A stretch of DNA of 64,000 bases from Leeuwenhoekiella aestuarii (GTDB lineage: Bacteria > Bacteroidota > Bacteroidia > Flavobacteriales > Flavobacteriaceae): positions 434,001 through 498,000 of the forward strand of contig NZ_QOVJ01000003.1 of assembly GCF_004104055.1 (NCBI RefSeq), given 5' to 3'. The position numbers and the translations under genes were made by a program. The notes under the pieces are model-generated. The model was not told where the DNA came from, did not search any database, and was given only the letters and a program-made list of their open reading frames with translations. Shown here piece by piece: positions 1 through 64,000 of this stretch; positions within the stretch are counted from its first letter, which is position 1; each line of letters starts with the position of its first letter.

Positions 1-2413
1 TGTATTTTTGAATAGCTCTCTTAAGAGGTCTTGCACCATATTCTTTATCGAATCCTTTGTCACTAATAAAGTCTTTGGCTTTATCGCTAAGTTCTAGATG
101 ATAACCTAGGGTCTCAATACGCTGATAAAGCTTTTTAAGTTCGATATCAATGATTAAGTGAATCTCTTTACGGTCTAATGCATTGAATACAACAACATCA
201 TCTACACGATTCAAGAATTCTGGGGCGAAAGCCTTTTTAAGGGCTTGTTGAATTACACCTTTTGCGTTATCATTTGCTTGCTGCTGACGTGCTGCAGTAC
301 CAAAACCAACACCCTGACCAAAATCTTTCAATTTACGGGCACCAATGTTTGAGGTCATAATGATAACCGTATTTCTAAAGTCGATTTTTCTACCTAAAGA
401 ATCTGTAATATAACCGTCATCAAGAACCTGAAGCAACATATTAAAGACATCTGGATGTGCTTTTTCGATCTCATCTAATAAGATCACAGAGTATGGCTTT
501 CTTCTTACTTTTTCGGTTAACTGACCACCTTCTTCATAACCTACGTATCCCGGAGGAGCACCAATTAAGCGAGAAATGGCAAATTTTTCCATGTATTCAC
601 TCATATCAATGCGTACAAGTGAATCTTCGTTATCAAACAATTCAGTTGCTAAAATTTTTGCAAGCTGGGTTTTACCTACACCGGTCTGACCTAAAAAGAT
701 AAATGAACCAATCGGTTTATGTGGATCTTTAAGTCCTGCACGGTTACGCTGAATAGCTTTCGCAACTTTCGCAACAGCCTCATCCTGACCGATAACCTTA
801 GATTTAATAGATTTAGGTAACTCAGCAAGTTTATTGCTTTCGGTCTTAGCGATTCTATTAACAGGAATTCCAGACATCATAGAAACAACGTCAGCGACAT
901 TATCTTCTGTCACCGTTTCTTTATGTTGCTTAGAATCTTCTTCCCAGTTTTGTTGCGCAACGGCTAACTCTTTTTCAATGTTTTTCTCGTCATCACGTAA
1001 TTTTGCAGCCTCTTCATATTTCTGCTTTTTAACCACAGAATTTTTACGCTCGCGTACTTCTTCTAGCTGACGCTCAAGATCTAAGATCTTTTTAGGAACA
1101 TCAATGTTTACAATGTGCACACGAGATCCAGCTTCATCTAAAGCATCAATTGCCTTGTCTGGAAGAAAACGATCTGTAATGTATCTGCTTGTAAGTGTAA
1201 CACAGGCTTTAATAGCTTCAGGAGTGTACTCAACGTTATGGTGATCTTCATATTTATCCTTGATATTATTAAGGATTTCAATGGTTTCTTCTTCATTAGT
1301 AGGCTCAACAATAACCTTTTGAAAACGACGCTCTAAAGCACCATCTTTTTCAATATACTGTCTGTACTCATCAAGCGTAGTAGCACCAATACATTGTATT
1401 TCACCACGTGCTAAGGCAGGTTTAAACATATTACTCGCGTCAAGCGAACCTGTAGCCCCACCTGCACCTACAATAGTATGAATTTCATCAATAAAGAGGA
1501 TGATGTCAGAATTCTTTTCCAATTCATTCATCACCGCTTTCATGCGTTCTTCAAACTGACCGCGGTATTTAGTACCGGCAACAAGACTAGCAAGGTCTAA
1601 GGTTACTACGCGCTTATCAAAAAGAATACGTGAAACTTTACGCTTAACAATGCGTAAAGCAAGACCTTCTGCAATTGCAGATTTACCTACACCAGGCTCC
1701 CCTATAAGTAGCGGGTTATTCTTTTTACGTCTACTCAAAATTTGAGAAACGCGCTCTATTTCTTTCTCACGGCCTACAACCGGGTCCAGTTTATCTTCTT
1801 CAGCCATTGCTGTAAGATCTCGACCAAAATTATCTAATACCGGAGTTTTAGATTTTTTATTCGATTTATTTCCGGGAGCATTAAAAGGATTTTCTTTAGA
1901 AGAATCTGCAGTGCCATCGTCTTCACTAAACGATTCACTTTTAATAGGCTCTATATAATCGTCATCACTAGTCATCATAAGCTTAAATTGATCTTTTACA
2001 TTGTCATAATCCACTTTGAGTTTATTAAGCAACTTGGTCGTTGGGTCGTTCTCGTTGCGTAAAACACAAAGCAAAAGATGCGCTGTGTTAATAGAAGAAC
2101 TTTGAAAAAGTTTAGCTTCTAAAAAAGTAGTTTTTAAGGCACGTTCTGCCTGTCTGGTGAGATGTAAATTCTTTTTGTCATTGCTGGCCAGGCCAGAACC
2201 GGGATTGGCAGGGCTTAGGATCTCAACCTTACGTCTTAAGTGACTCAGGTCTACATCTAAAGCTTGTAAAATCTCGATAGCTTTGCCGCTTCCGTCGCGA
2301 AGAAGACCTAACATCAAATGTTCGGTTCCTATAAAATCGTGACCTAACCTTAAAGCTTCTTCTTTACTAAAGGCTATTACATCTTTAACTCTTGGGGAAA
2401 AATTATCATCCAT
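1..2413 (-). CDS. clpC: ATP-dependent Clp protease ATP-binding subunit ClpC (partial, C-terminus beyond window)
   Basis: Hsp100/AAA+ unfoldase that feeds substrates to ClpP in the cytoplasm. About 804 residues are in the window; the C-terminal end is cut by the left edge. The start is the ATG at 2411-2413, giving [20 protein letters not shown], a typical ClpC opening. Domains seen in order: the double Clp N-domain (about 1-145), an acidic linker, AAA+ module 1 with Walker A GEPGVGKS near residue 238 and the FIDEIHT Walker B, a UVR/M-domain coiled coil ([18 protein letters not shown]), and AAA+ module 2 with Walker A GQTGVGKT near 574. The M-domain separates ClpC from ClpA. It is divergent from gyrA. 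The family call is secure. Confidence 0.95.
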
Positions 2414-2662
2414 AAACGCTCCAATCTTTTTCTTAGATTTTTAAATAGAATAATTCAAAAACCGTTCCGTTCATAACTTTGTAAGTAAATTGACAAAATT
2501 ACTTTCAAAGACACAATGGAAGTTAAGCATACTTATTAAAAACCAAAATTAATTTTTGTTAATAAAAAGCGGTATGTGGCTAGAGGTGAAATACCGAAAA
2601 CACACGAGAAAAACGTATATTGCCCCTTACTGTTTAAACCAATTATTTAAAGATAAATACAT

Positions 2663-5203
2663 ATGGCTGAAGGAGAGAAGTTAATTCCTATCAACATTGA
2701 AGATGAAATGAAATCAGCCTACATTGATTATTCAATGTCGGTCATCGTGTCACGTGCGCTACCAGATGTTCGTGACGGTTTAAAACCTGTACACAGACGT
2801 GTTTTGTTTGGAATGCACGAATTAGGTGTTCGTTCGAATACTGCTCATAAAAAGTCAGCAAGAATCGTAGGGGAAGTACTGGGTAAGTATCACCCACACG
2901 GGGATACTTCTGTATATGACACTATGGTGCGTATGGCTCAGGAATGGAGTTTACGCTATATGCTTGTAGATGGTCAAGGGAACTTTGGTTCTGTAGATGG
3001 TGATAGCCCGGCAGCTATGCGATATACTGAAGCACGTATGCGTAAGATTTCTGAAGAAATGCTAGCGGATATTGATAAGGATACTGTAGATCACACCTTA
3101 AACTTTGATGATACCTTAAAAGAGCCTACCGTATTACCAACAAGAATACCCGGACTTTTAGTAAACGGAGCATCTGGTATTGCAGTGGGTATGGCGACAA
3201 ATATGCCACCTCATAATCTTACTGAAGTTGTAAACGGTATTACCGCATATATCGAAAATAACGATATCGAAATAGACGAGTTGATGCAACACGTTACTGC
3301 CCCAGATTTTCCTACCGGTGGAATTATTTACGGGTATGATGGTGTGCGTGAGGCATTTAAGACAGGTCGTGGTCGTGTAGTACTTAGAGCTAAAGCAATT
3401 ATCGAAGAGGTTAAAGGAAGAGAATGTATCATTGTAAGTGAGATTCCATATCAGGTGAACAAAGCTGATATGATCAAGAAAACCGCTGATCTTGTTAACG
3501 ATAAGAAGATAGAAGGTATCGCTTCTATACGTGATGAATCTGACCGTAAAGGGATGCGTATTGTATATGTTCTTAAGCGTGATGCGATTCCTAATATTGT
3601 GCTTAATACGCTATATAAGTACACCGCCTTACAATCTTCATTTAGTGTAAACAACATCGCTCTTGTAAAAGGTCGTCCACAAATGCTGAATCTTAAAGAT
3701 ATGATTCATCATTTTGTTGAGCATCGTCACGAAGTTGTTGTGAGACGTACAGAGTTTGAGTTGAAGAAAGCTGAAGATCGTGCTCATATTCTAGAAGGGC
3801 TCATCATCGCTTCAGATAATATTGATGAGGTAATTGCATTAATACGAGCAAGTAGTAATGCAGAAGAAGCTCGTAATAAATTAATTGAGCGTTTTGAATT
3901 GAGTGAAATACAAGCTCGTGCAATCGTAGAGATGCGTTTGAGACAGCTCACCGGTCTTGAGCAAGACAAATTGCGCGAAGAGTATGATGATATTATTAAG
4001 CTTATAGAAGATCTTAAAGATATTTTAGCGCGCAAGGAGCGTAGAATGGAAATAATTCAAGAAGAATTAGAAGAAATTAAAGCAAAATATGGTGATGAGC
4101 GTCGTACCAGTATAGATGTTGCGGGTGGCGATGTTAGCATCACAGACTTGATTCCTGACGAGAAGGTTGTGCTTACTATTTCGCACGCTGGCTATGTTAA
4201 GCGTACTTCTTTAGTTGAGTATAAGACTCAGAATAGAGGAGGAGTTGGTCAAAAGGGATCAACTACCCGTAATGAAGATTTCTTAGAACACCTCTTTGTA
4301 GGTACAAACCATCAATATCTTATTTTCTTTACCCAAAAAGGAAAATGTTTCTGGATTCGTGTATTTGAAATACCAGAAGGAAGCAAAACTTCAAAAGGTA
4401 GAGCGATTCAAAACCTTATTAATATTGAGCCAGATGATAAGGTAAAAGCATTTATTTGTACAAATGACTTGAAAGATGAGGAGTATATCAACAGTCGTTA
4501 TGTCATTATGGCAACCAAAAAAGGACAGGTTAAGAAGACTTCTCTGGAGCAATATTCAAGACCACGTACAAATGGTATTAATGCGATAACCATTAAAGAA
4601 GGGGATGAATTACTTGCGGCTAAACTTACAACAGGAGATAGCCAGGTGATGCTAGCAGTCAAGTCTGGTAAAGCTATTCGCTTTGAAGAAGAGAAGACTA
4701 GACCTATGGGTAGAAACGCATCTGGTGTGCGTGGCATAACTCTTGCAGATGATAATGATGAAGTAATAGGAATGGTGGCTGTGAATGATTCAGAGTCTAA
4801 TGTTCTTGTTGTTTCAGAAAATGGTTATGGTAAACGTTCTCTTGTTGAAGATTATAGAGTTACAAACCGTGGAGGTAAAGGAGTTAAAACAATTTCTATT
4901 ACCGAAAAAACCGGAAATCTAGTTGCTATCAATAACGTCACAGATGAAGATGATCTTATGATCATAAACAAATCTGGTATTGCAATTAGAATGGCTGTCT
5001 CAGAATTGAGAGTTATGGGACGTGCAACACAAGGTGTACGTTTGATTAATCTTAAGAATGGAGATACCATTGCGGCAGTTACTAAAGTCAAGAAAGATGA
5101 AGATGATATCGAAGTTGATGAAGACGGAGAAGTAATTGTAAATGATGCTGAAAAAACAGATAATCCAAGTATTGAAAAACCTTCTTCTGACGAGGAAGAA
5201 TAA
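2663..5203 (+). CDS. gyrA: DNA gyrase subunit A
   Basis: Catalytic breakage-reunion subunit of DNA gyrase; with GyrB it introduces negative supercoils. 846 residues, normal for the family. The active-site tyrosine is Y121 in [10 protein letters not shown]. The quinolone-resistance region reads [19 protein letters not shown], so the position equivalent to E. coli Ser83 is Thr82, and Asp87 is Asp86. The C-terminal beta-pinwheel begins with a GyrA-box-like [10 protein letters not shown] near residue 523. It ends in a long acidic tail, common in the family. ATG start without a Shine-Dalgarno. A perfect TAACTTTG -7-like element lies at 2474-2481, but with no clear -33 partner. A TPR gene follows after 28 bases. 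Confidence 0.97.
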
Positions 5204-5231
5204 TTAAAGTCGAATATAAATTTAACAAATA

Positions 5232-6497
5232 ATGAAAACTAAATCTTTATTGCTGGCGGCACTATCGTTTAGCGCTGTAACTTTTGCGCAGAAAAAAGAG
5301 ATAAAATCTGCCGAAAAAACAGTCGAGTCTGGTAGTTATGCCGAGGCACAAACTGAGATAAATGGTCTTGAAGGTATGATGGGCCAAATGGATGAAAAGG
5401 AAAAAGAATATTACTACTTCGTTAAAGGTAGAGCGTATTTAGGAGGTGAAGAAAATAAAAATGCTGATGATCTCCTCAAAGCTATGGAAGCTTTTTCAAA
5501 GGTTAGTGAGTTCAATGATGGTGATAAATATGGTGACGAAGCGATGAACTACAAGCAAACCGCTATGAATGCTGTTATTTCTTCGGCTGTAGACGATCAG
5601 AATGCTCAAAAATATGATGCAGCAGCTAATAAACTCTATACATTATATACACTTACGCCTAAGGATACGTCTTACCTTTATTTTGCGGCTTCTAATGCAG
5701 TAAACGGTCAGAATTATGATACTGCTTTAGATTATTACAGTAAATTAAAAGACTTAGGGTACACAGGTATCGAGACTAAGTATACTGCTAAGAATAAAGA
5801 AAACGGACAAGTAGAGAGTTTTCCATCAGAGCAACAAAGAGATTTATTTGTAAAGTCTGGTTCTCACGAAGATCCTAAAACGGAAGTTACCGAGTCTCGT
5901 TCTGGTGAAATCGCTAAGAACATTGCTTTGATTTATATTCAGGAAGGTAAAAACGAAGAAGCTCTAGGAGCAATTAAAGATGCCTTAGCTGAGAATCCTG
6001 ATGATGATGCTTTATTACGTTCTGCTGCTGATGTTTATCTTAAAATGGGGATGACTGAAGAGTATGAGGCTACTTTAAATAAAGTAATCGCGAAAGACCC
6101 CAATAATCCAGGTCTTTATTTCAATCTAGGTGTTGGAGCTGCTGATTCTGGCAACACAGAGAAAGCTTTAGGTTATTACAGAAAAGCTTTAGAGATTGAT
6201 CCGAATTATGCCGGTGCTAACTTAAATATAGCAGCATTGATGTTAGGTAAAGATAAAGAGATTATTGAGCAAATGAACTCTTTGGGGAATACTAAGGCAG
6301 ATAATAAAAAGTATGAGGAACTTAAAGCTGAACGTTTAAAACTCTATAATGATGCTGTGCCTTATTTAGAGAAAGCAACTTCTGGTGATAAGCCAAATAT
6401 CGAAGCTGTACGTACTTTATATAACATTCACGTTCAATTAGGAAATGATGAAGAGGCTAAAGAGTACAAGACTAAATTAGATGCTATGCAAGGCTAA
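5232..6497 (+). CDS. Exported tetratricopeptide repeat protein
   Basis: 421-residue protein with an N-terminal signal peptide (MKTKSLLLAALSFSAVTFAQ, cleavage probably after the AQ), so it is likely periplasmic or surface exposed. At least three TPR-like helical pairs lie at about 230-335, including the classic stretch EKALGYYRKALEIDPNYAGANL; the N-terminal half looks like degenerate repeats. No catalytic motif is visible, so a scaffold or protein-protein role is inferred. It starts 28 bases after gyrA on the same strand and is probably cotranscribed; a strong terminator follows. The partner or process is unknown. Confidence 0.8.
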   Translation: MKTKSLLLAALSFSAVTFAQKKEIKSAEKTVESGSYAEAQTEINGLEGMMGQMDEKEKEYYYFVKGRAYLGGEENKNADDLLKAMEAFSKVSEFNDGDKYGDEAMNYKQTAMNAVISSAVDDQNAQKYDAAANKLYTLYTLTPKDTSYLYFAASNAVNGQNYDTALDYYSKLKDLGYTGIETKYTAKNKENGQVESFPSEQQRDLFVKSGSHEDPKTEVTESRSGEIAKNIALIYIQEGKNEEALGAIKDALAENPDDDALLRSAADVYLKMGMTEEYEATLNKVIAKDPNNPGLYFNLGVGAADSGNTEKALGYYRKALEIDPNYAGANLNIAALMLGKDKEIIEQMNSLGNTKADNKKYEELKAERLKLYNDAVPYLEKATSGDKPNIEAVRTLYNIHVQLGNDEEAKEYKTKLDAMQG

Positions 6498-6520
6498 AAT
6501 TTAGCAAATAGCTTATAAAT

Positions 6521-6558
6521 AAAAAGTCCGATTCAATTTTTTGAATCGGACTTTTTTT
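6521..6558. terminator. Bidirectional intrinsic terminator
   Basis: Perfect 16-bp inverted repeat: arm 6521-6536 (AAAAAGTCCGATTCAA) and arm 6541-6556 with a TTTT loop. It has a T-run on the plus strand and an A-run at the left end that becomes a T-run on the minus strand. It sits between the convergent TPR gene (+) and amidohydrolase gene (-) and can serve both. Confidence 0.93.
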
Positions 6559-6582
6559 ATGCTTTAAGTTTTTAAAAAGAAT

Positions 6583-7881
6583 CTATTCTGTTCTTTCATA
6601 TTTTTCCATATAGCGTTTCCAAAGCTCAGTTTGATGCGATTCAAGACTGATGCTTCTTCCGTTTATAAAAGCGTGAGTTATATTGTTTCCCATCATTTCT
6701 AATGCGTTTCCGGTGCTAATAAAAAGAGTAGCATCTTTACCAGCTTCTAAAGTTCCTAGTTTGTCTCCAACTCCCAATATGGTAGCAGCGTTCTTTGTGA
6801 TAAGTTGCAAGGCATCTTCAAAACTAAGACCATGGGCAGTAGTTTGCCCGGCATAAAACGGAATATTACGGGATTGCCAGTATTCACCGCTATTACCCAA
6901 AGCGACTGTTACACCAGCATCAACTAACGTCTTAACCATTTTAAATGAAATATCATAATCATCGTCTTCAGCTTCCGGAAGACTGTGTACACGTGCTAGA
7001 ATAACAGGTACATCAGCTTTTGCAATTTGATCGGCAACTTTATAAGCGCGGTAGGCGCCTACTAAAACCACTTTCTCTAAATTCATTTCCTTTTTGAATT
7101 TTAGTACATCTAAGATTTCTTTTTCAGAATCTACGTGTATGTAAAGGTTTTGTGTTCCGTCTAAGACATCTTGCATAGCCGCAAACGGCAGGTTTTTTAT
7201 AGATGAATCACCAGATTCGTAAGCGCGGGACTGTACTATAAAATCTTTAAGATCGGTGATGTCAGAGGCGTAATCCTTATTAGGGCTATAGCCTGCATCT
7301 TCTCCTAACCACCAGCGACCACGTCTAAAACTGTTTGGCCAGTTGAGGTGAATACCATCACCTCTTTTTACCGCTGCATCTTCCCAATTCCAGGCATCTA
7401 GCTGTACAACAGAGGACTCTCCCGAAATAGTTCCGCCCTGGGGCACACTTTGAGCGATAAGCACCCCATTAGGACGCATACTTTCAACAACCTTAGATTC
7501 TGCATTATAAGCGATGATCGCTTCTATATGTGGATTGTACTCACCAATCTCATCCTGATCTTCAGTAGCACGCACCGCAGAGATCTCAACAAGTCCTAAG
7601 GTTGTATCAGGAGCTATAAATCCAGGGTAAACATGTTGTCCATCAATTTTTATGATCTCGCCTTTTAATGGTCGTTTAGTCATCGTAGCATCATAAACGC
7701 CTATGATCTTTCCATCGGTGATAAAAATAAGACTGTTCTGTATCACTTCACCATTACCAATGTGAGCGATACCTCCGGTAAGAGTTATATCTCCACTTTG
7801 TTTAGGAGCTGGAGTTTGCTGAGCATGCAGGCTAAAAGCTGCAAATAACAGTAGGATATATAGTTTTTTAATTGTTTTCAT
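6583..7881 (-). CDS. Exported amidohydrolase-family protein lacking the HxH metal motif
   Basis: 432 residues with a signal peptide (MKTIKKLYILLLFAAFSLHAQ). The fold is that of imidazolonepropionase-like amidohydrolases: a beta-sandwich start (GGIAHIGNGEVIQNSLIFI) and a C-terminal LGTLEAGKDATLFIS motif. Where active relatives read PGFIDxHxH, this protein reads YPGFIAPDTTLGLVEI, with no HxH. The late Asp ligand region reads ALGNSGEYW. I therefore infer it is not a normal metal-dependent hydrolase and may be a partner of the upstream 991-residue paralogue, whose stop is only 2 bases before this start. The family is clear; substrate and activity are unknown. Confidence 0.82.
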   Translation of the reverse strand: MKTIKKLYILLLFAAFSLHAQQTPAPKQSGDITLTGGIAHIGNGEVIQNSLIFITDGKIIGVYDATMTKRPLKGEIIKIDGQHVYPGFIAPDTTLGLVEISAVRATEDQDEIGEYNPHIEAIIAYNAESKVVESMRPNGVLIAQSVPQGGTISGESSVVQLDAWNWEDAAVKRGDGIHLNWPNSFRRGRWWLGEDAGYSPNKDYASDITDLKDFIVQSRAYESGDSSIKNLPFAAMQDVLDGTQNLYIHVDSEKEILDVLKFKKEMNLEKVVLVGAYRAYKVADQIAKADVPVILARVHSLPEAEDDDYDISFKMVKTLVDAGVTVALGNSGEYWQSRNIPFYAGQTTAHGLSFEDALQLITKNAATILGVGDKLGTLEAGKDATLFISTGNALEMMGNNITHAFINGRSISLESHQTELWKRYMEKYERTE

Positions 7882-7883
7882 AA

Positions 7884-10859
7884 TTAGTTTAAGGTTTCTA
7901 ATGTGTCACAATCTAAACGCTGTTTTTCATCTTTTTTAGCAGGCTGCGTTTTTAAACCTTTGTTCTTGGCACCTAGCATCATTGTAGTCAATTTGTTCTT
8001 TTTCTCAGCTATTTCTTGCTTCAATTCTTTATCTTTTTCAATATCAAAATAAACAACACCTTCTACTAAAGTCTTTTCAGCAACTGCACTTACAGACATT
8101 GGGTAGGTTGACCAAAGTACAAGATCGGCGTCTTTTCCTTCTTTAATACTACCGGTGCGGTTCTCTATATGTAACATTTTGGCCGGATTTAATGTAACAA
8201 ACTTCCAGGCTTCTTCTTCAGGGACACCACCATATTTCATTGTTTTTGCAGCTTCCTGATTCAATCTACGGCTCATTTCTGCATCGTCACTATTGATTCC
8301 TGTTAAGACTCCCTGACTCCACATAATTGCTGCATTGTAGGGTATTGCATCATTAACTTCATATTTGTAAGCCCACCAGTCGCTAAAGGTAGAACCAGCA
8401 ACACCGTGTTCTGCCATTTTATCTGCAACTTTATACCCTTCAAGAATATGTGTAAATGTGTTGATTCTAAAATCAAAGCTGTCAGCTACTTTCATCAACA
8501 TATTGATCTCACTTTGCACGTAAGAATGCGAAGTAATAAAGCGTTCTGCATTTAAGATTTCAGATAAGGTTTCCATCTCATAATCTTTGCGAAAAGGCTT
8601 GCCACTATTCTTTCTATTTTGATATTCCCGGGCGCGCTGAAAATAATCTGTAAACATCTGCTGAACTCCCATACGGGTTTGAGGAAATCTGCTGTAGCTA
8701 CCCCAATTGGATTGTTTTACATTTTCCCCTAAAGCAAATTTGATAAATTTGGCTTCGTCTAAAACCATCTCTTCAATACTGGAACCCCATTTGAGTTTCA
8801 TTACTGCAGATTGACCGCCTATAGGATTAGCAGAACCGTGAAGTAACTGAATGGTTGTAACACCACCAGCAAGATCTCTATAGATATCTATGTCATCAGG
8901 ATTCACAGCATCTTTCATACGAACTTCAGCTGAGGAGTTTTGACCCGACTCGTTAATTGAAAATGCAGCAATATGCGAATGTTCATCTATAATTCCGCTT
9001 GTTAAGTGCTTTCCTGTGGCGTCTACGGTCATTGCACCGCCGGCACTAAGATCTTTACCAACTTTAGCTATTTTTCCATTCTTTACTAAAACATCGGTTT
9101 CTTCAAGAATTCCTGCTTCTTCGTTTGTCCAGACAGTTGCGTTTTTAAATAAAATAGTTTTTGCTTCTGGCTTTTTATCATACCCGTAAGCAACATTAGG
9201 ATAGGTGAGGGGTATAACTACTGGAGAAGTTTCTTCTTTATCATCGTTTTCGTTTTTCTTTTCTTCAGTTTCTGAATCAGCTTTTTTAGTAGCGGTAAAA
9301 CTGGTTTCTTTTCCATCAGGAAGAATTGCTTTCCCACTCCAGGGAGTTGTCGCACTTACTTGTGTGATGATGCGTGTGTATTCTTTTGTGTCGGAATCAA
9401 TACCGGTAAACATAACATTCAGCCATCCATCTGTGTAACCAATCTTTGAACCTAATTTGGTATCTCCATTTTTAACGGTTACCGAAGGTTTCTCGGTAGA
9501 TTTAGAGATAGTCATTTCATAGGATTTGCCGCTTACATTCAAAGTGTAGCTCCCATCAATATCAATAACTGAAGCATCTTTAATTATGTTTTGAGAACCT
9601 TGAACCCAGTTTTCGTAAACTATAGATTCCTCATCAAAAATATTTCCTGAGGTTATCAGCAGATTTGCCCAAGCTCCTTGTTTTAAAGCTCCTAAAACGT
9701 CAGATTTGCCAAGTAATTCTGCCGGTATCGTAGTTAAAGCCTTTAATGCTGTTTCTTCTTTTAAACCGTATTTAAAGGCTTTACGAAGCATCGGAAATAA
9801 TTCATCTGGAGACTTAAGGTCATTTGTTGTAATCGCAAACTTCAATCCGGCATCCTGTAGTTTGGCAGGATTGGTAGGTTCTTGATTCCATTCTAGCATT
9901 TGGCTTAAACTAACATAGTCAGCCTGATACGGATCTTCAACATCATAAGCATCTTGAAAATTTACAGGAATTATGTAAGAAGCTTGCGTAGCTTTGACTT
10001 CGTCAATACGCTTATACTCATCACCACCGCCTACAATGGTAAATGGAACTCCGGTCTCTTTAGAAAGACTGGCTATGCGTAAATCGTCATAAAGCCCATT
10101 ACCCACAAAGATTTGCGGTAAATCCATATTTGCGTTTAATGCTTCAAGTGAAAGATCTCGAGTATCTACATTTCCTTTTGCATACCAATCTGCATCTACA
10201 AATACTTGTCTTATGAGTGCAGTAGCACCCATGATAGAACCTGGATACGATTGTTGTGAAAGATTACATTTATCAAAAGAAAAGAACTGAGCAGAGCGGG
10301 TATCTATCAAACGCTCAGCAGTATTTCCGTCAGAATTTAAAGCTACAAGAATACCATTACCTCGCGCAAGACCATCTGCTTTATGTGAACTCACTACACC
10401 AAAACCAGCTTTTAATAAGTCTTCAGCAGCTTTGTTGTCATATTTAAAATCGTTTAATGCATTTGTCTCTGCCCGTATATGATCATTCCAGTAATAACCG
10501 TCGCGTGTTGGTTCGTATTGAGGACTGCGACCGCCTCCTTGTCTTTTAGGAACTTCAACCCCAAATGTAGAATACATTTCAACGAACGAAGGATATATGT
10601 GTTTGTCTTGCAGGTCAATAACAACAGCATTTTTAGGAGCTTTTACAGATTTTCCTACCGAAACTATTTTGCCATCTTTAATGAGGAGGCTTCCGTCTTT
10701 AATAGTTTCTCCCGGAGAAGGATGCAGCGTTGCATTTTTAAAGAATGTGTAATTCGTGTTGATGGTTTTTACCCCATCGTTTACCGGAAAATATTCTTGT
10801 GCTGAAACCAGACAGAACATGAATAATAACCATCCGGTCAAGAATAGTTTTTTGTTCAT
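7884..10859 (-). CDS. Exported double-domain amidohydrolase family protein
   Basis: 991 residues with a signal peptide (MNKKLFLTGWLLFMFCLVSAQ). There are two amidohydrolase-like modules. The N-terminal one (about 35-420) has the fold motifs but reads HIYPSFVEMYSTFGVEV where the HxH should be. A beta-rich stretch with a Lys/Glu-rich linker (about 430-560) follows. The C-terminal module (about 570-960) keeps the metal site: GIIDEHSH near residue 626, FTHILEGYK and GINSDDAEMSRR. The last part is predicted to be the active half, probably a zinc-dependent peptidase or lactamase-type hydrolase in the periplasm. It is first of a two-gene unit with the 432-residue paralogue. Substrate unknown. Confidence 0.85.
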   Translation of the reverse strand: MNKKLFLTGWLLFMFCLVSAQEYFPVNDGVKTINTNYTFFKNATLHPSPGETIKDGSLLIKDGKIVSVGKSVKAPKNAVVIDLQDKHIYPSFVEMYSTFGVEVPKRQGGGRSPQYEPTRDGYYWNDHIRAETNALNDFKYDNKAAEDLLKAGFGVVSSHKADGLARGNGILVALNSDGNTAERLIDTRSAQFFSFDKCNLSQQSYPGSIMGATALIRQVFVDADWYAKGNVDTRDLSLEALNANMDLPQIFVGNGLYDDLRIASLSKETGVPFTIVGGGDEYKRIDEVKATQASYIIPVNFQDAYDVEDPYQADYVSLSQMLEWNQEPTNPAKLQDAGLKFAITTNDLKSPDELFPMLRKAFKYGLKEETALKALTTIPAELLGKSDVLGALKQGAWANLLITSGNIFDEESIVYENWVQGSQNIIKDASVIDIDGSYTLNVSGKSYEMTISKSTEKPSVTVKNGDTKLGSKIGYTDGWLNVMFTGIDSDTKEYTRIITQVSATTPWSGKAILPDGKETSFTATKKADSETEEKKNENDDKEETSPVVIPLTYPNVAYGYDKKPEAKTILFKNATVWTNEEAGILEETDVLVKNGKIAKVGKDLSAGGAMTVDATGKHLTSGIIDEHSHIAAFSINESGQNSSAEVRMKDAVNPDDIDIYRDLAGGVTTIQLLHGSANPIGGQSAVMKLKWGSSIEEMVLDEAKFIKFALGENVKQSNWGSYSRFPQTRMGVQQMFTDYFQRAREYQNRKNSGKPFRKDYEMETLSEILNAERFITSHSYVQSEINMLMKVADSFDFRINTFTHILEGYKVADKMAEHGVAGSTFSDWWAYKYEVNDAIPYNAAIMWSQGVLTGINSDDAEMSRRLNQEAAKTMKYGGVPEEEAWKFVTLNPAKMLHIENRTGSIKEGKDADLVLWSTYPMSVSAVAEKTLVEGVVYFDIEKDKELKQEIAEKKNKLTTMMLGAKNKGLKTQPAKKDEKQRLDCDTLETLN

Positions 10860-10949
10860 AATTTAACTTAATTTAAGAGAATCCTTCTAAATTAAGTTAT
10901 GGCTGGCTTCTTTAGGACTTTTTGAGCGTAATTAAGAAATTTTTAACGC

Positions 10950-12023
10950 TTAGAGAATTTGAGAATTTCCTTTAAAATAGTTTACAAGCAATGCAACAAC
11001 ATAGCTGTAGCTCTGCATACCAGCGGGTTGGTTATTGGCTTTAAGGTAGCCACCATAAAATTTAGCTAAAAGCGGCTCTAAGGGATTTTGATATTCAATC
11101 CAAAAATCTCGGGATTGGCGGTAGTTTGCGATTATACCGGGACGTATAATTTTAGTGAGTAATTCACCAGCGTCAGGATTACGGGCATACACATCATTAA
11201 GACAATAGCGCAAAGCAAAAATACAACCCGAATATTGAAAGTATGGATTGGGATTATTGGTGGTTGCCATTACTGCAATAAAATTGGCTTCATTTTCCTT
11301 AGCGAAACCCAGTTGATGCGCCTCTTCATGACAGCTTACCAGTGGCCAGCGATGAGCAGGTAGCAATCCGTTTACTTGACCTTCTTGCGAAATGGGATTG
11401 AGGTAGCCTCCGAAACCCATATAACTCAGCGGAAGTCGAAATAATGAGTTTTTAATACTTTTTGGTGTGTAGTCTAATTTCGGAAAATTGTTTTCTACGA
11501 TCTCATAACCGTTAGGGGTTTCTTTGAAAATTTCATTTAGCGTGTACGGAAAATCGACAGGAAGGCTGTCGTTTTCTTGTAACTCCTTATGGAGTGCATT
11601 AGATCTTTTTATGAGTCTTTGGGTGAGACTTATCAATTCTTCAGTAGTGTATTCTTTATCTATATTTAAAGCTTGATGCAGTGGAAGCCGGTAATAATTT
11701 AAACCCCAAAGTAAATGAAAACTGAAGTAAATAATATTGGCAAAAAGAAGTCCTTCCGTTAGAAATTTTAAGCCGTTTCTAAAGCGTTTTCTAAATAGTT
11801 TTACGATGGAAAAAACAAGGTAGATTATAATTACAGCATACATCACATCTCCAAAAGAAAAGGGAATCCAGCCCAAAACATACCTAAATAATTTTGAAGA
11901 ATACTGGTATAAACCATTGCTGTAATAGGTCTCAATAAACTGTGGAAAACGGGCTATGAATTTTAAAGCAACTACTTGTAGAATTAGTAAACCCGTATAA
12001 AGAAACAGTTTTTTGAGTTTCAT
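10950..12023 (-). CDS. DUF3810 family membrane protein with an HExxH motif
   Basis: 357 residues. Three hydrophobic N-terminal segments (about 5-25, 50-72 and 90-108) are followed by a soluble domain. That domain contains SCHEEAHQLGFAKENEANF near residue 231: an HExxH zinc-peptidase-type motif with a downstream ENEANF glutamate that could be the third ligand. This matches the DUF3810 family of Bacteroidetes. A membrane-anchored metallopeptidase is plausible but inferred. It lies 7 bases after the epimerase-like gene, so it is probably the last gene of the minus-strand unit running through gcvT. Confidence 0.8.
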   Translation of the reverse strand: MKLKKLFLYTGLLILQVVALKFIARFPQFIETYYSNGLYQYSSKLFRYVLGWIPFSFGDVMYAVIIIYLVFSIVKLFRKRFRNGLKFLTEGLLFANIIYFSFHLLWGLNYYRLPLHQALNIDKEYTTEELISLTQRLIKRSNALHKELQENDSLPVDFPYTLNEIFKETPNGYEIVENNFPKLDYTPKSIKNSLFRLPLSYMGFGGYLNPISQEGQVNGLLPAHRWPLVSCHEEAHQLGFAKENEANFIAVMATTNNPNPYFQYSGCIFALRYCLNDVYARNPDAGELLTKIIRPGIIANYRQSRDFWIEYQNPLEPLLAKFYGGYLKANNQPAGMQSYSYVVALLVNYFKGNSQIL

Positions 12024-12030
12024 ATATTTT

Positions 12031-12840
12031 CTAATAAACCTGTGATTCAGCGACTACTTCTTCATTGGTAATACTCAAATGACCGGGTAATTTGTTGTCT
12101 TTTGGCAAAACAGCCAAATACCTATCAAAGTTAGATGTATAAACCAGTTTAAATTGCGGTTTGATTTTTAAGTCAAGTTTAGCAATGATTTCGTTAATAA
12201 ATTCCTGATGATGAATGAGGTCATTACTGCCTAAGTGAAAGATTCCAAAACGCTTTCTGTTTATGATAAAATGTATTTGCTGCCCCAGCTTTCGGTCTGT
12301 GGTGGTATTCATAATTAAATGCGGAAAAACTTCAACTTGTTCCTGAAGTAAAACTGCATTTTTAATCTGTCTAATCCGTGGTGAATTAACTCCAAAAACC
12401 ATAGGCAACCTGATGATTGCGTATTGTTCTTCCGGTAGGAAATTGAGTAAAAAATTTTCACAACGTATTTTTAACTTTCCATATTTACTCTCAGAAAGTG
12501 TTTTGTCAAACTCATAACTGGGGTAATTGGTAAAGGCATCAAAGACATTAGCTGAAGATAAGTAGATCACAAAAATACCGGTGCGCTGTGCAAAATCACA
12601 CAAATCTTCATGCGCTTCAACCTGACCCTCAAAATCTCCTCTTAATGCAGAAATAACCAAAGTAGGTCTTACTTGATTCAGGACTTCATAAATACTGTCT
12701 TGTGTGACATCAAAATGAATGAAATGCTGATTGTCTGAATAAATTTTCCCCGTATGATACGTGCCATAGGTATCGTAGTAGCGGTGTAATTCTTTATACA
12801 GTGCGCCACCCAAGAAACCACTGGCTCCCAGAATTAATAT
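12031..12840 (-). CDS. NAD-dependent epimerase/sugar nucleotide-binding-like protein; start codon unresolved
   Basis: Short-chain dehydrogenase/epimerase fold (extended SDR, RmlD-like) of about 265 residues: Rossmann motif ILILGASGFLGG, a strand containing VISALRGD, VIYLSSANVFDA, and a YEFDKTLSESKYGK segment in the place of the YxxxK region. The glycine motif is encoded upstream of the first usable start (TTG at 12811-12813), and the frame stays open back to the gcvT stop at 12877-12879 with no ATG, GTG or TTG. Possible starts are ATC 12862-12864, ATA 12838-12840, ATT 12832-12834 or CTG 12829-12831. I placed the boundary at the ATA that opens the first beta strand. Substrate unknown. Confidence 0.7.
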   Translation of the reverse strand: MLILGASGFLGGALYKELHRYYDTYGTYHTGKIYSDNQHFIHFDVTQDSIYEVLNQVRPTLVISALRGDFEGQVEAHEDLCDFAQRTGIFVIYLSSANVFDAFTNYPSYEFDKTLSESKYGKLKIRCENFLLNFLPEEQYAIIRLPMVFGVNSPRIRQIKNAVLLQEQVEVFPHLIMNTTTDRKLGQQIHFIINRKRFGIFHLGSNDLIHHQEFINEIIAKLDLKIKPQFKLVYTSNFDRYLAVLPKDNKLPGHLSITNEEVVAESQVY

Positions 12841-12876
12841 TCTATGTGTATTTTGTGTAGGGATAAATTTTAAGTT

Positions 12877-13959
12877 TTAGCCTTTATAGAAAGGCAGTTT
12901 TACAACTTTAGCAGGTATGTTTTTATTGCGCACTTTGATGAAAATTTCAGTGTCAGTCTTTGCTAAATCTGTTTTGACGTACCCCAGACCAATACCTTTC
13001 GATAAAGACGGAGACATTGTCCCAGATGTAACTACGCCAATAATCGTATCATTTGCATCTGCAATCTCATAACCATGACGCGGAATTCCGCGTTCAGTCA
13101 ATTCAAAACCTACGAGTTTGCGCTCAGGACCGTTTTCTTTTTCGGCCTTTAAAGCTTCAGAATTAACGAAGTCTTTAGTGAACTTCGTGATCCATCCCAG
13201 TCCGGCTTCAATAGGAGAGGTGGTGTCGTCAATATCATTTCCATACAGGCAATAACCCATTTCCAGGCGCAAGGTGTCGCGTGCGGCAAGACCTATGGGC
13301 TTAATGCCGAAATCTTTTCCGGCTTCAAACACTTTTTCCCAGAGTTGCTCTGCGTATTCGTTATGGCAGTAGATCTCAAATCCACCGCTTCCGGTATAGC
13401 CGGTTGCGCTGATGATCACATGGTCTATTCCTGCAAAAGGAGCTACTTCAAAATTGTAGAATTTAATAGCCGAAAGATCCGTGTCAGTTAGCGACTGCAT
13501 CGCCTCAATAGCTTTTGGTCCCTGAATAGCCAGAAGTGAGAAGTTGTCTGAAATGTTTTTCAGTTCAACGCCGAATTCGTTATGGCTGCTGATCCATTCC
13601 CAGTCTTTTTCAATATTAGAAGCATTGACTACCAGCAAATATTCATTTTCGCGAATGTGGTACACAATTAAATCATCTACGATTCCGCCTTCATTGTTAG
13701 GTAGGCAGTTGTACTGGGCGCCGCCAACTTTTAGCTTAGCAATATCGTTGCTGCACACCTTTTGAAGCAAATCGAGTGCTTTTTCTCCAATTGCCAGAAA
13801 CTCGCCCATATGCGAAACGTCAAAAACCCCGACGCCGTTGCGCACGGTTTCGTGTTCAGCATTTACGCCTTCATAAGAAACAGGCATATTGTATCCGGCA
13901 AACGGAACCATTTTAGCTCCAAGAGCTTCGTGTATTTTAGTAAGTGCAGTAGCTTTCAT
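12877..13959 (-). CDS. gcvT: Glycine cleavage system aminomethyltransferase (T protein)
   Basis: 360 residues, full length. It transfers the aminomethyl carbon from lipoylated H protein to tetrahydrofolate, releasing ammonia. Recognisable motifs: [26 protein letters not shown], and the conserved [11 protein letters not shown] and [16 protein letters not shown] stretches of the folate-binding core; it ends KLPFYKG. The gcvP and gcvH genes are not here, as is usual in flavobacteria. It follows thrC by 54 bases on the same strand and may be read through from the thr operon, linking one-carbon and glycine metabolism to threonine. The next ORF begins in the same frame right after its TAA. Confidence 0.96.
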
Positions 13960-14013
13960 CTGTGATTTTTTAAGAGCACAAATGTATCAAAACTGCATTT
14001 AAAACGAGGGAGA

Positions 14014-15312
14014 CTAGCCCAACAAAAAAGACTTAAATTCTTCGTAGTTTTTAATGGCCGTAGCGTGCTTTTCCTTATGCATAACTTCTTCAATTTGTGG
14101 GGGAATCGCAATTTCTGCATCAATCACCGGATTAACCACCGGTAAAAACTTCACCGGATGCGCGGTTTCTAAAAAGATTCCGTAGGCATCAGGATGGTCT
14201 TTGAGATAGTTTTTAAGTCCTAAATAACCTACTGCACCGTGCGGATCTGCAATGTACCCGGTCGCTTTGTAGATGTGCTGCATCGCTTCTTTAGTCTGCT
14301 CATCGTTGTAAGAGAATGATGATAATTTCCGCGAAAGGGCTTCGAGGTCGTTATTGAACAGTTTTTGAATACGGATAAAGTTTGACGGATCACCTACATC
14401 CATCGCGTTGCTTATCGTTGCGACTGAAGGTTTTGGTTTGTAAACCCCGGTTTTTAGAAACTCAGGTACGATATCATTTTGGTTTACCGAAGCCACAAAA
14501 TGCCTTACCGGCATCCCCAGTTTGTGAGCCACCATACCGGCACAAATGTTCCCAAAGTTTCCGCTAGGTACTGAAAACACCAGTTCCTTCCCTTTAGATT
14601 TTGCTTGTTTGTAGGCAAATAGGAAGTAGAATAACTGCGGTAACCAGCGCGCGATATTAATCGAATTGGCTGAGGTTAGCTTACGTTTAGAAGTGATTTC
14701 TTCATCCAGAAAGGCGGTTTTTACCATAGCCTGGCAGTCATCAAAAACACCGTCGACTTCCAGCGCTTTAATGTTTGCGCCAAGTGTCGTCAATTGTTTT
14801 TCCTGAATGTCACTTACTTTTCCTGTAGGGTAGAGGATCACCACATCTACACCGTCAACATTTAAAAAACCACGGGCAACAGCGCCACCGGTATCTCCAC
14901 TGGTAGCCACCAAAACCGTAACCGGTTCTTTAGTCTCTTTTTGAGCTGAAAAGTATCCCAGGCAACGTGCCATAAAGCGCGCACCAACATCCTTAAAAGC
15001 CATCGTTGGGCCATGAAATAATTCAAGGGTTGCGATGTTTTCTTCCAGTTCGACAACCGGAAAATCAAAAGAAAGTACATCGGCGATGATGTCTTTTAGA
15101 TCTGCATCCGGGATGACGCCATCTACAAATTGATGGATTGCCTGAAAGGCAATTTCGTTGTTAGAAAGGCTCTCGATATTTTCAAAAAATGAGGCATTAA
15201 GGGGCTTGATTTCTTCTGGAAAATACAAGCCTTTATCCGGAGCAATTCCTCGTACAACTGCTTCCTCTAAACCTACTTCCGGGGTGTTTCCGTTTAAACT
15301 GTAATAGTTCAT
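14014..15312 (-). CDS. thrC: Threonine synthase
   Basis: 432 residues. PLP enzyme converting O-phosphohomoserine to threonine, the last step of the pathway. Seen: N-terminal MNYYSLNGNTPEVGLEEAV typical of the family, the PLP lysine in GPTMAFKDVGARF near residue 106, the phosphate-binding loop SGDTGGAVA, and SVPSGNFGNICAG. Third gene of thrABC on the minus strand, 87 bases after thrB. Long (E. coli/yeast-like) class of threonine synthase. No truncation is visible. Confidence 0.97.
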   Translation of the reverse strand: MNYYSLNGNTPEVGLEEAVVRGIAPDKGLYFPEEIKPLNASFFENIESLSNNEIAFQAIHQFVDGVIPDADLKDIIADVLSFDFPVVELEENIATLELFHGPTMAFKDVGARFMARCLGYFSAQKETKEPVTVLVATSGDTGGAVARGFLNVDGVDVVILYPTGKVSDIQEKQLTTLGANIKALEVDGVFDDCQAMVKTAFLDEEITSKRKLTSANSINIARWLPQLFYFLFAYKQAKSKGKELVFSVPSGNFGNICAGMVAHKLGMPVRHFVASVNQNDIVPEFLKTGVYKPKPSVATISNAMDVGDPSNFIRIQKLFNNDLEALSRKLSSFSYNDEQTKEAMQHIYKATGYIADPHGAVGYLGLKNYLKDHPDAYGIFLETAHPVKFLPVVNPVIDAEIAIPPQIEEVMHKEKHATAIKNYEEFKSFLLG

Positions 15313-15399
15313 ATTCTTATGGTATTCGTGCGGTAATTTTTTCTAAAAATTCACTTTTCCTACAGCTAGGAATATTTCCTAATGAGATGATTTTACCGG

Positions 15400-16329
15400 T
15401 TATTTTTGTTCTAAAATTCTATTTCCATGCTTTGAAACCGGAGAGACGTAACTCTCACACTTCATATTTTTTTCTTTCAGTGCCTTTTTTAATGCAAACT
15501 CTACAGCACCAGCATTTTGTAATCCTTTACTTAAGGTAAACATTGAAGGGCCGGAGCCGCTAATTCCAAACGCTAAACCGCCATTTTTAAGAGCAGTTTG
15601 CTTATAAAAATCAAAATCAGGAATCAGATTTTTTCGATATGGTTCTACCAAAACATCCTGCGTGCTTGATGCAATTAAACCGTAATCTGCTTCATATAAT
15701 CCTGCGATTAAACCGGCCAGATTTCCGGTCTGTTTGATCGCATTTTTAAGCGAAACCTGCTCAGGTAAAATCTCCCGGGCCTCTTTTGTTTTGATGGTGA
15801 TATGCGGATGAATTATGGTCACATATAGCTCTTCAGGAACCGGAAGTGAAACAATTCTTAAAGGCTCGTATCCGGTGATCAACGTGAAGCCTCCGTAAAG
15901 ACACGGAGCAACATTATCTGCGTGTTCATTTCCGCTTGCAACAGCTTCTCCTTTCATCCCAAAAGCGGTTAGCTCCAGATTGCTCAAAGGGGTTTCTAAA
16001 AACTGATTGATACCGTAAACAATTCCTGCTGCACTTGCTGCGCTGCTTCCCACACCACTTCCTAAACGGATGTTTTTGTGAATCTCAATTTCAAAACCAA
16101 AATCAAGATTTAAAGCTTCGACCATTGCCAAACCGGCAACGCCAACAACATTTTCTTTAGCTTTATAAGGCAATTCTGCACCCGTAATTTTGGTGATTTT
16201 GATGCCTTTTTCAGGAACCTTGCGAATGACCATCTCATCGCCAAGACCGTCAAGTGCAAAACCTAAAACATCAAACCCGCAATTTACATTAGCCACCGTC
16301 GCTGGTGAAAAAACCCGTATTTCCTTCAT
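15400..16329 (-). CDS. thrB: Homoserine kinase
   Basis: 309 residues, GHMP kinase family. It phosphorylates homoserine to O-phosphohomoserine. The start ATG gives MKEIRVFSPATVANVNCGFD, matching the family N-terminus. The ATP-binding GHMP motif is RLGSGVGSSAASAAG near residue 90, and the C-terminal FGISGSGPSMF motif is present. It lies 11 bases downstream of thrA and upstream of thrC. Confidence 0.97.
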   Translation of the reverse strand: MKEIRVFSPATVANVNCGFDVLGFALDGLGDEMVIRKVPEKGIKITKITGAELPYKAKENVVGVAGLAMVEALNLDFGFEIEIHKNIRLGSGVGSSAASAAGIVYGINQFLETPLSNLELTAFGMKGEAVASGNEHADNVAPCLYGGFTLITGYEPLRIVSLPVPEELYVTIIHPHITIKTKEAREILPEQVSLKNAIKQTGNLAGLIAGLYEADYGLIASSTQDVLVEPYRKNLIPDFDFYKQTALKNGGLAFGISGSGPSMFTLSKGLQNAGAVEFALKKALKEKNMKCESYVSPVSKHGNRILEQK

Positions 16330-16340
16330 CAGTTCAGTTT

Positions 16341-18779
16341 TTAAAACGTTGCTGTTCTAATGATGTCTGCAAACAATCCGGAAGCGGTTACATCTCCACC
16401 GGCTCCTGCACCTTTAATCTGCATCGGTTGCTCGGGATAACGATCTGTAAAGAACAACACGATATTGTCTGATCCTTTCAAATCGTAGAATGGATGCCCT
16501 TCGGGTACGCTTTGCAAACCTACGCTGGCTTTACCGTTGTCCAATTGCGCCACGTACTTGAGACGGTGGTTCCTGGCTTCGGCATCTGCAACCAGTTTTT
16601 CAAAATGCGCAGCATCTTTTTTAAGCGTTTCAAAGAAATGAGGCACATCGCTACTATTCAGGTTTTTCTCAGTAAGGAACGGCTCATTGGTTATATCTTC
16701 CAGATTGATTTTTAGTCCGCTCTCACGCGCTAAGATCAAAATCTTTCGGGCCACATCAACACCGCTTAAATCGATACGTGGATCAGGTTCTGTAAAGCCT
16801 TCAGCTTTTGCAGCCTGTACCACATCGTGGAAGCTTTCGCCCGATTTAAAATTGTTGAATACAAAATTCAAACTTCCGGAAAGCACCGCCTGAATGCGAT
16901 TCACACGGTCTCCTGAAGCGATTAGGTTGTTGAGCGTGTCGATGATGGGTAGTCCCGCACCTACGTTGGTTTCAAACAATAAGGGTGCGTTATACGCGTT
17001 GCTCAGGCGTTTCAGTTCACTGTACTTAGCATAATCTGAAGAAGCCGCAATTTTATTACAAGCCACAACAGCCACACTTTGCTTCAGGTATTTGCCGTAC
17101 ATATCAGCAACATCTGCATTCGCCGTGATGTCCACAAAAATACTGTTACGTTGATTCTGGTTGACCACAGCCTCGTGAAAACCATCAAGTGTTGCAGGTT
17201 CACCGCCTTCCAATGCTTCTTTCCAGTTATTGAGGTCGATACCGTTCTCGTCAACAAGCATTTTACGCGAGTTACTCAATCCTAAGACACGCATATTGAT
17301 GTTTAGGTTTTTCTTCAGGTAGTCTTGTTGCTGCTCTATTTGATTCAATAATTTTTCACCTACATTACCAACTCCAGTAATGAATAAGTTCAATTGCTTA
17401 CGTTGTGCTTCAAAGAAACGCTCGTGAAGACTGTTTAGCGCCTTTTTAACGTCTTTTTGGGCGATAACCGCAGAGATGTTCTTCTCACTTGCTCCCTGTG
17501 CAATAGCGCGTATGTTTACGTTGTTTTTACCTAGGGTGCTAAACATCTTACCGCTGGTGCCCTGGTGACTTTTCATCTGATCACCTACCAGCGCAATGAT
17601 GCTTAAGCCAATTTCAAGCGTTAACGGATCAATTTTATTCAAAGAAATCTCATACTCAAATTCCTCGTCAATTGCATTTTTGGCTTTACCGGCGTCTTCT
17701 TCCATCACACCTAAGCAAATGCTGTGTTCGCTAGAAGCCTGAGTGATCAGGATGATGTTGATTCCCTGATTGCTTAGGGTTTCGAATAAACGTTTGCTGA
17801 TACCGGGTATTCCTACCATACCCCCGCCTTCTAAAGTAAGCAAAGCGATATTGTTGATGTTGCTTAACCCTTTTATAGGATTATCACTTTTTCCTTCTTG
17901 ATTTTGGATGAGTGTTCCTTTGTCTTCCGGTTTCAACGTGTTTTTAATACGAATCGGGATGTTTTTACTCATCACCGGTACGATGGTTGGCGGGTATAAG
18001 ACTTTCGCACCAAAATGCGATAACTCCATCGCTTCGTGATAGGAGATGTTATCTATAGGCTTAGCTTGTTTTACAATTTTAGGGTTAGCAGTGTACATAC
18101 CACTAACATCGGTATAGATTTCTACTTGTTCCACTTCTAGAGCCGCCGCAACGATCGCTGCTGTAAAATCAGAACCTCCACGACCTAAAGTTGTGGTTTC
18201 TCCGCTTGCAGAACTGGCAATAAAACCAGGTAAAACGGTGATCTGTTGTTTTGCTTTAGCAAAGTAGTATTCCAGCTGACTGTTGGTTACTTTATAATTT
18301 ACACCTGCCTTGGTATGCTTATCATTTGTAGTGATCAGGTCACGACTGTCTTTACGGGCTGCATCCAGACCTTTAGCATACATCGCACGGGCAATGATTG
18401 AAGAAGATAAAATTTCGCCAAAGGCTAAAAGCTTATCTATGGTTTTTGGCGAAAGTTCATTGATGAGATAAATTCCCTGTAACAGCGATTTTAAGTCATT
18501 TAATAAGCCTTCTATATCAGCAACAGCTTCTTGATCATTAGGAACAAGTTCCTTAATAAACTCGAGGTGTTTAGACTCTAATTCTTCAAAAACTGAAGTA
18601 TAATCTTCTTTAGTACTGGCAAGAATACCGCTTTGCATCAATAAATCTGTAACTCCACCCAAGGCAGAAACGACAACAGTTATTTTTTGTTTTTCGGCAC
18701 CTTTAGCGACGATATTGATGACTTGATTTATGTTTGCAACACTTCCTACAGAAGTACCGCCAAATTTTAAAACACGCAT
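16341..18779 (-). CDS. thrA: Bifunctional aspartate kinase / homoserine dehydrogenase I
   Basis: 812 residues. The N-terminal aspartokinase (MRVLKFGGTSVGSVANI, about 1-290) is followed by tandem ACT regulatory domains (about 310-455), then a homoserine dehydrogenase with Rossmann motif FITGVGNVGEKLL near residue 466 and a C-terminal catalytic domain. It catalyses the first and third steps from aspartate to threonine. The ACT domains indicate feedback inhibition, probably by threonine. It is first gene of thrABC and preceded by a Thr/Ile-rich leader ORF (18844-18945) and a good promoter, so transcriptional control by charged tRNAs is likely as well. Confidence 0.97.
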   Translation of the reverse strand: MRVLKFGGTSVGSVANINQVINIVAKGAEKQKITVVVSALGGVTDLLMQSGILASTKEDYTSVFEELESKHLEFIKELVPNDQEAVADIEGLLNDLKSLLQGIYLINELSPKTIDKLLAFGEILSSSIIARAMYAKGLDAARKDSRDLITTNDKHTKAGVNYKVTNSQLEYYFAKAKQQITVLPGFIASSASGETTTLGRGGSDFTAAIVAAALEVEQVEIYTDVSGMYTANPKIVKQAKPIDNISYHEAMELSHFGAKVLYPPTIVPVMSKNIPIRIKNTLKPEDKGTLIQNQEGKSDNPIKGLSNINNIALLTLEGGGMVGIPGISKRLFETLSNQGINIILITQASSEHSICLGVMEEDAGKAKNAIDEEFEYEISLNKIDPLTLEIGLSIIALVGDQMKSHQGTSGKMFSTLGKNNVNIRAIAQGASEKNISAVIAQKDVKKALNSLHERFFEAQRKQLNLFITGVGNVGEKLLNQIEQQQDYLKKNLNINMRVLGLSNSRKMLVDENGIDLNNWKEALEGGEPATLDGFHEAVVNQNQRNSIFVDITANADVADMYGKYLKQSVAVVACNKIAASSDYAKYSELKRLSNAYNAPLLFETNVGAGLPIIDTLNNLIASGDRVNRIQAVLSGSLNFVFNNFKSGESFHDVVQAAKAEGFTEPDPRIDLSGVDVARKILILARESGLKINLEDITNEPFLTEKNLNSSDVPHFFETLKKDAAHFEKLVADAEARNHRLKYVAQLDNGKASVGLQSVPEGHPFYDLKGSDNIVLFFTDRYPEQPMQIKGAGAGGDVTASGLFADIIRTATF

Positions 18780-18843
18780 GGCTTTTGTGTTTGAAATGAT
18801 TTAAAAATGAGTTGTTTTCGTGTAAACACGAGCAGTTGCGAAG

Positions 18844-18945
18844 TTATATGTTTATACAATACCCCAAAGGGGTAATAATAATGAAAGCGATCACGATACG
18901 AGTAGCCGTGATAGGAGATAAATATGTGTTTGTATTTGCTTTCAT
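18844..18945 (-). CDS. Putative thr operon leader peptide (33 aa, Thr/Ile rich)
   Basis: Small ORF between the thrA promoter and thrA, ATG at 18943-18945 and TAA at 18844-18846. It encodes MKANTNTYLSP then ITATRIVIAFIIITP then LGYCINI: 5 Thr and 8 Ile in 33 residues, with the run FIIIT. Threonine and isoleucine are exactly the end products fed by this operon, as in the E. coli thr attenuator. A 6-bp hairpin (TACCCC TTT GGGGTA, 18860-18874) lies inside its last codons, and a second (CGTGT AA ACACG, 18819-18830) lies between its stop and thrA. Neither is followed by a convincing U-run, so the mechanism is open. Called from sequence only. Confidence 0.65.
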   Translation of the reverse strand: MKANTNTYLSPITATRIVIAFIIITPLGYCINI

Positions 18946-18965
18946 TGATACTTAACTGTTGCTGT

Positions 18966-18995
18966 CAAAAGTATTATTTTTACAGAGAAGCACAA
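18966..18995 (-). promoter_or_regulatory. thr operon promoter (Bacteroidetes sigma-A type)
   Basis: On the minus strand TTG (18993-18995), a 19-base spacer, then TACTTTTG (18966-18973). This is a full match to the Bacteroidetes TTG-N19-TAnnTTTG promoter. The expected transcription start near 18959 is about 14 bases upstream of the leader ATG, so the leader would be the first thing translated. Confidence 0.7.
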
Positions 18996-19113
18996 GCCTG
19001 AGTAGGCATTTTTAAGGAATTATCAGGGATATCTTGTTTTACCGAAAATTCACTAATTAAATGCGCTCATCTTGCTTTTACTTACGAATTATCTAATTAA
19101 CAGACATTTCCTT

Positions 19114-20646
19114 ATGAAGATTCTTAGCAAAGATCAAATATATGCAGCTGATAAAGCTACCGAACAAGCAGAAGCAATCCCATCATTTAATTTGATGGAG
19201 CGTGCCGGGGGGTATGCATTTCAGTACATACATCAGCGATTGCAAGGACAACCGGTACAAATCAAAATCTTTTGTGGTATAGGGAATAACGGAGGTGATG
19301 GCCTTGTCATTGCCCGTAATCTTGTTGAGAACGGATATTCGGTTAAAACCTATATTGTGAATTATAGTGAGAACCGAAGTGAAGATTTTTTAAATGCGCT
19401 TGAAGAACTTAAAAAGAAAACTACAAAGTGGCCAGAAGTATTAAAGTCTGTAGGTGATTTTCCGGAGATTGCTCCAGAGGATTTAGTGGTGGATTGTATT
19501 TTCGGAATAGGCCTTAATCGTCCAGCTGATGCCTGGGTACAGCAATTATTTAGGTTGATTAATGAAAGCAGCGCATATACTTTGGCAATAGATATTCCTT
19601 CAGGGATGGCAATAGATAGGATCATTCCAGATTCTGATATTGTGCGCGCAACGGTTGTGCTTACCTTTCAAACACCTAAACTGGTTTTCTTTCTTCCGCA
19701 AAGTGGAAAATACATCAATAACTGGGAAGTTTTAGATATTGGTTTAGATCGCAATTATTTGAATTCAGTTAAGACCAAAGCCCAACTTATAGGAAAAACT
19801 GAAGCCCAACAAATGTATCGTCCACGTCAAAAGTTCAGTCATAAAGGGACGTATGGTCATGCATTGCTAATTGCTGGAAGTTATGGGAAGATGGGGGCAG
19901 CGGTTTTGAGCAATAAGGCCTGTTTAAGTTCTGGTGCTGGTCTTGTAACGGCATATAGTACTAGACAGGGTTTACCTATTTTACAGACTTCTGTACCTGA
20001 AGTTATGGTGGTTACTGATCGACATAACGGGGATTTTATTGAAGAAATACAGGTTGACCTGGATCCTGATGTAATCGGGATAGGGCCGGGCTTAGGTACG
20101 CATAAATCTACTCAAAAGGCGTTTGAAGACTTTTTAAAGGTAAATGAAACACCGCTTGTTTTGGATGCTGATGCGTTGAATATCCTTTCAGAAAACAAAG
20201 CTTTACTTGATCTATTACCTAAATACTCTATACTGACTCCACATCCTAAAGAGTTAGAACGTTTAATTGGGGATTGGAAGGATGATTTTGAAAAATTGGA
20301 AAAAGCTGAAGCCTTCTCAGCAAAATACGATTGTATTCTGGTTTGTAAAGATGCTCATACCATCGTGGTTTTTGAAGGAAATTATTATGTGAATTCCAGT
20401 GGGAATCCGGGTATGGCTACTGGTGGAAGTGGCGATGTGCTAACGGGTGTACTTACAGGATTGGTTGCCCAAGGTTACGATCCGTTAACGGCTGCTATTT
20501 TTGGTTCATTTATTCATGGGAGAGCTGCAGATATCGCCATTAATCATACCGGTTATGAAGGCTTAACTGCAGGAGTCATTGTGGAATTTTTAGGTCAGGC
20601 TTTTTTAGATTTATTCCATGAACCAGAGAAGCAACCTCAGAAGTAA
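19114..20646 (+). CDS. nnr: Bifunctional NAD(P)H-hydrate epimerase / ADP-dependent NAD(P)H-hydrate dehydratase
   Basis: 510 residues. It repairs hydrated NADH/NADPH: the N-terminal YjeF_N (NnrE) domain epimerises R- and S-NAD(P)HX, and the C-terminal carbohydrate-kinase-like (NnrD) domain dehydrates the S form using ADP. Seen: GIGNNGGDGLVIARNL near residue 55, KGTYGHALLIAGSYGKMGA opening the NnrD domain, and GNPGMATGGSGDVLTG near 438. I chose the ATG at 19114 (MKILSKDQIYAADKA); the in-frame TTG at 19072 only adds a non-conserved extension. It converges on the next gene with an 8-base gap and no obvious terminator. Confidence 0.94.
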   Translation: MKILSKDQIYAADKATEQAEAIPSFNLMERAGGYAFQYIHQRLQGQPVQIKIFCGIGNNGGDGLVIARNLVENGYSVKTYIVNYSENRSEDFLNALEELKKKTTKWPEVLKSVGDFPEIAPEDLVVDCIFGIGLNRPADAWVQQLFRLINESSAYTLAIDIPSGMAIDRIIPDSDIVRATVVLTFQTPKLVFFLPQSGKYINNWEVLDIGLDRNYLNSVKTKAQLIGKTEAQQMYRPRQKFSHKGTYGHALLIAGSYGKMGAAVLSNKACLSSGAGLVTAYSTRQGLPILQTSVPEVMVVTDRHNGDFIEEIQVDLDPDVIGIGPGLGTHKSTQKAFEDFLKVNETPLVLDADALNILSENKALLDLLPKYSILTPHPKELERLIGDWKDDFEKLEKAEAFSAKYDCILVCKDAHTIVVFEGNYYVNSSGNPGMATGGSGDVLTGVLTGLVAQGYDPLTAAIFGSFIHGRAADIAINHTGYEGLTAGVIVEFLGQAFLDLFHEPEKQPQK

Positions 20647-20654
20647 ACTATGAG

Positions 20655-21170
20655 TTATCGTGTAAACAGAAAACCCAATCCCATTCTGGAAAGCATTTTC
20701 TTTTCAAAAGCATAGAAGAATTGATATTGTCCAAAAATCCAGGCAACAATAAGTAGTAGAACCTGATAAATAGGAAAGATTATAAGAATGCGTAGTGGCC
20801 AATAGACCCACCCTGAAATTGAATCACCACCGAGACCAATAGCATTCATCACAGGACTTGATATTTTACCGGCAGTAGAACCGGTAATTGCAAAAACCAT
20901 AAATACTGCTATAAATTGCCATCGATATTCTAAAATCCATCGATTTTTCAATTTTCTAAAGCAATACAAGCTGATTTTGAGTATCAAATAGGTAATAAGG
21001 ATTGTCAGGGCAACTAAGTAGCCTGTATGTTGAATAGTGTCCGATTCAAAAAAGAAATCAAGTCTTGTAGCAATTAAATACCCGCAACCTAACGATAAGA
21101 GAATTCCTAATAGCGGATAAATGAGTTGCCAGTTTCGGGTGATTTCCCAGTTGTCTTTAAAGTTTTTCAC
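20655..21170 (-). CDS. Conserved flavobacterial membrane protein (DUF6787-like)
   Basis: 171 residues with about four hydrophobic segments (about 15-37, 48-68, 86-104 and 130-150). The block FAITGSTAGKISSPVMNAIGL followed by GWVYWPLRILIIFPIYQVL and a C-terminal FEKKMLSRMGLGFLF resembles the flavobacterial DUF6787 family as I remember it. Function unknown; an inner-membrane location is inferred. It is 43 bases downstream of the DUF6146-like gene on the same strand and probably cotranscribed. The ATG start fits the conserved N-terminal KDNWEITRNWQ. Confidence 0.65.
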   Translation of the reverse strand: MKNFKDNWEITRNWQLIYPLLGILLSLGCGYLIATRLDFFFESDTIQHTGYLVALTILITYLILKISLYCFRKLKNRWILEYRWQFIAVFMVFAITGSTAGKISSPVMNAIGLGGDSISGWVYWPLRILIIFPIYQVLLLIVAWIFGQYQFFYAFEKKMLSRMGLGFLFTR

Positions 21171-21213
21171 AGGCCAAATATACTATTTAGAATTAAAGTA
21201 AATAGCTTTAATT

Positions 21214-21645
21214 CTAAATACGCGTTGGCACACTAAAACGTTGCTGGTATTTTCTGCTGAAGTATACAAAATAGTAATATAATTTGTAGTTTACTTCGTA
21301 GCCATAATCTACAGAGCTGTTGTAGTCTATCTGCTGTGGGTATAAATTGTTGTTGTATCTAAAAGGTTGATTTACCCGTTGATTATATTCTGGAACTAAA
21401 AATCTATTCTTGTTTTCGAGATAATTCTGAGCGTAAAAACCTTCAGGGCGAGCGATAGAATTTAAAAAGGTATTGTAGCCGGGTTCTATAATGATAATCT
21501 CGTATTCAAGACTGTCGTTAGCAATCCGTACGGTATCGTTTCCAGTGGTAGCTGGGTCTGTTTGTGTCATTGGTTTATCATTCTGTGTACTGGCACAACC
21601 GTAAACCAAAAACAGCGCAAAGAGGAAATATAGAAATGTCTTCAT
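21214..21645 (-). CDS. Putative lipoprotein, DUF6146-like
   Basis: 143 residues. The N-terminus MKTFLYFLFALFLVYGCAST carries a lipobox (VYGC), so it is predicted to be a lipoprotein with the mature N-terminal Cys at residue 17. The body has NDSLEYEIIIIEPGYNTFL and VDYGYEVNYKLYYYFVYF, very rich in Tyr and Asn, which resembles the DUF6146 family of Bacteroidetes. No catalytic motif; function unknown. Confidence 0.72.
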   Translation of the reverse strand: MKTFLYFLFALFLVYGCASTQNDKPMTQTDPATTGNDTVRIANDSLEYEIIIIEPGYNTFLNSIARPEGFYAQNYLENKNRFLVPEYNQRVNQPFRYNNNLYPQQIDYNSSVDYGYEVNYKLYYYFVYFSRKYQQRFSVPTRI

Positions 21646-21725
21646 AGTATCTTTTCTTTTAAAGCTACAAAACTCTTGCCATATCCTATTTACAAAAAGA
21701 CTTAAAAGAAATTTGAATTGATTTA

Positions 21726-21788
21726 TTAAACTGAGTATGTCGAAACTAAATTACAGTTTGCATTTTGGTTTCGACAGGCTCAGTTTAA
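21726..21788. repeat. Imperfect inverted repeat (REP-like element)
   Basis: Left arm 21726-21746 (core AAACTGAG..TGTCGAAAC) and right arm 21768-21788 (core GTTTCGACAGGCTCAGTTT) are reverse complements with two mismatches over 21 bp. The pairing can extend a few bases further inward (CTAAA against TTTGG). It lies in the gap upstream of the DUF6146-like gene. No T-run follows, so it does not look like a terminator. Confidence 0.7.
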
Positions 21789-21798
21789 CTAGATGATG

Positions 21799-21855
21799 GA
21801 GGTTTGAATGCTCCAAGTTGGCTTACTCTGAATTTAAAAAGAAATTTGTTTTCTA
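21799..21855. repeat. Dispersed repeat, copy 1 of 2 in the window
   Basis: The block GAGGTTTGAATGCTCCAAG and its continuation CTTACTCTGAATTT..AAAGA match, with scattered differences, the block at 28679-28730 (GAGATTTAAATGCTCCGAG, then CTCATTCT..AAAAAGA). Both copies are intergenic. A flavobacterial intergenic repeat family is inferred. Confidence 0.55.
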
Positions 21856-21878
21856 TGTACGGGTAAGCACCAAAAAAA

Positions 21879-22514
21879 TTACTTTCCAAAAAGTCCTCCT
21901 AGCATACCGCCCAGGCCACCTTTCTTTTTGTAAGAACCTAATACCATATCTGCAACGTCATCTAGAACACTTCCATCACCATCAGCATCAATAAGACTTT
22001 CGATTAAGCTTTGGTTTTCTTTAGGCTGACCTCCAAGCATACTTCCTAAGATTCCGGTTAATCCATCAGAATCATTAATGCCATTTTCTTTAGTCTGTTT
22101 TCCTATAATTCCTAAAAGAACCGGAGCAACAATTTTTAGAATTTGAGCAATTGTTCCCGCATCTAAACCTGTTTTTTGACTCAAGGTATTTTCAACAACC
22201 GGTTGTTTTCCGCCTAAAACATGGCTTAATATTCCGGCACCATCATTTATAACGCTTTGGTCTACGCTTCCGCCTCCAAGAAGACTCCTTAAATTATCCA
22301 GAATACCTCCATCGTGTTTTTCTGATAAAGCGCCCATGAGTCCCGAAGCACCCTCTGGGCTTGAAGCATTTTTTTTCATAGCTCCTAACAAAAGCGGCAT
22401 TGCCATGCTTAAAACATCTGCGGTTTTGCTTTCTGAAGCTCCGGTTTGAGCACTCGCACCGCTAATCAATTGTTTACCTAGGTCACTATTTAATACATCT
22501 AATAATCCAGCCAT
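21879..22514 (-). CDS. DUF937 domain-containing protein
   Basis: 211 residues, glycine- and leucine-rich, with the DUF937 pattern: MAGLLDVLNSDLGKQLISGA, repeated ADVLSMAMPLLLGAM and VAPVLLGIIGKQT helices, an acidic DADGDGSVLDD segment (resembling a calcium-binding loop) at about 178-188, and a C-terminal GGLGGMLGGLFGK. Cytosolic by appearance. Family function unknown; a relative of E. coli YidB by domain. It is downstream of serA but separated from it by a strong terminator, so it has its own transcript. Confidence 0.85.
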   Translation of the reverse strand: MAGLLDVLNSDLGKQLISGASAQTGASESKTADVLSMAMPLLLGAMKKNASSPEGASGLMGALSEKHDGGILDNLRSLLGGGSVDQSVINDGAGILSHVLGGKQPVVENTLSQKTGLDAGTIAQILKIVAPVLLGIIGKQTKENGINDSDGLTGILGSMLGGQPKENQSLIESLIDADGDGSVLDDVADMVLGSYKKKGGLGGMLGGLFGK

Positions 22515-22582
22515 TTTTTGTTGGTTTTAAGTTATTACGATAAAGATACATACTCGTGTTAAAGTTTTTAACTTTTGAGCAT

Positions 22583-22611
22583 AAAAAAAGCCGAATGTAA
22601 ATTCGGCTTTT
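22583..22611 (-). terminator. Intrinsic terminator of serC-serA
   Basis: Perfect 11-bp stem AAAAGCCGAAT (22586-22596) and ATTCGGCTTTT (22601-22611) with loop GTAA. On the minus strand it ends in a run of seven T. It lies 20 bases past the serA stop. Confidence 0.9.
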
Positions 22612-22630
22612 GTGATTTATGATTTGATCC

Positions 22631-23584
22631 TTAACCTTTTAAGATTGAAGAAATCTGATCTGCAAGTTCAATACCTATACGATCCTGAGCTTCATTAGTC
22701 GCAGCACCAATGTGCGGAGATAAAGAAATCTTAGAATGCATTAGAATTTTAAGTTCAGGTTTTGGTTCGCTTTCAAAAACATCAAGCGCAGCAAAAGCTA
22801 GTTTGCCAGAATCTAATGCATCAATCAATGCGATCTCATCTACAACACCGCCACGAGCAGCATTTACAAGAGCAGCACCATCTTTCATTTTTTCTAATTC
22901 AGGTTTACCGATTACATATTCCTTCTGAGCAGGAACGTGTAATGTGATGAAATCAGCTTCCTGTAAAACTTCGTCTTTAGACTTGCTTTCAAATTTGAAA
23001 GAAACTTCCTGACCGTCAAAGAAATCAACTTTTACTTCAGCCTTTTCCATATAAGGATCAGAATAGATCACTTTCATACCTGCACCCAATGCAACTTTAG
23101 CGGTAGCCTGACCAATACGGCCAAAACCAATCACACCTAAAGTTTTTCCGCGAAGCTCAACACCTTTTGCATATGCTTTCTTAAGAGCGCCAAATTTAGC
23201 TTCACCTTCAAGCGGCATATTTCGGTTAGCATCATATAGAAAACGCACGCCACCATAAAGATGCGCAAAAACCAATTCTGCAACTGAAGCAGAAGAAGAG
23301 GCAGGAGTATTGATCACGCTAAGACCTTTGTCTTTTGCATACTGAACATCAATATTATCCATACCAACACCACCACGGCCTATCAATTTAAGGCTTGGGC
23401 AGGCATCAATAAGTTCTTTGCGAACCTTTGTAGCACTACGTACTAAAAGGGCGTCTATATTATTTTCGTTTATATACGTTTCCAGTTGCTCTTGGGCAAC
23501 TTTTGTAGTAATCACTTCAAAACCGGCTGCTTTTAAAGCATCAACACCAGATTGAGAAATACCATCATTTGCTAAAACTTTCAT
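22631..23584 (-). CDS. serA: D-3-phosphoglycerate dehydrogenase (short form)
   Basis: 317 residues. It oxidises 3-phosphoglycerate to 3-phosphohydroxypyruvate, the first step of serine synthesis. Seen: LIGRGGVGMDNID, NAD-binding GFGRIGQATA near residue 151, the ARGGVVDE motif and the catalytic His in SPHIGAAT near 287. There is no C-terminal ACT or ASB domain, so serine feedback through an ACT domain is not expected. It lies 31 bases after serC and is cotranscribed with it. Confidence 0.94.
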   Translation of the reverse strand: MKVLANDGISQSGVDALKAAGFEVITTKVAQEQLETYINENNIDALLVRSATKVRKELIDACPSLKLIGRGGVGMDNIDVQYAKDKGLSVINTPASSSASVAELVFAHLYGGVRFLYDANRNMPLEGEAKFGALKKAYAKGVELRGKTLGVIGFGRIGQATAKVALGAGMKVIYSDPYMEKAEVKVDFFDGQEVSFKFESKSKDEVLQEADFITLHVPAQKEYVIGKPELEKMKDGAALVNAARGGVVDEIALIDALDSGKLAFAALDVFESEPKPELKILMHSKISLSPHIGAATNEAQDRIGIELADQISSILKG

Positions 23585-23615
23585 GTTTTAAATTTTAGAA
23601 TTTTATTTTGGTTTG

Positions 23616-24680
23616 TTAAGCTTTACGCTCTAGTTCGCTCATTACATCAACTAAGACACCGACGCTGTTTAATGGAAGTGCGTTATACATAGAAGCACGA
23701 TAACCACCTACACTACGGTGACCGTTAACGCCGCTAATACCTGCCTCTTTAACCATAGTATCAAAAGTTTCTTTCAGATTATCTTCTGTCAAGTTGAAAG
23801 TTGCGTTCATAGTAGAACGGTCTTCCTGAGCTGCAAAACCTTTAAATAGCGGGTTAAGATCTATCTCAGAATAAATAAGCGTAGCTTTTTTCTCGTTTTC
23901 TTCTGCAGCTCCACTAATACCGCCTTTAGCTTTTAACCAGCGTAAGGTTAGTAATGATGTGTAAACAGCAAAAACAGGAGGTGTATTATACATACTACCT
24001 TTTGAGATGTGTTGCTCGTAGCTTAAGATATTTGGGATCTGGCGTGTTACTTTACCTAAGATATCTTCTTTTACTACAACAAGAGTTGTACCTGCAGGTC
24101 CCATATTTTTCTGAGCACCGGCATAGATGATACTGAATTTTGAAAAGTCTAATTCTCTAGAGAAGATATCACTACTCATATCTGCGATAAGTGGTACATC
24201 TGTATCAGGAATTTCTTTTAATTGTGTGCCAAAAATCGTGTTGTTTGTAGTAAGATGTAAATAGTCTAAACCTTTAGGAATATCAAAACCTTTAGGAATG
24301 TAGTTGAAGTTCTTGTCTTTAGAACTTGCAACTTCTACAACTTCTCCAAAAACTTTAGCTTCTTTAATAGCTTTGTCACTCCACGTACCGGTATTTAAAT
24401 AACCAGCTTTATTCTCAAGCAAGTTATAAGCTGCCATCACAAATTGTTGGCTGGCACCACCTTGTAAAAAGAGTGCTTTATATCCTTTACCTTCTAGGCC
24501 CAAAAGTTCAAGAGCAAGTTCACGTGCTTCTTCCATCACGTCAACAAAATCTTTACTACGGTGTGAAATTTCTAGAAGAGAAAGATCAAGATTGTTGAAA
24601 TTTAATACTGCGTCAGAGGCCTGCTTTAGTACTTCCTGCGGAAGGATACTTGGTCCGGCACTGAAATTATGTTTTTTCAT
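23616..24680 (-). CDS. serC: Phosphoserine aminotransferase
   Basis: 354 residues from the ATG at 24678-24680 (MKKHNFSAGPSILPQEVLKQ), the usual family start. PLP enzyme converting 3-phosphohydroxypyruvate and glutamate to phosphoserine. The PLP lysine is in YAGAQKNMGPAGTTLV near residue 189, and FLQGGASQQF is the phosphate-binding loop. The frame stays open to 24848, but that part is repeat sequence and I excluded it. A candidate promoter on the minus strand around 24900-24930 reads TTG, 18 bases, CATCTTTG. Confidence 0.96.
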   Translation of the reverse strand: MKKHNFSAGPSILPQEVLKQASDAVLNFNNLDLSLLEISHRSKDFVDVMEEARELALELLGLEGKGYKALFLQGGASQQFVMAAYNLLENKAGYLNTGTWSDKAIKEAKVFGEVVEVASSKDKNFNYIPKGFDIPKGLDYLHLTTNNTIFGTQLKEIPDTDVPLIADMSSDIFSRELDFSKFSIIYAGAQKNMGPAGTTLVVVKEDILGKVTRQIPNILSYEQHISKGSMYNTPPVFAVYTSLLTLRWLKAKGGISGAAEENEKKATLIYSEIDLNPLFKGFAAQEDRSTMNATFNLTEDNLKETFDTMVKEAGISGVNGHRSVGGYRASMYNALPLNSVGVLVDVMSELERKA

Positions 24681-24710
24681 GGATTGAATATTTGGTCTGC
24701 TAATTTTGGT

Positions 24711-24760
24711 TTTATTGGCATCGCCAAAGGGTTTAATACCCCGAAGCTTGCCTCGAAATA
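24711..24760. repeat. Dispersed intergenic repeat, copy 1
   Basis: TTTTATTGGCATCGCCAAA followed by GGGTTTAATA and CCCCGAAGCTTGCC. Its first half matches 57262-57288 (TTTTATTGGCACCGCCAAA, then AGGGTTTAAA). It contains the small palindrome TTGGC ATC GCCAA. It lies upstream of serC and causes a spurious in-frame N-terminal extension. Confidence 0.6.
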
Positions 24761-24958
24761 GAAAATTTGTTTTTAACAAATGCCTTGTGGGATTGCCCCT
24801 AGGTATTTTAATCTGTTGGAAAATTACAGCTTTTAGAACAGAATACATAAGATTCCAAGCTTATATATAATGCTGAAATAGCGTTGTCAAAAAGCCATGC
24901 AAAGATGCTTAAAAGAGAGCCAATTCAATCTGATAAATCAATAAATTATTGATAAATT

Positions 24959-26020
24959 CTAACTAATTTTTAATAAAAACGCAACAGTATCTACACCGTC
25001 TGCATAATCATTAAGTTTTGGTTGCTGGGCATTTCCATAAGAGATTTCATTTTCTGAAAAACCGTCTGCAACAACACATTGAATTTCAGCTTCTCGCTCA
25101 TTTAAAAATGTGTTTAGTTTTTCCTTCGTATCGTAGCGCTCATAAAATACGACCGAAATGGGAGAGGAGAAGTTCTCATCTTCTTTTAAGATCATAAATT
25201 CATTATCCAGAATGGGGAAGAGGCTCATCAAATAAACCGCCTTATTATAGTCATAATTATTCGCGTATTTATGATGATTGATGATGTCTTTATGTTCAAA
25301 CATCGCTTTAAAAAACGCATCAAAATTATAGTCTTCGGGAACAAAAAGCTTAGAAACGCTGCGACATCCCATCCCAAAATACCTAAAAATATCAGTTCCT
25401 AAACCCACCAGTTGTTCGTGGGTTTCATTTCCGCTTAAAACCGCCACTGCATTACGGTTTTTACGAATGATATTGGGTTTGTTTTTGAAATAGAACTCAA
25501 AATACCGCGCTGTATTGTTGCTGCCGGTAGCGATCACAGCATCAAATTGAGGAAGGCGCTCCTGAGTAAAAGTGATTGAGTCTTTAAATTGTGGTTCAAG
25601 CTGTATCAGCACTTTTGCAAGAAAAGGGAGCAATAACTGATCATCACTAGACAATTTAGCAATGATCTTATGCCCGGTGATCAAAACACTTAAAAAGTCG
25701 TGAAACCCTACTAACGGCAGATTTCCCGCCATAATAACGGCTACTTCTTTAGTTTCGGTTTTAGTGATAGCGTAAGGTGATAACCAGTTGTTGAGTGTCT
25801 CAGAATTAAGATTTTCAGACCAGCTCGTCAAAGCTTTTCGTGTATTTTCAGTTGAGAACCAGGCGTTTTGCCGTTTTGCGGTTTCAATAACAGCGTGTAA
25901 TTCTTCTTTTAAACTATCAAAATCGTCTAATTGTAAATCGGTTTTTTCGGCATTAGCCACAAAATCCTTTAAAAATTGTCCGAGGTTTGAGAATGCAGTA
26001 ATTCTTTGGTTTAAATCCAT
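24959..26020 (-). CDS. LuxC-type acyl-CoA reductase
   Basis: 353 residues of the LuxC/acyl-CoA reductase family (aldehyde dehydrogenase-like fold). It is predicted to reduce an acyl-CoA or acyl-ACP thioester to an aldehyde with NADPH through a cysteine thioester. Seen: VAVIMAGNLPLVGFHDFL (N-terminal cofactor region), VIATGSNNTARYFEFYF, and the likely catalytic Cys in YFGMGCRSVSKLF near residue 217. It is divergent from the dicluster ferredoxin gene and upstream of serC. The ferredoxin neighbour suggests a redox link, but the substrate is not known. Confidence 0.85.
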   Translation of the reverse strand: MDLNQRITAFSNLGQFLKDFVANAEKTDLQLDDFDSLKEELHAVIETAKRQNAWFSTENTRKALTSWSENLNSETLNNWLSPYAITKTETKEVAVIMAGNLPLVGFHDFLSVLITGHKIIAKLSSDDQLLLPFLAKVLIQLEPQFKDSITFTQERLPQFDAVIATGSNNTARYFEFYFKNKPNIIRKNRNAVAVLSGNETHEQLVGLGTDIFRYFGMGCRSVSKLFVPEDYNFDAFFKAMFEHKDIINHHKYANNYDYNKAVYLMSLFPILDNEFMILKEDENFSSPISVVFYERYDTKEKLNTFLNEREAEIQCVVADGFSENEISYGNAQQPKLNDYADGVDTVAFLLKIS

Positions 26021-26110
26021 AAATGGTTTGGTAGAGTTATACTCAGGTCTTAATTTTACGCCTTAAAAGTTTTAAGCCTATTTAATTAGTAGGTTTTATT
26101 ATTTACTTTT

Positions 26111-26122
26111 AAAGCGCGCTTT
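26111..26122. other. 12-bp perfect palindrome between divergent genes
   Basis: AAAGCGCGCTTT lies in the 139-base gap between the acyl-CoA reductase (-) and ferredoxin (+) starts. It is unusually GC-rich for this AT-rich gap and could be an operator. There is no independent support. Confidence 0.3.
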
Positions 26123-26144
26123 GAAGCGTCAAAATTACGGATAA

Positions 26145-26510
<366 letters not shown>

Positions 26511-26533
26511 AATTTTCTATCAACTATAAATTA

Positions 26534-26561
26534 GAAAAGCCCGGTTTTTACCGGGCTTTTC
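26534..26561 (+). terminator. Intrinsic terminator after the ferredoxin gene
   Basis: Perfect 12-bp stem GAAAAGCCCGGT (26534-26545) with ACCGGGCTTTTC (26550-26561), loop TTTT, and T-rich at the 3' arm. Confidence 0.9.
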
Positions 26562-26614
26562 TATGTAAAATAGGGTGTGAATCTGCTGTATATAATGTTT
26601 TCTTTTAACGTGTT

Positions 26615-26641
26615 TTGTTTTAGATAAGCTTCCTATATTTG
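26615..26641 (+). promoter_or_regulatory. Candidate ychF promoter
   Basis: TTG (26615-26617), a 16-base spacer, then TATATTTG (26634-26641), a perfect Bacteroidetes -7 element with a slightly short spacer. The ychF ATG is about 20 bases downstream. Confidence 0.5.
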
Positions 26642-26661
26642 CGCCTCAAAATTCTGAAGCC

Positions 26662-27756
26662 ATGAAAGCAGGTATTGTAGGATTGCCTAACGTAGGTAAA
26701 TCAACTCTTTTTAATTGTTTGTCTAATGCAAAGGCACAAAGCGCAAACTTTCCATTTTGTACCATTGAGCCTAACGTAGGCGTGGTAAATGTACCCGACC
26801 CGCGTTTAGCTAAACTAGAAGAACTGGTAAATCCTGAGCGTGTAGTTCCTGCTACTGTAGATATCGTAGATATTGCCGGTTTAGTAAAAGGAGCAAGTAA
26901 AGGGGAAGGTCTGGGGAATCAGTTTTTAGCAAACATTAGAGAGACCGATGCTATTTTGCACGTATTGCGCTGTTTTGATAATGACAATATCGTACACGTT
27001 GATAATAGTGTAGATCCTGTAAGAGATAAGGAAACTATAGACATCGAGTTGCAGTTAAAGGATCTGGAAACGGTAGAAAAAAAGCTTGAGAAGGTAAAAA
27101 AAGCATCTCGTACGGGTAATAAAGATGCTCAGAAAGAAGAAGCGGTTTTGGTAACAATAAAAGAGTCTTTAGAGCAGGGTATCTCCATTCGCGCTATTGA
27201 ATTTTCTGATGAGGATTATGCAGAATTTGTAAAGCCTTTGCAGTTTATTACTGATAAACCGGTGATGTATGTTTGTAATGTAGATGAAGGTGCTGCTGTA
27301 AGCGGAAATGAATATGTTGAAAAAGTACGAGAGGCGGTTAAAGATGAGAACGCAGAAGTTTTAGTTCTTGCTGTAGGTACTGAAGCTGATATTAACGAAC
27401 TTGACGATTATGAAGAGCGCCAGATGTTCTTACAGGACATCGGCCTTGATGAGCCGGGTTCTGCAAAACTCATTCGTGCAGCGTATAAATTATTGAAACA
27501 ACAAACTTACTTTACAGCGGGTGTAAAAGAAGTACGGGCGTGGACGACCAATATAGGTTCTACGGCACCACAGGCAGCCGGTGTGATTCATACCGATTTT
27601 GAAAAAGGATTCATTCGTGCTGAAGTTATTGGTTATGAAGATTTTGTGAAATTTGGTAGCGAAGCTAAAGTTAAAGAAGCCGGTAAAATGGGTGTAGAAG
27701 GAAAGAATTACATTGTTAAAGACGGCGATGTGATGCACTTCTTATTTAATGTATAA
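26662..27756 (+). CDS. ychF: Redox-regulated ATPase YchF (Obg-like)
   Basis: 364 residues. P-loop NTPase of the Obg family that prefers ATP and binds ribosomes. Seen: the P-loop [12 protein letters not shown] at 6-17, the Walker B region [19 protein letters not shown], a coiled-coil insertion at about 130-160 ([20 protein letters not shown]), YVCNVDE, and a C-terminal TGS domain ending [13 protein letters not shown]. Full length, single gene between two terminators. Confidence 0.96.
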
Positions 27757-27800
27757 TTCAGTTGACGGCCTGCGGTTGGCAGTAACACTTTAAAGAATAT

Positions 27801-27838
27801 AAAAATCCCTTTGTACGTGGTTCAAAGGGATTTTTTTT
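27801..27838 (+). terminator. Intrinsic terminator after ychF
   Basis: Perfect 13-bp stem AAAAATCCCTTTG (27801-27813) with CAAAGGGATTTTT (27823-27835), 9-base loop, followed by more T. Confidence 0.92.
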
Positions 27839-27995
27839 GTGAAATGTTTTTTTTGTATGTCTAACTTTTTATTGTCACTTCCAGTGAATTAAACGTCACA
27901 AAGCGAAATTCTTGTCAAAATTGTTTGTTTATTTAAAGGATGAATGTGGAGAAAAAGTCTTAAATTAAAGACAGATTGAACCTTAAAACATAACT

Positions 27996-28175
27996 ATGAA
28001 ATCTAAGCAAAAATGGTATAATCGATATATCGTGGGTTACTTGTTAATACTAGTTCCTCCACTTGGGCTTTATGGGGTATATAGAAGTGAAACCATTTCA
28101 GATAAATGGAAAAAAGTCACCTTTGCAGCTTTTGCTCTTGCAGTAGTTGGTGGGGTTGTAATACACTCCTTTTGA
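27996..28175 (+). CDS. Small two-helix membrane protein (59 aa), hypothetical
   Basis: ATG at 27996 encodes a 59-residue protein with a basic start (MKSKQKWYNRY), a hydrophobic segment (YIVGYLLILVPPLGLYGVY), a short charged loop (RSETISDKWKK) and a second hydrophobic segment (VTFAAFALAVVGGVVIHSF). The layout is a hairpin of two transmembrane helices. Its TGA directly abuts the stop of the convergent gene (28176), with no gap. I do not recognise a named family; it is supported by membrane-protein composition and the clean ORF. Confidence 0.6.
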   Translation: MKSKQKWYNRYIVGYLLILVPPLGLYGVYRSETISDKWKKVTFAAFALAVVGGVVIHSF

Positions 28176-28583
28176 TTACACCACCATTTCCTTTTCGAGT
28201 AACTGGATATTACTCTGAATACGTTCGCGTACCAGATTCATCATGCGTTTATTAAGCGCAGACGAATTTTGAATATAGGTTCGGTATTCGTCAACTGTGA
28301 ACTGGCCAATTACCATCCCCTTTAAGCTGTTTCTAAACTTGATGTCCTTTTGAATCGCATTGGCGATGTATTCCATTCGACGTTCAATAGTCAGATTGTA
28401 AAACACATTTTTGTGCTTGGTGATGTAATTGCGAAAAGCTTCTACCAGTAAGTCATTTTGCAGTTTAACCACGGGTCTGAGTGAACCGTTCTGAAATTGC
28501 TCATCAGCACTCATCGTGTCGTTAACACGGGCAGAAGGGATTTCAGGTCTTAATGCGATCAATTGGGAATCTCGGGTTTCCAT
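28176..28583 (-). CDS. Conserved hypothetical protein
   Basis: 135 residues, mostly helical, no signal peptide or membrane segment. It begins METRDSQLIALRPEIPSARV. The middle (LQNDLLVEAFRNYITKHKNV) and the C-terminus (SSALNKRMMNLVRERIQSNI) are amphipathic helices rich in Arg, Asn and Gln. Related flavobacterial proteins are, as I recall, often labelled glyoxalase, but I see no vicinal-oxygen-chelate metal motif, so I do not adopt that name. It is single and faces the small membrane protein. Confidence 0.65.
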   Translation of the reverse strand: METRDSQLIALRPEIPSARVNDTMSADEQFQNGSLRPVVKLQNDLLVEAFRNYITKHKNVFYNLTIERRMEYIANAIQKDIKFRNSLKGMVIGQFTVDEYRTYIQNSSALNKRMMNLVRERIQSNIQLLEKEMVV

Positions 28584-28922
28584 AACATGAAGTTTTTTAA
28601 AATTACAATTATATAAGACGCTTCAAGAATGACTCCAAAAGAGTTGTAAACGACTTATAAACATTTACTCGATATTCGAGATTTAAATGCTCCGAGACTT
28701 GTCTCATTCTAAAAAGATTTTGTTCCGTTTAGTGCATCGCAAGCTTGCCCCGAAGTAGTCTTCGCGCTAAATAATACTTAGGTTCCTTTCCTTTGAAGGG
28801 AGGATCCGGATGCTATGTTATCGAATCGCTTTTTAAATTATCTCACCGTTAAAGTGCTCTTAATCCAGCTCTTGCTTTAGCCTGAGCTTGCTAACTTTAA
28901 AGAAATTTAGTTTACAAATATC
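28584..28922. repeat. 339-bp intergenic region holding repeat fragments
   Basis: No credible ORF. It holds the second copy of the dispersed repeat (28679-28730, matching 21799-21855), the 10-bp palindrome GCAAGCTTGC (28739-28748), the small hairpin CGAAG TAGT CTTCG (28751-28764), and a pyrimidine/purine block CCTTTCCTTTGAAGGGAGG around 28787-28805 that resembles the inverted repeats of the arg cluster. A weak promoter candidate for the downstream aldehyde dehydrogenase (TTG then TAGTTTAC) lies just before its ATG. Confidence 0.5.
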
Positions 28923-30281
28923 ATGATCAAGTCCATAAATCCATACAATCAGCAAGTTGTATTTGAAACCAAAGAACTCACCAAAAAAGAAACCGAAGAA
29001 GCCATAGATGAAGCGCACAAGCGTTTTTTATCCTGGCGGAAAACTTCGTATTCAGAGCGCAGTAAACTGATGCACGCAGCAGCAGCTGAACTCAAAAAGA
29101 ACAAGCAGGAATATGCAGAGACGATGACTTTAGAAATGGGGAAACCTATTGCACAGTCCATCGCAGAGATCGAAAAATGTGCCTGGGTTTGTGAATATTA
29201 TGCAGCGCATGCTGAAAGTCATCTGGCCGATAAAACTATCAAAACCGATGCGGCAGCAAGTTATGTAAGCTACGAACCCCTAGGTGTTGTGCTTGCTGTA
29301 ATGCCCTGGAATTACCCTTTTTGGCAGGTTTTTCGCTTTGCGGCACCAGCATTGATGGCGGGAAACATCGGTATTTTAAAGCACGCCAGTAATGTGATGC
29401 AGAGCGCGATTAATATTCAAAAAGTGTTTGAACGCGCAGGTTTTCCTAAAGCTTGTTTTACCAATTTGCCACTGAGCAGTTCTAAGATCGAAGCGATCAT
29501 CAAAAACCCTAAAGTAAAGGCTGTTACGCTTACCGGTAGCAAACCAGCAGGTAGCGCTGTGGCTTCAACTGCCGGAAATGAAATCAAGAAATCGGTTTTA
29601 GAATTAGGCGGAAGCAACGCACTTGTGGTATTTGAAGATTGTAATCTGGAAGAGACCCTTAAAACTGCTGTGCAGGCACGTTTTCAGAATACCGGGCAAA
29701 GTTGTATTGCAGGTAAGCGTTTGATTTTACATAAAAATATAGCGGAAGCATTTACCGAGAACTATGTAAAAGCTGTGCGTGAACTCAAGAGCGGTGATCC
29801 TATGGATGAAAACACGTATATAGGTGTGATGGCGCGTCCTGATCTTGCTGAAGAATTAGAAGCGCAGTTGAAAGACAGTGTAAATGCGGGTGCCGAAGTT
29901 TTAATAGGAGGGAAGCGAAACAACGCTTATTTTGAACCAACAGTAGTGACGGGTGTAACTCCGGAAATGTCTTTGTTTAAAGAAGAAACTTTTGGTCCTG
30001 TAATAGGTATTACCACTTTTGAAACCGAAGAAGAAGCGGTTGATTTGGTTAATCAGTCTGAATTTGGTTTGGGGGTTTCCATTTTTACAGAAGATATGGA
30101 GCGTGCCAAAAAGCTAGTTCCTTTATTTGACGACGGAGCAGTTTTTGTAAACGAGTTGGTAAAGAGTGATCCGCGCCTGCCTTTTGGCGGAACGAAAATA
30201 TCCGGTTATGGTCGTGAACTTTCAGCAGACGGTATTCAGGAATTTGTAAACCGAAAAACGGTTTACTTTAATAAATACTAA
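28923..30281 (+). CDS. gabD: NAD(P)-dependent succinate-semialdehyde dehydrogenase-type aldehyde dehydrogenase
   Basis: 452 residues, aldehyde dehydrogenase superfamily. It oxidises an aldehyde (probably succinate semialdehyde) to the acid. Seen: VMPWNYPFWQVFRF (N-terminal substrate tunnel motif), TGSKPAGSAVA (cofactor loop), the catalytic Glu in LELGGSNALVV, and the catalytic Cys in NTGQSCIAGKR near residue 260. The short length and motif set fit the GabD/Sad group. A GNAT gene follows after about 100 bases. Substrate assignment rests on similarity by eye only. Confidence 0.82.
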   Translation: MIKSINPYNQQVVFETKELTKKETEEAIDEAHKRFLSWRKTSYSERSKLMHAAAAELKKNKQEYAETMTLEMGKPIAQSIAEIEKCAWVCEYYAAHAESHLADKTIKTDAAASYVSYEPLGVVLAVMPWNYPFWQVFRFAAPALMAGNIGILKHASNVMQSAINIQKVFERAGFPKACFTNLPLSSSKIEAIIKNPKVKAVTLTGSKPAGSAVASTAGNEIKKSVLELGGSNALVVFEDCNLEETLKTAVQARFQNTGQSCIAGKRLILHKNIAEAFTENYVKAVRELKSGDPMDENTYIGVMARPDLAEELEAQLKDSVNAGAEVLIGGKRNNAYFEPTVVTGVTPEMSLFKEETFGPVIGITTFETEEEAVDLVNQSEFGLGVSIFTEDMERAKKLVPLFDDGAVFVNELVKSDPRLPFGGTKISGYGRELSADGIQEFVNRKTVYFNKY

Positions 30282-30378
30282 TCATATCAGGTGTCGTCGA
30301 GAACTATAAAATTTGAATGTTGACGCTTGAGTTTTAAATAACTCACTATTTTTAAAAAAATAACGAACAATCCATTCT

Positions 30379-30849
30379 ATGCCCGAAATTAATATACGTC
30401 GTGTCACTAAGGAAGATACCGACTTTATTTTAAGCTTATTGCCCAGTCTTACCGATCCTGAATTACCCCATTGGCGAGATCCAGATGTAATGCTGGATAT
30501 TGATCAGCGGATCTTGAAATCTGAAATTCAGGATGGGAGTGAAGACAATGCTATTTTTATAGCAGAAGATAGCGAGACTCAAAAGCAACTCGGTTTTATT
30601 TTTCTTGAAATAGGTACTGACTATTATCATAGAGAGCCTCACGGTCATATCGCAGACATTATTGTTGCTCCAGATGCTCGCGGCCGCGGAATAGGCAAAT
30701 TGCTCATGAATAAAGCAGAAGCGTGGACAAAGGACTGTGGCTACAAACTGCTTACACTAAATGTTTTTGATGACAATAAAAAGGCCCGCAAGCTCTACCA
30801 GTCTTTAGGTTTTACGCCAGACTTAACAAAATATGGAAAAATATTATAG
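30379..30849 (+). CDS. GNAT family N-acetyltransferase
   Basis: 156 residues, single GNAT domain. The acetyl-CoA loop is DARGRGIGKLLMNKAEAW (the R/Q-x-x-G-x-G/A motif) near residue 97. The C-terminal helix-strand DDNKKARKLYQSLGF is typical of the family. Cytosolic. The acceptor (small molecule or protein amine) cannot be told from sequence. It is followed directly by a bidirectional terminator. Confidence 0.88.
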   Translation: MPEINIRRVTKEDTDFILSLLPSLTDPELPHWRDPDVMLDIDQRILKSEIQDGSEDNAIFIAEDSETQKQLGFIFLEIGTDYYHREPHGHIADIIVAPDARGRGIGKLLMNKAEAWTKDCGYKLLTLNVFDDNKKARKLYQSLGFTPDLTKYGKIL

Positions 30850-30853
30850 CTTG

Positions 30854-30892
30854 ATTAAAAATCCCGTCTACACTATAGGCGGGATTTTTAAT
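30854..30892. terminator. Bidirectional intrinsic terminator
   Basis: 17-bp stem ATTAAAAATCCCGTCTA (30854-30870) with TAGGCGGGATTTTTAAT (30876-30892), one G:T wobble, loop CACTA. It lies between convergent GNAT (+) and aldo/keto reductase (-) genes with T-runs on both strands. Confidence 0.92.
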
Positions 30893-30925
30893 TGAGCAAC
30901 TCTTAGCGATCTTGTGACGATAAAA

Positions 30926-31912
30926 TCACCATTTTTGATGAATCTGAGCTTTTAAATGTTTGTCATAAATGGCATTCATTTTTTCAATTTGATCTTCAGA
31001 TAAAGTCTTTTTTTCTACTGCAGATAAATTAGATAATAAATGTTCTTCCTTAGAAGCTCCCGGAATAATGGTGCTTACTGTTTTATGAGATAATATCCAT
31101 TGCAAAGCTATTGGGGCGAGATTTTCTGCGTCCGGAAATAATTGCTTAAGTTCATTTACAGCTTCTAGACCGGTTTCATAGTTAACTCCAGAGAAGGTTT
31201 CTCCTTTATCAAAAGCTTCTCCATTCCGATTGAAATTTCGGTGGTCTTCTTTATCAAAAGAGGTGTTTTGATCAAATTTTCCAGTAAGTAATCCGCTGGC
31301 CAGAGGGACACGAACGATTACTCCGATATCATTTTTTTCCGCTTCGCGAAAGAATAGTTCAGCAGGTCGTTGTCTAAACAGATTGAAGATGATTTGCACT
31401 GTAGTTACATTATCGTACTGCATCGCCTTGATGCCTTCTTCCACTTTTTCTACACTTACGCCCAGATTAGCGATTTTACCTTCTTTTTTCAAATCTTCAA
31501 AAAGTCCAAAAATCTCGGGTCTGTAATAGGTGTCTGTAGGAGGGCAATGCAGCTGAATAAGATCCAGACGTTCTAAACCAGTATTCTTTAAGCTGGCTTC
31601 CACAAATTTACGCAGCGCTTTAGGCGTATAGCCTTCATCCACGTGAGGATTAATTTGTCTACCGCATTTTGTAGCTATATAAACTTCTTCAGATCGGCTA
31701 CGCAACACACGACCTACAGCAGCTTCGCTCAGGCCGCTTTCATAAACATCAGCAGTGTCAATAAAATTTATGCCTTTATCTATTGCGGTGTTGATGATTT
31801 TTTCGGCAGTGGTGTCGTCAAAACCAGAGCCCCATTTGCCACCAACTTGCCATGTGCCCAGTGAGATTTCTGATATATTGAGATTGGTTTTACCTAATTT
31901 TCGGTAATTCAT
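30926..31912 (-). CDS. Aldo/keto reductase
   Basis: 328 residues, TIM-barrel NADPH-dependent oxidoreductase. The catalytic tetrad is visible: Asp and Tyr in FIDTADVYESG, Lys in YIATKCGRQ, His in LIQLHCPPTD. The C-terminal cofactor-binding stretch is STIIPGASKEEHLLSNLSA. It belongs to the potassium-channel-beta/YghZ/Tas-like group. Substrate unknown. Monocistronic, divergent from the ilv operon. Confidence 0.9.
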   Translation of the reverse strand: MNYRKLGKTNLNISEISLGTWQVGGKWGSGFDDTTAEKIINTAIDKGINFIDTADVYESGLSEAAVGRVLRSRSEEVYIATKCGRQINPHVDEGYTPKALRKFVEASLKNTGLERLDLIQLHCPPTDTYYRPEIFGLFEDLKKEGKIANLGVSVEKVEEGIKAMQYDNVTTVQIIFNLFRQRPAELFFREAEKNDIGVIVRVPLASGLLTGKFDQNTSFDKEDHRNFNRNGEAFDKGETFSGVNYETGLEAVNELKQLFPDAENLAPIALQWILSHKTVSTIIPGASKEEHLLSNLSAVEKKTLSEDQIEKMNAIYDKHLKAQIHQKW

Positions 31913-32012
31913 TATAAATGTGTTTGAGAATTTTCACTAAAAATACAAAACCACTTATTTTCTGCTAACAAAAAGTTTACAAAGCGGTCTTAAAATAGTG
32001 TATTTTGAAAAA

Positions 32013-32042
32013 TTGATGTTTAGTTAAAATTTTCTATAAATG
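32013..32042 (+). promoter_or_regulatory. Candidate ilv operon promoter
   Basis: TTG (32013-32015), 19-base spacer, then TATAAATG (32035-32042). The -7 element departs from TAnnTTTG at two positions, but the spacing is exact and it sits about 40 bases upstream of the leader ORF. No better candidate is seen in the 461-base gap before ilvD. Confidence 0.4.
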
Positions 32043-32082
32043 TGTAATGCTGCCCGACATATTATAAATAATTTTACTGTAT

Positions 32083-32136
32083 ATGAGAAAGCAACTAATT
32101 AGTGTTCGTTCAATTATTGTCATCAAACTGTTTTGA
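32083..32136 (+). CDS. Putative ilv operon leader peptide (17 aa, Ile/Val/Leu rich)
   Basis: ATG at 32083 to TGA at 32134-32136 encodes MRKQLISVRSIIVIKLF: 4 Ile, 2 Val and 2 Leu in 17 residues, including the run SIIVI. It is followed 26 bases later by a strong intrinsic terminator and then by ilvD-B-N-C-A. The arrangement is that of classical ribosome-mediated attenuation, where starvation for branched-chain aminoacyl-tRNA would stall the ribosome on the Ile/Val codons. Called from sequence only; composition and position are the support. Confidence 0.72.
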   Translation: MRKQLISVRSIIVIKLF

Positions 32137-32162
32137 TGCGGAACGCTATATATTATAAATAG

Positions 32163-32192
32163 ACCTTCCGTTAAACTGGAAGGTTTTTTTTT
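32163..32192 (+). terminator. ilv attenuator terminator
   Basis: Perfect stem ACCTTCC (32163-32169) with GGAAGGT (32178-32184), loop GTTAAACT, followed by an uninterrupted T-run to 32192. It lies between the leader ORF and ilvD, where no gene has ended, so it is a premature terminator. The rest of the gap to ilvD (32193-32373) is AT-rich with nothing else recognised. Confidence 0.85.
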
Positions 32193-32373
32193 GATGTTGA
32201 TTTTTCTAATTATAAAGGTTTTTTAATCTATTGAACATAGTAGTATTTGTATGTTAAAAAACTGAAAAACAATAAGTTGTGATGTTTTTAAGTTTTTTTG
32301 GTATATCCAAAGAATTTTAAGAGAATAACTGATAAAAAGAAGGAATAGCTAATTTCGATATAGATTTATAACA

Positions 32374-34056
32374 ATGGAATTAAATAAATACAGTAAAACT
32401 GTAACTCAAGACCCAACATTGCCGGCAGCTCAGGCAATGTTACATGCAATTGGTCTAACGGATGACGACTTAAAAAAGCCGCTAATTGGTATTGCGAGTA
32501 CTGGTTATGAAGGTAATCCGTGTAATATGCACCTTAATGATCTGGCTACTCACGTTAAAAAAGGGGCGGCTAATGCAGACCTGGTAGGACTTATTTTTAA
32601 CACGATAGGTGTTAGTGATGGCATTTCTAACGGAACACCTGGAATGCGTTTCTCGCTACCTTCGCGTGATATTATTGCGGACTCTATGGAGACCGTCGTT
32701 CAAGCAATGAGTTATGACGGACTCGTAACTGTAGTGGGTTGCGATAAAAATATGCCGGGAGCTTTAATGGCGCAATTGCGTTTAAACAGACCTTCTATTT
32801 TAGTTTATGGAGGTACAATTGCCTCAGGATGTCATAACGGTAAAAAGTTAGATATTATTTCTGCTTTTGAAGCTTACGGACAAAAAGTTGCCGGTACGAT
32901 AGATGAATCAGAATTTAAAGAAGTTGTGCATAAGGCGTGTCCGGGAGCAGGAGCTTGTGGAGGTATGTATACCGCAAATACGATGGCTTCAGCAATTGAA
33001 GCTTTAGGGATGTCGTTACCTTTTAACTCTTCAAATCCGGCGGTTACAGATTCTAATATTAAAGAAGCAGAATGTGTAAAAGCAGGGGAAGCGTTGAGAT
33101 ACTTATTAGAGCACGATATTAAACCTTCTGATATTGTGACTAAAGAATCATTAGAAAATGCATTCCGTTTAGTAACCGTTTTAGGAGGATCAACAAATGC
33201 GGTATTGCACTTTTTAGCGATTGCTAAATCTGCACAGCTAGAATTTACACTTAAAGATTTCCAGAAAATCAGTGACAACACGCCACTATTAGCAGACTTA
33301 AAACCTAGTGGTAAATACTCTATGGAAGATCTTCACGGAGTAGGTGGTATTCCTGGTGTACTAAAGTATATGCTAGATAACGATATGCTGCACGGAGATT
33401 GTTTAACAGTAACCGGAAAAACGCTGGCCGAAAATCTAAAAGATGTACCCAATTTAATAGACGGTCAAGATATTGTAAGAACCCTTGATAAGCCTATTAA
33501 AGATAGTGGTCATATCAGGATCTTATTTGGAAACTTAGCTACTGAAGGAGCTGTGGCAAAAATCACAGGTAAAGAAGGTTTAGAATTTAGAGGTACAGCA
33601 AACGTGTTTGACAGCGAAGCTGCTGTAAATGAAGGCATCAAAACCGGAAAGGTGAAAAAAGGTGATGTAGTGATCATTCGCTATGAAGGCCCAAAAGGTG
33701 GGCCCGGAATGCCAGAAATGCTTAAACCTACATCGTCAATTATGGGAGCTGGTTTAGGTAAGGATGTGGCATTGATTACTGATGGTCGTTTCTCAGGAGG
33801 ATCACATGGTTTTGTAGTGGGACACGTTTCGCCAGAAGCACAAGTGGGTGGCAATATCGCACTTGTTGAGAATGGTGATATTATCGCAATTGATGCGGTG
33901 AAGAATACGATCAATATTGAAATATCTGATGAAGAGTTAGATAAAAGAAGAGAAAAATGGACCGCTCCTGCGCTTAGATTTCAGCGTGGAGCACTTTATA
34001 AATATGCTAAAACCGTCTCGTCAGCATCAAAAGGTTGTGTGACAGACGAAATGTAA
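32374..34056 (+). CDS. ilvD: Dihydroxy-acid dehydratase
   Basis: 560 residues. Fe-S enzyme that dehydrates 2,3-dihydroxy-isovalerate and -methylvalerate to the keto acids of valine and isoleucine. Cluster cysteines are visible in [11 protein letters not shown] and [17 protein letters not shown]; the C-terminal [19 protein letters not shown] motif is intact. First structural gene of the ilv operon; the next gene starts 6 bases after its stop. Full length. Confidence 0.97.
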
Positions 34057-34062
34057 AAGGCT

Positions 34063-35799
34063 ATGGGTAATACTCAAACAATTAAATTGCAAGACACTGC
34101 AGTAGAAGCTACGCAGCGTTTAACAGGTAAAGAAGCAATAATAAAATGCTTGCTTGCAGAAGGTGTAGATACACTTTATGGCTATCCGGGAGGAGCTATT
34201 ATGCCTGTTTATGATGAGTTGTATAAATATCAAGACAAACTTCATCACGTCTTAACCCGTCACGAGCAAGGTGCAACACACGCAGCTCAGGGGTATGCAC
34301 GCGTGAGCGGTAAAGTAGGTGTCGCAATTGCAACATCGGGACCTGGTGCAACTAACCTTATAACAGGTATTGCTGATGCACAAATAGACTCAACTCCTAT
34401 GGTGTGTATTACGGGTCAGGTAGCGTCTCATTTGTTAGGTAGTGATGCATTTCAAGAAACGGATATTATTGGTATCTCTACTCCGGTAACCAAATGGAAT
34501 TACCAGATCACTAAAGCTTCAGAAATTCCTGAAGTACTTGCAAAGGCATTTTATATTGCAAAAAGTGGTCGTCCGGGCCCAGTCTTGATTGATATTACAA
34601 AAGATGCTCAGTTTGAGGAATTTGATTTTGCGTATAAAAAATGCAAGGCTGTTCGTAGTTACAAACCTGTACCTAAATTAAATCCAGATTCAGTTAAGGC
34701 TGCTGCAGATTTAATTAATAATGCTAAAAAACCCATGATTGTTTGGGGGCAAGGAGTTATTCTAGGTAAGGCTGAAGAAGAATTTAAAGCAGTTGTAGAA
34801 AAATCAGGTGTTCCTGCAGCTTGGACTATTCTTGGTGTTTCTGCAATCCCTACAGATCATCCTTTAAATGTGGGTATGGTAGGCATGCATGGTAACTATG
34901 GTCCTAATGTACTTACTAATGAATGTGATGTTTTAATCGCAATCGGGATGCGTTTTGATGATCGGGTTACTGGTAATTTAGAGACGTATGCTAAGCAGGC
35001 CAAAGTGATTCATTTTGAGATTGATCCCGCAGAAGTAAATAAGAATGTAGAAGCAGATATTGCTGTTTTAGGTAATAGCAAAGAAACGCTTGCAGCATTA
35101 CTTCCACTTTTAGAAGAAAAGCAACACACAGATTGGCATAATCGTTTTAAAGAACTGTATCAGATTGAATATGATAAAATCATAAAAAATGATATAACTC
35201 CAGAGAAAGAAGGTCTTACTATGGGGGAGGTTCTTGAAGGTATTAATAAGGTTTCTAAAGGAGACGCCGTTATTGTATCAGACGTAGGACAGCACCAGAT
35301 GATCGCGTGTCGCTATGCTAAGTTCAATAAGTCTAAGAGTAACGTAACTTCTGGCGGACTTGGAACGATGGGCTTCGCGCTTCCGGCTGCAATAGGTGCA
35401 AAAATGGGAGCTCCTAACAGACCTGTGGTAGCAATTATTGGTGACGGGGGTTATCAGATGACTATTCAGGAACTGGGGACAATTTTTCAAACTAAAGTTC
35501 CTGTAAAAATCGTTGTGTTGAATAATGATTTCTTAGGAATGGTGCGCCAATGGCAACAGTTGTTCTTTGATCGTCGTTATGCTTCAACAGAGTTGATTAA
35601 CCCTGATTTTGTTGCAATTGCTAAAGGATATTTTATAGAAGCAAAAAGCGTTTCAAAACGAGAAGATCTTGCAGGAGCTATATCAGAAATGCTTGCGGCT
35701 GAAGGCCCTTATTTCTTAGAAGTGAAAGTAGAGAAAGAAGATAATGTATTCCCAATGATTCCAACAGGAGCCTCTGTTTCAGATATTAGATTAGAATAG
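34063..35799 (+). CDS. ilvB: Acetolactate synthase large subunit
   Basis: 578 residues. ThDP- and FAD-dependent enzyme that condenses pyruvate with pyruvate or 2-oxobutyrate. The catalytic Glu is E68 in LTRHEQGATHAAQG. The ThDP/Mg motif GDGGYQMTIQELGT and the downstream NNDFLGMVRQWQ (with the Trp of the herbicide/substrate pocket) are present. It pairs with IlvN, which begins 2 bases after the stop. Confidence 0.97.
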   Translation: MGNTQTIKLQDTAVEATQRLTGKEAIIKCLLAEGVDTLYGYPGGAIMPVYDELYKYQDKLHHVLTRHEQGATHAAQGYARVSGKVGVAIATSGPGATNLITGIADAQIDSTPMVCITGQVASHLLGSDAFQETDIIGISTPVTKWNYQITKASEIPEVLAKAFYIAKSGRPGPVLIDITKDAQFEEFDFAYKKCKAVRSYKPVPKLNPDSVKAAADLINNAKKPMIVWGQGVILGKAEEEFKAVVEKSGVPAAWTILGVSAIPTDHPLNVGMVGMHGNYGPNVLTNECDVLIAIGMRFDDRVTGNLETYAKQAKVIHFEIDPAEVNKNVEADIAVLGNSKETLAALLPLLEEKQHTDWHNRFKELYQIEYDKIIKNDITPEKEGLTMGEVLEGINKVSKGDAVIVSDVGQHQMIACRYAKFNKSKSNVTSGGLGTMGFALPAAIGAKMGAPNRPVVAIIGDGGYQMTIQELGTIFQTKVPVKIVVLNNDFLGMVRQWQQLFFDRRYASTELINPDFVAIAKGYFIEAKSVSKREDLAGAISEMLAAEGPYFLEVKVEKEDNVFPMIPTGASVSDIRLE

Positions 35800-35801
35800 T
35801 T

Positions 35802-36329
35802 ATGAGCGAGACAAAAACATATACCGTATCCATATATACCGAAAATAATGTAGGTTTATTGAACCGCATTTCGGCAATATTTCAGCGTAGAAAAATAAAT
35901 ATTGAAAGCCTGAACACTTCGATTTCTGAAATAGAAGGTGTTTCAAAATTTACAATCGTGATCAACCTTACTGAAGATCGTGTAAAGAAAGTGATCGGTC
36001 AGTTAGAAAAGCAGGTTGAGGTAATTAAAGCCTATTATCACACTGACGAAGAGACGATCTTTTTAGAAACCTGTCTGTTTAAAATAAAATCAGATTTGCT
36101 TTTTGAAGAACGTCAGATCCAAAATATCATTAAAGAAAGCAGTGCACGCATTGTGACGGTAAACAAAGAATTCTTTGTTCTTGAAAAAGCCGGGCGGCGT
36201 AGTGAAATAGATTTACTGTACCGGGAGCTGAGTGCTTTTGGAATTATGCAGTTTACCCGTTCCGGACGTATTTCAGTTTCTAAAGAAGAAATGAAAATAT
36301 CATCAATGCTTGCAGAATTTGCAGAATAA
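35802..36329 (+). CDS. ilvN: Acetolactate synthase small (regulatory) subunit
   Basis: 175 residues. The N-terminal ACT domain begins TYTVSIYTENNVGLLNRISAI, the valine-binding regulatory module, followed by a C-terminal domain that activates IlvB (ACVL-type sequence ETCLFKIKSDLLFEERQI). It confers feedback inhibition by branched-chain amino acids in this family. Length is normal. Between ilvB and ilvC. Confidence 0.94.
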   Translation: MSETKTYTVSIYTENNVGLLNRISAIFQRRKINIESLNTSISEIEGVSKFTIVINLTEDRVKKVIGQLEKQVEVIKAYYHTDEETIFLETCLFKIKSDLLFEERQIQNIIKESSARIVTVNKEFFVLEKAGRRSEIDLLYRELSAFGIMQFTRSGRISVSKEEMKISSMLAEFAE

Positions 36330-36363
36330 AATAAACTAATCCACATCAATAAAATTTAATAAA

Positions 36364-37863
36364 ATGTCAAATTACTTTAATACGCTATCCCTAAGAGAAC
36401 AATTGGCTCAGTTGGCCAAGTGTCGCTTTATGGAATCTGAAGAATTTTCTAACGGGATAGAAGCATTGCGCGGAAAAAAAGTAGTCATCGTAGGTTGCGG
36501 TGCACAGGGTTTAAATCAAGGTTTAAATATGCGTGACAGCGGCTTAGATATTTCTTACGCTTTGCGTGAAGGCGCGATTAAAGAAAAGAGAGCTTCTTAT
36601 AAAAATGCTGTAGATAATGGTTTTACCGTTGGGACTTACGAAGAGTTAATTCCTACTGCAGATTTAGTGTGTAACCTTACACCTGATAAGCAGCATACAG
36701 CAGTGGTTAATACAGTTATGCCTTTGATGAAAGAAGGTGCGACGTTGGCCTATAGCCACGGTTTTAATATCGTAGAAGAAGGCATGCAAATCCGTAAAGA
36801 CTTAACGGTTATTATGTGTGCGCCTAAATGTCCGGGTTCTGAAGTACGTGAAGAATACAAGCGTGGTTTTGGTGTTCCTACTTTGATTGCTGTTCACCCT
36901 GAGAACGATCCTGAAGGAAAAGGTTTAGATCAGGCAAAAGCTTATGCTGTTGGAACCGGTGGTCACAGAGCAGGTGTTTTAGAATCTTCATTTGTTGCTG
37001 AAGTAAAAAGTGATTTAATGGGGGAGCAAACCATTCTTTGTGGTATGCTTCAAACAGGATCTATTCTTTGCTTTGACAAAATGATAGAAAAAGGAATTGA
37101 TGCAGGATATGCTTCTAAATTGATTCAATATGGTTGGGAAACTATCACCGAAGCTTTAAAACACGGTGGAATTACCAATATGATGGATCGTTTGAACAAT
37201 CCTTCAAAAATAAAAGCTTTTGAACTAGCTGAAGAAATTAAAGACATTACGCGTCCGTTATTCCATAAGCATATGGATGATATCATCTCGGGTCACTTCT
37301 CAAAAACGATGATGGAAGACTGGGCCAATGATGATGTTAATTTATTGAAATGGCGTGCTGAAACAGGAGAAACTGCTTTCGAAAAAACTCCTGCAGGAAG
37401 TATGGAAATTTCTGAGCAGGAATTCTTTGACCACGGAGTATTGATGGTTGCTATGGTAAAAGCCGGGGTAGAGCTTGCTTTTGAAACCATGACTGAAGCA
37501 GGTATTATTGAAGAGTCTGCATACTACGAGTCTTTGCACGAAACGCCACTTATCGCTAACACTATTGCACGTAAGAAATTATTTGAAATGAATCGTGTGA
37601 TTTCTGATACTGCAGAATACGGTTGTTATTTATTTGACCATGCGTGTAAGCCTATGCTAACCGATTTTATGAAGAAAATAGATACTGATGTAATCGGTAA
37701 AGCGTATGCTACAGATAATGCTGTAGACAACAAGACACTGATCGCTGTAAATGATGCTATTCGTGCTCACGAAGTTGAAGCCGTAGGAGCGTGGTTGCGT
37801 GAGTCTATGACAGCAATGAAAGAAATTAAAACAGTTGCTTCAGAAGAAGCGGTGACTGCTTAA
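36364..37863 (+). CDS. ilvC: Ketol-acid reductoisomerase (long, class II)
   Basis: 499 residues, the long enterobacterial/plant-like form with a duplicated knotted domain. It isomerises and reduces acetolactate or acetohydroxybutyrate. Seen: [21 protein letters not shown] (Rossmann NADPH motif near residue 38), LTPDKQH and the [17 protein letters not shown] metal-site region. Followed by a 17-bp hairpin before ilvA. Confidence 0.97.
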
Positions 37864-37930
37864 ATTAGTATAAGTTCTCTTGAGGAAACCTCAGAGTATT
37901 TAAATCTCATATGTTGAGTTAACTGAATAC

Positions 37931-37966
37931 ACTAAATGTGCATCAAATTTTTGATGCACATTTAGT
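37931..37966 (+). other. Intra-operon hairpin between ilvC and ilvA
   Basis: Perfect 17-bp inverted repeat: ACTAAATGTGCATCAAA (37931-37947) and its complement (37950-37966) with a 2-base loop. No T-run follows, so it is unlikely to be a strong terminator. A role in mRNA processing, stability or partial termination before ilvA is inferred. Confidence 0.6.
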
Positions 37967-37985
37967 CAATCAAAATATTTAAATT

Positions 37986-39251
37986 TTGAGCGACTTAAAA
38001 ACAACATTTTTTCCAGACTTAGAAAATGTAAAAAAGGCTGCAAAAACCTTAGAGGGAGTTGCAGCCTTAACTCCTTTATTGCCTAGCTTAAATTATTCAC
38101 GCAAGTTTGAAGCTAATATAATGCTGAAGCGTGAAGATCTACAACAGGTGCGGTCTTATAAAATACGTGGAGCGTTTAATAAAATAAATTCGTTAACAGA
38201 AGAGGAGCGTGCTAAGGGTATTGTTTGCGCCAGTGCAGGAAATCATGCGCAAGGCGTGGCATTTGCCTGTGCAAAATTGAAAATTAACGGAACTATTTTT
38301 ATGCCGGCTCCCACACCTAAGCAGAAGATAGAACAGGTATCGATGTTTGGAGGGGATTTTGTAACTATTCAGCTCACAGGAGATACTTTTGATGATGCCT
38401 ATAAAGCTTCAAAAATCGAATGTGATGCGCTAGGTAAAATCTTTGTTCACCCTTTTGATGATGAAAAAATTATTGAAGGTCAGGCGACTGTAGGGTTGGA
38501 GATTATAGAGCAATCAACATCGGATATTGATTATGTCTTTGTCCCTGTAGGTGGTGGTGGTCTCGCATCAGGCTTGAGTACGGTTTTTCATTTGTTATCT
38601 CCCCATACAAAAGTTATCGGCGTTGAACCGGAAGGAGCACCTTCAATGAGTACTTCTATATTTAATAAAGAGAACACGACGTTATCTCTCATTGAAAAGT
38701 TTGTAGATGGAGCAGCGGTTCAGCGAGTGGGAGAACGCACTTTTGCTATTTGTAAAGAATACCTTGAAAAAATGGTGACTGTTCCTGAGGGAAAAGTATG
38801 TCAAACCATTTTAGATCTGTATAATAAAGATGCAATAGTAGTAGAGCCAGCGGGTGCTTTGACGCTATCGGTGTTAGATCAGTTTGCAGAGGAGATCAAA
38901 GGAAAAAACGTAGTATGCATCGTTAGCGGAAGCAATAACGATATTACCCGTACTGCAGAAATTAAAGAGCGTGCGTTATTGTATCACGGTTTAAAACACT
39001 ATTTCATTATAAGATTCCCACAGCGCGCTGGTGCTTTGCGTGAATTTCTAAATGAAATTTTAGGGCCCGAAGATGACATCACATTTTTTGAATACAAAAA
39101 GAAAACGTCTCGCGAGGATGGTCCTGCAGTGGTAGGTATTGAACTCAAAGACCGCTCTGACCTTAAGCCTTTAATAGCACGTATGAAGAGTCGTAAATTC
39201 TTTGGAGAGTATTTGAACGATAAGCCAGATTTATTCGAATTCCTGATTTAA
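37986..39251 (+). CDS. ilvA: Threonine ammonia-lyase (biosynthetic threonine deaminase)
   Basis: 421 residues. PLP enzyme that converts threonine to 2-oxobutyrate, the entry to isoleucine. The PLP lysine is in VRSYKIRGAFN near residue 58; SAGNHAQGVA and PVGGGGLASG are the phosphate- and PLP-binding loops. A single C-terminal ACT-like regulatory domain begins HYFIIRFPQRAGALREFL near 340, so feedback by isoleucine is likely. The start is TTG at 37986 (SDLKTTFFPDLENV follows); I see no ATG that fits. Last gene of the ilv operon, with a long gap and hairpin before it. Confidence 0.95.
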   Translation: MSDLKTTFFPDLENVKKAAKTLEGVAALTPLLPSLNYSRKFEANIMLKREDLQQVRSYKIRGAFNKINSLTEEERAKGIVCASAGNHAQGVAFACAKLKINGTIFMPAPTPKQKIEQVSMFGGDFVTIQLTGDTFDDAYKASKIECDALGKIFVHPFDDEKIIEGQATVGLEIIEQSTSDIDYVFVPVGGGGLASGLSTVFHLLSPHTKVIGVEPEGAPSMSTSIFNKENTTLSLIEKFVDGAAVQRVGERTFAICKEYLEKMVTVPEGKVCQTILDLYNKDAIVVEPAGALTLSVLDQFAEEIKGKNVVCIVSGSNNDITRTAEIKERALLYHGLKHYFIIRFPQRAGALREFLNEILGPEDDITFFEYKKKTSREDGPAVVGIELKDRSDLKPLIARMKSRKFFGEYLNDKPDLFEFLI

Positions 39252-39332
39252 TAATCTCTTAATCTGAAATTTGATAAATTAGAGAATATGTTTTTACAAA
39301 TTCTTAATTAATGTGTAAAGTTAACCAACCAA

Positions 39333-40928
39333 ATGAAACAATTAACTTCAGAAATACCAAACGAGTTTAGTGTAGAGCCTATTGAGCAGCGTAATTATTT
39401 AATTAACGGAAAGCTGTTTAACTGGAAGGGGGAAACAGCAGATGTTTTTTCAAGTATTCATACCGATGTTGACGGCGAGCGAAAACCCACGCGTTTGGGT
39501 TCTATACCTAGTCTGGGAGAAGAAGAAGCCATCGCTGCGGTAGATGCTGCGCATCAGGCGTATGACCGGGGTCAGGGACTTTGGCCTACGATGAAAGTAG
39601 CAGATCGCATCAAGTGTATGCAGACTTTTGTTACCAAAATGAAAGAAAAGCGGGAGCTTATTGTAAAACTCCTGATGTGGGAAATAGGTAAAAATCATCC
39701 CGATTCTCAGAAGGAATTTGACCGTACAGTAGAATATATTCTCGATACCATTGAAGACTATAAGGAGATGGATCGGGATAGTGCCAAGTTCCACAAACAA
39801 GCCGGAATCCACGCCCACATACGCAGAGGGCCATTAGGTGTTGTGCTTTGTCTGGGGCCGTACAACTATCCACTAAATGAAACATTTTGCCTGCTGATTC
39901 CAGCATTAATTATGGGGAATACTGCGGTATTCAAGCCAGCGAAACACGGTGTTTTATTAATCACTCCGTTGCTTGAAGCCTTTCAGGAAAGTTTTCCTCC
40001 GGGAGTAGTAAATATTTTATTCGGTCGCGGTAGAGCAGTAGCCACACCCATTATGAAAACCGGTAAAGTGGATGTATTAGCCTTAATCGGTCACAGTTCT
40101 TCGGCTAATGCGCTTCAGGCGTTACATCCCAAGCAAAACCGTTTGCGTCTTGTTTTAGGTTTGGAAGCTAAAAATCCGGCGATTATTCTTCCGGATGCCG
40201 ATTTAGATTTGGCGGTAGCCGAATGTATTGCGGGAACGCTTTCGTTTAACGGACAGCGTTGTACTGCGCTTAAAGTAATTTATGTACACGAAAACATTGC
40301 TGAAACCTTCAACCGTAAATTTGCTGAAGCAGTTGATGCGCTCAAATTTGGATTACCCTGGGAAGATGGTGTAAACCTTACTCCATTACCTGAACCTTCA
40401 AAACCCGAATACATACAGGGATTGATTGATGATGCAAAAGCTAAAGGAGCCGAAATTCTCAATGAAAAGGGTGGTGAGCATTCAGAGAATTTTATCTGGC
40501 CGGCAGTTTTATTCCCGGTAAATAAGGATATGGAAGTATACAAAGAGGAGCAATTCGGGCCCGTTATTCCGGTGCTAACCTTTAAACATATCGATGAGCC
40601 TTTAGATGATATGGCTGAGTCTAATTATGGGCAGCAGGTGAGTCTTTTTGGTAAAGATGTAAAAGCTTTGGCTCCGCTAATTGACACTTTAGTGAATCTG
40701 GTATGTCGTGTGAATTTAAACAGTTCGTGTCAGCGTGGTCCTGATGTGTACCCGTTCACCGGTCGAAAAGATTCAGCGGTGGGAACCTTGAGTGTTCATG
40801 ATGCCTTACGTTCTTTTTCAATACGAACGTTTTTAGCCTCAAAAGACAATGCATACAACAATGCAATACTTAATGAGCTGCTAGATACTAAGAAATCAAA
40901 CTTTGTAAGCACCGATTACTTATTGTAA
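39333..40928 (+). CDS. gapN: NADP-dependent non-phosphorylating glyceraldehyde-3-phosphate dehydrogenase-type
   Basis: 531 residues, aldehyde dehydrogenase superfamily, longer than the usual 480. It matches the Bacteroidetes group annotated as NADP-dependent GAPDH, which oxidises glyceraldehyde-3-phosphate directly to 3-phosphoglycerate and yields NADPH. Seen: [20 protein letters not shown], the catalytic Glu in [13 protein letters not shown], and the catalytic Cys in [10 protein letters not shown] near residue 309. It sits between the ilv and arg operons, and NADPH supply to IlvC and ArgC would make biological sense (inference). Substrate not certain. Confidence 0.8.
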
Positions 40929-41007
40929 TCGTTCATAATCGAGATTTTGATTAAATAATAATCAGTGAGCACAGTAATTTGGATAGAAATCTAAAGAAAT
41001 CATAAAA

Positions 41008-41062
41008 AAGTAGATTTAGGTGACATTTCCCTGTAAAATGGGACGGTCATTTAAATCTACTT
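41008..41062 (+). promoter_or_regulatory. Large dyad upstream of the arg leader
   Basis: AAGTAGATTTA (41008-41018) pairs perfectly with TAAATCTACTT (41052-41062). Inside, TGAC pairs with GTCA and CCC with GGG, giving a long imperfect hairpin. It ends 18 bases before the leader ORF ATG and overlaps a promoter-like TACTTTG. It does not look like an ArgR box. It could be an operator or the start of a structured leader RNA. Confidence 0.5.
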
Positions 41063-41080
41063 TGTATTTTAGCAGTACCA

Positions 41081-41215
41081 ATGAAGGGAATTAAAAAACA
41101 TATCATACAATTGAAAGAAGCAGCAGAGGCTGGTATTTCATTTTTGTATCCTGAAACTTCCAGGACTACAATGATATTAATCCCTGTACGTCGCCATGAG
41201 CGCCGCCGCCCCTAG
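41081..41215 (+). CDS. Putative arg operon leader peptide (44 aa, Arg-rich end)
   Basis: ORF in the 382-base gap before the arg cluster. From ATG 41081 it encodes 44 residues; from the internal ATG 41171 only MILIPVRRHERRRP. The end carries five Arg codons in eight (CGT CGC, His, Glu, CGC CGC CGC) followed by Pro and TAG at 41213-41215. Arginine is the end product of the genes that follow. Small hairpins overlap the stop codon (CCC TAGT GGG) and lie just after it (GGAAC..GTTCC, about 41232-41255), but no U-run follows, so I see no intrinsic terminator. Called from composition and position only. Confidence 0.6.
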   Translation: MKGIKKHIIQLKEAAEAGISFLYPETSRTTMILIPVRRHERRRP

Positions 41216-41310
41216 TGGGTGCAGTTTTCTTGGGAACTTAGGTGAGTCCGGTTCCGTCTTCAATTCAAATTATTATTTCACTTTTTTTCTAACTTCCAAT
41301 TCAACAGAAT

Positions 41311-41976
41311 ATGGAAATTGTTATTGCTAACAAATCCCACGCGGGATATGCACAATATATTTGCGATACGATCGCAGAATCAGCTAAAGTACGTGGCACA
41401 GGAATCGCTAAGCGTACTCCGGAATACGTCATCACAAAAATGGAAAACGGTAATGCCGTCATTGCTTTAGATGGTGATAAGTTTGCCGGTTTTTGCTACA
41501 TCGAGGCCTGGGGCCACGGTAAATTTGTGGCAAACAGCGGACTCATCGTACATCCCGATTATAGAGGTAGCGGACTGGCCAGACAAATCAAGGAAGCCAT
41601 TTTTAAACATTCTCGGGAGAAATATCCTGATGCTAAAGTTTTTGGTATCACTACAGGTCTTGCCGTAATGAAGATCAATTCAGATCTGGGCTACAGACCG
41701 GTTACCTTCTCAGAACTTACCGATGATCCTACATTCTGGAAAGGCTGTCAAACCTGTCGTAATTACGATATCCTACAGCGTACGGAGCAGAAAATGTGCT
41801 TGTGTACCGGGATGTTGTACGATCCTGAAAAAGAGGAAAAGAAAAAACTGGAGGCGGCTAAGTCATCAGGCTCAGAAGCTAAAAAAGACAAAACTATGAA
41901 TCCTAAGGCCTTTACCCGTTTGAAGAGCATAAAGGAGCATCTGTTTTTGAAAAAGGATAAAAAAAAAGACGAATAA
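41311..41976 (+). CDS. GNAT acyltransferase heading the arg cluster (candidate glutamate N-acyltransferase, ArgA role)
   Basis: 221 residues. The GNAT domain (about 1-140) has the acyl-CoA loop HPDYRGSGLARQIKEAIF near 81-98. A cysteine group follows (C146, C149, C163, C165; CQTC then CLC), which could bind metal, and then a Lys/Glu-rich tail (172-221). It is first in a cluster containing every other step from glutamate to arginine, and no argJ or classical argA is seen, so the first-step role is inferred from context. Whether it uses acetyl-CoA or succinyl-CoA cannot be told. Confidence 0.72.
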   Translation: MEIVIANKSHAGYAQYICDTIAESAKVRGTGIAKRTPEYVITKMENGNAVIALDGDKFAGFCYIEAWGHGKFVANSGLIVHPDYRGSGLARQIKEAIFKHSREKYPDAKVFGITTGLAVMKINSDLGYRPVTFSELTDDPTFWKGCQTCRNYDILQRTEQKMCLCTGMLYDPEKEEKKKLEAAKSSGSEAKKDKTMNPKAFTRLKSIKEHLFLKKDKKKDE

Positions 41977-42022
41977 GAACATTACTTTCAGTTAAAGGAG
42001 TATTTCAGAATAAATAAGTATA

Positions 42023-43210
42023 ATGAAAAAATTAGTTCTCGCCTACAGTGGCGGATTAGACACCAGCTATTGCGCTAAATACCTTTCCGTGGAAAAAGGA
42101 TTTGAAGTTCACGCCGTGAGCATCAATACCGGTGGATTTTCTCAGGAAGAAATCAACGATATTGAATCAAAGGCATTAAAAATTGGTGCAAAAACCTATA
42201 AAAATGTTCAGGCGGTTGACCGCTTTTACGATAAAGTAGTTAAGTATCTGATTTTTGGTAATGTTTTGAAGAACAATACCTATCCACTTTCTGTTAGTGC
42301 AGAGCGTATCATTCAGGCGGTTGAGATCATCAATTATGCAAAATCTATTGGTGCCGAATACGTAGCGCACGGAAGCACCGGAGCCGGAAACGACCAGGTG
42401 CGTTTTGATATGATTTTTCAAACTCTGGCTCCCGAAATCGAAATTATTACGCCTATTCGAGATTTGAAACTTTCCCGTCAGGAGGAGATCGATTACCTAA
42501 AAAGTCACGGCGTAGAGATGTCCTGGGAGAAAGCACAGTACTCGATAAACCGTGGACTCTGGGGGACTTCAGTAGGCGGTAGCGAGACCCTGACCTCGCA
42601 CAAAGGTTTACCGGAATCTGCTTTTCCATCTCAGGTAGAAAAAAGCGAAGCAGAACAGGTGACCTTAACTTTTGAAAAAGGAGAACTTACCGCGGTGAAC
42701 GGAAAATCGGGCACTCCGGTTGAAAATATTGAAACACTTCAAAAGCTAGCGGCTCCGTTTGGAATCGGTCGCGATATTCACGTGGGTGATACCATCATCG
42801 GGATTAAAGGCCGTGTAGGTTTTGAAGCTGCGGCTCCCGTGATTATTCTAAAAGCACACCATTTGTTAGAGAAGCATACGCTTACCAAATGGCAAATGCA
42901 GCATAAAGAGTATTTGTCTAATTTCTACGGAATGCATCTGCACGAAGGACAGTACTTAGATCCCGCAATGCGCAATATAGAGGCATTTTTAACCGACAGT
43001 CAGAAAAATGTTTCGGGAGAGGTTTATGTGACCTTACAACCCTATCGTTTTACATTAGAAGGAATCAAATCGGATCACGATTTGATGAATGCTTCTTTTG
43101 GCGCCTACGGCGAAATGAATAAAGGCTGGACGGCAGATGATGCCAAAGGATTTATCAAGATCACAGGGAATCAAAATAAGATTTACAACCACGTAAACGG
43201 AAATTCATGA
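42023..43210 (+). CDS. argG: Argininosuccinate synthase
   Basis: 395 residues. It ligates citrulline and aspartate with ATP to argininosuccinate. The N-terminal PP-loop LAYSGGLDTSYC (5-16) is diagnostic. Also seen: YVAHGSTGAGNDQVRFD and the central SVGGSETLT. Its stop overlaps argC by 4 bases, so translational coupling is likely. Confidence 0.96.
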   Translation: MKKLVLAYSGGLDTSYCAKYLSVEKGFEVHAVSINTGGFSQEEINDIESKALKIGAKTYKNVQAVDRFYDKVVKYLIFGNVLKNNTYPLSVSAERIIQAVEIINYAKSIGAEYVAHGSTGAGNDQVRFDMIFQTLAPEIEIITPIRDLKLSRQEEIDYLKSHGVEMSWEKAQYSINRGLWGTSVGGSETLTSHKGLPESAFPSQVEKSEAEQVTLTFEKGELTAVNGKSGTPVENIETLQKLAAPFGIGRDIHVGDTIIGIKGRVGFEAAAPVIILKAHHLLEKHTLTKWQMQHKEYLSNFYGMHLHEGQYLDPAMRNIEAFLTDSQKNVSGEVYVTLQPYRFTLEGIKSDHDLMNASFGAYGEMNKGWTADDAKGFIKITGNQNKIYNHVNGNS

Positions 43211-44184
43211 TTAAGGCAGGAATTGTAGGTGGTGCGGGATATACTGCGGGTGAATTGATTCGAATTTTACTGAATCACAAGTATGTTGATTTAAGTTTTG
43301 TTTTCAGTACCTCTAATGCCGGAAACCTGCTAAGCGATGTACATCAGGATCTTTTAGGCAGTACCGATATTCGATTTGCAGATGCTGTTGATTTTGACGT
43401 GGATGTGGTTTTCCTGTGTTTGGGACATGGGAATTCTAAAGCCTTTTTAGAACAAAATGTTTTTAGCGAAAGCACCATTATTATTGATCTAAGCAATGAT
43501 TTTCGCCTAAAACCCGACGCGGAATTTCAAGGGCGTGAATTTATTTATGGCTTACCGGAATTGAATAAAAGCGCGATCAAAGAAGCCGGTTCTATCGCTA
43601 ATCCGGGGTGTTTTGCCACAGCAATTCAGTTGGCCTTACTTCCGTTAGCTGATGCCGGTAAGATTGAGTCAGATGTGCACATCAATGCGGTAACCGGAGC
43701 TACGGGCGCAGGAACTTCGCTTTCAGCGACCACGCATTATACCTGGAGAGATAACAATTTTTCGTATTACAAGCCCTTTACGCATCAGCATATGGGCGAA
43801 ATCAATCAGACCGTTGGTCAGTTACAAGGCGGATTTGACAAGGAGATTTTCTTCCTTCCCAATCGGGGAAATTTTTCAAGAGGAATTTTCGCAACAGCCT
43901 ATACCCAATTTGATGGAGATTTAGAAGCCCTCAAAAAAGTCTACACAGATTTTTATGCCGATGCACCCTTTACATTTGTCTCGGATAACGATATTCATAT
44001 GAAGCAGGTGGTAAATACTAATAAATGCCTGATTCATTTGCACAAACACAACAATCAACTGTTGATAACGAGTTGTATTGATAACCTGCTAAAAGGCGCG
44101 TCAGGACAGGCAGTAGAAAATATGAACCTGATTTTTGGCCTTCCCCAAACAGAAGGATTGAATTTAAAAGGAAGTTATTTCTAA
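43207..44184 (+). CDS. argC: N-acyl-gamma-glutamyl-phosphate reductase
   Basis: 325 residues. NADPH-dependent reduction of N-acylglutamyl phosphate to the semialdehyde. Rossmann motif GIVGGAGYTAGELIR at the start and the catalytic Cys135 in ANPGCFATAIQLALLPL. The HQHMGEINQT block contains the conserved active-site His. Its ATG overlaps the argG end by 4 bases. A repeat-rich 166-base gap separates it from proC. Confidence 0.95.
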   Translation: MIKAGIVGGAGYTAGELIRILLNHKYVDLSFVFSTSNAGNLLSDVHQDLLGSTDIRFADAVDFDVDVVFLCLGHGNSKAFLEQNVFSESTIIIDLSNDFRLKPDAEFQGREFIYGLPELNKSAIKEAGSIANPGCFATAIQLALLPLADAGKIESDVHINAVTGATGAGTSLSATTHYTWRDNNFSYYKPFTHQHMGEINQTVGQLQGGFDKEIFFLPNRGNFSRGIFATAYTQFDGDLEALKKVYTDFYADAPFTFVSDNDIHMKQVVNTNKCLIHLHKHNNQLLITSCIDNLLKGASGQAVENMNLIFGLPQTEGLNLKGSYF

Positions 44185-44210
44185 CCTCTATAGAGATATT
44201 AAAAACCATA

Positions 44211-44334
44211 TTATTCTGAGCATAAGCCAAAGGGCAGAAATGAAAATAATATTTAAAAAATAAATCCAACTCCCCTCTCCTTTGGAGAGGGGCTGGGGGT
44301 GAGGATTAAAAGATTCCCGCCTGCGCGGGAATGA
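44211..44334. repeat. Palindromic repeats between argC and proC
   Basis: Three elements. A CTGAGC-type fragment at 44211-44237 resembles the one at 49353-49380. CCCCTCTCC TTT GGAGAGGGG (44272-44292) is followed by CTGGGGGTGAGG. ATTCCCGC CTGC GCGGGAAT (44313-44332) is a perfect 8-bp stem. These are REP-like elements, not terminators (no T-run). Confidence 0.75.
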
Positions 44335-44350
44335 TAAAAAGATATTATAG

Positions 44351-45151
44351 ATGAAAATAGCAATTATAGGTACCGGAAACTTAGGACTTTCCATCGCAAA
44401 AGGGTTGATCACCAACAATGCAATCACAACACTCTATATGACCCGCCGTAATCCGGAAGGTATTGCGTCGTATGCGGAGTATAAGAATGTGTTTGTGACT
44501 TCAGATAACGTTGAGGCGGTGAAGAAATCAGATATTATCATTTTTGCGGTACAACCCGCACAGTTGGGAGCTATTTTGCACGATATCAAAGAAGAGCTGA
44601 CTGATAAGCATGTGTTGATTTCAACCATTACCGGCTACCAGATCTCGCAAATTGAAGCCATCGTGGGTACCGATCAGTTTATCATCAGGGCGATGCCCAA
44701 TACGGCGATTGCTGTGGGCGCTTCGATGACTTGTTTAGCGAGTAATGAAAAAGGGATGAAGCGTATCAAAATCGCTGAGGCTATTTTTAACCGTTTGGGA
44801 AACAGTCTGGTAATTCCGGAAAATCAAATGCAGGCAGCAACGGTTGTTTGTGCCAGCGGTATTGCGTTCTGGATGCGTCTGATTCGTGCAACCACTCAGG
44901 CAGCGATTCAGCTTGGTTTTGATGCCAAAGAAGCTCAGGAACTAGCGATGCATACCTGTAACGGTGCTTCAAAATTACTCATCGATTCGGGTAACCATCC
45001 GGAAGAAGAAATCGACCGCGTAACCACTCCAAAAGGCTGCACCATTGAAGGCTTGAACGAAATGGAGCATAAAGGCTTGAGTTCGTCTTTAATTCAGGGA
45101 ATGGTGGCTTCCTTCAACAAAATTAATGTTATAAAAACAGACCAGAAATAA
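44351..45151 (+). CDS. proC: Pyrroline-5-carboxylate reductase
   Basis: 266 residues. It reduces pyrroline-5-carboxylate to proline with NAD(P)H. Rossmann motif IGTGNLGLSIAKGL at the start; IRAMPNTAIAVGASMTCL and TTPKGCTIEGLNEMEHKGL are the family signatures. Its stop overlaps the next start by one base, so it is cotranslated with the ornithine aminotransferase-type gene. This puts a proline step inside the arginine cluster. Confidence 0.94.
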   Translation: MKIAIIGTGNLGLSIAKGLITNNAITTLYMTRRNPEGIASYAEYKNVFVTSDNVEAVKKSDIIIFAVQPAQLGAILHDIKEELTDKHVLISTITGYQISQIEAIVGTDQFIIRAMPNTAIAVGASMTCLASNEKGMKRIKIAEAIFNRLGNSLVIPENQMQAATVVCASGIAFWMRLIRATTQAAIQLGFDAKEAQELAMHTCNGASKLLIDSGNHPEEEIDRVTTPKGCTIEGLNEMEHKGLSSSLIQGMVASFNKINVIKTDQK

Positions 45152-46284
45152 TGAGTTTATTTGATGTTTACCCACTTTATGATGTCACACCTATAAAAGC
45201 TCAGGACGTCTGGGTTTATGATGCCACACCTACAAAGTATTTAGATTTATACGGGGGCCACGCAGTGATCTCAATAGGTCACGGGCATCCCAAATACATT
45301 GAAAATCTAACCAAGCAATTGCACGACATCGGCTTTTACAGCAATGCAGTGCATAACCCCTTACAAGAGGCTTTAGGCGAAAAATTGCCGAAACAGGCCA
45401 ATTGTCCCGGTTACCAGTTGTTTATGTGTAGCAGTGGGGCAGAAGCGAACGAGAATGCGCTAAAAATGGCCTCTTTTGTTACCGGAAGAAAAAAGGTTGT
45501 GGCCTTTCACAACAGTTTCCACGGAAGAACTTCTGCAGCAGTTGCCGCGACCGATAACCCTAAAATTGTAGCGCCTATCAACGCACAGCAGGAAGTGGAG
45601 TTTTTGCCACTGGGCGATCTCGATGCGCTTGCAGCTGTTCTGGCTAAAGGCGATGTATGTGCTGTGATCGTTGAGTTTATTCAGGGTGTAGGTGGTTTAG
45701 ACATCAGCACTGCTGAATTTTACGAAGGTGTGGATAAGCTCTGTAAAGAGACCGGTACCTGCTTAATCGCAGATGAGGTACAGGCGGGTTTTGGGCGTAC
45801 GGGTAAGTTTTTCGCGTTTCAGGAATACAACGTAGAGCCGGAACTGATCTCTATGGCCAAAGGTATGGGGAATGGATTTCCGGTTGGTGGAATTCTCATT
45901 CATCCTTCAATCAAAGCAGAGTACGGAATGCTGGGAACTACGTTTGGTGGAAATCACCTGGCTTGTGCTGCTGCGCTAACGGTGCTTGAAGTTTTAGAAG
46001 AAGAAAACCTAATGGAGCATGCGCTGCTAGTTTCTGATCATTTTAAAGCAAAAACTACTGAAATTCCGCAGATCAAAAACGTAAAAGGCCGCGGACTCAT
46101 GCTGGGCATCGAATTTGATTTTGATACTGCAGCTTTGCGTAAAAAGCTCATTTACGATCAGCATATTTTTACAGGAAGTGCCAAAAACAAAAACCTGATT
46201 CGTATTCTTCCGCCTTTAACGGTGCAGAATGAACACATCGATCAGTTCTTTGAAGCACTCAAAATCGAATTAGATAAATTATAA
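45151..46284 (+). CDS. argD: N-acylornithine aminotransferase (class III PLP)
   Basis: 377 residues, class III aminotransferase. It transaminates the acylated glutamate semialdehyde to acylornithine. The PLP lysine is in ISMAKGMGNGFPVGG near residue 235; CSSGAEANENALKMA and FHNSFHGRTSAAVA are typical ArgD/RocD motifs. Position in the arg cluster supports ArgD; the adjacent proC leaves room for an ornithine-aminotransferase-like side activity. Confidence 0.92.
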   Translation: MSLFDVYPLYDVTPIKAQDVWVYDATPTKYLDLYGGHAVISIGHGHPKYIENLTKQLHDIGFYSNAVHNPLQEALGEKLPKQANCPGYQLFMCSSGAEANENALKMASFVTGRKKVVAFHNSFHGRTSAAVAATDNPKIVAPINAQQEVEFLPLGDLDALAAVLAKGDVCAVIVEFIQGVGGLDISTAEFYEGVDKLCKETGTCLIADEVQAGFGRTGKFFAFQEYNVEPELISMAKGMGNGFPVGGILIHPSIKAEYGMLGTTFGGNHLACAAALTVLEVLEEENLMEHALLVSDHFKAKTTEIPQIKNVKGRGLMLGIEFDFDTAALRKKLIYDQHIFTGSAKNKNLIRILPPLTVQNEHIDQFFEALKIELDKL

Positions 46285-46316
46285 ACCCAAGAATTTTAAT
46301 TAAAATATTGCTCAAA

Positions 46317-46356
46317 TTCTCCTCCCCAGTTGGGGAGGGGTTAGGGGTGGGGAGAA
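46317..46356. repeat. Palindromic repeat between argD and argF'
   Basis: CCTCCCCA GT TGGGGAGG (46321-46338) followed by GGTTAGGGGTGGGG. Same type as the C-rich/G-rich elements at 44272 and 49299. Confidence 0.7.
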
Positions 46357-46402
46357 GCAGAGATTTCGGCTGCTAAATATAAACTTTGACAGGAATCAAC
46401 TA

Positions 46403-47353
46403 ATGAAAAAATACACCAGTTTAGACGACATTACCGATCTACAGGAACTCATCGCGGAAGCTCGCGAACTCAAAAAAAATCCATACGCTTTTGAAGAATT
46501 AGGAAAGCGTAAGCGTTTAATACTGTTGTTTTTCAACTCCAGTTTGCGCACGCGCTTAAGTACCGAAAAAGCAGCTTGTAACCTGGGAATGGACGTCACC
46601 GTGATGAACTTTAACAGTGACGCCTGGAAACTGGAATTTGAAGACGGCACCGTAATGAATGCCGACACTTCAGAACACATCAAAGAAGCCGCTCAGGTGA
46701 TTTCGCAATACGGCGATGTGATCGCGGTGCGAGCGTTTCCTACGCTAACAGACAAAGCTAAAGATGAATCGGAATATGTGATTTCCAATTTTGTGAAGTA
46801 TGCTTCGGTACCTGTTGTCAATATGGAAAGTGCAACCGCACATCCCTTACAGGCACTGGCAGATGCCATTACCATAACAGAGCTTTCTCAAAAGAAACGG
46901 CCTAAAGTCGTGTTGAGTTGGGCGCCACATCCCAAAGCTTTGCCACATGCCGTGGCCAATTCGTTTATCGGGATGATGCAAAAAATGGATGTAGATCTTA
47001 CGGTCACACATCCTGAAGGCTATGAGCTCAGCGATGCGATTATCAAAGATACTTCAGTAAACTACGATCAGGATCAAGCACTCGAAGATGCCGACTTTGT
47101 CTACGTCAAAAACTGGAGCAGTTATAAAGACTATGGAAAAGTTTCGGCTACGCCGGAAACACATTCCGATTGGATGATCACACCTGAGAAACTAGGCAAT
47201 GCCCAATTTATGCATTGCTTACCGGTACGTCGTAATGTGATTGTTGCAGATGCGGTTTTAGACGGAATCAATTCTGTAGTGATCGAGCAGGCCAATAACC
47301 GTACGTTTTCGGCACAGGTGGTTTTGAAAAAGATTTTAGAGAATCTGAATTAA
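46403..47353 (+). CDS. argF': N-acylornithine carbamoyltransferase (ArgF' type)
   Basis: 316 residues. Transcarbamylase of the Bacteroidetes/Xanthomonas branch that carbamoylates acylornithine rather than free ornithine. Carbamoyl-phosphate loop FFNSSLRTRLST near 43-54; HPLQALADAITI; C-terminal HCLPVRRNVIVAD. In the Bacteroides fragilis enzyme Pro90 selects succinylornithine, and in Xanthomonas Glu92 selects acetylornithine. The aligned residue here is Ser90 (MNADTSEHIKEA), so the acyl group cannot be assigned. Alignment by eye from memory. Confidence 0.93.
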   Translation: MKKYTSLDDITDLQELIAEARELKKNPYAFEELGKRKRLILLFFNSSLRTRLSTEKAACNLGMDVTVMNFNSDAWKLEFEDGTVMNADTSEHIKEAAQVISQYGDVIAVRAFPTLTDKAKDESEYVISNFVKYASVPVVNMESATAHPLQALADAITITELSQKKRPKVVLSWAPHPKALPHAVANSFIGMMQKMDVDLTVTHPEGYELSDAIIKDTSVNYDQDQALEDADFVYVKNWSSYKDYGKVSATPETHSDWMITPEKLGNAQFMHCLPVRRNVIVADAVLDGINSVVIEQANNRTFSAQVVLKKILENLN

Positions 47354-47362
47354 AAAGGAAGT

Positions 47363-48142
47363 ATGAAAAAGCTTAACGTCGTCAAAGTAGGCGGAAACAT
47401 CATCGAAAAAGAGGAAGATTTACAGGCTTTTTTAGATGCTTTTGCGGCTTTGCCTGAACCCAAAATTTTGGTTCACGGGGGAGGCAAATTGGCGACACAG
47501 CTTGCAGAACGCCTTGATATACCCGTACAGATGACTAATGGTCGCCGCATCACCGATGCCGAAACCGTTGAAGTCATCACGATGGTCTACGGCGGAAAAG
47601 TAAACAAGAGTATTGTTGCCGGTCTTCAGGCTCGTGATTGTAATGCTATTGGATTTTCTGGAGCTGATGGGAATACGATTCTGTCGGTAAAGCGATCTGT
47701 GAAGGATATTGATTTTGGTTTTGTGGGCGATGTTGTCGCGGTAGATTCCAAAATGATTGATAACTTGTTGAGCATTGGGATCACACCTGCTTTTTGTGCA
47801 ATCACGCACGATGGTAAGGGACAACTGCTCAATACCAATGCAGATACCATTGCTTGTGAACTCGCGATTGGTCTTTCAGAAAAGTACGAGGTGACTTTAA
47901 ACTACTGTTTTGAGAAAGCCGGAGTATTGCTGGATATTAATGATGATAATTCGGTAGTAAAAGACATCAATTCAGAAAAATATACCGAATTACTCAATGA
48001 TAAGATTATAGCAGATGGGATGCTTCCCAAGCTTGAAAATTGCTTTTATGCGCTTAAAGGCGGCGTACACCAGGTACAACTAGGCAAACCCGAAATGCTA
48101 AAGAATAGGAATACTAATTTTACAACCTTACGACTGCAATGA
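47363..48142 (+). CDS. argB: N-acylglutamate kinase
   Basis: 259 residues, amino-acid kinase fold. It phosphorylates acylglutamate. Seen: NVVKVGGNIIEKEEDL (N-terminal lysine/glycine loop), KILVHGGGKLATQLAERL, and the substrate loop TNGRRITDAETVEVI. Ten bases after argF', and its stop overlaps the argE start (48139). In Bacteroides-type pathways the substrate is N-succinylglutamate; not decidable here. Confidence 0.94.
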   Translation: MKKLNVVKVGGNIIEKEEDLQAFLDAFAALPEPKILVHGGGKLATQLAERLDIPVQMTNGRRITDAETVEVITMVYGGKVNKSIVAGLQARDCNAIGFSGADGNTILSVKRSVKDIDFGFVGDVVAVDSKMIDNLLSIGITPAFCAITHDGKGQLLNTNADTIACELAIGLSEKYEVTLNYCFEKAGVLLDINDDNSVVKDINSEKYTELLNDKIIADGMLPKLENCFYALKGGVHQVQLGKPEMLKNRNTNFTTLRLQ

Positions 48143-49203
48143 GCATAGAAACACTTACGCAAGAGGCGATAGAATTATTAAAAAACCTGATTGCAACGCA
48201 GTCTTTTTCTTCAGAAGAAGAGGGTACCGCTGCGTTGATCGAGAATTGGTTTAAAGCACACGATATCCCTTTTAAGCGGCAAGCCAATAACATTTGGGCA
48301 ACCAACAAAAACTTTGAGGAAGGTAAAACCACCTTGTTACTGAATAGTCATCACGATACGGTTCAGCCTAATAATGGCTATACCCGAGATCCCTATAGTC
48401 CGGATATTGAAGACGGAAAGCTTTACGGTTTAGGAAGTAACGATGCCGGTGGCTGTTTGGTTTCGTTAATAGCCACATTTACCTATTTCTATGCTCAGGA
48501 AAACCCAAAATACAATCTGGTTATTGTAGCCAGCGGAGAAGAAGAGAGCAGTGGTCCTAACGGGCTTAACAGTATGCTGGAAGTCATCCCACATATAGAT
48601 GTGGCAATCGTAGGTGAACCAACTTTGATGAATTTGGCTATCGCCGAAAAAGGCCTGGTGGTTTTTGATGCCAAAGTAAAAGGGACTCCGTCTCACGCCG
48701 CGCATCCGAATGATAACAACGCGATCTATAACTGTATAGAGGTATTGCAATGGTTCAAGGCTTTTGAGTTTGATAAAACTTCTGAAGCTTTGGGAGAAGT
48801 AAAAATGACCGTTACCCAGATAAAAGGCGGGAAGCAGCACAATGCAGTTCCTGCAGATGTGGATCTCGTTGTAGATGTACGGGTAAATGATAAATATTCC
48901 AATCAGGAAATTGCAGATATGTTACAAGCTCAGGCACCCTGTGATGAAATTATACCGCGTAGTTTGCGCCTAAACTCGTCTTCTATACCTAAGGAGCACG
49001 AATTGGTCAAAGCCGGTATTGCTTTGGGTAGAAGTACCTATGGTTCGCCTACGTTGAGCGATCAGGCCGTATTGACGTGTCCGTCTCTTAAGTTAGGGCC
49101 CGGAGACAGTACGCGTTCACACAGTGCAGATGAGTTTATTTACGTCAACGAAATCGAAGAAGGAATACAGATTTATATAGATTTGCTGAAAAGCATATTA
49201 TAA
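48139..49203 (+). CDS. argE: N-acylornithine/N-acylcitrulline deacylase (M20 family)
   Basis: 354 residues, zinc-dependent M20 peptidase family. Metal-site motifs: LLNSHHDTVQP near residue 72 and GSNDAGGCL, the catalytic base region ASGEEESSGPN, and a dimerisation domain with SHAAHPNDNNAI. Because the transcarbamylase works on the acylated substrate, this enzyme is expected to deacylate N-acylcitrulline. Translationally coupled to argB by overlap. Confidence 0.9.
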   Translation: MSIETLTQEAIELLKNLIATQSFSSEEEGTAALIENWFKAHDIPFKRQANNIWATNKNFEEGKTTLLLNSHHDTVQPNNGYTRDPYSPDIEDGKLYGLGSNDAGGCLVSLIATFTYFYAQENPKYNLVIVASGEEESSGPNGLNSMLEVIPHIDVAIVGEPTLMNLAIAEKGLVVFDAKVKGTPSHAAHPNDNNAIYNCIEVLQWFKAFEFDKTSEALGEVKMTVTQIKGGKQHNAVPADVDLVVDVRVNDKYSNQEIADMLQAQAPCDEIIPRSLRLNSSSIPKEHELVKAGIALGRSTYGSPTLSDQAVLTCPSLKLGPGDSTRSHSADEFIYVNEIEEGIQIYIDLLKSIL

Positions 49204-49382
49204 TCCCCATAGCCCCGAAGGGGTAATGATTAGCGGGAATAGAAATAATACTAACATCTTTAAAATCGCCAGCGATTTTAATTTCACGAAATAAAAGTTC
49301 CCCCTCCCTGAGAGGGGTTTAGGGGAGGACAATAAGATTTCCAGTCTGTAGTTTATCCTGAGCGATAGTCGAAGGGCGGAAA
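49204..49382. repeat. Repeat-filled gap between argE and argH
   Basis: Contains CCCC GAA GGGG (near 49213-49223), the perfect 9-bp stem TAAAATCGC CA GCGATTTTA (49261-49280), a C-rich/G-rich pair CCCCCTCC..GAGAGGGG with TTTAGGGGAGG (49299-49328), and a CCTGAGCGATAGTCGAAGG element at about 49358-49376. No ORF. These fit small palindromic repeat families seen elsewhere in the cluster. Confidence 0.7.
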
Positions 49383-49398
49383 TAAAAAAAAAGGAGAT

Positions 49399-50697
49399 AT
49401 GAAACTTTGGGATAAAGGAGCAAACATCGATGACAAGATCATCAATTTTACAGTAGGTAATGATCGAGAGATTGATACCCATATTGCGAAATACGATGTG
49501 CAGGCAACCCGCGCGCACGTAAAAATGTTAAATAAAATTGGTATTCTGACAGGTCAGGAGCTTAAGGATTTATTGCCCCAACTGGATATACTCGAGGCGC
49601 ACACCCAAAACCCCGACTTCTTTATTGAACCCGAGTATGAAGATATTCATTCTAAGCTAGAAGCCGAATTAACCCTTATTCTGGGCGAAACTGGTAAAAA
49701 AGTACACACAGCACGCTCGCGTAACGATCAGGTCTTAGTGGCCCTGCAATTGTATTACAAAGAGCAGCTGCAGCAGATTAAGGCCCGTACGATTTCGCTT
49801 TTTGAAACTTTGATGCATTTGGGGGAAACCCACCAAAACAAATTGTTACCTGGATATACACATTTACAGGTAGCGATGCCTAGCAGTTTTGGACTTTGGT
49901 TTACCGCCTATGCAGAATTACTTATTGATGATGTCATTCTTCTTAATGCCACGCAGGATATTGTAGATCAAAATCCGTTAGGTTCTGCAGCCGGCTACGG
50001 AAGTTCGTTTCCTATTGACCGCCAAATGACGACTAAAGAGCTGGGCTTTGCCACGATGAAATACAATGTGGTTGCTGCGCAGATGGCTCGCGGTAAGAGT
50101 GAGCGTACGCTGGCTTCCACTTTGGGAAGTCTGGCCAATACGCTTTCACGCTTTGCGATGGATGTGTGTTTGTATATGAGTCAGAATTTTGGCTTTGTAA
50201 GCTTTCCGGAGCAATTGACTACCGGAAGCAGCATTATGCCGCATAAAAAGAATCCCGATGTTTTTGAACTCATACGCGGGAAGTGTAATAAAATCCAGGC
50301 TTTAAGTACCGAGATGGTTCTCATTACCAATAACCTGCCCAGTGGATACCACCGCGATTATCAATTGTTGAAAGAAAACACCATCAATGCTGTAGAGTCG
50401 ATGAAAGATATTCTGGAGATTTTTGACTATGCAATCGGGCAGGTGCAGGTTAAAGAAATTGACCTGAATGACGACAAATATAAATACCTGTTTACGGTAG
50501 ACAGCATCAATGATCTGGTGGTTGGAGGTAAATCCTTTCGTGAAGCTTATCAGGAAATAGGTGGGCAGGTACAGGCCGGTACCTATAAGCCTGAAGCCGG
50601 TAAAAGCCATACCCATATTGGTAGTATTCACAATCCCGGTTTTGCAGAAATCAAAGCCAAAATGCGCAAGTATTCAACTGCTCTGGATATTAAATAA
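49399..50697 (+). CDS. argH: Argininosuccinate lyase
   Basis: 432 residues, fumarase/aspartase superfamily. It splits argininosuccinate into arginine and fumarate. Signature GSSIMPHKKNPDVFE near residue 276, TARSRNDQV and GYTHLQVAMPSSFG are present. Last gene of the cluster, followed by a terminator. Confidence 0.96.
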   Translation: MKLWDKGANIDDKIINFTVGNDREIDTHIAKYDVQATRAHVKMLNKIGILTGQELKDLLPQLDILEAHTQNPDFFIEPEYEDIHSKLEAELTLILGETGKKVHTARSRNDQVLVALQLYYKEQLQQIKARTISLFETLMHLGETHQNKLLPGYTHLQVAMPSSFGLWFTAYAELLIDDVILLNATQDIVDQNPLGSAAGYGSSFPIDRQMTTKELGFATMKYNVVAAQMARGKSERTLASTLGSLANTLSRFAMDVCLYMSQNFGFVSFPEQLTTGSSIMPHKKNPDVFELIRGKCNKIQALSTEMVLITNNLPSGYHRDYQLLKENTINAVESMKDILEIFDYAIGQVQVKEIDLNDDKYKYLFTVDSINDLVVGGKSFREAYQEIGGQVQAGTYKPEAGKSHTHIGSIHNPGFAEIKAKMRKYSTALDIK

Positions 50698-50719
50698 CTA
50701 AAAACTTAACGTTTTAATT

Positions 50720-50757
50720 AAAAACCTGCTTAAATGATAATTTGAGCAGGTTTTTTT
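50720..50757 (+). terminator. Terminator of the arg cluster
   Basis: 16-bp stem AAAAACCTGCTTAAAT (50720-50735) with ATTTGAGCAGGTTTTT (50740-50755), one T:G wobble, loop GATA, then further T. It lies 23 bases past the argH stop. Confidence 0.92.
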
Positions 50758-50826
50758 GATTTTATAGATTTTATTATGGTGAAATATTGAGAATTAGATT
50801 ATTCGTAAAAACTTTTCACTTACAAA

Positions 50827-50859
50827 TTTGGTGCTTTGCTTGTTCTTCTTTTAATTTTG
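50827..50859 (+). promoter_or_regulatory. Promoter of the efflux region
   Basis: TTTG (50827-50830), 21-base spacer, TAATTTTG (50852-50859), a perfect Bacteroidetes -7 element. The expected start near 50866 is about 20 bases before the ATG of the small secreted protein. Confidence 0.65.
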
Positions 50860-50885
50860 CATCGTCTTGTTTCTAAAAAGACTTT

Positions 50886-51263
50886 ATGAAGCTCATATAT
50901 TCATTTATTATTTTCTTAGCTGGTTTTGTGCAGCTGTCCGGTGGAGCCACTCTTCCTGCTCGTGCAAACACCGCTATAGAATATAATGCTGAAGCTTCAT
51001 TATACAGTCAGCAATTTTTCCATTTCGATGTGAATCACAAGCACAGCCCTGAAATTAGAATGGCTGAGTTTGAGATCGAAGAAAGCAGTGATTCTGTTTC
51101 TAAAGACAAGCAGACACAAAGTCTAAACACTTCTATTTTAGCTACCCAGACATCTGCTCCCAGATGTTTTTACTTTAAATACAAGCATTTAAAATCTAAA
51201 GCACGATCTTCTATTAGTGCTGCAGTCAAGCCTTACCTTTTGTTTCAGGTATTCAGACTTTGA
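50886..51263 (+). CDS. Small exported protein upstream of an RND operon, hypothetical
   Basis: 125 residues with a signal peptide (MKLIYSFIIFLAGFVQLSGG), so periplasmic or secreted. The mature part is His/Ser/Lys-rich with FHFDVNHKHSPEIRM and a basic Lys-rich end (YFKYKHLKSKARSS), which could bind metal or anionic ligands. No family recognised. It has its own good promoter and lies 160 bases upstream of the efflux adaptor gene; an accessory or sensing role is inferred. Confidence 0.6.
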   Translation: MKLIYSFIIFLAGFVQLSGGATLPARANTAIEYNAEASLYSQQFFHFDVNHKHSPEIRMAEFEIEESSDSVSKDKQTQSLNTSILATQTSAPRCFYFKYKHLKSKARSSISAAVKPYLLFQVFRL

Positions 51264-51423
51264 TTTTAACTTCTTTTCACGCTCAATTTAGTTGGGCTAA
51301 ACGCATTTTTCGCAATTAGTTTACCTCACACTTAGATTCTCAAACTAAGCGGAAAATCCTGTGTTTTTTCATTCCGAAAAAGCATCAAATCCATTTTAAT
51401 TTTTAAAGTAAAATTCACATCAC

Positions 51424-52506
51424 ATGAAAAAAATTCTCATGATGTTTGGCTTAGGTGCGCTGTTGTTGCACGTGAGCTGTAAGTCAGAACACAAAGAACA
51501 CGAAGAAAAAACAACCTTTTTGGTTACTAATCCTGTTGTAAAAGACACCGTCATCACAAAAGATTATGTATCCCAAATTCACTCCAGCCGTCATATTGAA
51601 TTGCGTGCGCAGGAGCGAGGGTATCTTCAGAAAATTTTTGTAGATGAAGGACAATCTGTAAAAAAAGGGCAGTTGTTATTTCAGATTATGCCAAAACTTT
51701 ATGAGGCAGAAATGCAAAAAGCAAAAGCCGAAGCCCGCTTTGCAGAAATTGAATACCAAAACACAAAAAAACTTGCAGACAGTAATGTTGTGGCTCCTAA
51801 TGAACTGGCGATGGCTAAAGCTAAACTTGAAAAGGCAAATGCAGAATTGTCTTTATCGCAGGTACATCTAGAATTCACACAGATCAGAGCACCTTTTGAT
51901 GGTATTGTAGACCGTTTTCACGTACGTTTAGGTAGTCTGGTTGATGAAGGAGAGTTGCTTACCAATCTTTCAGATAATAACATTATGTGGGTTTACTACA
52001 ATGTTCCGGAAGCAGAATATTTAGACTACAAAGCTGCCCTGAAAGATTCTACCAAGCCTAAAGTACAATTGCTTATGGCTAATAATAAATTCTTTGGTCA
52101 TCCCGGTATCGTAGAAACTATAGAAGCAGATTTTAATAATGAGACCGGTAATATTCCATTTAGAGCGACTTTCCCTAACCCTGACGGATTGTTGAGACAC
52201 GGGGAAACCGGTAATGTTCACGTAACCATTCCGTTGGATCAAGCGCTATTAATTCCACAAAAAGCAACTTTTGAGGTTTTGGATAAAAAATATGTTTATG
52301 TGATAGACGACGAAGGTACTGTTCACTCTAAGCAAATTGTTATCGCTGAAGAGATGCCGCATTTGTATGCCGTTAAAGAAGGCTTGAGCACTAACGATAA
52401 AATTCTTTTAGAAGGTTTACGCCTGGTTAGAGAGAATGATAAAATAGCGTATGAAGTAGAAGACCCTAATGAGGCCATGGCTGATTTAGAGCTTTATGCC
52501 GAGTAA
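51424..52506 (+). CDS. RND efflux periplasmic adaptor (lipoprotein, MFP family)
   Basis: 360 residues. Lipobox LLLHVSC near residue 20 predicts a lipid-anchored adaptor. Order: lipoyl-like half (RHIELRAQERGYLQKIFVDE), alpha-hairpin coiled coil (about 95-150, rich in Ala/Lys/Glu), second lipoyl half (LEFTQIRAPFDGIVDRF), then the beta-barrel with GETGNVHVTIPL. It links the RND pump to the outer-membrane channel. First of a three-gene efflux operon. Confidence 0.93.
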   Translation: MKKILMMFGLGALLLHVSCKSEHKEHEEKTTFLVTNPVVKDTVITKDYVSQIHSSRHIELRAQERGYLQKIFVDEGQSVKKGQLLFQIMPKLYEAEMQKAKAEARFAEIEYQNTKKLADSNVVAPNELAMAKAKLEKANAELSLSQVHLEFTQIRAPFDGIVDRFHVRLGSLVDEGELLTNLSDNNIMWVYYNVPEAEYLDYKAALKDSTKPKVQLLMANNKFFGHPGIVETIEADFNNETGNIPFRATFPNPDGLLRHGETGNVHVTIPLDQALLIPQKATFEVLDKKYVYVIDDEGTVHSKQIVIAEEMPHLYAVKEGLSTNDKILLEGLRLVRENDKIAYEVEDPNEAMADLELYAE

Positions 52507-52529
52507 TCACCGCTCTAAAAAAGAAAAAA

Positions 52530-55500
52530 ATGTTTAGTAGATTTATTCACAGACCCGTATTTGCGATAGTAATTTCTATTATTATCGTGTTTATAGGTTC
52601 GCTCGCGATCAAGCAGCTGCCTATATCCCAGTTCCCGCAAATCGCACCCACCACGGTTAATATCTTTATTGCTTATCCTGGTGCGAGTGCAGATGTATTA
52701 GTAAAATCAACCTTAGTAACTCTTGAGAACTCCATCAACGGAGTACAAGGGATGCGTTATATGGCCACCGATGCGACCAGTGCCGGTGAAGCAACCCTGA
52801 GAATTATTTTTGAACCCGGTACAGATCCCAATCAGGCGGTCGTGCGGGTCAAGACCAGGGTTGACCAGGTTATGCCCCTCTTGCCTGAGTTGGTTCAGCG
52901 AGAAGGGGTAGTTATTACACCCATACAGCCTAGTATGTTGATGTATGTGAACCTGTATTCTAAGGAAAAAAGTATGGATGAAAAATTTCTGTACAATTAT
53001 GCCAATGTAAAAATGATACCCGAGATCAACCGTCTTAAGGGGGTTGCACGTTCTCAGATTTTAGGTAGCCGTAGATATGCGATGCGTGTGTGGTTAAACC
53101 CAGACCGTATGCGTGCTTACAACATTTCGGTAGATGAAGTGATGAAAGCGATGCAAGAGCAAAGTATTGTAGGTAGACCGGGACGTCTGGGACGAAGCTC
53201 GGGTATTGAGGCACAGTCCTTGGAATATGTATTGACCTATAAAGGAAGGTATAACGAACCTTCACAATACGAGAATATCATCATCAGAGCTAATTCAGAA
53301 GGTGAGAGCATCAGGCTTAAAGATATTGGTAAAGTAGAACTGGGAAGTGAATTCTTTGATATTTACTCCAATTTAGACGGTCATCCTTCTGCGGCTATCG
53401 TACTGAAACAAAATTACGGTAGTAATGCAAGTGATGTAATTGATGAGGTAAAAGAAAAGCTTGAAGAAATGAAAGCTGATTTTCCTCCCGGGATGGATTA
53501 TAAGATCAGTTATGACGTTTCTAAATTCTTAGATTCTTCAATAGAGCAGGTGATAGATACACTTAGAGATGCTTTTATCTTAGTGGCACTTGTAGTGTTT
53601 ATTTTCTTAGGAGACTGGCGTTCTACATTGATCCCAATTATTGCAGTACCGGTTTCTTTGATCGGGGCATTTTTTGTCATTCAATTCTTTGGGATATCGA
53701 TAAATATGGTAACCCTCTTTGCACTCGTACTTGCCATTGGTATTGTGGTAGATGATGCGATTGTCGTCGTCGAGGCGGTGCATGCTAAGTTTGCAGAGCA
53801 TCCCCATATTTCACCTTATAAAGCAGTACAGCAGGTTCTTGGTGAAATAAGTGGTGCGATTATCGCGATCACCGGGGTTATGGTTTCGGTATTCTTACCT
53901 ATCTCCTTTATGTCTGGACCGGTAGGTACGTTTTACAGACAGTTCTCGATCACGATGGCGAGTTCGATTGTGATTTCAGCATTAATTGCACTTACCCTTA
54001 CACCGGTATTGTGTGCCATGCTTTTGAAAAACAATCACGGTAAAGAGAAAAAGCGCAATATTTTATCCCGTTCGCTTGATAAATTCAATAGTGTTTTTGA
54101 TAAACTTACCGGTAAATATGTGATTCTTCTTAAGAAAATCGTTAGCAGGCGCTGGTTGACTTTTGGAATTCTAATCGCATTCTGCATCGGTATTTTTGTA
54201 CAAAGTCAATATCTGCCTTCCGGATTTATACCTAGTGAAGATCAGGGTACTATTTATGCGATTATTCAGACACCTCCGGGTGCAACCTTAGAGCGTACCA
54301 ATAAAGTTTCTTTAGAGCTTCAGAAAATTGCTGAGCACGTAGATGGTGTAGAATCTGTTTCTTCACTGGCGGGTTATGAGATTATGACCGAAGGTCGTGG
54401 ATCTAATGCGGGTACGTGTTTGATCAATTTAAAACCCTGGTCAGAACGGGAGCATGATGTAACTGAGATCATGGAAGAGCTTGAGGAAAAATCTAAAGGT
54501 CTTGGTGCAATAATCGAGTTCTTTGAGCCACCAGCAATCCCTGGTTTTGGTTCTTCTGGTGGATTCTCTATGCGTTTATTGGATGAGAATACCGAGACTG
54601 ATTATCAGGATTTTGATAAAATCAATCAGGAGTTTATAGAGCATTTAAAAGAGCGCAAAGAGCTTACGGGTGTATTCACCTTCTTTGCTGCAAACTATCC
54701 GCAGTACGAGCTAGAGATCAATAATGATCTGGCTATGCAAAAAGGAGTTTCTGTAGGTGATGCTATGGAAAACCTGAACATTATGATAGGTAGTACCTAT
54801 GAACAAGGCTTTATTAAGTTTGGTCGTTTCTTCAAGGTTTATGTACAGTCTGATCCTAAGTTTAGAAGACTTCCTTCTGATGTTTTAAATATGTTTGTCA
54901 AGAATGATGAGGGAGAGATGGTGCCGTATTCAGCATTTATGACTTTGAAGAAAACACAAGGTCCTAACGAAGTTACGCGTTTTAATATGTACAATTCTGC
55001 TGCGATCAGAGGGCTTCCGGCTCCTGGATATACTACAGCAGACGCTATTGAAGCTATTCGAGAAGTTGCCGCAACCACATTGCCTAAAGGCTATGATATA
55101 GGTTGGGAAGGTCTTTCTTATGACGAAGCTAATCGTGGTAACGAGTCTATTTACATTTTCTTAATTGTATTGGTGTTTGTCTACTTTGTTTTGGCGGCAC
55201 AATATGAGAGTTTCATCATACCACTAGCAGTTGTGTTCTCGTTACCTGTCGGGGTTTTCGGCTCTTTTATGGTGCTCAAGATGATGGGACTTCAGAATGA
55301 CATTTACGCACAGATAGGTCTTATTATGCTGGTAGGTCTTCTGGGTAAAAATGCCGTGCTTATCGTAGAGTTTGCGGTATTGAAACGTTCACAGGGAGCG
55401 ACAATCCTAGACGCTGCGATAGAAGGTGCAAAAGTACGTTTCAGACCTATTTTAATGACTTCGTTTGCTTTTATCGCCGGGTTGATTCCGCTGCTGTTTG

Positions 55501-55736
55501 CTTCAGGAGCCGGTGCGATAGGTAACCATACCATAGGTGGTTCTGCACTGGGAGGTATGTTGTTTGGTACCATCTTCGGGGTTGTTATTGTTCCCGGATT
55601 GTACTTCATATTTGGCTCTCTTGCAGACGGAAGAAAGTTAATTAAAGACGAAGAAGACGGTTCTTTAACAGAGGGCTTTGTACACGAAATAGATAGTTTT
55701 TCAAATTCAGAAGAAGATGATCAAGAAGATAAATAA
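52530..55736 (+). CDS. RND multidrug efflux permease (HAE1/AcrB type)
   Basis: 1068 residues. Inner-membrane proton-driven pump with about 12 transmembrane helices and two large periplasmic loops. TM1 starts FIHRPVFAIVISIIIVF. The proton-relay pair is in GIVVDDAIVVVEAV; the QFFGISINMVTLFALVLAIG segment is TM4. It ends in an acidic tail that overlaps the next gene by 20 bases. The HAE1 family favours drugs and hydrophobic compounds rather than heavy metals. No TetR regulator lies beside it. Confidence 0.95.
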   Translation: MFSRFIHRPVFAIVISIIIVFIGSLAIKQLPISQFPQIAPTTVNIFIAYPGASADVLVKSTLVTLENSINGVQGMRYMATDATSAGEATLRIIFEPGTDPNQAVVRVKTRVDQVMPLLPELVQREGVVITPIQPSMLMYVNLYSKEKSMDEKFLYNYANVKMIPEINRLKGVARSQILGSRRYAMRVWLNPDRMRAYNISVDEVMKAMQEQSIVGRPGRLGRSSGIEAQSLEYVLTYKGRYNEPSQYENIIIRANSEGESIRLKDIGKVELGSEFFDIYSNLDGHPSAAIVLKQNYGSNASDVIDEVKEKLEEMKADFPPGMDYKISYDVSKFLDSSIEQVIDTLRDAFILVALVVFIFLGDWRSTLIPIIAVPVSLIGAFFVIQFFGISINMVTLFALVLAIGIVVDDAIVVVEAVHAKFAEHPHISPYKAVQQVLGEISGAIIAITGVMVSVFLPISFMSGPVGTFYRQFSITMASSIVISALIALTLTPVLCAMLLKNNHGKEKKRNILSRSLDKFNSVFDKLTGKYVILLKKIVSRRWLTFGILIAFCIGIFVQSQYLPSGFIPSEDQGTIYAIIQTPPGATLERTNKVSLELQKIAEHVDGVESVSSLAGYEIMTEGRGSNAGTCLINLKPWSEREHDVTEIMEELEEKSKGLGAIIEFFEPPAIPGFGSSGGFSMRLLDENTETDYQDFDKINQEFIEHLKERKELTGVFTFFAANYPQYELEINNDLAMQKGVSVGDAMENLNIMIGSTYEQGFIKFGRFFKVYVQSDPKFRRLPSDVLNMFVKNDEGEMVPYSAFMTLKKTQGPNEVTRFNMYNSAAIRGLPAPGYTTADAIEAIREVAATTLPKGYDIGWEGLSYDEANRGNESIYIFLIVLVFVYFVLAAQYESFIIPLAVVFSLPVGVFGSFMVLKMMGLQNDIYAQIGLIMLVGLLGKNAVLIVEFAVLKRSQGATILDAAIEGAKVRFRPILMTSFAFIAGLIPLLFASGAGAIGNHTIGGSALGGMLFGTIFGVVIVPGLYFIFGSLADGRKLIKDEEDGSLTEGFVHEIDSFSNSEEDDQEDK

Positions 55737-57165
55737 AACCCCTTATATATTTAGCGCAGTGGTGTTTGTTTTACTGGCTTTTTCAGCCTGTAAAGCACCC
55801 AGCGTACTAGAACGGGAGGTCGATTTAAAAGACCTCCCTCAGAACTTCGCCAGAGGTAATGCAGATACTACTAATACCGCATTGATACAATGGAAAGCGT
55901 ATTTTACAGATCCTTACCTGACGCGTTTAGTAGACTCTGCTTTGGTAAACAATCAGGAGTTGAATATGATGCTTCAGGAGATTGCGGTTTCTAAAGCAGA
56001 AATCAGAGCCAAAAAAGGAGAATACTTGCCTTTTGTAGGTTTTGGTGCAGGTGCCGAAACGGAAAAGGTAGGTAGGTATACCAGTCAGGGAGCTAATGAT
56101 GCAAATACTGATATCAGACCCGGACAAGAATTTCCGGAACCGTTGCCTAATTATGAATTTGGATTAAAGGCGACCTGGGAATTAGACATCTGGAAGAAGT
56201 TACGCAATGCTAAAAAGGCAGCAGTTTTCAATTACTTATCAAGTGTTGAAGGCCGAAACTTTATGGTTACGCAATTAGTAGGCGAGATCGCTGAAAGTTA
56301 TTATGAACTTCTTGCTCTTGATAACCAGCTTGAAATCGTAAACCGAAATATTGAGATACAGAGTAATGCTTATCGCATTGTGCGTTTACAAAAAGAAGCG
56401 GCCCGGGCTACAGGTCTTGCGGTAAGTAAATTTGAAGCTGAAGTTCTACATACCAAAAGTTTGCAGTTTGACATTCAGCAGCGTATTGTAGAAGCAGAAA
56501 ACCGCATCAACTTTCTGGTAGGTCGTTTTCCGCAGCACGTAGAACGCAGTTCAGAACAATTGTTAACCATGGTTCCTAAGGCAATTCAAGCGGGTATTCC
56601 TGCCCAATTGCTCGAAAATCGGACTGATGTCAAACAAGCAGAACTGGCTTTAGAAGCTTCTAAATTGAATGTGAAAGTTGCTAAGGCCCGTTTTTATCCA
56701 TCATTAGGTATTTCTGCAGGAGTGGGTTTTGAGGCGTTCAATCCTAAGTATTTATTAGATACACCAGAGTCTTTATTGTATACTATCGCCGGTGAATTGA
56801 CCGCGCCGTTGATCAACAGGAATGAGATCAAAGCTTCGTATGCAAGTGCAAGTGCCAAGCAGGTACAGGCGGTTTACGATTATGAAAAAACCGTACTGAA
56901 TGCCTATATCGAAGTGGCCAATCAGCTTGCCAAGGTAGATAATCTGAGTAAAAGCTTTGATCTGAAATCTCAGGAGGTTGAAGCTTTGAACCGCTCGGTA
57001 ACTATTTCGGGACAGTTGTTTTCATCGGCACGCGCAGATTATATGGAAGTCTTGATGACTCAGCGTGATGCTTTAGAATCCAACTTCGAATTAGTAGAAA
57101 CCAAAATGGATCAGATGAACGCTTATGTGCATATGTATCAAGCACTAGGTGGTGGCTGGAACTAA
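55717..57165 (+). CDS. Outer-membrane efflux channel (TolC/OprM family lipoprotein)
   Basis: 482 residues. Lipobox AFSACKAP near residue 25 predicts an acylated outer-membrane factor. The usual duplicated OEP domains are visible: NNQELNMMLQEIAVSKAEIR and the later NRTDVKQAELALEASKLNVKV, with the family motif KARFYPSLGISAG. It forms the exit duct for the pump and starts inside the 3' end of the permease gene. Followed by a terminator. Confidence 0.92.
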   Translation: MIKKINKTPYIFSAVVFVLLAFSACKAPSVLEREVDLKDLPQNFARGNADTTNTALIQWKAYFTDPYLTRLVDSALVNNQELNMMLQEIAVSKAEIRAKKGEYLPFVGFGAGAETEKVGRYTSQGANDANTDIRPGQEFPEPLPNYEFGLKATWELDIWKKLRNAKKAAVFNYLSSVEGRNFMVTQLVGEIAESYYELLALDNQLEIVNRNIEIQSNAYRIVRLQKEAARATGLAVSKFEAEVLHTKSLQFDIQQRIVEAENRINFLVGRFPQHVERSSEQLLTMVPKAIQAGIPAQLLENRTDVKQAELALEASKLNVKVAKARFYPSLGISAGVGFEAFNPKYLLDTPESLLYTIAGELTAPLINRNEIKASYASASAKQVQAVYDYEKTVLNAYIEVANQLAKVDNLSKSFDLKSQEVEALNRSVTISGQLFSSARADYMEVLMTQRDALESNFELVETKMDQMNAYVHMYQALGGGWN

Positions 57166-57229
57166 AATTTAGTTAGTGTTGAGGTGGTTTGCAGCACTTC
57201 TTCTTGATATCGGAAGTGTTTCAAACTAG

Positions 57230-57264
57230 AAACCGCCCGGAGGTGATGTCCCGGGCGGTTTTTT
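57230..57264 (+). terminator. Terminator of the efflux operon
   Basis: Perfect GC-rich 10-bp stem AACCGCCCGG (57231-57240) with CCGGGCGGTT (57251-57260) followed by TTTTTA. Confidence 0.92.
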
Positions 57265-57288
57265 ATTGGCACCGCCAAAAGGGTTTAA
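57262..57288. repeat. Dispersed intergenic repeat, copy 2
   Basis: TTTTATTGGCACCGCCAAA followed by AGGGTTTAAA; matches 24711-24737 with two differences. Confidence 0.6.
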
Positions 57289-57418
57289 AATCTCAAAGTA
57301 GTTTGTTTTAGTTTACTTAAGGATCGAGATAATTTTATACCACATCTAAATTTGTTTCGTTATTTTATATATTCTGTAATCGAATCGATGAAATCGTTTG
57401 TAAAAAAAAGATTCTATA

Positions 57419-58150
57419 GTGCGTGAAATTTGGGGTAAAAGCGATACTGTTTTACTCATTTTTGCCGGTGCTGCTGCAGAGTTTGCACTCAACAAAGCTG
57501 TAGATTGGTTGTATTTTACCGGTAAACTTCCTGCAGATCCCTTAGGACGTTTATTTTCTACCGTGACTTATGCGCGTAAGATTATTTTTGCTGAAGAAGC
57601 GGAGGCCCATCAAACTATAAATGCTATATATCATATTCATAAAGCAGTAGAGCAGAAGCGGGATGCTACAATACCAGACTGGGCCTATCGTGATGTGCTC
57701 TTTATGCTCATTCATTATTCGATTGCTTCCTTTCAGGTTTTAGAGCGAAAACTTACCGCTGCCGAAAAACAAGAAATTTATGATGTGTTTTACCGTTTTG
57801 GAAACCACATGCATTTGAAAGATCTTGCTCCAGATTATTTAACTTGGTTGCCGCAGCGCGGAGAACATTTAGATAACAATCTCAGGAAAAGCGATTATAC
57901 AGAAGACTTATTCAAACAGTATAAAAAGCATTTGGGCACTCTTCGTTATTTCTTTTTAATCGAAGGACAAAAGTTGCTCGTACCTGCACAAGTGAGCATG
58001 CTACTTGATTTTAGCCGCTTTTCGATGCTAACTCCTGTAATTCCTTTTTATAAATTGAGTCGTAGTTTAAAACTGGATGTACTCTTAAAAGCTCTTTTAT
58101 TACCGGAAAATTATAAGGAGCAGATAAATGAGATAGATGTGGTGGTTTAG
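57419..58150 (+). CDS. Oxygenase MpaB family protein (DUF2236), possible N-terminal frameshift
   Basis: 243 residues from a GTG at 57419. Family pattern: LLIFAGAAAEFALNKAVDWL, FTGKLPADPLGRLFSTVTYA, AEAHQTINAIYHIH (with the His proposed to bind haem in this family) and DWAYRDVLFMLIHYS. An in-frame stop at 57401 blocks any longer frame. An ATG at 57388 in another frame would join this one if the A8 run at 57402-57409 were A7, giving MKSFVKKDSIVREIWG, which looks like a natural family N-terminus. So a sequencing error, polymerase slippage or a real frameshift is possible. Function: putative haem oxygenase, substrate unknown. Confidence 0.78.
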   Translation: MREIWGKSDTVLLIFAGAAAEFALNKAVDWLYFTGKLPADPLGRLFSTVTYARKIIFAEEAEAHQTINAIYHIHKAVEQKRDATIPDWAYRDVLFMLIHYSIASFQVLERKLTAAEKQEIYDVFYRFGNHMHLKDLAPDYLTWLPQRGEHLDNNLRKSDYTEDLFKQYKKHLGTLRYFFLIEGQKLLVPAQVSMLLDFSRFSMLTPVIPFYKLSRSLKLDVLLKALLLPENYKEQINEIDVVV

Positions 58151-58170
58151 CATTAAATAGATTTAATCAA

Positions 58171-58203
58171 TGAAAAAGCGGCCCAAACCGGGTCGCTTTT
58201 TCA
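58171..58203. terminator. Bidirectional intrinsic terminator
   Basis: 14-bp stem TGAAAAAGCGGCCC (58171-58184) with GGGTCGCTTTTTCA (58190-58203), one G:T wobble, loop AAACC. It lies between convergent MpaB-like (+) and leuB (-) genes. Confidence 0.9.
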
Positions 58204-58239
58204 TCTTTCTTCTATGTTCTAACATCTAACATCTCAGAT

Positions 58240-59355
58240 CTAAATGATCGTGCTCTGTCCCATGTGGATGTTCTTAAAATTGCGGTTGGTATCATCAGGA
58301 TGGGTGATATAATCTGCAATAAAATCTCCCACTTTAGTCGTTGTAAAAGCCTTTTTAGGATTGATATCTCCGGTGGTGATTCCCAACTCCAATGATTTTT
58401 CAACTGCGTTTTCAATCGCGTTTGCTTCTTCATGCAAGTCTAAATGACGCAACATCATCGCAGCAGAAAGAATAGAAGCCAGTGGGTTTGCTATGTTCTT
58501 ACCAGTAGCTTGTGGAAACGAACCGTGAATAGGTTCAAACATACCTACCGTACTACCAACAGAAGCTGATGCTAACAATCCGATAGAACCCCCTATTACT
58601 GAAGCCTCGTCTGAGATGATGTCACCAAATAAGTTTTCGGTTAGGATCACGTCAAACTGACTGGGGTTTAAGATCATTTGCATCGCAGCATTGTCTACAA
58701 ATAAGAAATCGAGTTCAACATCGTCGTATTCTTTGGCGATTTCGGTAACTGTTTTGCGCCATAAACGAGATGTTTCTAACACGTTTGCTTTGTCAACAAG
58801 CGTTAATTTTTTTCTTCGGTTTTGCGCCTCTTTAAAAGCCAGATGCGCAATGCGCGTAATTTCTTCTACAGAATAGGAACAGCCATCGCTTGCAACCTGA
58901 CCATCATCACTGAGATGCTTGTCCCCAAAATAAATTCCACCGGTAAGCTCGCGATAGATTGAAATATCAGTCCCGCTGATGATTTCCTTTTTTAAAGGTG
59001 AATTCTCAATCAAGCGCTCGTAAGCCTTTACCGGTCTGATGTTGCAAAACAAACCGAGTGATTTTCTCAGTTTGAGTAAGCCTTGTTCGGGTCTTACTTT
59101 TGCAGACGGGTCGTTGTCGTATTTGGGATGCCCAATAGCACCAAACAATACTGCATCACTTTCTTTACAAAGTGCAATCGTATCATCAGGCAATGGATTA
59201 CCGGTGGCGTCAATTGCACAGGCACCTACCAGGGCTTTGGTGAATTTGAACGTGTGATCGTAAACATCGGCAATAGCGTCTAATGCTTTTACCGCCTGCT
59301 CGGTCACTTCAGGACCAATGCCGTCTCCGGCTAAAAGGGCTATATTAAATTTCAT
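58240..59355 (-). CDS. leuB: 3-isopropylmalate dehydrogenase
   Basis: 371 residues. NAD-dependent oxidative decarboxylation of 3-isopropylmalate, third step to leucine. Start MKFNIALLAGDGIGPEVTEQ; LLKLRKSLGLFCNIRPVKAY, metal-binding DNAAMQMILNPSQFDVI, and ENLFGDIISDEASVIGGSIG are diagnostic. Last gene of the leu operon, 72 bases after the methyltransferase. Confidence 0.96.
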   Translation of the reverse strand: MKFNIALLAGDGIGPEVTEQAVKALDAIADVYDHTFKFTKALVGACAIDATGNPLPDDTIALCKESDAVLFGAIGHPKYDNDPSAKVRPEQGLLKLRKSLGLFCNIRPVKAYERLIENSPLKKEIISGTDISIYRELTGGIYFGDKHLSDDGQVASDGCSYSVEEITRIAHLAFKEAQNRRKKLTLVDKANVLETSRLWRKTVTEIAKEYDDVELDFLFVDNAAMQMILNPSQFDVILTENLFGDIISDEASVIGGSIGLLASASVGSTVGMFEPIHGSFPQATGKNIANPLASILSAAMMLRHLDLHEEANAIENAVEKSLELGITTGDINPKKAFTTTKVGDFIADYITHPDDTNRNFKNIHMGQSTII

Positions 59356-59427
59356 AATCTGTATTTAATTCTTCGTTTTGCTATCTGTATGAGCCCGTCA
59401 AGTTTTGGACAGAATCATACTTAAAGT

Positions 59428-60009
59428 TTAGTATTTTTTTACTGCTATAATAATTCCAGTAGACCAATTCATTTTGGTAAGATTTAGATCGTTTCGGTCT
59501 TCTAAATATTCTATAAGTTTATCCACGTTTTTTTGATGACCATCAGGCCAGTTGGGCTGCGCCATCATATCATCAATAATATAGAAGCCACCTGTTTTTA
59601 ATAAATCAAGCACTAGATCAAGTTCGCTATACTTGCCCGGCCAGGCATCAGCAAAAATGAGGTCAAATTTAGCTCCCTGATACTCTTTAATCCATTGAGA
59701 AGCATCAGCATTAATTAATTGTAACCTGCTTTCCCCAGAAAAATGATGCTTCGCCATCTCGATGAGTTCAGGATCATTGTCTACACTAGTAATTTTAGAT
59801 TCAGCATCCATTCCGTCTAACATCCAGGATAACGACAATCCTATGCCGGTTCCTAGTTCTAGTAGATTGGATTTTGGTTTTGAAGTTATCAAGGTTTTTA
59901 AAAGAGTTCCTACATAAAGATCAGAAGGCATCGTAAACCCTATCTCCTGGGATTTCTTTTCAATTTCTGAGTGAATTGTAGGCTTATTTAAAATAATTGA
60001 GTCATTCAT
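59428..60009 (-). CDS. O-methyltransferase (class I SAM-dependent) in the leu operon
   Basis: 193 residues, class I methyltransferase fold. The SAM-binding motif I is LLELGTGIGLSLSWML near residue 46; TSVDNDPELIEMA (acidic ribose-binding) and DLIFADAWPGKYSEL follow. It resembles the O-methyltransferase 3/COMT-like group. It lies 11 bases after leuD and before leuB, so it is transcribed with the leucine genes although leucine synthesis has no methylation. Acceptor unknown. Confidence 0.85.
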   Translation of the reverse strand: MNDSIILNKPTIHSEIEKKSQEIGFTMPSDLYVGTLLKTLITSKPKSNLLELGTGIGLSLSWMLDGMDAESKITSVDNDPELIEMAKHHFSGESRLQLINADASQWIKEYQGAKFDLIFADAWPGKYSELDLVLDLLKTGGFYIIDDMMAQPNWPDGHQKNVDKLIEYLEDRNDLNLTKMNWSTGIIIAVKKY

Positions 60010-60020
60010 AGGTGCATTTT

Positions 60021-60605
60021 CTAAAAACTGCGTTCCTGTTCAAAAGCTTCGATTCGGTCTTTTTTACTGATCAAAAAGTCGATGTCGTCGTACCCGTTGA
60101 TCATACATACTTTTTTATACGGATCGATCTCAAATTCTAAATCTCCAGCTGGAGAAGTTAATATTTGGTTTTCCAGATCAATCGTAAGTTTAGTATCGGG
60201 TTTATCTGTTATAGTCTGAAGCAATTCCTTTAAATACTCAGGGGTTACTTGTATTGGTAAGATGCCGTTATTCAGCGCATTACCCTTAAAAATATCAGCA
60301 AAAAAACTGCTGATCACCACTTTAAATCCATAGCCGGCAATTGCCCATGCCGCGTGCTCTCTACTAGAACCACAGCCAAAGTTATCTCCAGCAACCAAAA
60401 TTGGTCCGCTATAGGTATCGTCATTCAATACGAAATCCTTGTTTTCATTCCCCTCATGATCGTATCTCCAATCGCGAAATACATTATCGCCAAAACCTTG
60501 CTTGTCAGTAGATTTTAAGAAGCGTGCAGGTATGATCTGATCAGTATCTATATTTTCAATAGGTAACGGAACAGCAGTATCGGTAAGTTTTATAAACTTT
60601 TCCAT
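60021..60605 (-). CDS. leuD: 3-isopropylmalate dehydratase small subunit
   Basis: 194 residues, aconitase swivel domain. Works with LeuC to isomerise 2- to 3-isopropylmalate. Seen: [17 protein letters not shown] and [15 protein letters not shown], the substrate-binding loop. The stop of leuC is directly adjacent. Confidence 0.96.
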
Positions 60606-61991
60606 TTAGTTTAATTGTTTTGTAATGTCTGTAATTTTTCCGGCTACGGCTGTTGCTGCTGCCATTAGCGGACTCGCCAAAATGGTACGTGCACCCTGAC
60701 CTTGTCTTCCTTCAAAGTTTCGGTTAGAGGTAGAAACACAATACTCTCCTTCCGGAATTTTATCATCGTTCATCGCTAAACACGCCGAGCAACCCGGTTG
60801 TCTTAGTGCAAATCCTGCTTCGGTAAAAACTTTGTCTAAACCTTCTTCAACAAGCTGCTTAGCAACCTGCTGCGATCCCGGAACTAACCAGGCATTGACG
60901 TTTGCTGCTTTTTGTTTTCCTTTTACAAAGTTTGCCGCAATGCGGAAATCTTCGATACGCGAATTAGTACAGCTTCCTATAAATACATAATTTATAGGCT
61001 TGTCGATGAGGCTTTCTCCTTTTTTAAAGTTCATATAGGCCAAAGCCTTCTCTAAATTCACATCTTCTTTATCAGGAATCGTACCGGTCACTTTGATCCC
61101 CATTCCCGGGTTTGTACCGTACGTTACCATAGGTTCAATGTCTTCTGCGTCAAAAGAATATTCTTTATCAAAGACCGCATCGGCATCGGTTGGAAGGGTT
61201 TTCCAGTATTCTAGTTTTTTGTCCCATTCAGCTCCTTCAGGTGCAAACTTGCGCCCTTGTACATAATCAAAGGTAGTCTGGTCTGGAGCGATCATTCCGC
61301 CTCGAGCACCCATTTCGATACTCATATTACAAACGGTCATACGCCCTTCCATAGACATCTCTTCAAAAACATTACCGGCGTATTCACAGAAATACCCTGT
61401 ACCGGCATTGGTGCCTATTTTTGAGATCACATAAAGAATAACATCTTTAGGCAATACATTTGGTTTTAGTTTTCCGTTTACCTTAACTCGTAAACTTTTC
61501 GGCTTGGTCAATAATAAACACTGACTCGCAAAAACCTGCGCAACCTGACTGGTACCTATACCAAAAGCAATGGTACCAAAAGCACCATGAGTAGAGGTAT
61601 GGCTGTCTCCACAAACCATAGTCATTCCTGGTTGTGTTATTCCCAGTTCTGGAGCCATCACGTGAACGATACCGTTGTATTTATGACCTAAACCATACAG
61701 CGTGATATCGTGTTTCTCACAATTCTCGGTGAGTTGTTTAAGTTGATTTCTTGAAAGTACATCACGCACTGGTAAGTGCTGATCTACAGTTGGGGTGTTG
61801 TGATCTGCAGTCGCCACAATTTGATCTGGGCGTGCTACAGGAATGCCACGCTCTTCTAATTCTGAAAAGGCCTGTGGGCTGGTCACCTCGTGAATAAGGT
61901 GTTTGTCAATGTAAAGTACTTGTGGTCCATTAGGCACCGTGTCTACCACGTGTGCATCCCAGACTTTATCAAATAAGGTTTTTCCTGCCAT
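60606..61991 (-). CDS. leuC: 3-isopropylmalate dehydratase large subunit
   Basis: 461 residues, aconitase family with a [4Fe-4S] cluster. Cluster cysteines in [14 protein letters not shown] and [25 protein letters not shown] near residue 128 is the substrate loop. Start ATG gives [16 protein letters not shown], the usual N-terminus. It lies 97 bases after leuA and abuts leuD. Confidence 0.97.
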
Positions 61992-62088
61992 TTTAGTGTA
62001 ATTAGTTCCGTAGAACTTTAATAGTATTTGAAAAAATAAGGATTCTTATGATGAAGAATCCTTATGTTAAATTTTGATTTATAATGAA

Positions 62089-63261
62089 TTAAGCTTCGAC
62101 CTGAGTCTGAATGTTTGCTTCTTTCATAATCTCGTGAATGTCCTCATCATGTATTTCTTTCTGCTTATCTGCAAATTTAAGAAACACATCATAAACCGCG
62201 TCTAACTGAACCTTGGTTAATTCATAACCTACTTTCTTAGATCGGTAAGCTAAGGCAGCACGACCACTACGGGCGGTAAGTACGATAGCACTTTCAGTAA
62301 CACCTACTTCCTCAGGATCCATGATTTCATAAGTCTCCCGGTTTTTAATCACTCCGTCTTGGTGAATCCCAGAACTGTGCGCAAAAGCGTTAGAACCTAC
62401 AACTGCTTTGTTAGGCTGTACAGGCATTCCCATTTTATCACTCACCATTTTACTGGTATCCCACAATAAACGCGAGTTGATATCAGTATCTAAACCTAAA
62501 TTAGGATGCTGGCGTAAGATCATTACCACTTCTTCTAAAGCAGTATTTCCTGCACGTTCGCCAATACCATTGATCGTACACTCAATCTGACGTGCACCAT
62601 TTATAACACCAGCAATCGAGTTTGCTGTTGCTAAGCCCAGGTCGTTATGGCAATGGCAAGAAAGTATGGCTTTATCAATACCTTTTACATTTTCTCTAAG
62701 GTATTTCATTTTTGCACCATATTCTTCCGGAAGGCAATATCCTGTAGTATCTGGTATGTTTAAAACGGTTGCACCTGCTTTAATCGCAGCTTCGCAAACA
62801 CGCGCTAGATATTCATTATCTGTACGGCCGGCATCTTCAGCATAAAACTCCACATCCTCCACAAAAGTCTTGGCATAGGCCACAGCATCATAAGCACGCT
62901 TGATTATGTCTTCACGATTAGACTTGAATTTATATTTTATATGTGAGTCGCTGGTACCGATACCTGTATGTATACGCGGCTTTACAGCGTGTTTAAGCGC
63001 TTCAGCAGCAACTTCAATATCTTTTTTTACAGCGCGGGTAAGTCCACAAACTGTAGCGTTTTTTACCAGACGTGCAATTTGATCAACAGAATTAAAATCA
63101 CCGGGACTAGAAATAGGGAAACCGGCCTCAATAACATCAACACCCAGTAAATCGAGACGTTCTGCTATAATCAGTTTTTGATTGGTGTCTAATTTGCAGC
63201 CCGGGACTTGCTCCCCGTCTCTAAGCGTCGTGTCAAAAATTTGGACTTTGTTATCGGTCAT
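62089..63261 (-). CDS. leuA: 2-isopropylmalate synthase (short form, no C-terminal regulatory domain)
   Basis: 390 residues. Condenses acetyl-CoA with 2-oxoisovalerate, first committed step to leucine. TIM-barrel motifs [18 protein letters not shown] (metal Asp), [17 protein letters not shown] (HxH metal ligands) and [15 protein letters not shown]. At 390 residues it lacks the C-terminal LeuA dimer domain that binds leucine in the 500-residue forms, so leucine feedback by that domain is not expected. First gene of the leu operon, divergent from the gene at 63389. I see no leucine-rich leader ORF before it. Confidence 0.95.
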
Positions 63262-63388
63262 AGTGCTTTTTTTCTCAATTTAAGTGTGAATATATATATT
63301 GGTAGTACTTTTGAAGTTCTTAACGGCAAATAACCTACGATGTTTAATTAAATTTGTCTCTATATAAAACATTGATAAACAGTTTTTT

Positions 63389-64000
63389 ATGCGTAAAATC
63401 ATTACAACAGCAAATGATTCAAAAGATTCACTTTACGTTTTGATAAAGTCGTTATCTAAGTCTGAAAAGCGTCAGTTTAAATTATATGTAGGTCGTTTAG
63501 ACGGTAATGCAGATTCTAAATATTTGCAGCTTTTCAACCTGATGGATAAGATGAATTCTTATAATGAAAGCGAGATTTTTAAGAATAACATCGTTAAAAA
63601 ACAGCAGCTCTCTAATCTTAAAGCACACCTTTATAAACAAATTCTAATTTCCCTAAGACTCAGCCCAGCTCATCAAAATATACGCGTTCAAATACGCGAA
63701 CAGCTGGATTTTGCTACTGTTTTATATCAAAAAGGATTGTATCAGCAAAGCCTCAAATTACTCGAGAAAGCCAAACATATGGCGATTGAAAATGAAGAGA
63801 AAAATGTGGCTTATGAAATTGTAGAGCTTGAGAAGGTTATTGAAACCCAGTATATAACTCGCAGTATGAGTACCCGCGCCGAAGAATTAGCGCACGAAGC
63901 CAAAGTTTTGAGTCAGCAAAATCTAATGACCAGCAAGCTTTCTAATTTGTCTATTCAGTTGTATGGGGTAATGCTTAAGACGGGCTATGTGCGCAGCGAT
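63389..64000 (+). CDS. Conserved flavobacterial hypothetical protein, helical/TPR-like (partial, runs off right edge)
   Basis: ATG at 63389 opens a frame still open at the window end; 204 residues are visible. The N-terminus MRKIITTANDSKDSLYVLIK has no signal peptide. The rest is almost wholly helical, with a Lys/Gln-rich SLSKSEKRQFKLYVGRLDG, VLYQKGLYQQSLKLLEKAKH (TPR-like) and ENEEKNVAYEIVELEKVIE. I recognise it only as the type of long helical protein often seen next to leu genes in flavobacteria; function unknown. Divergent from leuA. Confidence 0.7.
   Translation, partial: MRKIITTANDSKDSLYVLIKSLSKSEKRQFKLYVGRLDGNADSKYLQLFNLMDKMNSYNESEIFKNNIVKKQQLSNLKAHLYKQILISLRLSPAHQNIRVQIREQLDFATVLYQKGLYQQSLKLLEKAKHMAIENEEKNVAYEIVELEKVIETQYITRSMSTRAEELAHEAKVLSQQNLMTSKLSNLSIQLYGVMLKTGYVRSD

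Follow-up and report, generated by a model that had tools for sequence, protein, structure and literature searches.

A conserved arginine-codon leader and two-hairpin element before the arginine cluster of Leeuwenhoekiella aestuarii and other Flavobacteriaceae: a putative ribosome-mediated attenuator

The arginine cluster of Leeuwenhoekiella aestuarii lies downstream of a gap that holds a short open reading frame (ORF) ending in a run of arginine codons, raising the question of how these genes are controlled and whether that reading frame takes part. The window examined here, by which we mean the whole 64,000-nucleotide stretch of DNA that was analysed (contig NZ_QOVJ01000003.1, forward strand), had been the subject of a preliminary description that proposed tuning of the cluster by ribosomes at the arginine codons and named a functional ArgR site as the observation that would instead account for control. 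No such regulator came to light: a search with the PF01316 N-terminal domain model only, which was positive in 9 of 14 control genomes, found ArgR in 0 of 100 family genomes, including that of the window, and control by ArgR is hence not supported. Likewise, Rfam (T-box and riboswitches included) gave 0 matches in the window at gathering score, and the 7 matches of a below-threshold search all lie far under their gathering scores, at chance level.

The gap spans 382 bases, from the stop of an aldehyde dehydrogenase gene at 40928 to the start at 41311 of a GNAT gene that is followed by argG and that has 99% identical relatives named Leeuwenhoekiella (L283, L284). Within it, a 44-amino-acid leader peptide, MKGIKKHIIQLKEAAEAGISFLYPETSRTTMILIPVRRHERRRP, is encoded from the ATG at 41081 to the TAG at 41213–41215, and five of its last eight codons specify arginine. 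The gap, the ORF, its ending and its coordinates are exactly as first described, and so are two hairpins at or after the leader stop, H1 (41207–41221) and H2 (41233–41255). The leader had also been called the only ORF in the gap, which goes too far; it is present, but so are an ORF at 41196–41330, in another frame and entering GNAT, and a GTG ORF from 41020. The features referred to below are as follows.

41065–41072, + strand: −7-like promoter box TATTTTAG, its last G lying 9 positions upstream of the first base of the leader ATG
41081–41215, + strand: leader ORF, 44 codons, ending VRRHERRRP-TAG, from the ORF list and the comparison of relatives
41189–41209, + strand: arginine-rich codons RRHERRR of the leader, with RR[HR]ERRR kept in 8 of 9 named Leeuwenhoekiella loci
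41207–41221, + strand: hairpin H1, CGCCC / GGGTG, loop CTAGT with the stop codon
41222–41232, + strand: linker from H1 to H2, U-rich in relatives
41233–41255, + strand: hairpin H2, GGAACT / GGTTCC, with a bulged TA and the conserved tip GG-U-GAG-U-CC
41256–41310, + strand: spacer to the GNAT start, 55 nt here; in relatives, median 49 nt and G-poor
41311–41976, + strand: GNAT-family acetyltransferase (PF00583), first gene of the cluster
42023–50697, + strand: remaining arginine cluster, with argG (PF00764) and an argC-type dehydrogenase (PF01118)

The later ORFs of this last segment we take, from their translations, to be proC, argD, argF-type, argB, argE-type and argH.

Whether the leader is more than a chance reading frame can be judged from its relatives. 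A search of 299 family genomes detected GNAT in 197, and 150 upstream regions were fetched, mostly those with the better GNAT matches. A conserved element precedes GNAT in 146 of these 150 Flavobacteriaceae loci, counted where the H2 tip was present by regular expression, with an H1 candidate then assigned in each by progressively looser patterns; the four loci outside these counts, which have no regular-expression motif, are L030, L167, L090, with a weak covariance-model match farther upstream, and L206, with what appears by eye to be a degenerate copy. The element runs from an open frame with terminal CGT/CGC arginine codons through a 5-bp H1, a 10–15-nt U-rich linker and H2 to GNAT. In 143 of the 146 loci the frame encoding Arg-Arg-Pro stays open for 25 codons or more upstream, a length that the two alternative frames reach in 17 and 38; the 15 codons before H1 hold 3.36 arginines in this frame as against 0.73 and 0.46 in the others. 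Furthermore, an ORF ending with at least 4 arginines among 14 codons occurs in 127 of the 150 upstream regions, where 20 shuffles gave a mean of 4.4 and a maximum of 8. Loss of the arginine run upstream of GNAT–argG in relatives, which had been put forward as grounds for giving up the idea, is thus not what the search returned, and on this comparison the window leader is a conserved arginine-rich leader ORF, beyond chance. The run does vary in strength: the 14 codons ending at H1 include at least 3 arginines in 141 of 146 loci, at least 4 in 112 and fewer than 4 in 34. Among 80 named loci, the regular-expression motif was absent in 7, and 28 did not reach 4 arginines in the last 14 codons. Four loci named Flavobacterium (L359–L362) keep GNAT and have no motif by regular expression, and two named Polaribacter (L348, L354), together with L336, show a short-loop H1, a leader end RPLGV and fewer arginine codons, a decaying or altered version.

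It is informative to ask what within the leader is kept, the peptide or its codons. Eight of the nine named Leeuwenhoekiella loci end in IPVRR[HR]ERRRP as the window does, the ninth, from a MAG (L290), having a diverged leader. Across the window and eight named loci, variation touches 9 of the final 13 codons, in 7 of them only synonymously, and all 20 codons before those 13 vary with a change of amino acid, in a comparison that is ungapped over leaders of unequal length and hence partly misregistered. Over the family, 133 of 146 loci have the stop immediately after the second H1 codon and 13 leaders continue for 3–10 codons beyond H1; an in-frame Arg-Arg-Pro-stop is the commonest ending (75 of the first 89 loci, 124 of all 146). 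Such an ending would suit nascent-peptide arrest, in which the peptide itself senses arginine within the ribosome in the manner of TnaC or the fungal arginine attenuator peptide (AAP). TnaC of Escherichia coli, whose leader exerts Rho-type control, senses tryptophan and has a C-terminal Pro-stop, and the fungal AAP senses arginine, so that the short peptide and the Pro-stop or the arginine response are points of likeness; both of those peptides, however, need specific internal residues, whereas the leader here keeps composition and codons and not a peptide sequence. In the peptide list, examined by eye, no residue beyond the terminal arginine codons is near invariant, and the proline becomes threonine or leucine in L033, L034, L065, L066, L021 and others, where H1 changes too, so that proline seems to follow the hairpin. 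The parallel with fungal CPA1/arg-2 drawn in the preliminary description does not survive these observations, and we consider peptide arrest very unlikely.

The codons tell a different story from the peptide. CGT and CGC make up 566 of the 611 arginine codons in the last 12 leader positions, and still 287 of 328 when the two motif codons are left out; in a comparison set, the GNAT genes of L002–L031, they make up 66 of 236. Farther upstream, at leader codons −25 to −12, arginine is scarce (2.3% versus a background of 3.9%) and 40 of the 46 codons concerned are AGA or AGG. This terminal excess, together with the upstream scarcity, points to selection for CGY at the leader end only. CGY is not rare in the host, since, across the 34 long ORFs of the window itself, 326 of the 501 arginine codons are CGT/CGC. 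Relative to the H1 codon, arginine occupies position 0 in 100% of loci, −1 in 94%, −6 in 42% and −5 in 39%.

The end of the leader is also part of an RNA structure, as the 5′ arm of H1 is the last arginine codon plus the next codon, mostly proline, and the stop usually falls in the H1 loop. From the outer to the inner pair (n = 146), H1 has CG in 107 loci (CA in 37); GU in 137 and GC in 9; CG in 145; CG in 138 and AU in 5; and CG in 143 and UG in 2, with two rows holding fewer than 4 of the 5 pairs. The loop is GTAA in 102, and the other loops mostly contain a stop too (TTAA, CTAG, GTAG), which suggests that a stop at this place is under selection. Compensatory change was scored in a sequence alignment (A1) that is not fitted to structure, the pairing test resting on 85 loci and the model search having been given 90 of the 150: 94.3% of cells are paired, compared with 23–53% in slid controls; 7 pairs are changed on both sides, with 0 of 500 shuffles as high; and double-change cells number 45 versus 13.2 in shuffles. 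In 26 of 84 rows the bases at the outer H1 position do not pair.

The second hairpin is more elaborate, with a lower stem of six pairs showing many compensations and then a GC pair, a covarying pair, a U·U and a GNG triloop. Its tip hardly changes: the bulged A is present in 141 of 146 loci, the outer GC in 145, the U·U in 145 and the triloop in all 146 (GAG 108, GTG 29, GCG 9), while the inner pair is GC in 141, AU in 4 and UA in 1. The Shine–Dalgarno-like AGGTGA in H2 was considered and rejected, because its sixth base varies and A-U variants of the inner G-C keep pairing. A tip that is near invariant while its inner pair covaries points to a binding partner, and would be expected if H2, perhaps with H1, were a metabolite- or protein-binding RNA, riboswitch-like or factor-binding, to which the leader ORF is a second input. 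Such an RNA would be small for an aptamer, however, the Rfam searches described above speak against it, and the second hairpins of some leaders in other families differ by eye; we regard this reading as improbable.

If the two hairpins do not form a binding RNA, how might they act on transcription or translation? Within the linker, which sets H1 and H2 10–15 nt apart, uridine peaks at 0.79 and 0.80 at +9/+10 after H1 and is highest 9–12 nt downstream of H1, not directly after the stem. Hairpin-stabilised pauses have a spacing of this kind, and the position of the peak is more in keeping with a pause hairpin than with a terminator. A simple terminator scan weakly flags H1 and its U-rich stretch in the window, where 4 terminator-like sites compare with a shuffle mean of 2.1 (s.d. 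1.6); across loci a terminator-like match occurs in 71 of 146 (69 H1-based) versus 4.3 in 20 mononucleotide shuffles, which destroy H1 by design. The earlier statement that no intrinsic terminator is visible passes over H1 and its linker, which are terminator- or pause-like; and the further claim that the mechanism would be new or translational is too strong, given this arrangement and given that ribosome-mediated attenuation is already a known kind. As for translation, folding predictions make the GNAT start about equally accessible whether a ribosome is stalled (median 0.49) or not (median 0.48), and a translational switch is therefore not apparent. The predicted probability of H1 exceeds 0.5 in 124 of 146 loci, though it is only 0.45 in the window, and at 0.16 there with a ribosome at codon −6; H2 is predicted to form either way (above 0.5 in 98 of 146 with a stalled ribosome and 83 of 146 without). 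Folding of the single-ORF leaders gave no conserved competing terminator/antiterminator pair, and an antiterminator made of the H1 3′ arm and H2 was rejected, there being no sign of it in the folding.

It is also worth considering termination of another sort. The spacer from H2 to GNAT (median 49 nt, range 41–98) falls within 35–60 nt in 136 of 146 loci, and in relatives it contains 7.2% G and 16.3% C. In a Rho-dependent leader, H1/H2 and this G-poor stretch would serve as a Rho entry, with the position of the leader ribosome gating loading. The G-poor composition and the absence of a canonical terminator agree with this, and there is a precedent joining arginine codons with Rho control: the Salmonella speF leader orf34 is described as an arginine-codon ORF in which low-arginine ribosome pausing alters the downstream RNA, controlling ornithine decarboxylase via Rho, ribosome-binding-site unfolding and RNase G (PMC6386406), a likeness that lies in the use of arginine codons. 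A ribosome stalled in the leader would, however, leave the spacer beyond H2 uncovered, and Rho loading alone explains neither the tight spacing nor the specific H2 tip. A Rho-dependent leader thus seems unlikely to us, if still worth keeping in mind.

The closest general comparison is with the classical amino-acid leaders. Those of E. coli trpL and hisL place a short ORF, rich in codons for the amino acid of the pathway, between promoter and operon; their first hairpin, 1:2, has the decisive codons within or close to its 5′ arm and a loop that contains the stop codon, and a 3:4 hairpin with a U-run is the terminator. The leader described here is similar in lying between a putative promoter and the operon, in its pathway codons and in the stop within the loop of H1, the counterpart of 1:2. 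It differs in that no 3:4 U-run terminator or competing antiterminator was found, H2 with its conserved tip being there instead, in that the start lies at or next to the promoter box, and in that the amino acid is arginine. Because the terminator/antiterminator pair was not found, we do not file it as a plain classical attenuator; the best reading is that it works like the classical leaders with a different anatomy. Within the family to which the host of the window belongs by name, structured 5′ leaders of Flavobacterium psychrophilum are reported to carry clues to leader-peptide attenuation before amino-acid biosynthesis operons, the relevant section of that survey naming pheA, hisG and others and no arginine operon (PMC9723704). 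Likewise, the uORFC-8-2 motif before cysS in Rhodobacterales is described as a conserved leader element with tandem specific codons inside its first stem, as here, although it concerns cysteine, has a U-run terminator and belongs to another phylum (PMC8632094). The literature searched, by titles and abstract starts and with most subscription journals, preprints and supplements outside coverage, held no arginine leader in Bacteroidota.

How widely is the element distributed? A covariance model (R1) matches 199 of the 299 family genomes at E ≤ 0.01, about two thirds; each genome appears once among the matches listed, and some have weaker further matches. At E ≤ 2e-4, by hand tally, 185 genomes match, 182 among the 197 that bear GNAT and 3 among the 102 others, and 15 of the 197 have no match. 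When 43 strong loci were examined (L092–L134), 42 lay at GNAT–argG, and L101 at argG without a detected GNAT. Among 247 genomes of the phylum, the best match outside the family has E 3.4e-5, and among the weak matches in other families (17 examined, L135–L151) L139 alone lies at GNAT–argG, so the rest were set aside as chance; the H1 of L139 has a TTCG loop, and the ORF there ends in QRRFRRRPSGRV. A looser survey outside the family, of 63 loci left after six Flavobacteriaceae loci were removed from 69 in a class sample, found an arginine-rich-ending ORF before GNAT in 25, versus a shuffle mean of 3.2 and 9 of 63 in a reverse-complement control, from which perhaps about two thirds of the 25 are real leaders. 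Two of these other-family leaders, L225 and L243, have by eye a stop in a hairpin loop and a different second hairpin. The second-hairpin tip of L225, L227, L243 and L244, from other Bacteroidia families, is by eye of a CC-TACGY-GG type, compared with AGGTGNGTCC in Flavobacteriaceae. The class sample has 61 GNAT-bearing genomes, 57 of which are from outside the family; PF01316 was detected in 4 of the 61, and all four ArgR genes lie within about 0.4 kb of GNAT. Two of these loci were fetched: L271 has no arginine-rich leader, and L273 a doubtful one at −36 that is counted in the 25 of 63. Where ArgR is present in this sample it adjoins GNAT (L281, L282 = G626, G654; G517, G525), as if leader and ArgR were alternatives.

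Within the family the leader takes more than one form. A single leader ORF is found in group A (44 loci) and group C (20, the window included), and in group B (82 loci) 63 carry a further upstream arginine-rich ORF of the type MKNxKNKIR..RRR, a criterion that also picks out 7 of 44 group A loci, in a chance-looking way. This upstream ORF (e.g., L013, L027, L035) starts about 200 nt before H1 and has its own −7-like box. For a 31-sequence subset of group B, folding predicts pairing between its first codons (KNKIR) and the region that precedes the second ORF; the start of that second ORF (GTG, TTG or ATG) was assigned by position, and its translation is less sure. Upstream of the arginine codons, the only conserved hairpin found was, in group A, a helix of 4 bp close to the start.

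The −7 consensus of Bacteroidota promoters is TAnnTTTG, and the box in the window has 5 of 6 matches, which is weak alone, an equal or better match occurring at 68 of the 220 control positions. Of the 44 group A boxes, 33 match at 6 of 6 and 11 at 5 (controls, 6 and 62 of 220), ending 6–10 positions before the leader ATG; among the 63 group B loci with an upstream ORF, 57 have a box 5–6 positions ahead of the first ORF. From this spacing and the consensus we infer a candidate promoter that would place the 5′ end of the leader mRNA on the start codon or immediately upstream of it. An inverted repeat, GTAGATTTA-N33-TAAATCTAC (41010–41060), adjoins the window box on its 5′ side; all named Leeuwenhoekiella loci but L290 (8 of 9) share its arms, its middle varies, and it is a candidate operator or upstream hairpin. 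As an operator it is counted against by being the sole copy in the genome. The repeat is nonetheless what would be looked for if a DNA-binding regulator acted at the promoter and the leader were incidental, a reading that leaves the family-wide conservation of codons and hairpins unexplained, that finds no ArgR to call on, and that we think extremely unlikely.

Comparison of relatives, then, establishes the ORF, its codons, H1, H2, their spacing, the link to the operon and the failure to find ArgR, and by the same evidence the sensing half of a mechanism, a leader ribosome reading arginine codons, is well supported. We think it probable, with real room for doubt, that the element is a ribosome-mediated, cis-acting attenuator that senses arginyl-tRNA through its CGY codons and uses H1 as a pause or weak-terminator hairpin. 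Transcription would start at or near the leader ATG, to judge from the spacing of the box, and the leader would be translated as it emerges, the ribosome decoding the CGT/CGC cluster whose last arginine codon, with the codon after it, forms the 5′ arm of H1. Because this arm is covered when the last arginine codons are in the ribosomal A site, H1 is the natural output target. With ample arginine, the ribosome would finish and leave, H1 would form, and polymerase would pause or terminate in or just past the U-rich linker, keeping the operon low; with arginyl-tRNA short, the ribosome would dwell on the last arginine codons, H1 would be blocked, and transcription would go on into GNAT–argG. Two difficulties attend this attenuator: a stall at −6/−5 leaves H1 free, so severe starvation could give the wrong sign, and a ribosome on the stop codon would block H1 as well.

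The part of H2 is less clear-cut. It may be a second, independently folding hairpin whose conserved tip recruits a trans-acting factor that completes the decision, with RNA polymerase, a NusG or Rho-type factor, or the ribosome as candidates. A more specific version, in which the leader ribosome gates H1 as a pause hairpin and not a terminator/antiterminator, synchronising polymerase with an H2 whose tip is read by a trans-acting factor, in which H2 is a new Flavobacteriaceae RNA element and in which the whole module replaces ArgR, is one that we put forward tentatively and hold to be doubtful.

If the attenuator reading is true, it would explain how arginine synthesis is controlled in a large bacterial group without detectable ArgR. 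It would also extend the leader-peptide systems to arginine biosynthesis and establish a compact two-hairpin element.
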